From contig CANPVX010000004.1 in NCBI GenBank assembly GCA_947581815.1, positions 1-42,300 of the forward strand: a stretch of 42,300 nucleotides of DNA, read 5' to 3'. A program made the translations under genes and the position numbers. Each line of letters opens with the position of its first letter. Position 1 is the stretch's first letter. The DNA comes from Candidatus Indicimonas acetifermentans. Lineage in GTDB: Bacteria > Gemmatimonadota > Gemmatimonadetes > Palauibacterales > KS3-K002. The notes beneath the pieces are model-generated. The model did not search any database. It was not told where the DNA came from and worked only from the letters and a program-made list of their open reading frames with translations. This document shows, in pieces, positions 1 through 42,300 of the stretch.

Positions 1-1087
1 CCGTGCGGAGCGGGAGCGCGTACTTCTGCGCGAACTCGAAGTCGCGTTCGTCGTGAGCCGGGACAGCCATGATCGCCCCATGTCCGTACTCCATCAGCAC
101 ATAATCGGCGATCCAGACGGGGATCTGCTCGTCGTTGGCGGGGTTGATCGCCTTCGCGCCCGTATCGATCCCAGTCTTCTCACGCTCCGGGCCAGTCTTC
201 TTGCGCTCGACCAGATCGGTCGCGAGGGCGGACTGTACATAGGCATCGACCGCGGTCTTGTGCTCGGCGGTCGTGATCTCGGCGACGAGTGGGTGCTCCG
301 GAGCCAGGACCATGAAAGTGGCGCCGAAGAGCGTGTCGGGGCGGGTGGTGAACACCTGCAGCTTTTGCGGGTGACCGACGACCGGGAACTCGATGTCGGC
401 GCCCTCGGAACGGCCGATCCAGTTCCGCTGCAGTCGCTTCGTCGAATCGGACCAGTCGATCCACTCCAGGTTGTCGAGCAGCCGCTGGACGTAGTCGGTG
501 ATCTTGAAGAACCACTGCTTGAGGTAGCGCTGGGTGACTTGGGTCCCGCAGCGCTCGCAACGCCCGTCAATGACCTGCTCGTTGGCCAGCACCGTCTTGC
601 AGGAGGGGCACCAGTTGACGGGCGCCTCGCGCCGCTCCGCCAGCTTTGCCTTGAAGAGCTGGAGGAAGATCCACTGGGTCCACTTGTAGTACTCGGGCTT
701 GGTGACGTCGACGACGCGATCCCAGTCGTACATGAACCCCATGCGCTTCAGCTGGCGCGTGAAGTTCGCGATGTTTTGGGGGATCAGCTTCGTGGGGTGG
801 ATGCCGCGCTTCAGGGCGAAGTTCTCCGAGTGGATCCCGAAGGCATCGAACCCGATCGGCTCGAACACGTCGGGGCCTTGGAGCCTAATGAAGCGGCCGA
901 AGATGTCCGCGCCGGTGAAAGCGTAGACGTTGCCGATGTGGAGGCCCTCCGCGGAGGGATAGGGGTACATCATCAAGTTGTAAAACGGACGCTCGGCCGC
1001 GTCCAAATCCACCCGATGAGCGCCGCTCTCCTCCCAGCGCCTTCGCCACTTCGACTCGACCTGGGCCGGGTCGTACCGCTCAGCCAT
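1..1087 (-). CDS. leuS: Leucyl-tRNA synthetase, N-terminal part (3' end runs off the window)
   Basis: Minus-strand translation from ATG at 1087: MAERYDPAQVESKWRRRWEESGAHRVD...YPYPSAEGLHIGNVYAFTGADIFGRF...; LeuRS-like HIGN signature and editing-domain sequence (TTRPDTLFGATFMVLAPEHP). Not in the ORF track because no stop lies in the window. Confidence 0.97.
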   Translation of the reverse strand, partial: MAERYDPAQVESKWRRRWEESGAHRVDLDAAERPFYNLMMYPYPSAEGLHIGNVYAFTGADIFGRFIRLQGPDVFEPIGFDAFGIHSENFALKRGIHPTKLIPQNIANFTRQLKRMGFMYDWDRVVDVTKPEYYKWTQWIFLQLFKAKLAERREAPVNWCPSCKTVLANEQVIDGRCERCGTQVTQRYLKQWFFKITDYVQRLLDNLEWIDWSDSTKRLQRNWIGRSEGADIEFPVVGHPQKLQVFTTRPDTLFGATFMVLAPEHPLVAEITTAEHKTAVDAYVQSALATDLVERKKTGPEREKTGIDTGAKAINPANDEQIPVWIADYVLMEYGHGAIMAVPAHDERDFEFAQKYALPLRT

Positions 1088-1155
1088 AGGACTCCGTGGG
1101 CATCCCGTCGCGCTACCCGTCGCGAAAAAGGCGGGCCTTGCACCCGCCCTGCGAG

Positions 1156-2220
1156 TTAAGCGGGTAAGATGGACGGTCGGTCTGGTGATTTCAATGCCCG
1201 GGCCGGGCGCCCGCGCTCATCGGACGCGGCGGCGGCCTCCCGTTCCAGATAGTCGACCAGCGGCTCGAAGGGGTCGAAGCCGATGACGCGGGGCGCGTCG
1301 GCGACGAAGTTCGAAGTGGCATTGATATCGTAGTAGTACAGCTGCCCATCGCGGGCGTCGACGAGGTACTCGACTCCGCCCACCTCGATCTGAGCCGCGG
1401 CCAGAATCCCTTCCACCGCCTCGACGACGTGCTGTGGCGGCGAGTAGCTCGCGGCGGGGAACGCGGGCAGGGCGGGCAGGGCGGGGAGGGCGGGGAGGGC
1501 GCCGCCGGCAGCCGCCCCGCTGCTCTCGCCCGGGCCAGCCTGCTCGGCCGGTGGGCACAGGTCGGCGGGGCACAGGTTGAAGGTTTCGCCATCGGTCTCG
1601 ACGCTGATGGCGTAAAGGTACTTCCCGCCCACGACTTCCACGCGCACGATCTTGTCATCCGCCGCCGGGATGAACTCCTGCACCAGAGCCGTGCGATCGA
1701 TCCCGAGGTCCAGCTCGCGGCCGCGGACGGTCCGGCGCAACGCGTCGCGCGAATCGAAGCGGCGGATCCCGGCGCCGCTGCCACCGACGTTCGGCTTCAC
1801 AACGACTGGGAAGCGTAGCCCCTCGGCGGCGGCCAGCGCCTCGTCGGGATGGCTGATCACCCGGGCCCGGGGGTAGGGCAGTCCCAGCCTGTCGAGGAGC
1901 GACAGCTGGAAAGCCTTCGATGTTTCGGCGACGAATGCGTCATAGCCGTTGACGACCCGAATGCCCAGTTGCTTCAGGTGAGCGAGGTACTGGAGGGCGT
2001 GAAAGATCGCATGGGCGCGCCCGCGTAGATGAGCGGATGGGCTCATGCGGTTGAAAATGAGCGAGTAACCGGGTGCGCCATCGGCGACGTCGTAGATGTG
2101 CTCGTCGGCGTGCACGCGCTCGTAGGGTACGTGGCGCCGGTCGAGCGCCGCGAACAACGGGACGAACCAGTTAGGGTGCTCGTAGTAGATGGCGATCGAG
2201 CGCTTCGAATTCCGGATCAT
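1156..2220 (-). CDS. ATP-grasp domain protein (RimK/glutamate-ligase-like)
   Basis: MIRNSKRSIAIYYEHPNWFVPLFAALD...; ATP-grasp motifs FPVVVKPNVGGSGAGI and YYYDINATSNF. ATG at 2220 preferred over the ORF-track start at 2253, which abuts a terminator-like hairpin. Confidence 0.85.
   Translation of the reverse strand: MIRNSKRSIAIYYEHPNWFVPLFAALDRRHVPYERVHADEHIYDVADGAPGYSLIFNRMSPSAHLRGRAHAIFHALQYLAHLKQLGIRVVNGYDAFVAETSKAFQLSLLDRLGLPYPRARVISHPDEALAAAEGLRFPVVVKPNVGGSGAGIRRFDSRDALRRTVRGRELDLGIDRTALVQEFIPAADDKIVRVEVVGGKYLYAISVETDGETFNLCPADLCPPAEQAGPGESSGAAAGGALPALPALPALPAFPAASYSPPQHVVEAVEGILAAAQIEVGGVEYLVDARDGQLYYYDINATSNFVADAPRVIGFDPFEPLVDYLEREAAAASDERGRPARALKSPDRPSILPA
1454..1498 (+). repeat. 9-bp G-rich tandem repeat (gcggggaac gcgggcagg gcgggcagg gcggggagg gcggggagg) inside the ATP-grasp gene
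   Basis: Direct reading; encodes the ALPALPALPALPAFP insertion on the minus strand. Confidence 0.9.
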
Positions 2221-2250
2221 ATGAAATCGGCCTTGGTTCCGTAGTAGATG

Positions 2251-2286
2251 CAAAACGGCCGCGACTTCGTTGAGGGAGTCGCGGCC
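2251..2286 (-). terminator. Terminator-like hairpin between the small Cys-rich ORF and the ATP-grasp gene
   Basis: Perfect 10-bp stem: 2257-2266 ggccgcgact / 2277-2286 agtcgcggcc, loop 2267-2276, followed on the minus strand by GTTTTG (short T-run). Confidence 0.55.
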
Positions 2287-2308
2287 AGTTTGGCGCGCTG
2301 GCGGTCGG

Positions 2309-2446
2309 CTAGGCGCCCGTCCGCGATCCCCCCGACCCCCTCCCGCTCGGGAGGTGGCGACAGGTACAGCAGCGACAGCCGCCGGAAATGGTGCTTTGGT
2401 TGAAGATGGTCATCGTCTTATCGATCTCGAGGGTTATTCCTTCCAC
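2309..2446 (-). CDS. Candidate small Cys-rich peptide (45 aa), possible RiPP-like precursor
   Basis: GTG at 2446 to TAG at 2309: M(V)EGITLEIDKTMTIFNQSTISGGCRCCTCRHLPSGRGSGGSRTGA*; internal ATG at 2413. Below the 60-aa cutoff of the ORF track. Fills the gap between the aminopeptidase and ATP-grasp genes, same strand. No strong Shine-Dalgarno seen. Confidence 0.45.
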   Translation of the reverse strand: MEGITLEIDKTMTIFNQSTISGGCRCCTCRHLPSGRGSGGSRTGA

Positions 2447-2468
2447 CTGCTAGAACGACCGGGACACC

Positions 2469-3584
2469 TCATCGAGTTCCCAAGCCCTCGTAGCCGGTCA
2501 GCTCACCGAGCGCGTACCAAGGGTCGTCCGCGGAATCGACCGCCGCGGTGAGGCGCTCGAGCGAAACGGACAGGCTGCCCGATTCTTCGTAGAGCGCCTC
2601 GAAAACGTACAGCCTGTGGTAGTAGAGGTGTCGGGCGATCAGCGAAGCGTTGTTCAGCTCCGTCGGATCGAATCGGGCGAAGCTGGCTGAACTCATCGCA
2701 GGGGCGTACTCGCTTCGGAAGTGGGCGGCAGCTTCCTCCATGAGTGCGCGGCGGCGCTCTAAGAGCTGTTCCTGATCCAACTGTTCTGAATAGAGGTTCT
2801 CCAGGCCGGACCAGAGCTCATCCAGGAACTCGCCGAGCACGCGAGCGTCGTGCCAGTTATCTCGGGCCGACTGGCAGAGGTCTTCATCGCGCACCCGGCC
2901 GCAGAAGAACTCGATCGCGCCGACAGAACCGACGAAGTTGGCGAGGCTCTCGTTGAACTTTACGTGATCGGACACCCAGAGGGTATTGTGTGTCACTTCG
3001 TGTATGACGGTCTCCACGAGGCCCACGCTGTCGCGGTCGAGCGCCGTGGAGAGGATCGGGTCGGGCAGCCATCCCAGCGTGCTGAAGGCGGAGGTTGGCC
3101 GCAGGTAGGTATCGTACCCTTTTTCCTCCAGCCTCAGACGCTCGGCCTCCGCCGCACCTCGATCGAAGAACCCTTTATAGGGAACGTGCCCGACGATAGG
3201 GAACCACCAGGTATAAGCGACCAGGCGGTCCATCGGGCTGGCCGACAGCACCAGGGCAAGCGTATCGCGGTCGATCTGAGAGTAGGATGTGTAGCTCTTG
3301 CCGACGTCGAGCTGCAGATCGCGACGGGCGAAGCTTCGCGCCTGCACGACCAGTTCGAGCTTGGACCGGGTCTCCGGATCCAGCGCTGGATCGTTGAGGA
3401 CGTCCTCGATCGGTTGGCTGCGCCACAGTATGCGCGCCTCTTCCCAGGCGGCGCGGGCCAAGAAGCCGCCGGAGCAGGAGAAGAATCCAGCGACTCCGAG
3501 CAAGGCGAGGAGCAACGCCACGGGCGCTTTCCTTGGCGGGCGACGGCCGCCTGATCTCGCGCTGTCAGCTTCGGGTTCTCTCAT
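2469..3584 (-). CDS. Predicted aminopeptidase (COG4324-like), zinc HEVTH motif, N-terminal membrane/lipid anchor
   Basis: MREPEADSARSGGRRPPRKAPVALLLALLGVAGFFSCSGG...VETVIHEVTHNTLW...FNESLANFVG; SD-like AGGAAAG just upstream of ATG. Confidence 0.85.
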   Translation of the reverse strand: MREPEADSARSGGRRPPRKAPVALLLALLGVAGFFSCSGGFLARAAWEEARILWRSQPIEDVLNDPALDPETRSKLELVVQARSFARRDLQLDVGKSYTSYSQIDRDTLALVLSASPMDRLVAYTWWFPIVGHVPYKGFFDRGAAEAERLRLEEKGYDTYLRPTSAFSTLGWLPDPILSTALDRDSVGLVETVIHEVTHNTLWVSDHVKFNESLANFVGSVGAIEFFCGRVRDEDLCQSARDNWHDARVLGEFLDELWSGLENLYSEQLDQEQLLERRRALMEEAAAHFRSEYAPAMSSASFARFDPTELNNASLIARHLYYHRLYVFEALYEESGSLSVSLERLTAAVDSADDPWYALGELTGYEGLGTR

Positions 3585-3613
3585 CTTTCCTGCTGCGTAC
3601 GGGCTGTGGGTCT

Positions 3614-3619
3614 ATTATA
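3614..3619 (-). promoter_or_regulatory. Probable -10 box (TATAAT) for the aminopeptidase gene
   Basis: Minus strand cccggTATAATagaccc about 30 nt upstream of the ATG; consensus -10, weak -35. Confidence 0.5.
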
Positions 3620-3789
3620 CCGGGTAGCGAAGGCGCCGATCCAGCCCCCGCAGCCCCCGTTCCGCCCGGGCACCTTTCGCCACGCGGGTGTATTAATAGA
3701 CCAGTGAAGCCCATCCTCGCGTTCCGACGCGTACCCTCGTGCTCCCGCCTCCGATCGGTCGGAGCGCCCAAGATGTTGGAAGAAATCAG

Positions 3790-4119
3790 ATGGCAAAAGA
3801 GCGTGACCACGTAAATCCCGACAAGCTCCGAAGAAGTTTGCTGGATTTCGCCGACCTTATCCGCAAGCTTGACGAGGAGGGTGGCCTCGTCGATTCGGCG
3901 CCTCGACTGCTCAAGATCATGGGGGATCTACGCTCCGTGCTGTTCGAGTATGAGGTGCGCTCTACCGGCCGGCTCCTTCCCAAAAGCAAGGAACCGCCTG
4001 AGGTGCTAGAGGCGCAGCGAATCGTCGAAGATGCTGTCCGGCGGCTAGAGGAGGCAGAGCAGGATTGGGGGAGGGGGCAGAACGGGCAGCCCCCTCAGGA
4101 CGATAAAGAGGAGGGCTAG
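3790..4119 (+). CDS. Conserved hypothetical small protein (109 aa)
   Basis: MAKERDHVNPDKLRRSLLDFADLIRKLDEEGGLVDSAPRLLKIMGDLRSVLFEYEVR...; ATG at 3790 preferred over 3739. Confidence 0.7.
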   Translation: MAKERDHVNPDKLRRSLLDFADLIRKLDEEGGLVDSAPRLLKIMGDLRSVLFEYEVRSTGRLLPKSKEPPEVLEAQRIVEDAVRRLEEAEQDWGRGQNGQPPQDDKEEG

Positions 4120-4210
4120 GCCCGGCCTGGCTCAGACAGCCGGGTTGTTGAGAGGATCTTGCGGCCTCCGCGGCCTCCAGAGGTGCCCGGCGAGGCCGTC
4201 AGCGGGTTGA

Positions 4211-4606
4211 TTATACCTCTTCGCTCTCGTCGGCTAGATCGCCGTCCGCCTGGGCGGCCTCGGGATCATCCCGAAAGTCGCCATCGCGCTTGCGCAGTCG
4301 CCGGTAGACGAGGTAGGAGACGCCAGCGGCTCCGAGCATTCCCGCAGCAGACGCTACGAGCCGCGCCACACGTCGACGACGGCCGTCAGAAGTCTTGCCG
4401 GCCTTCTTTTTCTTCCGACGGGCAGACTTCGGCTTGGGCCACGCCCAAAGGTGGCGGTCGAGATCGGTCTTATACAGATCGCGCGCGTCGAGCCTGTCAC
4501 GACGCGTAGCACGGACGGACTTGCGTCGGTCTCGATCGCCGCGTCGTTCCGTTCGCTCCTTCGCCTTGGCGCCGTTACGGCTCCGTCTGCTGCGATTGGA
4601 TGCCAC
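4211..4606 (-). CDS. Hypothetical basic protein with one predicted TM segment
   Basis: MASNRSRRSRNGAKAKERTERRGDRDRRKS...VARLVASAAGMLGAAGVSYLVYRRLRKRDGDFRDDPEAAQADGDLADESEEV; SD-like GGAGGAG upstream. Confidence 0.6.
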   Translation of the reverse strand: MASNRSRRSRNGAKAKERTERRGDRDRRKSVRATRRDRLDARDLYKTDLDRHLWAWPKPKSARRKKKKAGKTSDGRRRRVARLVASAAGMLGAAGVSYLVYRRLRKRDGDFRDDPEAAQADGDLADESEEV

Positions 4607-4639
4607 CTCGCTCCTCCTGGAGAAACCGAGCTCGCCCCG

Positions 4640-4660
4640 CGATCACAACGTCTGTGATCG
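4640..4660. promoter_or_regulatory. Perfect 8-bp inverted repeat (CGATCACA-N5-TGTGATCG), operator or RNA hairpin
   Basis: cgatcaca acgtc tgtgatcg, 34-54 nt upstream of the 4606 start codon. Confidence 0.5.
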
Positions 4661-4755
4661 GTACGTAGTTTCCCTTATCAGGGCGGGACTGGCACCGGCT
4701 ACATCACTAATAACCCGGCGGGAGTGCGGCGTTCCGTTTCGCTTTTCTTGTGAAT

Positions 4756-5832
4756 TCAGGAGACTGTTACGTAATAGAGGTGCTCTGTGACGTGGTCGCA
4801 CTTGTATCGCCGGTTTTCGCTGTCGCGATCGCTTCGGTATCGCTTATAGGGTTTTTCGAGGCGACGGTAGGTACGTGACAAGCCGCGCTCGCGCAACACG
4901 CGTTCGATGCAATCTTCCGCGATGATTCCCTCAGAGTTGTAGCTCATCAGGATGTGGCGGCAGCGAGCGGCGTCGACCAGTTGCTCGAAGATCGTCTCGC
5001 AGTGGCGGCGACGCGACCAGTCGGACCGCTTGTTTCCGTCTTCCGGCAAGCCCGTCTTGCCCCGCAGCGTGGGCGTCTGCAGAAACCAGCCCTCCGCGAT
5101 GATCTCGGGGATGTGGTAATAACCCACGTACTGGCGGGTATTGTAGGGCGGGTCCAGGTACAGGAGATCGAAAGGCTCAAGCCCGCTGACCAGCTCCAGA
5201 GCGTCACAGCGAAAGGCCCGGCAGGCCCGCCCGGTGCCCGTGGCCAAGCGCGGCGGGCGGAGGTGGAGCGGGCGCGTGGCATTGGGCTGCCAGCTCTTGA
5301 CGTAAGCGGCGTAGACGCCGGTGGTGTTGGCGATGCGGTCGGCGGCTTCCAGGAGCGCTGCCAAAAGGATGAAGCGCTCATCGTCGTTGATCCTGCTGGC
5401 CGTCGTCCACTCGTGGATGCGACCGCGCAGCGCGTCGATGCGTGCCGCGTTTTCAGGAGTGAAGTAGCGGCGGTCGTGCTCCGCTCCAGCGGCTCCATCC
5501 GGGCTAAAGTGCTCGTAAATGAAGCCGGGCTCTCCCTCTCGGCTGTTGAGATGGTCGAGCACAGCGGCCAGCGGATCGCCATCGATCTCGACTACGCTCG
5601 CCAGACCTGCGAAGCGAGGCGGCTGGTCCACGACGACGTAGGCCCACTGGAGTGCGTGGCTGAATGCCATGATGTCGCCGGACGTGACGCTGAATCCGTG
5701 CGTCTTCAGGAACCGAGCGACGGATGCCGTGCCCGCAAAGGGGTCGCAGGCGGTGCTTCCCTTGATTCGGAGTTCCGCGAGGGCGTCGCGGATGAATGGG
5801 ATCAGCTTCTGTTTGTTTCCTATGTATCTCAC
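4756..5832 (-). CDS. D12-class N6-adenine DNA methyltransferase, orphan
   Basis: MRYIGNKQKLIPFIRDALAEL...CDPFAGTASVARFLKTHGF...LLYLDPPYNTRQYVGYYHIPEI; motif I (DPFAGT) and motif IV (DPPY). GTG at 5832 is the likely start; the upstream extension is G/C-rich low complexity. Confidence 0.9.
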   Translation of the reverse strand: MRYIGNKQKLIPFIRDALAELRIKGSTACDPFAGTASVARFLKTHGFSVTSGDIMAFSHALQWAYVVVDQPPRFAGLASVVEIDGDPLAAVLDHLNSREGEPGFIYEHFSPDGAAGAEHDRRYFTPENAARIDALRGRIHEWTTASRINDDERFILLAALLEAADRIANTTGVYAAYVKSWQPNATRPLHLRPPRLATGTGRACRAFRCDALELVSGLEPFDLLYLDPPYNTRQYVGYYHIPEIIAEGWFLQTPTLRGKTGLPEDGNKRSDWSRRRHCETIFEQLVDAARCRHILMSYNSEGIIAEDCIERVLRERGLSRTYRRLEKPYKRYRSDRDSENRRYKCDHVTEHLYYVTVS

Positions 5833-5966
5833 GTATCGGCCTGTGTGGGCTGTCTTGCCCGCGGCTATTGCGGCTCGGGGCGGCTGCGAGCCGAGGCAGC
5901 CTACAGCCCCTCCGCCGCCAGGTCCCGCGTCCCGCCGAGTGCAAACTAACATCAGGATCCGCCGTG

Positions 5967-6002
5967 CGGGGGGCGAGGGCGGGGCGGGGGGGCGGGGGCG
6001 GC
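5967..6002 (+). repeat. G-rich spacer with several G-runs (G-quadruplex candidate) upstream of waaA
   Basis: cgggggg cgagggcggggcgggggggcgggggcgg just 5' of the waaA ATG at 6043. Confidence 0.6.
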
Positions 6003-6042
6003 CGCCGTTGCCGGCGAGGGTGCGCGCGGTCAAGTTCACAAG

Positions 6043-7356
6043 ATGCCAGTGAGCGAGGCGATCTACGAGCTCGGCATGCGCACCGGGCGAGCGCTGCTCC
6101 CGCGAACGCCGTTCCTCCCCGAGAAGTTGCGGCGGGGGATCGACGGCCGGCGCGGGCTGCTGGGGCGTATCGATGCTTGGGCGCACGGCGAGCGCGGGGA
6201 TGCTCCTCTCGTGTGGTTCCACGCGCCTTCGGTGGGAGAAGGATTGCAGACCGTTCCCGTCATCGAGGCGTTGAGGTCGCTCCGTCCAGACCTCACGGTG
6301 TTTTACACGTTCTTTTCGCCTTCAGCGCAGGGGCTCGCACGACAGCTTCCTGTAGACTACGCCGACTATATGCCTTTCGACGCTGCCGCAGACGTGTCAG
6401 CGGTGATCGACGTCGTGCGTCCCCAAGCGATCGTTTTCGGAAAGACCGACGTATGGCCGAATTGTGCCCGCCTCGCCGCCGAGCGGGGCGTACGACTGGC
6501 GCTAGTGAGCGCGACGCTGTCTCCGAGCTCGAGTCGGCGAGGGTGGTGGGCGCGCTCGTTCCTGTCGGGAGCTTATCGGAGGCTGGACGCGGTGGGGGCG
6601 ATCTCGGAGGACGACGCCGTTCGGCTGAGTGAGCTCGGCGTCCCCGCAAAGCGCATCCAGGTAACCGGCGATGCCCGGTTCGACCAAGTGAAGGCGCGGG
6701 CTGACGGGATCGATCGTTCGGCGCCGCCGCTCGCCGTGCTGGCGGTTCACGACGGTGCGACGCTGGTGGCCGGCTCCACGTGGCCCGAAGGCGAGGGGCA
6801 CCTCGTCCAGGCGCTCGCGCGGTTGGGTCAGGGTCATGCGCGCTTGCGTTCGATCATCGCCCCGCACGAGCCGACGCCTGTACGCTTGGCGGATCTCGAA
6901 GCGCGCTTGGCGGCGGAAGGGCTGAGCTCGGTGCGACTCTCGGAGTTGGAGCCGACCGCCGGGCACCCGGCGGTCGTCGTGATCGTGGATCGGGTCGGAG
7001 TGCTGGCGGAGATCTACGCGCTCGCGGACATCGCGTACGTCGGCGGCGGGTTCGGACCGAGGGGGTCGGGGGGGGGGGGGGGGCTCCATTCGGTCTTAGA
7101 GCCTGCGGCTTTGGGCGTGCCTGTGCTCTATGGGCCGCGGCACGCCAACGCCCGTGAGGCGGCGCAGCTGATCGAAAGAGGCGGGGCCCGGGAAGTGGCG
7201 GGCGCGGGAGATCTCGAACAGGCGTTGAGAGACTGGCTGGCGAATCGCGAAGCGAGGCAGGCGGCGGGAGCGGCGGCGGCGGCCTTCATAGAGGAGAATC
7301 TCGGCGCGGGTCGCCGCAACGCCGAGCTGGTGCTCGGATTGCTGGGAGTAGACTAG
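6043..7356 (+). CDS. waaA: 3-deoxy-D-manno-octulosonic acid transferase (Kdo transferase)
   Basis: WHAPSVGEGLQTVPVIEALR..., IVFGKTDVWPN, VGGGFG...GLHSVLEPAALGVPVLYGPRHANAREAAQLI: WaaA/KdtA motifs. Confidence 0.93.
   Translation: MPVSEAIYELGMRTGRALLPRTPFLPEKLRRGIDGRRGLLGRIDAWAHGERGDAPLVWFHAPSVGEGLQTVPVIEALRSLRPDLTVFYTFFSPSAQGLARQLPVDYADYMPFDAAADVSAVIDVVRPQAIVFGKTDVWPNCARLAAERGVRLALVSATLSPSSSRRGWWARSFLSGAYRRLDAVGAISEDDAVRLSELGVPAKRIQVTGDARFDQVKARADGIDRSAPPLAVLAVHDGATLVAGSTWPEGEGHLVQALARLGQGHARLRSIIAPHEPTPVRLADLEARLAAEGLSSVRLSELEPTAGHPAVVVIVDRVGVLAEIYALADIAYVGGGFGPRGSGGGGGLHSVLEPAALGVPVLYGPRHANAREAAQLIERGGAREVAGAGDLEQALRDWLANREARQAAGAAAAAFIEENLGAGRRNAELVLGLLGVD
7068..7083 (+). repeat. Homopolymeric G16 tract inside waaA
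   Basis: gggggtc followed by 16 G then ctccattcggtc; encodes GGGGG between VGGGFGPRGS and LHSVLEP. Confidence 0.95.
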
Positions 7357-9182
7357 GCCGCGCTAGGCGCGTCGCCCACGAACTGTAGCTCGTATAGGCG
7401 GGCATAAAGCTCGCCGCGCTCGAGTAGCTCTTCATGCGTGCCGCTCTCCTGCACCTCACCGCCGTGGAGCACAAGGATCTTGCTGGCGTTCTGCACCGTG
7501 GAAAGCCGGTGGGCGATAACCAGGCTCGTGCGGCCGCGCATCAGCTCCTCGACTGCCTCCTGGATCCGGGCCTCTATCTCCGAGTCGACCGAGCTAGTGG
7601 CTTCGTCGAGCACCAGGACGCAGGGGTTGTAAGCCAAAGCGCGAGCGAACGAGAGGAGCTGGCGCTCCCCGACGCTGAGGCTGGCGCCTCTTTCGCCGAG
7701 CTCCTGCTCGTACCCGTCGGGCAGGCGCCGGACGAATCGGTCGGCGCCGACGCGCCGGGCCGCCTCGACGATGTCGTCGTCGGAGATCTCCTCGTTCCCC
7801 AAGCGTACGTTGTAGCGCGCGTTGCCGCTGAACAGATACACGTCCTGGAGGACGAGCCCGATGGCCGAGCGCAGCTCTCGCTGCGGGAACTCCCGGATGT
7901 CGATGTCATCCAGGAGGATGGTTCCCCTCTGTGGGTCGTAGAAGCGCATCAGCAGATTGATGATCGTGGTTTTGCCGGCGCCGGTGTGGCCGACGATGGC
8001 CAGGCGTTCTCCCGGCTCGACCTTAAGGGAGACGTCCTTCAAGACCCAGTCGGGCAGCCGCCCGTCATCGCGAAAGCCGGCTTTGTTGTAGGCGAACCAG
8101 ACGTTACGGAACTCGATCCGTCCCCGAACCGGTGAGGGGAGTGGTCGCGTCGTTTCTCGGTCCGCCACGAGAGAATCGGTGTCGAGGAGCTTGAAGATCC
8201 GCTCCGAGCTGGCCATCGCCCCTTGCAAGACATTGTATTTTTCAGACAGATCCTGAATCGGCCGGTAGAAGCGACGGGCGTATTGCAAGAAGGCTGCGAC
8301 GACGCCGACGGTAACTGTGCCGTCGAGCACGCGGAGCCCTCCGTACCAGATGATAAGGGCGAGGGCGATCGCGGACAGTATTTCTATCACTGGGAAGAAG
8401 AGGGCGTAGTAGGTGATCGAGCGCAGGTGCGCGTAGAGGTGGTCGAAGTTGATATTGTGGAACTTCTTAGCCTCGCGTTCTTCCTGCCCGAAGAGCTGGA
8501 CGGTGGACATGCCGGTGATGCGTTCCTGCAGGAACGCGTTGATGCGGGCGAGCTTTACCCGAATGTCGCGGTAGGCGCGACGCACTTTCAAACGAAAGAT
8601 CATCGCGACGATCCAGACCAGCGGCAGGACGGTGAAGGAGACGAGGGCCAGCTTCCAGTTCATCGCGAGCATGACTCCGACGATGAAGAGGAGCGTGAAG
8701 ACGTCCCCGAAGATCGCGACTACGCCGGAGGTGAACATCTCGTTAAGCACCTCGACGTCGCTGGTCATTCGGGTCATGAGGCGGCCGACCGGGTTGCGGT
8801 CGAAGAAGCGGAGCGAGAGGCGCTGAAGGTGAGCGAAGATCTCGGTCCGCAGATCGTACATCACCTTCTGGCCGATCCACGTCGCGAGGAGCGTTTGGAG
8901 GTAGGAGAGTAGGAGGGCAACGGCGAGGGCTACGGCGTAAATTGTGGCGAGAACGGTGATGAGCCGCAGATCGCCGGCTGGGATGGCCTTGTCGATGGCG
9001 ACGGCGGTGAGATAGGGGCCCACGAGCTCCAGCCCGGAGGCGAGGATGAGCATGATCACGGCGGCGACCACCTGCCAGCGGTACGGTCGCAGGTAGCGAA
9101 GCAGCCGTTTCATGAGGCGCGAGTCGTAGGCTTTGCCGAGCGCCTCTTCTTCGTGGAAGTCGACTTCTGGGCTCGTCTGCAT
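7353..9182 (-). CDS. ABC transporter, fused permease/ATPase (MsbA-like exporter)
   Basis: Walker A GHTGAGKTT, signature LSVGERQLLSFARAL, Walker B VLVLDEATSSVD; N-terminal multi-TM domain. Confidence 0.95.
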   Translation of the reverse strand: MQTSPEVDFHEEEALGKAYDSRLMKRLLRYLRPYRWQVVAAVIMLILASGLELVGPYLTAVAIDKAIPAGDLRLITVLATIYAVALAVALLLSYLQTLLATWIGQKVMYDLRTEIFAHLQRLSLRFFDRNPVGRLMTRMTSDVEVLNEMFTSGVVAIFGDVFTLLFIVGVMLAMNWKLALVSFTVLPLVWIVAMIFRLKVRRAYRDIRVKLARINAFLQERITGMSTVQLFGQEEREAKKFHNINFDHLYAHLRSITYYALFFPVIEILSAIALALIIWYGGLRVLDGTVTVGVVAAFLQYARRFYRPIQDLSEKYNVLQGAMASSERIFKLLDTDSLVADRETTRPLPSPVRGRIEFRNVWFAYNKAGFRDDGRLPDWVLKDVSLKVEPGERLAIVGHTGAGKTTIINLLMRFYDPQRGTILLDDIDIREFPQRELRSAIGLVLQDVYLFSGNARYNVRLGNEEISDDDIVEAARRVGADRFVRRLPDGYEQELGERGASLSVGERQLLSFARALAYNPCVLVLDEATSSVDSEIEARIQEAVEELMRGRTSLVIAHRLSTVQNASKILVLHGGEVQESGTHEELLERGELYARLYELQFVGDAPSAA

Positions 9183-9232
9183 AAACTTGTGATTACGAAG
9201 CTAGTCAGAAGGTGGAACGGTCGGAAGGGGTA

Positions 9233-12088
9233 ATGAACGGTACCATAAGGATCCGAGGCGCCTCCCAGCACAATCTGAAGGGGATCGACCTCGATATCCC
9301 ACATCGCACGTTCAGCGTGATCACGGGGCCCTCGGGGTCGGGCAAGTCATCATTAGTGTTCGATACGATCTTCGCCGAGGCGCAACGGCGATATGTCGAA
9401 TCTCTCTCCACGTATGCGAAGCAGTTCCTCGATAGGATGGAGAAGCCGGACGTGGAGGCGGTGGACGGGATCAGTCCGGCGGTGGCGATCCAGCAGAAGA
9501 ATCCCACGAAGACCAGCCGCTCGACCGTAGGAACGGCCACGGAGATCTACGATTATCTGAGACTGCTCTGGGCTCGCGTCGGCCGGACCCATTGCCCGGA
9601 CTGCGAGCGCGAGGTTCGGCCCGATACCGTACAGACCGCGGTCGACCGGGTGCAAGCGCTGCCCAAAGGATCGCGCGTGATGATCGTGTTCCCATTGCCC
9701 GTCTCCTCCAAGGTGACCGATGAGCTCATCGTCGAGAACCTGCGAGCGCTAGGGTTCATCCGCGTGCTCGCTGATTCGGAGGAAGTCTATCTGGGAGATG
9801 CCTCGGGCTGTGCCGAGGGCGAGGCGCGAGGGTTGGCGGGAGCGGCTGAGCTGTTGGTCGTCGTGGATCGCCTCAAGGTCGGCGACGCGTCCGAGGCACG
9901 CCTCGCTGACTCGATGGGCATGGCTTTCGCTCAAGGCGAAGGTGAGGCTCTCGTGATCGCGCTGAACGGGCGGGGCGAGGGCGAGGGCGAGGGCGGGGGC
10001 GAGTCCGAGCGCCTGTTGTTCAGCGAGCGATTCCGCTGCCCAGATTGTGGGACGACGTTTCCGGATCCGAGTCCGTCGCTCTTCTCGTTCAACAGTCCGG
10101 TGGGCGCCTGCCCGACGTGCAACGGGTTCGGTGCAACGCTAGAGTTCGATCAGAACCTCATAATTCCGGATCCCGACCGCTCGCTGGCGCAAGGTGCAGT
10201 CGACCCGTGGGAGAAACCGCGCTACGGATCGCGGCGGCGCAAGCTGAGCAGCTTGGCGGCGGAGGAGGGCGTCTCGATGAACGCTCCGTGGCGAAAGCTC
10301 GCCAAGGAATTCCGGCACACCGTGATCCACGGACGCCGGGGCTTCGAAGGTGTGTTCAGACACCTCGAGAGTCTGAAGCGAAAACGATACAAGCAGTACA
10401 TCCGGGTGTTCCTTCGCCAGTATCAAACCGCGCAGGTCTGCCCGTCGTGCCAGGGCATGCGACTGCGCCCCGAGGCTCTGAACGTGCGGATCGCGGGCCG
10501 CCGCATCGGCGAAGTCAGCGCGCTGCCGGTGGAGGAGCTGCGAAACTGGCTGGACGACATCCAGCTCAGCGATCACGATCGCGCCGTGGCCGAGCTCATC
10601 CTGAAGGAGCTGAGGGAGCGCGTCGCGTTCCTTGATGATGTGGGGCTCGGCTACCTGGCTCTGGATCGGCAGGCCCGGACGCTCTCCGGCGGGGAAGCGC
10701 AGCGCATCAACCTGGCCAACGCGCTGGGCAGCCGGCTAGTGGATACGATCTACGTGCTCGATGAGCCGTCGATAGGGCTACACCCGCAAGATACGGAAAA
10801 GCTCTATCGCCTCCTGGAACACTTGCGGGATCAGGGTAACACGGTCCTGGTGGTCGAGCACGACACCGCGGCGATCCGGCGGGCCGATCACGTCATCGAG
10901 CTGGGCCCGGGCAGCGGTGAGAAAGGGGGCGAGCTCGTTTATGCCGGCGGTCTACCGGGTTTGCTCGAGGCCGATACGCTGACGGGGCAGTACTTGTCGA
11001 ACCGTCGCGAAGTCGCGCTGCCGGCCCGGCGGCGGCCCGTGGATGGACCGCGCCTCAGCCTTGAGGGAGCGAGCCTGCACAACGTCGATGGCGTAGACGT
11101 GACCATCCCGCTGGGAGCGCTCACGGTCGTCACCGGCGTTTCCGGGAGCGGCAAGTCGACACTCGTGCACGACATCCTCTACCGCGCGCTCGAGCGGAAA
11201 TTGGCGGGCAAGACGACCGCCAAGCAGCATCTCGGAGAGCCCGTCGGGGCGTATCGCACGCTGAAGGGGAGTGGAGCGCTGGCCAAGGTCGTGTTGGTCG
11301 ACCAGAGCCCCATCGGCCGGACTCCGCGCTCCAACCCGGTGACCTACTTGAAGGCGTACTCCGAGATCCGCCGCATCTTCGCTGAGCAGGCGGAGGCGCG
11401 GAGCCGGAAGTTGGGAGCGAGCCACTTCTCGTTCAACGTTCCGGGCGGTCGCTGTGAGGCATGTCAGGGCGCCGGCCACCTGGAAGTGGAGATGCTGTTT
11501 CTCGCTGATGTCTACGTGCCCTGCGACGTCTGCGGCGGCCGGCGCTTCAAGCCGGAGGTGCTGGAAGTGCGCTATCGGGGCCTCAACATCCAGCAGGTTC
11601 TGGGTTTGACGGTCGACGAGGCGATCCGCTTCTTCATCAAGCAGGATCGCCTCGGAGAGATGCTGTGGCAGCTGCAGCGCGTAGGGCTGGGGTATCTGCG
11701 GCTCGGGCAGCCGGCGACCACGCTCTCGGGCGGTGAAGCCCAGCGACTCAAGTTGGCCCGCGAGCTCGCGGCGGCCAGCCGCAAGGCGGGCCGCAAGTTG
11801 TATCTGCTCGATGAGCCGACCACCGGGCTTCACCTCCACGACATCGCCAAGCTCATCGATGTACTCGATCAGCTGATCCAGAGTGGTGGGACGGTCATAG
11901 TCATCGAGCACAATCTCGACGTGATCAAGCAGGCGGACTGGATCATCGACCTCGGACCGGATGCGGGGAGGAACGGCGGCCGGGTGGTGGCCATGGGACG
12001 GCCGGAAGAGGTCGCCGCGGTGGACGAATCGAGAACGGGCCGCTTTCTGCGCCACGTTCTGGATGGCGCGCTGCCCCAACCGGCCTAG
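9233..12088 (+). CDS. uvrA: UvrABC system protein A
   Basis: MNGTIRIRGASQHNLKGIDLDIPHRTFSVITGPSGSGKSSLVFDTIFAEAQRRYVESLS...; two ATPase modules, zinc-finger CxxC pairs. Upstream ATG at 9212 also possible. Confidence 0.97.
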   Translation: MNGTIRIRGASQHNLKGIDLDIPHRTFSVITGPSGSGKSSLVFDTIFAEAQRRYVESLSTYAKQFLDRMEKPDVEAVDGISPAVAIQQKNPTKTSRSTVGTATEIYDYLRLLWARVGRTHCPDCEREVRPDTVQTAVDRVQALPKGSRVMIVFPLPVSSKVTDELIVENLRALGFIRVLADSEEVYLGDASGCAEGEARGLAGAAELLVVVDRLKVGDASEARLADSMGMAFAQGEGEALVIALNGRGEGEGEGGGESERLLFSERFRCPDCGTTFPDPSPSLFSFNSPVGACPTCNGFGATLEFDQNLIIPDPDRSLAQGAVDPWEKPRYGSRRRKLSSLAAEEGVSMNAPWRKLAKEFRHTVIHGRRGFEGVFRHLESLKRKRYKQYIRVFLRQYQTAQVCPSCQGMRLRPEALNVRIAGRRIGEVSALPVEELRNWLDDIQLSDHDRAVAELILKELRERVAFLDDVGLGYLALDRQARTLSGGEAQRINLANALGSRLVDTIYVLDEPSIGLHPQDTEKLYRLLEHLRDQGNTVLVVEHDTAAIRRADHVIELGPGSGEKGGELVYAGGLPGLLEADTLTGQYLSNRREVALPARRRPVDGPRLSLEGASLHNVDGVDVTIPLGALTVVTGVSGSGKSTLVHDILYRALERKLAGKTTAKQHLGEPVGAYRTLKGSGALAKVVLVDQSPIGRTPRSNPVTYLKAYSEIRRIFAEQAEARSRKLGASHFSFNVPGGRCEACQGAGHLEVEMLFLADVYVPCDVCGGRRFKPEVLEVRYRGLNIQQVLGLTVDEAIRFFIKQDRLGEMLWQLQRVGLGYLRLGQPATTLSGGEAQRLKLARELAAASRKAGRKLYLLDEPTTGLHLHDIAKLIDVLDQLIQSGGTVIVIEHNLDVIKQADWIIDLGPDAGRNGGRVVAMGRPEEVAAVDESRTGRFLRHVLDGALPQPA
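9974..10003 (+). repeat. 6-bp tandem repeat (GGCGAG)x5 inside uvrA
   Basis: ggcgag ggcgag ggcgag ggcggg ggcgag; encodes GEGEGEGGGE. Confidence 0.9.
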
Positions 12089-12096
12089 CTCGCCCA

Positions 12097-13146
12097 GTGA
12101 ACTCACGAGCTCGCAGCCTGTCGGTGCTATTTCCCTGCCGCGACGCGGCGGCGTACCTACCACAGGCGATACGCAGCCTCCAGGCGCAGACCTTCGCCGA
12201 CTTCGAAGTCGTTGCCGTAGACGACGGCTCGGCCGATGGAAGCGGCGAGCTTCTGGAGCGCTGGGCGCGGATGGACGGGCGGGTGCGCCTCCTTCGCCTG
12301 GGACGATCGGGCTTGACGGAGGCTCTACGCGCTGGAGCCGAGCTATGTCACGGGGAGTACTTGGCGCGCTTCGACGCCGACGATGTCGCGCACCCACTGC
12401 GATTCGGCCGCCAGCTTCAGTTCATGAGAGGGCGACCCGACATCGCCGCGAGCGGGACGCACATCCGGTACTTTCCGGCCGAGGTCGTTGGCTGGGGAGC
12501 GCGGCGCTATGAGCGCTGGCTGAACGGTCTCTCAGAGCCGGAGCAATTGGCGCGGGACATCTTCGTTGAGTGTCCGATCGCCCACCCGACCTTGATGCTG
12601 CGGCGCTCCGTTTTCGAGGAGGTGGGAGGCTATCAATCCGAATCGTGGCCCGAGGACTACGATCTCATCCTGCGGCTGCACGCCGCGGGGGCGCGGTTGG
12701 CGAACGTGCCGCAAGTGCTGCACTTCTGGCGCGAGCGTTCCGATCGGGCATCGCGGACCGAGCTGCGTTACTCCGCTGACGCTTTTCGCCGCTGCAAAGT
12801 TCAATATCTCCGCGCCACTGATTTGAGGGGGCAGGGGCGGGGGCGGGGGCGGGGGCGGCGGGACTCCGTGGCGGTATGGGGGGCCGGCCGCGTCGGCAAA
12901 GACTTCGCGCGGGCGCTCAGTGATGTCGGCGTCACGGTTCGTGCGTTTTATGACATCGATCCCGACAAGATCGGCCAGCGGATTGACGATATCCCCGTTC
13001 GCGACGCCCGGCGTCTGGACGGCCGCGGGGGCGGGGACCCTTACATCCTTGTGGCCGTCGGGGCCTCCGGCGCCCGCGAGCTGATTCGCGGCCAGCTAAC
13101 GGCGGCGGGCCGGCGCGAGCCTGAGGACTACCGTTGCGTGGCATAG
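12097..13146 (+). CDS. Family 2 glycosyltransferase with C-terminal Rossmann-like nucleotide-binding extension
   Basis: GTG start; SLSVLFPCRDAAAYLPQAIRSLQAQTFADFEVVAVDDGSADGS...ARFDADDVAHPLR; C-terminus DSVAVWGAGRVGKDFARALSDVGVTVRAFYDID. Confidence 0.88.
   Translation: MNSRARSLSVLFPCRDAAAYLPQAIRSLQAQTFADFEVVAVDDGSADGSGELLERWARMDGRVRLLRLGRSGLTEALRAGAELCHGEYLARFDADDVAHPLRFGRQLQFMRGRPDIAASGTHIRYFPAEVVGWGARRYERWLNGLSEPEQLARDIFVECPIAHPTLMLRRSVFEEVGGYQSESWPEDYDLILRLHAAGARLANVPQVLHFWRERSDRASRTELRYSADAFRRCKVQYLRATDLRGQGRGRGRGRRDSVAVWGAGRVGKDFARALSDVGVTVRAFYDIDPDKIGQRIDDIPVRDARRLDGRGGGDPYILVAVGASGARELIRGQLTAAGRREPEDYRCVA
12827..12856 (+). repeat. GGGGGC hexamer repeat forming the interdomain linker of the GT2 fusion
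   Basis: gggggc aggggc gggggc gggggc gggggc; encodes RGQGRGRGRGR. Confidence 0.88.
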
Positions 13147-13279
13147 AAACGGGCCCTCAATCGGGTTATTTTAGTAGGTCTGGAGAATAACTGGAGGATC
13201 TGGAGCGCGTGGCGCTCAGACCTTAGATTGGGGGTGCGGAGCAAACCCACATATCCCCCTTACTCTAAGGAAGGGTACC

Positions 13280-13657
13280 ATGCGATACCTACCATTCTTC
13301 GGTATGGTGGTCGTGGCGCTAGCCGCGACCGCATGCGGCTCGTCGGTGTCTTTGCCGGCGGTGGAGCCTGACCAGGTGGCAATTTACCTGCCGGGCTCAC
13401 CGACGCCGGCGGAGGATTACAAGATCCTGGCGAGGATCGACGAGAAGGGTCCCCAGAGCATCACCAATGAGGAGCTGATCGACAAGGCGAAGCAGAGAGC
13501 TGCGGATATGGGAGCCGATGCCCTCATCATCTCGACGATCCGGCTGACGACCGAGGGCCAGGCGCAGCTGAATCTCGATCAGCCGGTCGAGAAGTTTCTG
13601 GAGGGTATTGCGGTCTACTTCCCGAGCAAGCACCCGGAGCTGCTGGCGGAGAAGTGA
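13280..13657 (+). CDS. Small lipoprotein of unknown function
   Basis: MRYLPFFGMVVVALAATACGSSVS... lipobox LAATAC; SD AAGGAAGG upstream. Confidence 0.82.
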   Translation: MRYLPFFGMVVVALAATACGSSVSLPAVEPDQVAIYLPGSPTPAEDYKILARIDEKGPQSITNEELIDKAKQRAADMGADALIISTIRLTTEGQAQLNLDQPVEKFLEGIAVYFPSKHPELLAEK

Positions 13658-13734
13658 CTCGAAGTCGGTAGGCTCAGTAAGCGGGGCCCGGCCCCCACGG
13701 AGAACACCACAACCAGGACGGTTTGAGGTCATCG

Positions 13735-16194
13735 ATGGCAGGGATCCAGTCTGAGGAGAACGTCGTAGCACGCTTCCTAGAAGACGAGATGCGCGAGTCG
13801 TTCATCGACTACTCGATGAGCGTCATCGTGCAGCGGGCCCTACCGGATGTACGGGATGGCCTCAAGCCTGTGCATCGGCGAGTGCTATACGCCATGCACG
13901 AGGTTGGACTGGCGCCCAACCGAGCGCACAAGAAGAGCGCGTTGGTTGTCGGTGAAGTTCTGGGGAAGTTCCACCCCCACGGTGATATGGCGGTCTACGA
14001 TGCGCTGGTGCGCATGGTGCAGGACTTCTCGCTGCGCTATCCACTGATCAACGGTCAGGGGAACTTCGGCTCGATCGACGGCGACAGCGCCGCAGCGTAC
14101 CGGTATACGGAGGTACGCCTGGGCCCGATCGCCGTCGAGCTGCTTGGGAACATAGACAAGGAGACTGTGGACTTCGTTCCGAACTTCGACGACCGGCTGC
14201 AGGAGCCGACGGTCCTGCCCGCGAAGTTCCCCAATCTTCTGGTCAACGGTTCCTCGGGCATCGCGGTGGGTATGGCTACGAACATACCTCCACACAACTT
14301 GCGCGAGGTGGTGAATGCGACCAAGCACCTGATCGATCATCCCGATGCCGATCCGAAGACGCTGATGAAGTTCGTCGAGGGCCCGGATTTCCCGACGGGC
14401 GGTGTGGCGCACGGGAAGAAGGGGATCGAGGAGGCTTACGTCACCGGGCGAGGCAGGATCGTGATGCGCGCGCGCGCCAAGATCGAAGAAGGTCGTGGCG
14501 GGGCGGAGCGCATCGTGATCACCGAGATCCCGTTCATGGTCAACAAGACCCGGCTGATCGAGCAGATCGCCGCGCTGGCGCGGGAGAGGCGCGTGGAGGG
14601 GATCTCGGATCTGCGCGATGAGAGCGATCGCGACGGGATGCGGATCGTCGTCGAGCTGAAGCGCGACGCGATCACGCAGGTTGTGCTGAACCGGCTGTAC
14701 AAGCACACGCAGATGCAGTCGACATTCGGCGCGATCATGCTGGCGCTAGTCGACGGAGTGCCGAAGATCCTGAATCTGCAGGAGATGATCCAGCACTTCG
14801 TGGACCATCGTCACGAGATCGTAGTGCGGAGGAGCGAATTCGATCTCAAGAACGCGGAGGACCGCGAACACATACTGATCGGACTCAAGAAGGCCGTCGA
14901 CAACATCGACAAGGTCGTCGAGCTGATCAAGAAGGCCAAAGACCCCAAGCAGGCAAGCCAGCGGCTGCGCAAGACGTTCCAGCTGAGCGAGACGCAGGCC
15001 GAGGCAATCCTCAACATGCGCCTTGCGCGACTCACGGGACTCGAGATCGAGAAGCTGGAGGCCGAGCTCAAGGAAGTGCGCGCCGCGATCAAGGAGCTAA
15101 AGGCGATCCTAGGCTCCAAGAAGCGACGAATGTCGATCATCAAGGAGGAGCTCGACGATATCGCCGAGAGGTATGGTGATGAGCGCCGCACCGAGATCGC
15201 AGGCGCCGTCGAGGAACTCTCGGACGAGGATCTGATCGCCGAGAAGGAGGTCGTGGTCACTGTTTCTCACGAAGGGTACATCAAACGACTCCCTTCGGAG
15301 ACCTATCGAAAGCAGCGGCGGGGCGGTCGCGGCGTAGCGGGCATGGCGACCAAGGAGGAGGACTGGGTCGAGCACCTCTTCATTGCCTCCACCCACGACT
15401 ACATCCTCATCTTGACGGGCCGCGGCCGGCTGCACTGGCTCAAGGTCCACAAGATCCCCGAAGCGAGCCGAACCGCGCGGGGCAAACCGATCGTAAATCT
15501 GGTCAAGATGGACAAGGACGACGGAATCGCCGCCCTGCTGCCGGTGCGTGAGTTCAGCGAGGATCGCTTTCTGTTCTTCGCCACCCAGCAAGGCCTGGTC
15601 AAAAAGACGAGGCTGTCCGCCTACAGCAACATTCGCTCCAGTGGCATCAGGGCGATCAACATCGTCGATAGTGACGAGTTGATCGAGGTCCATCTCACCG
15701 ATGGAGACAACGCGGTCGTTCTGGCTACTCGGAACGGCAAGGCGATTCGGTTCAGCGAGGCCGACGTGCGGGAGATGGGCCGATCCACTCGAGGTGTCAA
15801 AGGCATACGGCTCGGACGCGGTGACCACGTGATTGGACTCGTCGTGGTGGCGCGCGACGAAACCGCCCTGCTCGTGGTCACCGAGAGAGGGATGGGGAAG
15901 CGAACCGAAATCGACGGGTACCGGATCCAGCGTCGCGGCGGCAAAGGGGTCATCAACGTGCGGCTCTCAGCCAAAACGGGCAAGGTCGTCGCTATAAAAG
16001 AGGTCCGGGATAAAGACGAGCTTGTTCTGGTGACTCGAAAGGGAATCGTCAACAGGCAGCCAGTGGCCGAGATCCGCGCGACGGGCCGAAATGCTCAGGG
16101 CGTGCGACTCGTCAACCTGGACGCCGGCGATCTTGTAGTCGATGTTACGCAAGTGCCCTTTGTAGCGCCGGAGGAGCTGGCCGAAGCGAAGTAG
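13735..16194 (+). CDS. gyrA: DNA gyrase subunit A
   Basis: [56 protein letters not shown]...; GyrA box QRRGGRG; C-terminal beta-pinwheel repeats. Confidence 0.96.
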
Positions 16195-16226
16195 GCGGCT
16201 AGAGGCAGCCTCCAGACTTGACGTTC

Positions 16227-16308
16227 GGAAGTTACTGTCGCAGTTTGCGTGACTGGCCTAGAGGGTCAGTTGGTGAGCCCCCACTGTCCCCCCGCCCTTG
16301 TAACTTCC
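16227..16308 (+). ncRNA. Candidate structured leader upstream of the dehydratase gene
   Basis: Perfect 9-bp closing arms GGAAGTTAC (16227-16235) / GTAACTTCC (16300-16308), enclosing CGCA-gtt-TGCG and ACTGGCC-tagag-GGTCAGT hairpins. Confidence 0.35.
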
Positions 16309-16315
16309 CTGATCG

Positions 16316-17329
16316 GTGGACGTTACGGAGTTCCCGGAAATAGAGAAGCTGGTCACCCTGGACGAGGTTCGGGCCGCTGCCGGCGTTCTACGCGGCGTGG
16401 CGCGGCGAACACCTCTCCTGATGGCCGGCGATACCTCTTTGAGCGGCGCGGGCGGGATGCGGCTCAAATGCGAGAACCTCCAGCGGGGAGGCGCATTCAA
16501 GCTACGGGGCGCCTACAATTTCATCTCTCGACTCCCCGACTCCGAACGGGCTCGGGGTGTGGTGACATACTCGTCGGGAAATCACGGTAAAGCGGTCGCG
16601 CTGGCCGCCAAGCTGCTCGGCGTACAGGCGGTGGTGGTGATCCCGGTGGACGCGCCGCGGATCAAGGCTGATGGGATCGAGCGGCTCGGCGCCGAGGTCG
16701 TGAAAGAGGGGACGACGTCGGTGGAGCGCCGGCGGCGCGCGGAAAAGATCGCGCGCACCCGCGGGGCGCCGATTGTGCCGCCGTTCGATCATCCGCTGAT
16801 CGTCGCGGGCCAGGGGACGGTGGGTCTCGAGATCGGCGAAGAGTGGCCCGACGTCGAGCGGGTCGTGGTGCCGGTGGGTGGGGGCGGTTTGCTGGCCGGG
16901 ATCGCAGCGTCTTTGAGCGTTCTGGCGCCGGGCGCCAGGGTGTACGGCGTCGAGCCGCGGGGCGCGGCCGCAATGCAGCGCTCGCTGAAGGCGGGCGAGC
17001 CGGTCAGCCTAGACTCGGTCGATACAGTGGCCGACGGCCTGAAGCCGGTACGACCGGGTGACTTGACCTTCGCGCACGCCCGCGAGCAGGTGGCGGACGT
17101 TGTGCTTGTGGACGACGAGGATATTCTGAGAGGTGTGGCGTGGCTCGCGGAGGAGTTCAGGATGGTCGTCGAGCCGAGCGGAGGGGCCACCGTGGGCGCG
17201 CTGCTGGCTGGAGCGTTGCCGGACCCGGATGCGCCGACGGTGGTGGTCATCTCGGGCGGGAACGTAGACCCGGGGAACTGGACGGAATGGGTTTCGGAGT
17301 ACGGAATGCGAGAAGCCGGTAAGGCATGA
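16316..17329 (+). CDS. Serine/threonine dehydratase (PLP-dependent threonine ammonia-lyase), no ACT domain
   Basis: GTG start; CENLQRGGAFKLRGAYNF (PLP lysine), SSGNHGKAVALAAKLLG, PVGGGGLLAG. Confidence 0.92.
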   Translation: MDVTEFPEIEKLVTLDEVRAAAGVLRGVARRTPLLMAGDTSLSGAGGMRLKCENLQRGGAFKLRGAYNFISRLPDSERARGVVTYSSGNHGKAVALAAKLLGVQAVVVIPVDAPRIKADGIERLGAEVVKEGTTSVERRRRAEKIARTRGAPIVPPFDHPLIVAGQGTVGLEIGEEWPDVERVVVPVGGGGLLAGIAASLSVLAPGARVYGVEPRGAAAMQRSLKAGEPVSLDSVDTVADGLKPVRPGDLTFAHAREQVADVVLVDDEDILRGVAWLAEEFRMVVEPSGGATVGALLAGALPDPDAPTVVVISGGNVDPGNWTEWVSEYGMREAGKA

Positions 17330-18840
17330 GCGCGAACGAGGGGTACATCCTCACCTGCCGTGCCAGCGCTCAGGCGTTGGGAGGCTTGGAGGAGTCGCTG
17401 TCCGAGGCGGGCTACACCGTCCGAGGCGTCGAAAAGGGCGCGGAGGTCGTCAGTCATGTCACGGGCCAGGAACCCGATCTGGTCGTGATCGACGATTCGG
17501 TGAGCGACGCGGAGCCGCTGGAGATCATCAAGGAACTCCGCCACCGTCCGGGCTCGCGCTACATACCGCTGGTCCTCATCTCTTCCGAGAGCCCGGGGGA
17601 AACCGCGGCGAAAGCGATCCAGGCGGGCGCGTCGGATTACATACGGAAGCCTTTCGACCTCGATGAGGCGCTGGCGCGCATCCACGCACACGTGGCCCGC
17701 GGTCGCCTCATCAGGGAGGCGAAGCGCGAAGCGGACACGCGGGGGATCGTGCTCGATGTAGTTCGGGATGTTACCGCGAGCCTCTCGAGCACGGAGATCT
17801 TCCACATCCTGGTACGCCGAGTCTCGCGCGTGTTTCAGATCCGCCGCTGCTCGATGATACTGGTGAACGAATCCGGCGACCGGGGGACCGTCGTTGCAGC
17901 CCACGATGATCCGAGCATCAACGCGCTGAGCATCGATCTCGGTCGCTATCCGGAGATCCGGCAGGCGACCGAGACGGGTGCGCCGGTACTGGTGAAGAAC
18001 TTGAAAGGGTCGGCGCTGTTCGAGCAGATTCGGCCGTTATGGGAGACGGAGAAGATCGCAGTCGACGTTCAATCGATCGTTGCCGTGCCGTTCAGCTTCG
18101 ACAAAGGGCGCTCTGGCGTCTTTTTCCTGCGCTCGAGCCCGGATGAACCGTCGCTCGATGAGGCAGCCGTCAAGCTCGCTTCTGATATCGTTCAGGGTGC
18201 GGTGAGGGCGCTCAACACGGCGGCGACGTTCGAGAATGTGCTCTCGCACCAGGAACAGCTCGAGTTGATGGCCAAGACCGACGAGTTGACCGGCTGCCTC
18301 TCGCGCCGCTTCCTGATGGAGAAGCTGGAAAACGAATTGGAACGTGCAGCACGCTACGAGCGACTGCTCGGGCTGGTGATGTTCGATATCGATGACTTCA
18401 AGAGCTTGAACGACACACACGGCCACACGACGGGGGACGCAGCGCTGCGCGCGGTGGGCGAAGTGCTGCGGCGGTCCCTGCGAACCGCGGACTTCGTTGG
18501 TCGTTACGGCGGGGACGAGTTCGTGCTGGTCTTGCCCGAGACAAGCGCTGCAGGTACGCACCGGCTGGCGGAGCGAATTCGAAACGGAATAAGCAGGCGG
18601 CTGTGGGAGCTGCGGGGCGGCAAGATGCGCCTAACTATTAGCGGCGGCGTCGCCGGTTTCCCAGAGGTCGGGATTGTCACCCCGGAGGACTTGATCGACC
18701 GGGCTGACCAGGCGCTCTACGAAGCCAAGGCTGCTGGGAGAAACAAAGTGTTCCGTCGACGGAGCGACGGCCGGACGGTGACGGCTGAGTCGCTGCCTGA
18801 CACCGAGTCGGATGCGACGGATATGGAGATCGATCGCTAG
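17326..18840 (+). CDS. Diguanylate cyclase with receiver-like, GAF and GGDEF domains
   Basis: Receiver-like N-terminus (PDLVVIDDSVSD, ASDYIRKPFD), GAF-like middle, FVGRYGGDEFVLVLPE; I-site RTAD 5 residues upstream of GGDEF. Overlaps the upstream stop (ATGA). Confidence 0.93.
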   Translation: MSANEGYILTCRASAQALGGLEESLSEAGYTVRGVEKGAEVVSHVTGQEPDLVVIDDSVSDAEPLEIIKELRHRPGSRYIPLVLISSESPGETAAKAIQAGASDYIRKPFDLDEALARIHAHVARGRLIREAKREADTRGIVLDVVRDVTASLSSTEIFHILVRRVSRVFQIRRCSMILVNESGDRGTVVAAHDDPSINALSIDLGRYPEIRQATETGAPVLVKNLKGSALFEQIRPLWETEKIAVDVQSIVAVPFSFDKGRSGVFFLRSSPDEPSLDEAAVKLASDIVQGAVRALNTAATFENVLSHQEQLELMAKTDELTGCLSRRFLMEKLENELERAARYERLLGLVMFDIDDFKSLNDTHGHTTGDAALRAVGEVLRRSLRTADFVGRYGGDEFVLVLPETSAAGTHRLAERIRNGISRRLWELRGGKMRLTISGGVAGFPEVGIVTPEDLIDRADQALYEAKAAGRNKVFRRRSDGRTVTAESLPDTESDATDMEIDR

Positions 18841-19768
18841 CAACAGGACGCTCAGCGCCGTGCCCGGGCTGGCGGTGGGTCACGCCAGCGACCCCGAGGC
18901 AGCCACCGGTTGCACTGTGGTCCTGGGTCCGTTCAGAGCCGCCGTCGACATCCGCGGCCTGGCGAGCGGAACCCGCCAGCTGGACTCACTCTCTCCATCA
19001 CATCTCACACCCAACGTAGATGCTCTTCTGTTGACCGGAGGGTCGGCGTACGGCCTCGCGGCGGCTGACGGCGTTGCGCGCTGGTTGGAGGAGCGAGGCC
19101 GGGGCTTCGCGACGCCCGCGGGCCCGGTGGCGATCGTTCCGACGGCGGTGGTCTACGATCTGACGACTGGCCGCGCCGATCGACGCCCCGACGCCGCCAT
19201 GGGCCGAGCTGCGTGTGAAACCGCCAGCCGAACCCCGGTCCGTGAGGGTCGGGTAGGAGTCGGGAGCGGCGCGACCGTGGGCAAGCTTCGGGGTGCGAGC
19301 AGCGCCATGCCGGGGGGTGTGGGCTGCTGGGCGGTGAGCTGTGGAGACCATCTCGTCGCCGCGCTCGTCGTGGTAAACGCGTTCGGCGATGTGCTGAGTG
19401 CCGACGGCGAGATCATCGCTGGCGCTCGAGGGGAGGATGGGGAGTTCATCGACACGCAGGCCTACCTGCGAGAGCACGATCCGCCGCCGAGATTCGCCGA
19501 GGAGGCCGGAGCCAACACAACCCTCGCCGTCGTTGCCACGGACTGGCCCCTCGATCGCACGGGGCTTCAGGCTGTGGCGCGCCAGGCGATGAACGCGATC
19601 GTGCGGCGTACAGCGCCCGCCAACACCCAGTTCGACGGGGACATCGTGTTCGCGGTCTCGACCGGGGAGCCCCAGGTGGCTAGGGGGCCCTCGGAGACGC
19701 TGAGGTTAGGGCTGTGTGCGGAGTGGGCCCTGGAGGAGGCCGTGGAGCGCGCGGTGACGGGGCGCTAG
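18812..19768 (+). CDS. P1 family peptidase (DmpA/L-aminopeptidase-D-esterase-like)
   Basis: AVPGLAVGHASDPEAATGCTVVLGP...LLTGGSAYGLAAADGVARWLEERG...; start uncertain because it overlaps the upstream gene. Confidence 0.88.
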   Translation: MRRIWRSIASNRTLSAVPGLAVGHASDPEAATGCTVVLGPFRAAVDIRGLASGTRQLDSLSPSHLTPNVDALLLTGGSAYGLAAADGVARWLEERGRGFATPAGPVAIVPTAVVYDLTTGRADRRPDAAMGRAACETASRTPVREGRVGVGSGATVGKLRGASSAMPGGVGCWAVSCGDHLVAALVVVNAFGDVLSADGEIIAGARGEDGEFIDTQAYLREHDPPPRFAEEAGANTTLAVVATDWPLDRTGLQAVARQAMNAIVRRTAPANTQFDGDIVFAVSTGEPQVARGPSETLRLGLCAEWALEEAVERAVTGR

Positions 19769-19849
19769 CTGGCGAAGGGCCCAGGCCGGCACCAGATTAG
19801 GGCGTCGGGGTAATTCTGGGGCGACGAAGCAAGAAGATGAGGAGGATGC

Positions 19850-20680
19850 TTGGACAAAGCCGCAGTCGACCCGGATAGTACGAGGTCGAGCGTCAGTTCG
19901 GGCGGGGGTAACGGACGCCCGGCCCGAGAGGTCGGCGTGTTGGTTCTTTTCGACGTAGACGGGACGCTGCTTCTGTCCGGGGGCGCAGGTCGATCTGCCT
20001 TGAAAACCGCTCTCGAGGCCGTCTATTCGGCCGCGGGTCCCGTGGAGAGTTACGACTTCCACGGTAAGACCGATCCCCAGATCGTGGTTGAGCTGTTGAG
20101 CGCGATCGGGCGGAATCCTGCCGATATCCGCGAACGCCTGCCCACGCTGTGGCCGGTCTATCTGGCAGCGCTCAAGGAGGAGCTGGGGCGGCGCGTCCGT
20201 GAGGGTCTGGCGATGGCGCTACCGGGGGTCGGCGATCTGCTGGCGGGGCTGGAGGGTACTCGCGGGGTGTCGCTCGGCCTGCTGACCGGCAACATAGCGC
20301 CGGCGGCCGAGCTGAAGCTTGCTGCAGCGGGCGTCGAAGCGCGCTTCGAGTTCGGCGGTTACGGATCGGACTCGGAATCGCGCAACGAGATCGCGCGTAT
20401 CGCGGTGGAGCGGGCGCGGGCGCTCGATGGCCGGTGGGGCGAAGCTCACACGGTGGTGATCGGCGATACTCCTAGGGATGTCGAAGCGGCGCGGGCGATC
20501 AGCGCCCGGGCGGTGATGGTGGCCACGGGGCGGCATTCGACGGGCGATCTGGCAGCGGCCGGAGCGGATGTGGTCTTCGAAGACTTCAGAGAAACGGAAG
20601 CGGTCTTGAGCTGTCTGTTAGGCGGCAACGGGAGCGCTCCGGGCGCCGGGGCGTCCGGCGGCGAGGGGCCCGGGGCATGA
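19850..20680 (+). CDS. HAD-superfamily hydrolase (phosphoglycolate-phosphatase-like)
   Basis: TTG start with SD GAGGAGG; VLVLFDVDGTLL, GLLTGNIAP, IGDTPRDVEAAR motifs. Confidence 0.87.
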   Translation: MDKAAVDPDSTRSSVSSGGGNGRPAREVGVLVLFDVDGTLLLSGGAGRSALKTALEAVYSAAGPVESYDFHGKTDPQIVVELLSAIGRNPADIRERLPTLWPVYLAALKEELGRRVREGLAMALPGVGDLLAGLEGTRGVSLGLLTGNIAPAAELKLAAAGVEARFEFGGYGSDSESRNEIARIAVERARALDGRWGEAHTVVIGDTPRDVEAARAISARAVMVATGRHSTGDLAAAGADVVFEDFRETEAVLSCLLGGNGSAPGAGASGGEGPGA

Positions 20681-22173
20681 GCTTCGAGGGGATCTTCGAC
20701 GTCGTGATCGAGGGCGCGGGCACGGAGCGCGGCGCGAAAGTGCTCACGGCTCCCGAGGGGTTCTACGTCAACCATCACGAGATTCCTTACCCGACCCTGC
20801 TCGGCGTGGCCTTGCGGGGTTCCATCCTGCTGGTGGTTGGGACGCAAGCGGCGATGGCGCTGCGAGGCTCGCGCGACGGGCTGGCCACGCTGGCGGCCGA
20901 GCTGAGAGGCCATGCGGACCTGAACCACCTCGCTCTGCAGGACCGCGAGTCGTTAGAGGGCGAGCGCGTCGTGTTCGCCACACCCGTAGCGGTATCGGGG
21001 CTGGTGGATATGGAGCGCATTAAGGGAATGCCCCTGGTCGTGGTGACCGACTCGGCGCTCCACGTTCTGGAGCGCGGGGGTCGCCAGTACCGCCTCGCCT
21101 GGGACGTCTTCAACAAGGTCGATGTCGCGAAAGCGAAGTTCGGGCAGGTCCTGCGCGTTGGAGCTGGGACCACCAAACTGGAGTTGCTCTATCTCACCGA
21201 TGCTCAGGTCCAGACGATCCGCGGAATGGCCGCGAGGCACTCCGGGACGCTGCTCGGGGTTTCCGAGTCGGCGCAGGCCGCCGCACGTGCCGCAGAGGCC
21301 CCGGCTTCGCCTAGAGTCGAAACTGCCAGCGATACCAGCAAAACCGCCGTGGGGGTGCAGGGGGTGCAGGGGGTGCAGGGGTTGGGAGAGGTCGGGGACT
21401 TGGCTCGCCGCTTCCTCGTGCCGGAGTTCGAGCTGTCGCTGGGAGCCACGGGAAGCGGCTCCGATCGCCCACTCGGGGCGAAGGTCGAGAGGCTTCAGCT
21501 GTCCCCGGTTCTTCCGGTTGGTTTCCTGGAGGAACACCTGCGGGAGCTGAGAACCGTCTACGAGGGAGCGCTCGTCAAGCGCAAGAGGGAAGCGGCTGCG
21601 TCGACGGAACTGGCGGCGGCGGCGGCGGCTCTGGACGGCCGGTCGCTCCTGGAGGACGTGCGGGAGAACGTGAGGGTGGTGACTGAGGCGACTTTGCGCG
21701 CCTACGAAAGACAGGCGCGGCGTATCGCTGCCAACCGACGCATTCCGTGGCGTAAAGCGCGCAAGAAGCACATGCTGGGCCAGCGAGAAACCGGGGGACT
21801 GCAGAACCGGCTGGCCCGTGGGATCACGGGTCTGGAAAAAGCGTCAGACAGCGTGAGCGCGTCGGCGGAGGCCGTTCAGGCGGCCGCGGAGGCCGGTGGC
21901 CCGGAGCTGACGCAAGCTTACGAGGGGTGGCACGCTAGCCTGCGCGAGCTGGATCAGGCCTATGCGGTCGGCTGGACGGAGTTGAGCCGCGAGGTGATCG
22001 CGGTATGGCAGGACACGTTTCTGCCCAAGTTGACGCGCCTGGGCGGTGAACGGCGCAGTTTGCTGCCTCGGCCCGTCAGAGCGGCGATGCTATTCTTCTT
22101 CTTTCTTTTTGTGGCCTTCGTCGTCTACCTCATCGTTACGGGGCAACTTTCGAACTTTATCGAGTTCCAGTAG
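20677..22173 (+). CDS. Hypothetical protein with C-terminal TM anchor
   Basis: MSFEGIFDVVIEGAGTERGAKVL...; terminal segment AAMLFFFFLFVAFVVYLIVTG; ATGA overlap with the HAD gene. Confidence 0.8.
   Translation: MSFEGIFDVVIEGAGTERGAKVLTAPEGFYVNHHEIPYPTLLGVALRGSILLVVGTQAAMALRGSRDGLATLAAELRGHADLNHLALQDRESLEGERVVFATPVAVSGLVDMERIKGMPLVVVTDSALHVLERGGRQYRLAWDVFNKVDVAKAKFGQVLRVGAGTTKLELLYLTDAQVQTIRGMAARHSGTLLGVSESAQAAARAAEAPASPRVETASDTSKTAVGVQGVQGVQGLGEVGDLARRFLVPEFELSLGATGSGSDRPLGAKVERLQLSPVLPVGFLEEHLRELRTVYEGALVKRKREAAASTELAAAAAALDGRSLLEDVRENVRVVTEATLRAYERQARRIAANRRIPWRKARKKHMLGQRETGGLQNRLARGITGLEKASDSVSASAEAVQAAAEAGGPELTQAYEGWHASLRELDQAYAVGWTELSREVIAVWQDTFLPKLTRLGGERRSLLPRPVRAAMLFFFFLFVAFVVYLIVTGQLSNFIEFQ
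21351..21377 (+). repeat. Three perfect 9-bp repeats (gggggtgca)
   Basis: Direct reading; encodes GVQGVQGVQG within the 20677 gene. Confidence 0.92.
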
Positions 22174-22234
22174 TAGGAGTAGAACTGCCGCGAAATTCCC
22201 GGGTCTTCTTAGAGGTTGGAGGCAGCATACCATA

Positions 22235-22924
22235 ATGGCGAGCTCACAGTCGAAGTTTTACGGTACGCTTGGGATCATCGCCCTGGCAGGGGTCGCGCTG
22301 ATCGGGTATGTGGCTACGCGCGAAACCCCCGAGGCGACACTGGCGACCGCCGGGCCCCCGGGGGCTCCGCTAGCGATCGGCGAGCTCATCCCGTTGGATG
22401 TCGGCGTCACTAAGGGGTCTGAGGATGCTCCGGTCACCGTCGAGGAGTACGCCGATTATCAGTGTCCGTACTGCGGCATGGTGGCGCGTTTGACGGTCCC
22501 GACCCTAGTGGAGCGCTACGTCGACACGGGGAAAGTCCGTTATGTTTTTCTCGACTTCCCAGTCCACCCGGGCGACAAGTCGTACTTGGCTGCGGAGGCA
22601 GCTCGCTGCGCGGGCGATCAGGACGCCTACTGGGCGATGCACGATATGCTGTTCGGTCGGATTTCCGAGTGGTCGAGCCGGCGGGACCCTCGCCGGAAGT
22701 TCCGCGACTACGCGGAGGCAATCGGGCTTGATGGGGGCGCGCTTAAGGACTGCGTCAACTCCCGCAAGTATCGCGATGTGGTTCTGACCAATCGAACTCG
22801 GGGGGAGCAGCAAGCCGTGAACAGCACCCCCACGTTCTTCATCAACGGCCAGCGAGTGACGGGTGCCGTTGGCTTCGATCAGCTGGCGGAAGTAATCGAG
22901 GAAGAGTTGTCGAAGTCGCCGTGA
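22235..22924 (+). CDS. Membrane-anchored DsbA-family thiol:disulfide oxidoreductase
   Basis: MASSQSKFYGTLGIIALAGVALIGYV...YADYQCPYCGMVAR...STPTFFINGQRVTGAVGFDQL. Confidence 0.93.
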   Translation: MASSQSKFYGTLGIIALAGVALIGYVATRETPEATLATAGPPGAPLAIGELIPLDVGVTKGSEDAPVTVEEYADYQCPYCGMVARLTVPTLVERYVDTGKVRYVFLDFPVHPGDKSYLAAEAARCAGDQDAYWAMHDMLFGRISEWSSRRDPRRKFRDYAEAIGLDGGALKDCVNSRKYRDVVLTNRTRGEQQAVNSTPTFFINGQRVTGAVGFDQLAEVIEEELSKSP

Positions 22925-23409
22925 ATCGACGACATGCGGTAGCGGTTCTGGCGCTCCTCGGCTCGTTGGACGCGGCGTATCTGCTGCTGCACAAGTTGGG
23001 GTATATCGGCAGCCTGGTTTGCACGGTTGGCAGCGACAGCTGCAACGTCGTGAACACGTCGAGCTACTCCGCGATCTTTGGCATCCCGGTGGCTGGGATC
23101 GGGTTGCTGGGCTACGTCGTGATCCTCGCCTTGGCTGTCGTCGGTTCGGAGCCGAGCAGGCTGGCCGATGTCCGGGTGGACCTGCTGTTAGCCGTCCTGT
23201 CGGGTGGCGGAGTCGCGTTCTCCCTCTACCTTACCTACGCCTCTTTCTTTCACATAGGTACAGCCTGCCCCTGGTGTCTACTGTCTCTAACGCTGATCGT
23301 GGGCATCTTCGCGATCTCGCTCTGGGGAGTCCTCTTCAAAGGAGCGAGCGGGTCGGAAAGGGAAAGGGAGGAAAGGGAGGAAAGTGGGTCGAGCGCCGTG
23401 AGCGCCTGA
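22921..23409 (+). CDS. Vitamin K epoxide reductase (VKOR) family protein
   Basis: GTG start overlapping the DsbA stop; CTVGSDSCNVVNTSSYS and CPWC redox motifs, multi-TM. Confidence 0.92.
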   Translation: MNRRHAVAVLALLGSLDAAYLLLHKLGYIGSLVCTVGSDSCNVVNTSSYSAIFGIPVAGIGLLGYVVILALAVVGSEPSRLADVRVDLLLAVLSGGGVAFSLYLTYASFFHIGTACPWCLLSLTLIVGIFAISLWGVLFKGASGSEREREEREESGSSAVSA

Positions 23410-23432
23410 GGTATTTCAATCTCGCCTAACAA

Positions 23433-23474
23433 AGAGGGTAGGGCCCTGGGGGTCCTACCCTCTGCGCTTTTTTG
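23433..23474 (+). terminator. Rho-independent terminator after VKOR
   Basis: AGAGGGTAGG (23433-23442) / CCTACCCTCT (23454-23463) followed by GCGCTTTTTTG. Confidence 0.88.
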
Positions 23475-23487
23475 TTTCGACTCTGGT

Positions 23488-24354
23488 TCAGTGCATGCTC
23501 CAGAACCCCTCGAGAGCCATACCGTCTGGAGATTGACGCAGCTTCTCGAACGCGCGGTTCCGGATTTGGCGGATCCTCTCGCGGGTTACCCCTAGCAAGG
23601 AGCCGATCTCCTCTAGAGTCATCTCCTCGCCATCGTCAAGGCCATAGTACAGCACCAGGATCTTTCGCTCACGCTCCGTCAGGTACTTCGCGAACATCTG
23701 CTGGAGGAAGTTCCGGCGCGCCTGAGACTCGACATCCTCCTGGATGTCTGCCGTCTCCATTCCGGAGAACCGCTCTCCGAACGAGGCGCTATCTCGATCG
23801 GTGCGGTCGAGTGGTGCGTCCAGGCTGAGCTCCGCAGAGGCCACGCGGCGCAAAGCTCTGATCGTATCCACCGGCTCGCCCATTCGATTCGCGATCTCGC
23901 GATCCGTCGGCGAGCGGCCGAGCTGCTGCGTCAACGCCGTCTCGGTCCGCGAAAGCTTCACGAGGTTCGAGTTCTGGTTCAGCGGAATGCGCACCGACCG
24001 CGTCTGCTCGGCCAAAGCCTGTAGCACCGTCTGGCGGATCCACCACACCGCGTACGAGATGAACTTCACCCCTTTGTCGGGGTCGAATTTCTTCACCGCC
24101 TTGAGGAGGCCCTCGTTACCGATGCACACGAGCTCCGCCAAATTCAGCCCGCGGCCCTGATACTTCTTAACGTAGGAAATGACGAACCGCAGGTTCGCGG
24201 TCACCAGCCGTTCCGCGGCCTCCCGGTTGCCAGCCCGCGCCCTACGGGCGATCTGCCGCTCGGTCGCAGCGTCCTCAATGAGTGGATACTTCTCGACGTC
24301 GTGGAGGTACTGATCGAAGGAGTCTAGGGCTTTGGAACCGAAGAACATACGCAC
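23488..24354 (-). CDS. rpoD: RpoD/SigA-family RNA polymerase sigma factor (short, no region 1.1)
   Basis: TANLRFVISYVKKYQGRGLNLAELVCIGNEGLLKAVKKFDPDKGVKFISYAVWWIRQTVLQALAEQ; region 4 TLEEIGSLLGVTRERIRQIRNRAFEKLR. GTG 24354 or ATG 24348 start. Confidence 0.95.
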   Translation of the reverse strand: MRMFFGSKALDSFDQYLHDVEKYPLIEDAATERQIARRARAGNREAAERLVTANLRFVISYVKKYQGRGLNLAELVCIGNEGLLKAVKKFDPDKGVKFISYAVWWIRQTVLQALAEQTRSVRIPLNQNSNLVKLSRTETALTQQLGRSPTDREIANRMGEPVDTIRALRRVASAELSLDAPLDRTDRDSASFGERFSGMETADIQEDVESQARRNFLQQMFAKYLTERERKILVLYYGLDDGEEMTLEEIGSLLGVTRERIRQIRNRAFEKLRQSPDGMALEGFWSMH

Positions 24355-24384
24355 TCTGATCTATGGCAGCTCAGAATCTCGGAC

Positions 24385-24416
24385 AAAAAAAGCGCGAGCC
24401 GCCCAAGCGGTCTCGC
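24385..24416 (-). terminator. Intrinsic terminator (possible attenuator) upstream of the sigma-factor gene
   Basis: Minus strand GCGAGACCGC-TTGG-GCGGCTCGC-GC-TTTTTTT; 9 bp with one bulged A. Confidence 0.8.
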
Positions 24417-24517
24417 TGTGGCTGCACTATCTCACTCGAGTCTCAGGCGCCTCGCCAGCGAGCCTGGTCCGGCAGACTGCAGAAACGGATGATCTCAAGC
24501 TGATGGTAGCCAAGACC
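24385..24517 (-). ncRNA. Structured leader RNA or small RNA upstream of the sigma-factor gene
   Basis: Own promoter, closing stem (GGTCT+TGGCT with AGCCA+AGACC), internal stems GCTTGAG/CTCGAGT and CAGGCTCG-CTGG-CGAGGCGCCTG, ending at the terminator. Confidence 0.55.
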
Positions 24518-24521
24518 GCAT

Positions 24522-24550
24522 AGTATAACACGGGTTTCGCCGCCTGTAAA
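24522..24550 (-). promoter_or_regulatory. Sigma70-type promoter TTTACA-N17-TATACT
   Basis: -35 TTTACA at 24550-24545, 17-nt spacer, TGT-extended -10 TATACT at 24527-24522. Confidence 0.7.
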
Positions 24551-24596
24551 GGTAACGAGGCTGAAAACCGCACCGTTGCTGGGACTACGTTTGTTT

Positions 24597-25595
24597 CTAC
24601 CCCTCATCCGCGCCAGGAGTTTCCTTTCTCTCGTATCGCTCCTTACCCTCGATCGCTGCCAAAATGACCGCGCTCGGGGGTGCCTCGGGGCCGACGCACA
24701 GCGCGTACGGCGTCGCAGCCTCGATTTCGAGTAGCTCGAGTAGCAGCTCGCCGTTTGCTCGGCCGACTCCCGGGTCCAGCTGCCGGACGTGAGGCCGAAA
24801 GAGGCGCCGGCGGGCGAAGAGAGGCGGGGCCTGGGGTGTGATGACGAGGCGGCCTCTTTGGAAGAGCCAATGGGGACCCAGGCGGGCCAGGGTGATCCGG
24901 GCGGAGCGCACCGCCCCGAGGCGGCGGCCAAGGTGCGCTTCGATGGCTTGGCGCACGGAGCTCGGCAAACGGTCGGCTCCCGTCTCCCAGCGCGTGCGGG
25001 TACGCCCCGGCTGGGCCAGCGCCGCGAACCCGGCGCGGAGCGCGGAGTAAGCGAGCACTCCAAGTCGCGGGGCCCAGGGGAGCGGGATTAGGATCAGTAG
25101 CCCGGCGATCACGGCGGCGGCTTCCGGATAGACGAAGGCCAAGATCCCCAGAGCGGCGGCGAGGAACGTCTGAAGCGCCGTGATGATCCATGGGTGGGGT
25201 GAGGGAGCGGGGGTTCGGGCGGCGACCCGCAAGGCGAGGACGGTGAGCTGCACGAGGAGCGCGATCACGAAAGCAGCCAGCGCGCCACCCCATTGCACGC
25301 TGCGGGGGAGGCTGTCGAGGCCCACTGAGGCCAGGAGGCTCGCAGCCAGGGGGCGCGCCAGGGTGTGTAGGAGCGTCCAGGCAAGGTCGGTGAGCCTGGT
25401 GCTGGAAGCTAGCCACTCGAAGGCGAGGAGGCCCAGGAGGCTACCCCAGACGGCCGGCGTGGCGAGTCCGGCGAGCGATGCAGGTAGAGCGACCAGACCG
25501 AAATAGGCCGCCATTCCGGGCGCGGCGAGCCCTGCGTAGAGCGTCAGGCCGAGGGCGGCGGAGAGGGCAAAGAAGCTGAGGAAAATTGTTATCAA
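24597..25595 (-). CDS. Multi-TM membrane protein (DUF4126-like)
   Basis: MITIFLSFFALSAALGLTLYAGLAAPGMAAYFGLVALPASLAGL... hydrophobic segments. Confidence 0.75.
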   Translation of the reverse strand: MITIFLSFFALSAALGLTLYAGLAAPGMAAYFGLVALPASLAGLATPAVWGSLLGLLAFEWLASSTRLTDLAWTLLHTLARPLAASLLASVGLDSLPRSVQWGGALAAFVIALLVQLTVLALRVAARTPAPSPHPWIITALQTFLAAALGILAFVYPEAAAVIAGLLILIPLPWAPRLGVLAYSALRAGFAALAQPGRTRTRWETGADRLPSSVRQAIEAHLGRRLGAVRSARITLARLGPHWLFQRGRLVITPQAPPLFARRRLFRPHVRQLDPGVGRANGELLLELLEIEAATPYALCVGPEAPPSAVILAAIEGKERYERKETPGADEG

Positions 25596-25613
25596 GAGCG
25601 CGCTCTAGCGATT

Positions 25614-26243
25614 CTAGTGCCCAGTGCGGCCAGCGTCGATGGCCTCGAGGATGCGTGCCCTCAAGTCCTCGTAGGACCCGAGCTCGGCAAGGGACTGGCC
25701 GTTGAGCACAACGGTCGGCGTCCCCGTCGCGCCGGCGCTCACGGCTTCCAACCAGTTCGCCTCGACGGCCTCCAGCGCCGCCTTCGACTCGAAGCAGCGG
25801 GCGAACTCGCCTTTTTCCAGCCCGAGGTTCTCGGCATAAACGACCCAGAGTGAGCTGGGGACCGTTTCACCCCTCCATTCAGGCTGCCTCACGAAGAGGT
25901 AGTCGTGGTAGGCCCAGAACAGCCCGGCTTCGCCGGCGCACTGGGCGGCCTTGGCAGCGGCGGCGGCGTTCGGGTGAATCGTGGTGAGCGGGAAATAAAC
26001 GTAGCGCAATCGCAAGAATCCTGTCCCGATGAACTCGGCGACGAGAGCGGGTGTGACGGCGAGGGCGAAGTTTCGGCAAGCGGGGCACTCGAAATCGGAA
26101 TAGACGGTCATCTCGACCGGCGCCTCGGCCGCGCCCAGCAGTTTGAAGTCCTCCTGTGCGTTCGTGGCGCCGCCGAACCCAACGAGGAGCGCCAGGGCGC
26201 CGAGGCTGGACCGCAGGGTGCTCTGCATATTCACATTCGACAA
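25614..26243 (-). CDS. Secreted DsbA-family oxidoreductase
   Basis: Signal peptide, YSDFECPACRNFAL, GTPTVVLNGQS. Confidence 0.9.
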   Translation of the reverse strand: MSNVNMQSTLRSSLGALALLVGFGGATNAQEDFKLLGAAEAPVEMTVYSDFECPACRNFALAVTPALVAEFIGTGFLRLRYVYFPLTTIHPNAAAAAKAAQCAGEAGLFWAYHDYLFVRQPEWRGETVPSSLWVVYAENLGLEKGEFARCFESKAALEAVEANWLEAVSAGATGTPTVVLNGQSLAELGSYEDLRARILEAIDAGRTGH

Positions 26244-26282
26244 GCTATTCTTTCGCTGCGGGGCCGGTGAGACGCGTCGGTT

Positions 26283-26876
26283 TCATTCGTCGAGAGCGCC
26301 GCCGGCGGCAAGAATGCTTCGTACTCGGGCCAGATCGATTCCCCGGATGCGGGCCGGCGGCCAGCGTCCCGCTTTTGCCTCGCCGAGAACGCGCTCCAGC
26401 TCTTGGGACGCCCGCCGGGCCGCGGGAGCCTCGATCCAGCAGCGCTTCACGGCTTCGTCGAACTCTTCACGGTCGAGAACTTCGAGGTGGCCATCACTTC
26501 CTAGCCAGAGATCGAGGCACAAGTCGTGAAGCTCCCAGGTTGAGGCTTCCAGTCGGGCTGGCGCGATGAAGTTTGTGTAGTACCCGGTGAAGGTCCCGTC
26601 GTTCAGATGAAATAATCCCAAATCGTACCACTCGCCCGGAAGTACGAACCAGACTATGGGCGCGCCCTGCTCCAGAACGGTGCGTTCGCCGACGCGCACT
26701 GGGACGTCAGAGGGGTAATCATCAGCGAGCGTGATCTTGAGGTCGGGCTCATCGACTACGAGCTCTTGAACATAGACCTGGAGCCGGCCGGGCGGGCGCA
26801 GGTAATGGATCTCGATGAGTCCGCCCGCCAGGTCGGCGGCGGGTTCATGCTCGCGATTGCGCTCGGATCGATTCAC
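26283..26876 (-). CDS. DUF402 domain protein
   Basis: VWFVLPGEWYDLGLFHLNDGTFTGYYTNFIAPARLEASTWELHDLCLDLWL; ATGA overlap with the fadJ-like stop. Confidence 0.8.
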   Translation of the reverse strand: MNRSERNREHEPAADLAGGLIEIHYLRPPGRLQVYVQELVVDEPDLKITLADDYPSDVPVRVGERTVLEQGAPIVWFVLPGEWYDLGLFHLNDGTFTGYYTNFIAPARLEASTWELHDLCLDLWLGSDGHLEVLDREEFDEAVKRCWIEAPAARRASQELERVLGEAKAGRWPPARIRGIDLARVRSILAAGGALDE

Positions 26877-29047
26877 TTCTGCGGCGAGAAGAAGGCCGAA
26901 CGCTGGAGCAAGCCCGGGGCGGGCTCGAAGCGCGGGCCGTACCGTTCGGCGAGTTGTCGCAGGCGCCGGGTGATTTTGTCCAGGCCGAGCGAGTCGGCGT
27001 ATCTGAGGAGACCGCCGAGGAAAGGCGGAAAGCCGGCGCCCATGATCATCGCGACGTCTATATCTTCGGGGCCGGCTACGACCTGATCGTCGAGGGTGCG
27101 AGCTGCCTCGTTGATCATTCCGAAGATCATGCGTGTCTGGGCGACGTCCTTAGCTGGGGCGAGCGGGGGGCGCGGGGGCGCCGAACCGGAAGCGGCTTGG
27201 CGCAAGACGGCGCTGATCTCTTCGTTCAAGCCGCTGCGACGCCCGTCCTCGTAGACATAGAAGCCGCGCCCGCCTTTCTTGCCCGTGACGCCGGTCGCCA
27301 GGATTTTCGCCATCACGGGAGCGGGCTTGAACCGCTCGCCCAGATCGACCTCCAACGTTTGGCTGACCATGGCGATCACATCGAGGCCGATTTCGTCGAG
27401 TAGGCGCAGGGGGCCCATCGGCATGCCGAAGGCTTTCATGACTTCATCGATGCTCCGGACTTCCATGCCTTCCTGGAGCAGGTGCCCGGCCTCGGTGAGG
27501 TACGCTGCTAGGATGCGGTTGACCACGAAACCCGGCGAGTCGTGGACGATGATGGGCGTCTTCCCGAGGTGGAGGGCGAGCTCGAAGGCTGTGGCGAGAG
27601 TCGCGTCGGACGTCTGTTTGCCACGGACGATCTCGACCAGGGGCATCACGTGCGGTGGATTGAAGAAGTGGATTCCGCAGACGCGATCGGGGTGCTCGAG
27701 GTCGCTTTGAAGTTTGGAGATCGAGAGGGCGGACGTGTTGCTCGCGATGAGGGACGTAGATGGCATCTCGGCCTCCAGCGCAGCGAAGACCTCACGCTTG
27801 ACATCCATCCGCTCGATGGCTGCTTCGACCACGGCGTCGATCGAGCTGAAGCTATCGTACTTCGTGGCTCCTTTCAGACACTGCTTGCGCTCCTCGAGCG
27901 TCTCCGGGCTCCAACCCGCCCGCTCACCCGCCTTATCCAGGAGCTCCCTCGCGCGATGGATGCCGGCGCGCACACGCTCCTCGTCGATGTCGACGACCAG
28001 AACGGGTAGCGCCTGATAGGCGAACAGCTCGGCGATCCCCGCACCCATGACGCCCGCACCGATGACGGCGGCGCGCTCGATCGCGCGTGGCTCGGCGCTG
28101 GGCCGCCGCTTGCGCGCACCCTCCGTGAGCAGAAAGACGTTGATGAGGTTGCGGGACTCCGGCGTCACGGCGAGCTGTCCGAACGCGCTCGCCTCCTCTG
28201 CGTACGCCCGCGCGGGTGATTGCCCGACTCCTCTCACGGTGACTTTGACCGCCTTGGGCAGAGCCGGGTAGTGGCCCTTCGTACGAGCATAGACCGATTT
28301 GAGCGAGATGCGCCGTACCAGCCAACGCGAGGGGGCGGACTCTTCGAGCAGCCGGGCCCAAAACGAGCGCTTCCGGCGTGAAAGCGGCTTCGCCCCGCGG
28401 GCGAGGTCGGCGGCGAGGGAGTCCACCTCCGAATCGAAGCGGTCGGCGGGGAGAACGGCGTCCACGAGGCCCATTTTCAGGGCCGGCTGCACCCGGATCT
28501 GCTTGCCGGCGAGGATCAGCTCGAGGGCGCGCCGCAGACCGATGAGACGTGGAAGCCGCACGGTGCCTCCTAGGCCGGGGAGGATGCCCAGACGCGTCTC
28601 GGGAAGCCCGAGGCGGGTTTTGGAGTTGTTGCTGGCGACGCGGTAATCACAGGCCAGCGCGAGCTCCAACCCGCCGCCAAGACAGGAGCCGTCGATCGCC
28701 GCGAGCGTGGGGAACGGCAGTCTCTCCAGTCGCCCGAAGATGTCCTGTCCCAGGCTGGAGATGCGGGTCGCGGATTCGGCATCGGAGAGCTCGGCCAGCT
28801 CGTTTATGTCGGCGCCGGCGATGAAATTGTCTTGCTTCGCGCTCCTCACGACGAGCGCCTGCACGGCGTTTGCCGCGTGCGCCGCCTCGAGTTCGCCGAG
28901 TGTGGCGTCGAGGCTGCGCATAGTCGCGGAGGTGAGCAGGTTTACCTTGGAGTCTGGGCGGTCGAAGATCAGCGACGCGACGTCATCGCGAACGACGAGG
29001 CGGAGTCCCTGCTCCGCCTCGTCACCAGCCGCGCTCGCCCCTGTCAT
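26873..29047 (-). CDS. fadJ: Fatty-acid oxidation complex alpha subunit (enoyl-CoA hydratase / 3-hydroxyacyl-CoA dehydrogenase)
   Basis: Hydratase: AAIDGSCLGGGLELALACDYR; dehydrogenase: AAVIGAGVMGAGIAELFA, GIHFFNPPHVMPLVEIVRG. Confidence 0.93.
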   Translation of the reverse strand: MTGASAAGDEAEQGLRLVVRDDVASLIFDRPDSKVNLLTSATMRSLDATLGELEAAHAANAVQALVVRSAKQDNFIAGADINELAELSDAESATRISSLGQDIFGRLERLPFPTLAAIDGSCLGGGLELALACDYRVASNNSKTRLGLPETRLGILPGLGGTVRLPRLIGLRRALELILAGKQIRVQPALKMGLVDAVLPADRFDSEVDSLAADLARGAKPLSRRKRSFWARLLEESAPSRWLVRRISLKSVYARTKGHYPALPKAVKVTVRGVGQSPARAYAEEASAFGQLAVTPESRNLINVFLLTEGARKRRPSAEPRAIERAAVIGAGVMGAGIAELFAYQALPVLVVDIDEERVRAGIHRARELLDKAGERAGWSPETLEERKQCLKGATKYDSFSSIDAVVEAAIERMDVKREVFAALEAEMPSTSLIASNTSALSISKLQSDLEHPDRVCGIHFFNPPHVMPLVEIVRGKQTSDATLATAFELALHLGKTPIIVHDSPGFVVNRILAAYLTEAGHLLQEGMEVRSIDEVMKAFGMPMGPLRLLDEIGLDVIAMVSQTLEVDLGERFKPAPVMAKILATGVTGKKGGRGFYVYEDGRRSGLNEEISAVLRQAASGSAPPRPPLAPAKDVAQTRMIFGMINEAARTLDDQVVAGPEDIDVAMIMGAGFPPFLGGLLRYADSLGLDKITRRLRQLAERYGPRFEPAPGLLQRSAFFSPQK

Positions 29048-29053
29048 GCTGGG

Positions 29054-29812
29054 CTAGAAGACCAAGCGGGATTCTGCGTTGGACTTGTCTATGGTGATCG
29101 TGTCGGTCGTGCCGCCCGTCACGTCGATGGGCACGTTCCAATAGAGCTCCTCGAAGGGGAGCTCCGCGCGAGTGTGAATCCACCAGCGACCCTTAGGGAC
29201 CGCGAACTGGGCGGCGCCGCCGCCGTCAGTGGTGTCCCAGATCTCCTCTCGACCGCTGGCCTCGAGCAGGCTGTCGATGACCTCGCCGAATCCTTCGAAT
29301 ACGACATCTTCCCAGGTCGTGAGCACGGCGTTGAACGAGTCGGCGCGAGCCGTGTACTGACCCTGCAGCTCCGTGAACTGCTCGAAGTAACGATCCTTGT
29401 CACGGCGCAGGCGCCGCTCCTGACCATCGAGGTTGTCGAACCTGCCGTATGCCGCGAAGTACTCGTTGCTCGACTGGTTCATCCGCTCCATGCGTTCGGA
29501 GAGGCTTCTGAGCTCCGAGTACGTATTGTTCCACGCCGCCTCCGCATCGCGCCATCGATCTTGAGCGACGGCAATGGAGTCCCTGATCTCCAATAGGTCG
29601 GCCGGAGGCTCGGGTTCGGAGCGCTCTGCGGCGGCGATCATATCCGCGAAGACGGCGTCACGGTCGTAAGGCAAGAGCCTCACGGTCAGCTGGGCGTGCG
29701 CCACGGCATCGCCGTCGCCGCTAGAGACAGCGAGCACAGTCACCTGGGAGGTGCGGTTGCAGGCGCCTAGAGTAGTCGCCGCAACGAGGCCAAGGACCCA
29801 ACGCTTGTTCAT
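29054..29812 (-). CDS. Lipoprotein of unknown function with coiled-coil-like middle
   Basis: MNKRWVLGLVAATTLGACNRTSQ lipobox. Confidence 0.78.
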   Translation of the reverse strand: MNKRWVLGLVAATTLGACNRTSQVTVLAVSSGDGDAVAHAQLTVRLLPYDRDAVFADMIAAAERSEPEPPADLLEIRDSIAVAQDRWRDAEAAWNNTYSELRSLSERMERMNQSSNEYFAAYGRFDNLDGQERRLRRDKDRYFEQFTELQGQYTARADSFNAVLTTWEDVVFEGFGEVIDSLLEASGREEIWDTTDGGGAAQFAVPKGRWWIHTRAELPFEELYWNVPIDVTGGTTDTITIDKSNAESRLVF

Positions 29813-29870
29813 TGAGCTCTCCGGACGTAAGGTTGTGCTGCCATTTGAACCGCAATAACGTAGAAGAGAT

Positions 29871-30443
29871 GTGGGAACTTTTCAAGCGCCGTCAATTCGC
29901 CGGGGCGTAATCCTACTTGCCTGCGCGCTGCTCGCTGGGTGCGGCTACGGCCGCATCCAGGAACTGGACGACAGGGCTCAGGCGGCTCGCTCTGACATAG
30001 AGGTCCAGCTGCAACGCACGGTCGACCTCGTCCCGAACCTGATCGAGATCGTACAGACCTACGTGGCGCTGGATGCGGTCCTGATACAGGCGCTCGCAGA
30101 TGGCCGGGCGCGGTTGGCGAGCGCGGTTCGGTCGGACGATCTGCGCCGCATGGAGGAGGGTGCTGCTGACCTATCGGGCGCCATCCGCCGCCTGCTAGCG
30201 GCCGCGGAACGCAATTCCGCCCTGCACTCGGATCCGGTCTTCCAGCTGATTCAGGCACAGCTGGACGAAACCGAGAACGAGATCGACGCGGCTTGCCGCG
30301 ACTACAATGTGGCCGTCGAGGAGTACAACGCCTATATCAACGGCTTTCCTCAGTCAGTGACGGCCAAAGTCATCGGCGCCCAACGCCGCGAGTCCTTCAG
30401 GGTGACGATGCCGAGCAACGCCAGCTCGGCGGAGGGTGGCTAG
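29871..30443 (+). CDS. LemA family lipoprotein
   Basis: ILLACALLAGCGYGRIQELDDRAQAARSDIEVQLQRTVDLVPNLIEIVQTY...YNVAVEEYNAYINGFP. Confidence 0.9.
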   Translation: MGTFQAPSIRRGVILLACALLAGCGYGRIQELDDRAQAARSDIEVQLQRTVDLVPNLIEIVQTYVALDAVLIQALADGRARLASAVRSDDLRRMEEGAADLSGAIRRLLAAAERNSALHSDPVFQLIQAQLDETENEIDAACRDYNVAVEEYNAYINGFPQSVTAKVIGAQRRESFRVTMPSNASSAEGG

Positions 30444-30452
30444 CGCGTCCTA

Positions 30453-30695
30453 TTAGGAGAACAGACGTTTCAGCAGCTCCAATCCAAGCAGGACAATCAG
30501 CGGCGAGAAGTCGATCCCGCTCGATACGGGCAGAAGCTTGCGTACCGGCTCGAGCACCGGGTCGGTCAGGCGTCTCAACAGCTCGACGACGGGGTGCGTC
30601 GAGTAAGGCGAGACGAACCAGGACAGCACGGCGCGCAGGAGGATCAACCCCTCGTAGAGAGTGATGAGTGCTACAAGTGTACGTGCAATTCCCAC
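30453..30695 (-). CDS. YggT family membrane protein
   Basis: VALITLYEGLILLRAVLSWF...LRRLTDPVLEPVRKLLP...IDFSPLIVLLGLELL. Confidence 0.9.
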   Translation of the reverse strand: MGIARTLVALITLYEGLILLRAVLSWFVSPYSTHPVVELLRRLTDPVLEPVRKLLPVSSGIDFSPLIVLLGLELLKRLFS

Positions 30696-30791
30696 AGGGC
30701 TCTTCGTCCCATCAGCATGGTGGAGGTTTTGCGCTCGGCTACACTACGGCGCTCGGGAAGGATGGGTTTCAGGGGGCCTCGAACTGGGCAC

Positions 30792-30814
30792 AAAAAAAAA
30801 CGGGCTTGAACCCG
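30792..30814 (-). terminator. Rho-independent terminator downstream of the M23 peptidase gene
   Basis: Minus strand CGGGT-TCAA-GCCCG followed by nine T. Confidence 0.75.
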
Positions 30815-30844
30815 CCGACGACTGGTATCCGAGCCCCGTGAGCG

Positions 30845-31780
30845 CTACTCGACGATGACTTTCTCCAGTCTGTAGTTGGAGGGATCGACCGCGCGGCCGT
30901 TCAGTCGCACCTCGTAGTGGACGTGAGGTCCACGGGCCAGCCCGGTGCTGCCCACGGCGGCAAGCACATCACCGCGGCGCACCTCATCACCCACGCGAAC
31001 TTTCAGGCTCTTCTGGTTGTGGGCGTAGCGCGTTTTCATTCCGCCGCCGTGATTGATCTCGACCGTGTAGCCGAAGCCCGGCCTCCAACCGGCATACGTC
31101 ACTACGCCATCGGCGGTGGCCATGACGGGCGTGCCGGAGGGCGCCGAGATATCGATTCCTTCATGCGGGCGACGAACGTTGAGGAGAGGATGCCAGCGGC
31201 TGCGGCTGAAGCTGGAGCTGAGCCAGCCCCGAACCGGATCGATGGAAGGGAGATTCGTGAGCTCGTCGCGACGCGTTTCCATCGCCCGCGTCGCCTCTTC
31301 TAGACTGACGCCCAGAAGGTTGGCCTGCCGAAGCAGGCGGTTGAGGTCCGTCGATGCGTCGAAGACTTCTTCGCTCAGGGCCGGGTTGATGCCGAAGAGC
31401 GGCTGGCTCTCCAACGAGCTGCTGCCCGGGCCACCGATACCCACCTGTCGCACCTCGCTGTCGATATCGGGAATCCCTGCCAGAAGCCTGTAGCGCCGAT
31501 CGCGCTCCGACATCGCAGCCAGCGATTGTGTGAGTTGGTCGACCGTCTGCTCCATCTCATCTAGGCTGGCAACCAGCTCGACGTTCTCGGCCTTGAGAAG
31601 TTCGGCTTTAACAAGATCTCCCAGTTTCAGCAGTAGGGCGCCTGACGCGAGAACGATAAACAGCAAAACAGCGGCGACGCTGCCCGCGACGTAGCGCAGG
31701 GCACGTTGAGTAACGTGCAGCGACCGCGCAGGCTGCGACGGATCGCTGATGACCAGAAATGTTAAACGATCTCGTTTCAT
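30845..31780 (-). CDS. M23 family metallopeptidase, membrane-anchored
   Basis: MKRDRLTFLVISDPSQPARSLHVTQRALRYVAGSVAAVLLFIV...RRPHEGIDISAPSGTPVMATADGVV...GPHVHYEVRLNG. Confidence 0.92.
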   Translation of the reverse strand: MKRDRLTFLVISDPSQPARSLHVTQRALRYVAGSVAAVLLFIVLASGALLLKLGDLVKAELLKAENVELVASLDEMEQTVDQLTQSLAAMSERDRRYRLLAGIPDIDSEVRQVGIGGPGSSSLESQPLFGINPALSEEVFDASTDLNRLLRQANLLGVSLEEATRAMETRRDELTNLPSIDPVRGWLSSSFSRSRWHPLLNVRRPHEGIDISAPSGTPVMATADGVVTYAGWRPGFGYTVEINHGGGMKTRYAHNQKSLKVRVGDEVRRGDVLAAVGSTGLARGPHVHYEVRLNGRAVDPSNYRLEKVIVE

Positions 31781-32252
31781 CTCGCCCGATTCGCGAGTTA
31801 GACCCGGGCGCCATTCGCTAGTAGGAGCGAAGTAGCTTCCCAAAGGGCGCCTGTGTGCGCGCCAAAACGATAAAACGGCAAGGTACTTTAGAGAGGGCGG
31901 CACACGATAATGTCGTAAGCCCGGGAGGTCAAGGCCTCTAGCCCGTACCGAGGCGCGAATTGAACGGTGCAAGCTCTGTTCCGATGGGGGGGTATATCGC
32001 ATAACTCTTTGAACGGTCTTGGCTTGTAGCTACCGGGGGGGACCCGGAAATCGCCCGGCAAGGGTGCAATTTTTATCGGCCGGCGAAAGGTTTTCCCTCC
32101 AAAATCCGACCCGCCGGACACCTGCGCCACACCGGACTTGCGGGTAGTGTTCGGGTACCCCTCCAAACGCGAAGTTGCAGGCTGCAGACCCACGCCTGAG
32201 CGGCTAGCCCCAGGACAACTTAAACGTGTGTACTGTATGGTATTTGCGGCCA

Positions 32253-33491
32253 TCATTGGCGGCGGGTCACCAGAGAATCTGCGACGATACGCGCGCCGGT
32301 CCCGGGAAAATCGAGGGCGCTCAGCGAGTCGATGAGCGCGGCTCCGCGGTGGTCCGGGTCGGCCGCGACGATACCCGGCGGCACCTGAAAGGCGGAGCGC
32401 AGCACCGCGGCGGTGACACGACCTTCCCTGTCCAGCGTCACGCAGGCGATCGCACCGATGTTCGAGGGCTCGCTGAGGTTGAAGGGGCCGTAAGTCAGCG
32501 TGTTCCCGAGAGAGTAAAGGACGAGCGCGTCGCCGACCCATTCTACGGCGCGCAGAACGTGCGGGCCGTGTCCCACGACGAGGGAAGCGCCGGCCTCTAC
32601 CGCGGCGTGGGCGAAGGCGACGGAGTTGCCTCGATCCTCCCCGAACATCTGCTCCGCCTCGTTAGGCGTTCTCTGAGCGTCTCCACCTTCCGCACCCATG
32701 TGCATCGTCACGACAACTCGCGGCGAGTGGCGGGCGGCCCGCGCAACGTGCCTTCGCACCGCTGCCAGATCCCGCGGGTCGGGCCCGGCGACGAAGGGGC
32801 TGAAGCCGAGGATGGCCACGGTATCGCCAGCGGGGGAAGGGACAAGCGTCGCCAGCGTGTCCGTCCCCGTGACGTGGACGCCCGCCTGGCGCAGGTGGTC
32901 GATGGTGGCGCCGTAGCCGGCGATCCCCGCATCGAGGGCGTGATTGTTGGCTACGTTGCCGACCACGCTGGCGGGCTCCGCGAAGCGTCTGAGCGCGGCA
33001 GCCGTGCTCACGGGCTGGCGGAAGGCGTAGCAGCGGGTCGAGCCGGGGCGGCATTTCGCCGGCGCGGGCCCGGCGCCGATCGCGCCTTCGATGTTGAGCA
33101 ATACTATGTCCGAATCATCGACCAGGGGGCGCAGCGGGGAAAGAAGCTCGTTAGGGTCGGGGAATGGGACCACGTAGTAACCGACGCGTTGGCTGGCTCG
33201 CCCCGCCCACAAAGTGTCCAGGTTGTTCCCGATGAGGACGTCGCCGCCGGCGCAGATGCGCAGGTCAGGCGGCGGCTCAACCGAGATCGCGAGACTATCG
33301 ACTGCGAGCTGCGAGTCTGCAGGCGCGGGCTCCTCCTCAGGGGGGGGGGCCGGTTCGCCGGGCTGCGGCTCGACCGGCGGCGTCTCTGGCTTCGCGGGCT
33401 CCGGGGCCTCGGGGGCCTCGCTGACCGCCCCGCCACAGCCTGTCAAAAGCAGGAGCAGCGTGGTGACGACGGCGGCGGCGGAGATCCTCAC
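32253..33491 (-). CDS. CapA family protein (poly-gamma-glutamate capsule-like metallophosphoesterase fold), lipoprotein
   Basis: GTG start; ISAAAVVTTLLLLLTGCGG lipobox; ICAGGDVLIGN, LLNIEGAIG, VANNHALDAG, VVTMHMGAE, VGHGPHVLR. Confidence 0.9.
   Translation of the reverse strand: MRISAAAVVTTLLLLLTGCGGAVSEAPEAPEPAKPETPPVEPQPGEPAPPPEEEPAPADSQLAVDSLAISVEPPPDLRICAGGDVLIGNNLDTLWAGRASQRVGYYVVPFPDPNELLSPLRPLVDDSDIVLLNIEGAIGAGPAPAKCRPGSTRCYAFRQPVSTAAALRRFAEPASVVGNVANNHALDAGIAGYGATIDHLRQAGVHVTGTDTLATLVPSPAGDTVAILGFSPFVAGPDPRDLAAVRRHVARAARHSPRVVVTMHMGAEGGDAQRTPNEAEQMFGEDRGNSVAFAHAAVEAGASLVVGHGPHVLRAVEWVGDALVLYSLGNTLTYGPFNLSEPSNIGAIACVTLDREGRVTAAVLRSAFQVPPGIVAADPDHRGAALIDSLSALDFPGTGARIVADSLVTRRQ
33340..33349 (+). 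repeat. G10 homopolymer in the CapA-like gene (C10 on the coding strand)
   Basis: cctcag ggggggggg ccgg; encodes PAPPPEEE linker. Confidence 0.95.
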
Positions 33492-33504
33492 TCGGCAGAA
33501 CGGC

Positions 33505-35007
33505 TTACCTGCTGTCCGCCTTCGGGAACAGAACGGCCTCACAGTGAACGGTATTGGCCGCCAGGTCCAACTCGCGGTAGGCGTCGAGGGAGCTGGGCTC
33601 TCGGTCACACCCGAGAGCCTGCCAAAGCGCCGCACATTTCTCGGGCATGAAGGGGCTGAGGAGGATGGCGAGCCGCGCGAGCGTCCGGGCGAGGCCAGCC
33701 AGTACGCGATCGAGGTCCGCGCTCAGCGAATCATCCTTGGCGAGCTTCCAGGGCGCCTGCTCCTCGATGAAGACGTTCGCGGCGCTCGCCAGCTCCATGG
33801 CGGCCGCGGCGCCCTCACGGAGCAGGTAACGGTCCATGGCGCTTCGATAAGCAGCCAGAGTCTCCAGGGCTTTCTTATCGAGTGAGGTCTGGGCGCCGCT
33901 GGGAACGACGCCGGCGCGGTACTTGGTGATCATGGCCAGCGCGCGGTTGGCCAAGTTCCCCAGGTCGTTGGCGAGGTCGGCGTTGTACCGTTCGTCGAAG
34001 CGCTTCCAGCTGAAATCGCCATCGCCCGTCCAGGGTATCTCGCGCAACAGGAAGTAGCGGAGCGCATCGGGCCCGTGGCGCTCCTCGGCGGTCTCGAGTG
34101 TGACCGGCGCGTCGCTGGATTTGGACAGCTTGCGGCCTTCCCAGTTGACGTAGCCATGGGCCCAAACCGTGGTCGGAAGCTCGACGCCAGCGGCCATGAG
34201 CATGGCCGGCCACATGATGCAGTGGAAGCGGGTGATCCCCTTTCCGATGACGTGGAGCTCCGCCGGCCACCAGTCCCGGTACCCATCGGCCGGGAAACCG
34301 GTGCCCGACAGGTAGTTGATCACGGCATCGTACCAGACGTAGACGACGTGCTCGGTATCGCCGGGGAAGGGGATCCCCCAGCCGCGCTGGTGCCGCGACA
34401 TGGATACGTCCTGTAGGCCTTCTTTGAGGACGTTGAGGATCTCGTTGCGGCGGATATCCGGCTGCACGAATTCCGGGTGATCGTCGAGCAGTTTCAGCAG
34501 AGAATCGTTGAAGGCGGAGAGTTTGAAGAAGTAGTTGTCTTCCTTGGTCCAGGTGATCTCGCGGTGCGGGTGCTCAGGGCAGCGGCCGTTGGCGAGGTCT
34601 TTCTCCTGTTTGAACTCTTCGCAGCGCTCGCAGTAGTACCCTTCGTAAGTCCCTCTATATATGTAGCCCGCCTTGCGGGTCCGCTCGATCATCTCCGTAA
34701 CGGCTCGGGTGTGGCGAGGCTCGGTCGTGCGGATGAAATCATCGTTGCTGATGTGGAGCCGGTCCCAGTGGTCTGAGAAGATGCCGGCGATGCGATCGAC
34801 CCACGCGGTCGGGGTCAGGCCCGCCTCCTCGGCGGGCTGAAGGATCGTCTGGGAGTTTTCATCCATACCGATGGCGAATCGCACATCATCGCCGCAGAGG
34901 CGCCGGTAGCGGGCGATCGCGTCGGCACCGATCTTCTCGAGGGCGTGGCCCAGGTGCGGGTCGCCGTTTGAGTAGTCTATAGCTGTGGTGATATAGAAGC
35001 GGGGCAA
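33505..35007 (-). CDS. metG: Methionyl-tRNA synthetase
   Basis: MPRFYITTAIDYSNGDPHLGHALEKIGADAIARY...; GRKLSKSSDAP (KMSKS-type motif), YYCERCEEF zinc knuckle. Confidence 0.97.
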   Translation of the reverse strand: MPRFYITTAIDYSNGDPHLGHALEKIGADAIARYRRLCGDDVRFAIGMDENSQTILQPAEEAGLTPTAWVDRIAGIFSDHWDRLHISNDDFIRTTEPRHTRAVTEMIERTRKAGYIYRGTYEGYYCERCEEFKQEKDLANGRCPEHPHREITWTKEDNYFFKLSAFNDSLLKLLDDHPEFVQPDIRRNEILNVLKEGLQDVSMSRHQRGWGIPFPGDTEHVVYVWYDAVINYLSGTGFPADGYRDWWPAELHVIGKGITRFHCIMWPAMLMAAGVELPTTVWAHGYVNWEGRKLSKSSDAPVTLETAEERHGPDALRYFLLREIPWTGDGDFSWKRFDERYNADLANDLGNLANRALAMITKYRAGVVPSGAQTSLDKKALETLAAYRSAMDRYLLREGAAAAMELASAANVFIEEQAPWKLAKDDSLSADLDRVLAGLARTLARLAILLSPFMPEKCAALWQALGCDREPSSLDAYRELDLAANTVHCEAVLFPKADSR

Positions 35008-35017
35008 CTACAGGACC

Positions 35018-35965
35018 TCATGTCTTGTTGTCGCGGGCCTCTGCGATCTCGCGTTTGAGCTCTTCAAGCGGCACCGTCCTGAGCGCCCCCGACTCCGCAC
35101 GAAGCGTCACTCTCTCGGCGAAGATGTTGATCGATTCCACTATTTCGGTGCCCAGCGACGTCGGGAGCTGCCGGTTCACTTTCGGGAATCGCTTTCTGGT
35201 CTGCACGTAGAAGTCGTGCTCGTAGCGAAGCGAGCACATCAACCGGCCGCACGCTCCGGAGATCTGAGAGGGGTTCAGCGAGAGGTTCTGGTCTTTCGCC
35301 AGCTGCAGCGTCACCGGTTTGAGCTCCGGAAGCCAGTTGGAAGAGCAGAGCTCCCGGCCGCAGCGCCCGATTCCGTCCAAGCGTTTCGCTTCGTCGCGCA
35401 CGCCGATCTGTTTCAGCTCGATGCGCGTGCGGTACCTCTTGGCCAGGCTGCGGACCAGCACTCTGAAGTCCACCCGCTTGTCGGCAGTGAAGTAGATGAT
35501 GAGCTTGTTGCGATCCCACTGCCACTCGGTGTCGCTGATCTTCATCTTGAGGTTGTGCTCTGTGACCATCTCGCGCACTTGGCGGCGGATGTCATCTTCC
35601 TCGTCACGGAGCTTGATCCCGCGCTCGACATCGATGGGGGCCGCGCGGCGCAGCACACGCGCCGTGGGAAGGTTGGCTTCGTTGCATCCGTCGCAGGCGG
35701 CGCACTTCTTCTTGGCGAGCTCGCCGAGGGAGGTCACGATGCCGAGGTCTTGGCCGCGATCGGCCTCGACCACCACGTACTCGAGGCGATGCAGCGGCGG
35801 AGTGGTATAAGATGTGAAGAACTCCCGACGCTTGCCTTTGAAACGCACCTCGGTGATCTGGGGGTCGGAACCTCGGCGTGCTGCCGGCTGCGGAGCAGAC
35901 GGCGGCGCCGGTGCGACGCCGGTCTCCAGCGGAGGCGCTTCGGTGGCCGCGGCTCTCTCGCTCAC
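35018..35965 (-). CDS. ricT: PSP1 domain / RicT (YaaT)-like protein
   Basis: GTG start overlapping the accA stop; CGRELCSSNWLPELKPVTLQLAKDQNLSLNPSQISGACGRLMCSLRYEHDFY. Confidence 0.9.
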   Translation of the reverse strand: MSERAAATEAPPLETGVAPAPPSAPQPAARRGSDPQITEVRFKGKRREFFTSYTTPPLHRLEYVVVEADRGQDLGIVTSLGELAKKKCAACDGCNEANLPTARVLRRAAPIDVERGIKLRDEEDDIRRQVREMVTEHNLKMKISDTEWQWDRNKLIIYFTADKRVDFRVLVRSLAKRYRTRIELKQIGVRDEAKRLDGIGRCGRELCSSNWLPELKPVTLQLAKDQNLSLNPSQISGACGRLMCSLRYEHDFYVQTRKRFPKVNRQLPTSLGTEIVESINIFAERVTLRAESGALRTVPLEELKREIAEARDNKT

Positions 35966-36927
35966 TCGCCCCCCCCCCACACCCCCATCGCGCGGAATTT
36001 CTCGTAGCGTCCTTGGAGTAGCTGGTCCACGGGGAGGGAGCGGAGTTCGTCCAGATTGCGCTGGAGCGCTTCCGAGAGGATCTCGGCGGCGCCATCCCAA
36101 TCGGTGTGGGCGCCGCCCTTGGGTTCCTCGATCAGCTCGTCGATCACACCCAACCTCTTCAGGTCGGGAGCCGTCAGCTTGAGCGCCGCCGCAGCCTTAG
36201 AGCGGGCTTCCTCCGTGTTTTCCTTCCAGAGTATCGAGGCGCATCCTTCCGGCGAGATGACCGAGTAGATCGCGTGCTCGAGCATGATGATCCGGTCGCC
36301 GACGCTCAATCCTAGAGCGCCGCCGCTGCCGCCTTCACCGATGACGGCTACGAGGATCGGGGTCTCGATCAGCGACATCTCGAGAAGGTTGCGCGCGATC
36401 GCCTCAGACTGCCCGCGCTCTTCGGCCCCGATGCCCGGGTAAGCCGCCGGCGTATCGATCAACGAGATGATGGGCCGCCGGAACTTTTCGGCCTGGCGCA
36501 TCATGCGCAGAGCTTTCCGGTAACCCTCGGGGTGCATCATGGCGAAGTTGCGCTTCAGGTTCCCCTTCGTATTCCGACCCTTCTGTTGCGCGATCACCAT
36601 AACGGAGCGCTCAGCCAGGCGGCCCCAACCGGTGACGACGGCCGGGTCGTCGCGGAAGCCCCGATCGCCGTGAAGCTCGATGAAATCAGTGAAGATCCTC
36701 TCGATCATATCGAGCGAGTGCGGCCGTTGCTGGTGGCGGGCGATCTGGACCTGCTCAAGCGGCGTGACGTTTGCGTACGTCTCGGCCCGCAGCTCGGCCA
36801 AACGAGACTCCAGCTTCTTCAGCTCGGTTTCCACGTCGAGACCTCCCGAGCTAGCCATCTCCTTGAGCTTTCCGATCTGGGCGACGACGTCCCCGATCGA
36901 GCGCTCGAACTCTTCATGACTCGCCAT
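35962..36927 (-). CDS. accA: Acetyl-CoA carboxylase carboxyltransferase subunit alpha
   Basis: LDMIERIFTDFIELHGDRGFRDDPAVVTGWGRL...VIAQQKGRNTKGNLKRNFAMMHPEGYRKALR...DTPAAYPGIGAEERGQSEAIARNL. Confidence 0.97.
   Translation of the reverse strand: MASHEEFERSIGDVVAQIGKLKEMASSGGLDVETELKKLESRLAELRAETYANVTPLEQVQIARHQQRPHSLDMIERIFTDFIELHGDRGFRDDPAVVTGWGRLAERSVMVIAQQKGRNTKGNLKRNFAMMHPEGYRKALRMMRQAEKFRRPIISLIDTPAAYPGIGAEERGQSEAIARNLLEMSLIETPILVAVIGEGGSGGALGLSVGDRIIMLEHAIYSVISPEGCASILWKENTEEARSKAAAALKLTAPDLKRLGVIDELIEEPKGGAHTDWDGAAEILSEALQRNLDELRSLPVDQLLQGRYEKFRAMGVWGGGE
35969..35978 (-). repeat. G10 homopolymer at the accA 3' end / ricT ribosome-binding region
   Basis: Minus strand GTGTGGGGGGGGGGCGAGTGA; tract ends 3 nt before the ricT GTG. 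Confidence 0.95.
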
Positions 36928-37030
36928 TCGATATCTACGAAATCACCAATACTGCAGGGCTTGTCAAGCTAAACCAACATCTACAAACACGATAAGATAA
37001 GCAGGCCGGTTCGGGACGGGCCAGGGCGGA

Positions 37031-40000
37031 TCAGGAAGCGGGCCTTTTCTCCGCCGGAACCAGGCGTACGCGGTCCTCGCCCAGTACGCGGCGCAGTTCG
37101 GCGAGGGTCCCGGGATTCGGCATGACCGAAAGGGCGCGCGATTGGAGACGCGGCGCGTCGCTTCCGCCGTTTTGCAGAGTGACTTGGAGAGCGGCCGGGC
37201 CGGGGTGGGCCTTGGCGACCTCGATGGCCTTCTCGAGGCGCTCGCCGCTCAGCTCGGCTTTGTCGCTCAGTTCGAGGCAGACGGCGACGCGGCCGCTGCT
37301 ATAGACATCGCCCAAGGGGATGACATCATCAAGAAAGAGGGGCGGTTCATTCTCGTCGCGGGTTCGGCCTGAGACGGCGCCGCGCATCAGAACGGGAACG
37401 CCGACCTGGGTCAGTTCCCGGTGCTTCGCCCACGCATCTCTGAAGGCGAGCGCCACGGCCGTCCCCTGATAGTCCTCGAACACCAAGCGCCCCCACTCTG
37501 AGCCGTCCTTGCGCGATATGCGCCTCTGGATCTCGGTGATTACGCAGGCTATCTCGACTTTGCGGTCCCGCTGCTCGAGCATCGTGACTGTGTTGGTGCG
37601 GCGCGCGTACAGGTCCACGAGATCGCGGTGAGCGTCGAGCGGGTGTCCCGATACGAAGAAGCCCACGAGTTCTTTCTCGCGGCGCAACTTCTCGGCCTCG
37701 CTCCACTCCGCGACGTCCGGCAGGCCCGGCTCGACGGCCCGATCTGCCCCCATCTCGTCGCCGCCGAAGAGATTGACCTGGCCGGATTCGCGCTCGCGCC
37801 GCAGGAACTGAGCCTCCCCAAGGATCCTCTCGAGGCCCTCAGCCATCGCGGCTCGCGCGCCGAGGCCGTCCAGCGCCCCGGCTCCGATGAGTGCTTCGAT
37901 GACGCGCTTGTTATTGAGGCGAAGATCGACCCGGCAGCAGAAGTCGAACAGCGAAGTGAAGGGCCCGCCGTTGGATCGAGCGGCGATCATCGAGCCGATG
38001 GCCGCGCGGCCGACACCTTTTATCGCACCCAAACTGAAGCGAATCGACGAATCCCCGACCACCGCGAACCTGTAGCGGGACTCGCTGACATCGGGCGGCA
38101 ACACCTCGAGCCCCAGCGTGCGGCAGTGGTTGATGTAGCCGACGACTTTGTCGGTGTTGCCGATCTCGGCGGAGAGGAGCGCGGCCATGAAGTCAGCCGG
38201 ATAATGGTACTTCAGCCAGGCCGTGCGATAGGAGATCATGGCGTAGGCGGCCGCGTGGGCTTTGGGGAAGCCGTAGCGACCGAACGTTTCCAGCAGCGAC
38301 GCGACGTGCTCGGCGACTTTTTTCGACACGCCCTGCTCGGTCGCCCGCTTCACGAACCGCTCCAGCTCCCGTCGAATCAGTGGGGGATCTTTCTTCCCTA
38401 CGGCTTTACGGAGCACATCGGCTTCCGCCATCGTGAAGCCGGCCATGGCGTTGGCGACCCGCATCACCTGCTCTTGATAGGTGATGACGCCGTGGGTGGG
38501 CTTGAGAATCTCCTCCAAGCTCTCGTGGGGATAGCTGACCGGCTCGTCGCCGCGCTTGCGCCGGATATAGACGTCGGTCATCCCGGAGTCGAGCGTGCCG
38601 GGCCGGATCAGGGCATTGACCGCGATGAGATCGTCGAAACGATCGCAGCGCATCGCACGCAGCTTGTCGGTACCCAGTGTCGACTCGAACTGGAACACGC
38701 CGGCGGTCGAGCCGCTGGCGAGCATCGCGTAAACCTCTGGATCGTCCAGACCGATCGCGTCCCAGTCGATGTCGACGCCATGGCGCTCGCGGATCATGTC
38801 CACTGCGTCGTGGATGACCGTGAGGGTCCTGAGGCCGAGGAAATCGAACTTGAGCATCCCCGCCTTCTCGAGGCTCACCATGTCGTACTGGGTGATGACG
38901 AGGCTGCCGTTGGCGGGCTGCGTCGCCGACACGCCGGCGGAGGCCGCGGCGCGGGTGGCGTTCATCGTTGGGACGTAGTCCGAGAGAGGTCCCGGGGCGA
39001 TCACGACGCCGGCCGCGTGGACGGAGGTGTGGCGGCGGAGGCCCTCCAGGGTCTTACCGTAGTCGAGGAGCTCTCTGTAGCGGGGATCCTCTTCATAGAG
39101 AGTCTGTAGCTCGTCCACTCGCTCGATGGCGTCGGTGAGGGTGAGCGAGTAGCCGGGCGAGCTGGGAATCAGCTTCGCAACGCGATCGGTCTCCGCCGGA
39201 GTGAAGCCGAGCGTCCGACCTACGTCTCGCACGACGGCGCGCGACTGCATCGTCCCGAAGGTGATGATCTGACCCACCGAATCGGGTCCGTACTTCTCGC
39301 GCACGTAGTCGATGATTTCGCCGCGCCGCTCGTAGCAGAAGTCGACGTCGATGTCGGGCATCGAGATCCGCGCTGGATTCAGGAAGCGCTCGAAGATCAG
39401 ATCGAAGCGCAAGGGATCGATGTCGGTGATTTTAAGCGCGTAGGCGACGAGCGATCCGGCCGCCGAGCCGCGACCCGGGCCCACCGGTACGCCGAGCTCT
39501 CGCGCGGCGCGAATGAAGTCCCACACGATCAAGAAGTAGCCGCTGTAGCCCAGACTTGTGATCACGTCCAGCTCGTGGTCGAGCCGCTCGTCCACCTCCG
39601 CCGATAGCTCCTCGCCGTAGCGCTCGTGGGCGCCGCGGATCGCGAGATCTCGTAGCAGAGCGCCCTCTGACTCGTAGCCCTCGGGCCGTGGGAATGCTGG
39701 CAGGTGCACGCTCTCCTCGAATTCCACGTCGCAGAGCTCCGCGACCGCGAGCGTGTTCTCCAGCAGTTCGGGCCGGCCCGGGAAGGCTTCCTCCATCTCG
39801 GAGGCCGACTTGAAGTAGCTTTCTTGGCCGTAGAATTTCAGCCGTTTGGGATCGCTGCGATCTTTGCCGGTGCCGATGCAGAGGAGTATGTCGTGCGCAT
39901 CGGCGTCTTCCCGTCGCAGATAGTGGGCGTCGTTGGTGGCGAGCGCGGGTAGTCCCAGCTCTTCGGCGAGCTGGAAGATGCCTTCGGTGACCTCTGCCTG

Positions 40001-40549
40001 CCCCGGTATGCCGTGGTTCTGGACCTCGAGGTAATAGTGACCGTCGCCGAACAGCTGTGCGTACCACGAGGCCGCCTTCTTGGCCTTTTCGTATTGCCCT
40101 TGCCTCAAGTAGAGCGCGAGCTCTCCCGAGAGACAGGCCGAAAGACAGAGCAGGCCGCGCGAGTACTCCTCCAGAACGCCGCGATCGATACGGGGCCGGC
40201 GGTAGAAACCTTCGGCGTGAGCGATCGAAGTCAGCCGCACGAGGTTGCGGTAGCCCTCCTTATCCCGCGCGAGGAGGATGAGATGATGGTAGTCCTGCGG
40301 GGCGTCTTGGGGACGCTCTCGCGAGCGGTGATCGCCGAACGCGACATAGGCCTCGCAACCGATGATCGGCTTGATGCCGCGGGATTTCGCCAACTCCTGG
40401 AAATGCCAGGCGCCGTGCATGTTGCCGTGATCGGTGAGGGCGAGGGCTGGCATGCCGAACTCGACGGCGCGACCGACCAGAGCGTCGAGCTTGTTGGCGC
40501 CATCGAGGAGAGAGAACTCGCTATGGGTGTGGAGGTGAACGAACGACAC
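37031..40549 (-). CDS. dnaE: DNA polymerase III subunit alpha
   Basis: MSFVHLHTHSEFSLLDGANKLDALV... PHP domain; GPGRGSAAGSLVAYALKITDIDPL; PDIDVDFCYERR. Confidence 0.97.
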   Translation of the reverse strand: MSFVHLHTHSEFSLLDGANKLDALVGRAVEFGMPALALTDHGNMHGAWHFQELAKSRGIKPIIGCEAYVAFGDHRSRERPQDAPQDYHHLILLARDKEGYRNLVRLTSIAHAEGFYRRPRIDRGVLEEYSRGLLCLSACLSGELALYLRQGQYEKAKKAASWYAQLFGDGHYYLEVQNHGIPGQAEVTEGIFQLAEELGLPALATNDAHYLRREDADAHDILLCIGTGKDRSDPKRLKFYGQESYFKSASEMEEAFPGRPELLENTLAVAELCDVEFEESVHLPAFPRPEGYESEGALLRDLAIRGAHERYGEELSAEVDERLDHELDVITSLGYSGYFLIVWDFIRAARELGVPVGPGRGSAAGSLVAYALKITDIDPLRFDLIFERFLNPARISMPDIDVDFCYERRGEIIDYVREKYGPDSVGQIITFGTMQSRAVVRDVGRTLGFTPAETDRVAKLIPSSPGYSLTLTDAIERVDELQTLYEEDPRYRELLDYGKTLEGLRRHTSVHAAGVVIAPGPLSDYVPTMNATRAAASAGVSATQPANGSLVITQYDMVSLEKAGMLKFDFLGLRTLTVIHDAVDMIRERHGVDIDWDAIGLDDPEVYAMLASGSTAGVFQFESTLGTDKLRAMRCDRFDDLIAVNALIRPGTLDSGMTDVYIRRKRGDEPVSYPHESLEEILKPTHGVITYQEQVMRVANAMAGFTMAEADVLRKAVGKKDPPLIRRELERFVKRATEQGVSKKVAEHVASLLETFGRYGFPKAHAAAYAMISYRTAWLKYHYPADFMAALLSAEIGNTDKVVGYINHCRTLGLEVLPPDVSESRYRFAVVGDSSIRFSLGAIKGVGRAAIGSMIAARSNGGPFTSLFDFCCRVDLRLNNKRVIEALIGAGALDGLGARAAMAEGLERILGEAQFLRRERESGQVNLFGGDEMGADRAVEPGLPDVAEWSEAEKLRREKELVGFFVSGHPLDAHRDLVDLYARRTNTVTMLEQRDRKVEIACVITEIQRRISRKDGSEWGRLVFEDYQGTAVALAFRDAWAKHRELTQVGVPVLMRGAVSGRTRDENEPPLFLDDVIPLGDVYSSGRVAVCLELSDKAELSGERLEKAIEVAKAHPGPAALQVTLQNGGSDAPRLQSRALSVMPNPGTLAELRRVLGEDRVRLVPAEKRPAS

Positions 40550-40552
40550 TGT

Positions 40553-41635
40553 CTACCTCCCCGCTGGCCCAGCAGCGGCGGCGGCGCGCGCAGCGACGCG
40601 ACTTAGCCGAAGGGGCTCCTCTTCGGAACACCTGAAAGTGTCGAGAATGATCTCCAACTGGCGCAAGTATGGGTACTTGTCGTCGCCCGGGTAATAGAGC
40701 CAGGCGTCGATGAAGTAGATCCGACCTTGATCGGCGCAGGTTATCGAGCGAGCGATGAAGGGCCCAGCGGCGGGGAAACTGGCGCGATCCTGCCATACGC
40801 CTCTGAGCTCGAGGGCCGTGAGGCCGCCGACCTCCAGAGTGTCGAAGCGGATGCCTTCGTCGAGGATATCCTGAGGCGGGTTGTACAGTGTTTCGCCCCC
40901 GGCTCGCCGCCAGGCCAGTAGGTCTTGCGGGTCGACGCGCTCGCGGTCACGCTCCCTCTCCCAGGTGACCAGGATGGCGCGGATGCGTGTGGCGGGGTTG
41001 GGGTGAACGTTTCGAAACCGGAAGGTCGAATCCTCGCGGCCGTGGACGTAGACCCTGGGGAGGTCCAGCGTGAACCCATAGGCAGAGAGCACGTCCTTGA
41101 GCGAGTCGTTCGGGCCGCTGGCGTACATGCGCTCGATGATCCAGGTGTCGTACTGCTCCCTGAGCAGCGCGCTCAGCATCGGGAGTTGGGAGCGGACGGC
41201 CTGGGCTTTCCGCCGCTCAGGTAGGAGGACCAGCGTGACGAGCTGCCCCCGCGCCCAGACTTCGCCGGCCTGGACGATCGCGGGCGGGTCGGGCGCCGGC
41301 CGCCCCGAGGCCTTGATAACGCGGCGAGCGACCGGGTCCTCCGCGTCAGCCAGGACGACGACTTCCTTCCAGAGGCGAAGGTTGCTCCACAGCGTGTCAG
41401 TGTCTGCCAGGAACGTGACCTTGAATTCGGTCTCTTGCCGGCTGGTGTAGACCGGGCGCTCGAGCGCGCTGATGACGGCGGAATCGACTTCAAGCCATAG
41501 CGCGGGGTCGGCGCGCACGATGATGCTGTCGCGATCGCCGAAGGACTGAGCCGACTTGCAGGCCGCGAGCGCCAGCGTGACGATCAGTGCCAGGGTGATC
41601 GAAGAGAGTTTGTTGGCTCGGTGATGGTGGAACAT
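40553..41635 (-). CDS. DUF4837-like lipoprotein
   Basis: MFHHHRANKLSSITLALIVTLALAACKSAQSFGDRDSIIV...; lipobox LALAAC. Upstream ATG at 41647 also possible. Confidence 0.78.
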   Translation of the reverse strand: MFHHHRANKLSSITLALIVTLALAACKSAQSFGDRDSIIVRADPALWLEVDSAVISALERPVYTSRQETEFKVTFLADTDTLWSNLRLWKEVVVLADAEDPVARRVIKASGRPAPDPPAIVQAGEVWARGQLVTLVLLPERRKAQAVRSQLPMLSALLREQYDTWIIERMYASGPNDSLKDVLSAYGFTLDLPRVYVHGREDSTFRFRNVHPNPATRIRAILVTWERERDRERVDPQDLLAWRRAGGETLYNPPQDILDEGIRFDTLEVGGLTALELRGVWQDRASFPAAGPFIARSITCADQGRIYFIDAWLYYPGDDKYPYLRQLEIILDTFRCSEEEPLRLSRVAARAAAAAGPAGR

Positions 41636-41853
41636 CCACGCTAACATAAACGCGTCGTCAAGGCTCCGACAGATCCGCTCGGCGCCGCCACGGGCGCTCG
41701 CGCACGATGGCGCTCTGCGGCTTCGACTGACCGCCGCTCTAGGCTCACAGAAAGCTTGACAACCCTCGCCCGGCGGCTCAGCTTGGCGCCGATGGGGTTT
41801 CTCAGGAAAGGGAGGAATTCGGGGGGGCCTGAACGACACGCTAGGAGGGTGGG

Positions 41854-42153
41854 ATGGAGCAAGCGATCAAGTCTCTTCCGCTCGTTCTCAGCCAGCCCAT
41901 CACGGCTCGCGACGCTGGGTTCCAGGGCTCCGACGACTACGAGTACGGGCAGGAGCAGCACGGCCAGGAAGAGTACGCAAAAGCTGACGATGGCGAAGAC
42001 GGGGACGACGAGGACGACGAGGACGACGAGGACGACGAGGACGACGAGGACGACGAGGACGACGAGGACGACAAGGACGACAAGGACGACGAAGACGACG
42101 AGGACAACGAATATTTCGGCGGCTTCGGCGAGGGTGAAGACGACGATTCCTAG
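41854..42153 (+). CDS. Possible acidic low-complexity protein (DDE repeats)
   Basis: SD AGGAGGG before ATG at 41854; MEQAIKSLPLVLSQPITARDAGFQ... followed by (DDE)n. Opposite strand is also open, so coding is uncertain. Confidence 0.4.
   Translation: MEQAIKSLPLVLSQPITARDAGFQGSDDYEYGQEQHGQEEYAKADDGEDGDDEDDEDDEDDEDDEDDEDDEDDKDDKDDEDDEDNEYFGGFGEGEDDDS
42004..42111 (+). repeat. 9-bp minisatellite (gacgacgag), 12 units
   Basis: Seven perfect copies then five degenerate copies (gacgacaag, gacgacaag, gacgacgaa, gacgacgag, gacaacgaa). Confidence 0.95.
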
Positions 42154-42300
42154 GCGCTTCGATCGCGACTCGAAGAGCATCGACCCGGAGGATGAAGCCA
42201 GCCGATTGGCGCGGCTTCGGCAAGCGGATGAGCGGGGGCCTATGCGGCCCCCGTGTGGTTATGCGTACTTATGGTTAAGGTGGCGGCAGTGGCGGCGGTG

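Follow-up and report, generated by a model that had tools for sequence, protein, structure and literature searches.

The window, by which we mean the whole 42,300-nucleotide stretch of DNA analysed here, is one entire contig (C4) of a draft genome of 2.39 Mb that is 91.7% complete. Its minus strand carries a gene for a sigma-70-family sigma factor, preceded by a promoter, a leader with a rod-like hairpin and an intrinsic terminator, and further upstream by the gene for a DUF4126-domain protein (Table 1). Relatives show the same succession, from promoter through rod and terminator to the sigma gene. The search for this gene covered 60 related genomes, and all eight genomes of the same family were examined; judged by the sigma factor, Gemmatimonadota MAGs are the closest relatives within the named collection.

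Table 1. Positions of the features at the sigma-factor locus, numbered from the first letter of the window
Feature	Position	Strand	Basis or remark
Sigma-70-family sigma factor, 286 aa from ATG	23488..24348	(-)	Regions 2, 3 and 4; no region 1.1
Intrinsic terminator, GCGAGACCGC-TTGG-GCGGCTCGC-GC-T7	24385..24416 (hairpin 24416-24394, spacer GC, T7 24391-24385)	(-)	Folding
Rod-like hairpin, conserved core of the leader RNA, ~95 nt	24419..24512	(-)	Covariation, consensus fold
5′ arm of the proposed closing stem, GCGGTCT-TGGCT	24508..24519	(-)	Pairing not conserved
Expected transcription start	24514..24516	(-)	Predicted from the -10 element, 6-8 nt downstream
Promoter TTTACA-N17-TATACT	24522..24550 (TTTACA 24550-24545, 17-nt spacer, TATACT 24527-24522)	(-)	Motif scan
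DUF4126-domain gene, upstream, co-directional	24597..25595	(-)	Neighbour in 8/8 family genomes

The sigma-factor gene, its promoter and its terminator

The original prediction, made from this DNA alone, described a primary-type sigma factor starting at a GTG at 24354. All close relatives support the ATG at 24348 instead, where translation most likely starts. The genome holds two further RpoD-like genes, and the primary role is better fitted by the sigma gene on contig C75. With the RpoD model TIGR02393 its product reaches the highest score, 259 bits, compared with 225 for the window sigma. Its identity to the Bacteroidota sigmas examined is 51-57%, where the window sigma reaches 40-42%. The window gene is accordingly not the primary sigma factor; it is a well-conserved paralogue, probably of group 2.

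The promoter was found as predicted, and it is the sole sigma-70-type site within 1.4 kb, where 0.1 would be expected from shuffled sequence. Sites of the form TTTAC(A/G/T)-N17-TA..(C/T/A)T lie 170-207 nt upstream of the sigma-gene coding match in all eight family genomes. An invariant TCTTG (24515-24511 in the window) starts at the predicted transcription start in all seven homologues of the leader. The leader of ~130 nt and its terminator were likewise confirmed, the terminator hairpin having a folding energy of -14.4 kcal/mol. No promoter-like site was seen by motif scan between terminator and start codon in the window or the family leaders, so the sigma mRNA must derive from terminator read-through. 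The transcription that reads through would begin at the leader promoter or come in from the upstream gene.

A canonical intrinsic terminator between promoter and sigma gene, the arrangement of a transcription attenuator in the broad sense, is conserved in six of the eight family genomes. Since it stands between the gene and its sole recognisable promoter, control by premature termination is plausible, and most transcripts probably stop short of the sigma gene unless RNA polymerase is somehow allowed to pass. To this extent the attenuation that had been suggested for the sigma gene holds up; the two-stem switch that was to bring it about does not (see below). In two other members the terminator lacks its U-tract (G006, leader L004) or is missing altogether (G003, L005), and the rod is retained in both. 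Termination therefore cannot be the sole function of the leader. The two members speak for a role of the rod itself, and they make it less certain that termination is the only mechanism.

A conserved rod-like hairpin in the leader RNA

The consensus structure of the leader is a single rod-like hairpin with a separate terminator hairpin. Across seven homologues, two-sided changes were found in 11 pairs of this structure, compared with 5.5 ± 1.7 in shuffled alignments (one of 500 shuffles was as high) and with 3-5 pairs when the structure was slid along the alignment. Paired cells made up 85%, against 39-47% in the slid controls. The rod consensus fold has a z-score of -3.45; none of 300 column shuffles was as good, the shuffles folding at -8.7 ± 2.6 kcal/mol. 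On the sense strand the rod consensus energy is -17.5 kcal/mol, compared with -4.6 kcal/mol for the antisense. Because the antisense folds far worse, the unit is the RNA of the sense (minus) strand. A DNA-level palindrome was rejected on the same grounds, as conserved G-U pairs are what make the antisense strand fold so poorly. Taken one sequence at a time, rod folding is exceptional only in L008 (z -3.6), moderate in the window (z -1.9) and unremarkable in energy for L003, L004 and L006.

Sequence conservation follows the rod. Its two strands are 71-72% identical across homologues, compared with 49% for the rod apex, 50% for the terminator and 42% for the linker; promoter, linker, terminator and downstream leader together span 42-57%, and the rod strands are best conserved. 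A CGTCTTGAGGTCGTCCGTTTCCGCC-type segment is highly conserved in the alignable leader of the seven family genomes. The rod is probably under selection, since its strands have kept this identity while the neighbouring DUF4126 protein has diverged to 45-51% in six of seven relatives (33% in the seventh, G005). A leader peptide, or an attenuator based on one, was considered and rejected. Several relatives do keep open the frame that begins with TTG at 24512. However, there is no codon periodicity in the leader, changes are evenly distributed over codon positions, and in L006 the frame is shifted.

The most divergent family member, G005, also has a promoter (TTTACG-N17-TATCTT) and a strong terminator before its sigma gene (L010, ~1330-1480). 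Despite these, its leader was rejected as a homologue: the interval between promoter and terminator is unrelated structured sequence with a different fold and gives no covariance-model match. Such a leader, along with the rods retained where the terminator is missing and a terminator of only 50% identity, would suit a passive structured 5′ UTR, in which the hairpin serves to protect or shape the mRNA and expression is held back by a leaky, unregulated terminator. The conservation of the rod strands exceeds, however, what a merely stabilising hairpin needs, and we hold a passive leader to be decidedly unlikely.

The leader RNA was found in seven of the eight family genomes, representing five genera, as a single copy directly before the orthologous sigma gene in every case. 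Its covariance model scores 96-148 bits in exactly those seven. Run against the 35 remaining genomes of the order, the same model gave no match. Sampling of the class (299 genomes) and the phylum (399) yielded no convincing hit, nor did viral contigs or a search for further copies within genomes; weak matches at E 0.05-1 (16-22 bits) were mostly short partial rods. Leaders of 32 other orthologous loci (22 of the same order, 10 named records) showed no terminator. As the leaders of the order's family f2 and of more distant orthologues lack one, the element seems to have been added to the sigma gene's leader in the one family.

This fixed position bears on whether the terminated RNA of ~130 nt could be a free-standing small RNA, acting in trans or binding a protein, with the sigma gene expressed by leak-through. 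It has its own promoter and terminator, its hairpin is compact and stable, and both rod strands are conserved beyond the needs of pairing. A free-standing RNA would nonetheless have to be reconciled with a single copy that always lies directly before the same gene, in seven genomes of five genera, with a sigma gene that has no other promoter, and with two members that lack a good terminator. We regard it as unlikely.

The proposed closing-stem switch and 6S RNA

The original prediction envisaged a switch in which formation of a long closing stem precludes the terminator and vice versa, the geometry of an ON-type riboswitch or attenuator. The underlying complementarity of GCGGTCT-TGGCT to AGCCA-CAGCG-AGACCGC is present in the window. 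A window transcript starting at 24519 is predicted to fold the closing stem and lose the terminator. Nevertheless, the outer three pairs of the stem use 24519-24517, which lie upstream of the predicted RNA start (~24516-24514), and for RNA from 24516 the minimum-energy fold contains the rod (with a TGGCT/AGCCA foot) and the complete terminator together. For each of the six homologues that have a terminator hairpin, adding its energy to that of the rod nearly reproduces the minimum for the whole RNA, with a difference of ~1-2 kcal/mol; L004 is the exception, its full fold being more stable still.

Comparison of relatives points the same way. Cells of the closing stem are paired in 59.0% of cases, compared with 59.1% after shuffling, there is no excess of two-sided changes, the outer pairs are broken in most relatives, and no conserved antiterminator pairing was found in the homologues. 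Of the covariation that had been proposed as a check, the rod and terminator thus show it and the closing stem does not. For L008, and to some extent for L004, TCTTG is predicted to pair with the terminator 5′ arm before the 3′ arm has been made. The pairing speaks for a switch and may matter kinetically, but it does not form a conserved helix. Overall, a switch between closing stem and terminator is very improbable. In the predicted folds rod and terminator are not in competition by themselves, and regulation, if any, must therefore come from a factor that acts on the rod or on the polymerase.

A 6S-like small RNA had been named as an alternative for the terminated transcript. Like 6S RNA, the leader gives a terminated rod-like RNA, here loosely tied to sigma-dependent transcription through its neighbour, and in favour of a divergent 6S RNA is also that RF00013 recognised no 6S RNA in the window's family, nor in almost any other relative examined. 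Unlike 6S RNA, this RNA is fixed before a sigma gene, its rod measures ~95 nt against the 187 positions of the model, and its consensus below the apex has small bulges only, with the large central bubble that resembles an open promoter absent. RF00013 gave no match in the window even at E 10, and normal 6S RNAs of the class are detected by the same model. That the leader is a divergent 6S RNA is scarcely credible. The 6S RNAs that are clear (53-57 bits, above the RF00013 cut-off) lie at L032 and L033, in two genomes of the same class.

Readings of the leader and its parallels

We put at roughly 50% the probability that this is the leader of a group-2-like sigma mRNA in which a conserved long hairpin acts as a recognition element and most transcripts are terminated before the gene. 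The single promoter would give mostly a stable RNA of ~130 nt, and read-through would give the sigma-factor mRNA. The hairpin would most likely be recognised by a protein, a small molecule or RNA polymerase itself, and this recognition would determine how much read-through occurs or what becomes of the leader. More tentatively, the element may be a new, family-confined cis-regulatory RNA of Gemmatimonadota, whose rod senses a cellular signal and which governs, by way of read-through, the expression of an alternative sigma factor. If this sensor reading is true, a global transcription programme is coupled to an RNA sensor; if read-through is regulated, there is a defined RNA element for study in a phylum where regulation has received hardly any attention.

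Alternative sigma factors are controlled at many levels. The leaders of the rpoS and rpoH mRNAs of Enterobacteria are structured and act mainly on translation, and that of rpoS also with Rho. They share with the present leader an RNA structure ahead of an alternative sigma-factor gene, a likeness of general description. They differ in that here an intrinsic terminator lies within the leader. An intrinsic terminator and a conserved structured leader directly before an RpoD-like sigma gene are unusual.

Closer parallels are offered by attenuators and terminator-type riboswitch leaders, which have the same succession of promoter, structured conserved leader, intrinsic terminator and gene, with no further promoter. 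Unlike these, the leader has no mutually exclusive antiterminator and no known ligand class, and its terminator is not in all homologues. As to an aptamer, the leader contains a conserved, covarying hairpin, but this is a single rod and not a conserved multi-branch pocket. None of the Rfam 15 covariance models matched the leader, all riboswitches and 6S RNA (RF00013) included, and a literature search on this sigma-gene leader found nothing. The leader is best read as a new orphan structured RNA, restricted to one family and absent from Rfam, of a known general kind. It resembles the orphan candidate RNAs that comparative genomics has brought to light (Weinberg et al. 2010, PMC2864571), which are structured, conserved, covarying, so far without an assigned function and associated with a single gene. 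The main text of that study contains none of the terms sigma factor, rpoD or Gemmatimon. What is added is one more orphan structured RNA, well supported as a conserved RNA and with a putative function.

The DUF4126 gene accompanies the sigma gene in all eight family loci and was not found near it at the other loci tested, whether of the same order or more distant. The family may therefore have gained both the DUF4126 gene and the leader RNA at this place. Also flanking the sigma gene are DsbA-like thioredoxin proteins and a VKOR-like protein, encoded at 22046-23409 on the plus strand and 25614-26243 on the minus strand. The VKOR-like neighbour adjoins the sigma gene in several genomes of the order's other family as well.
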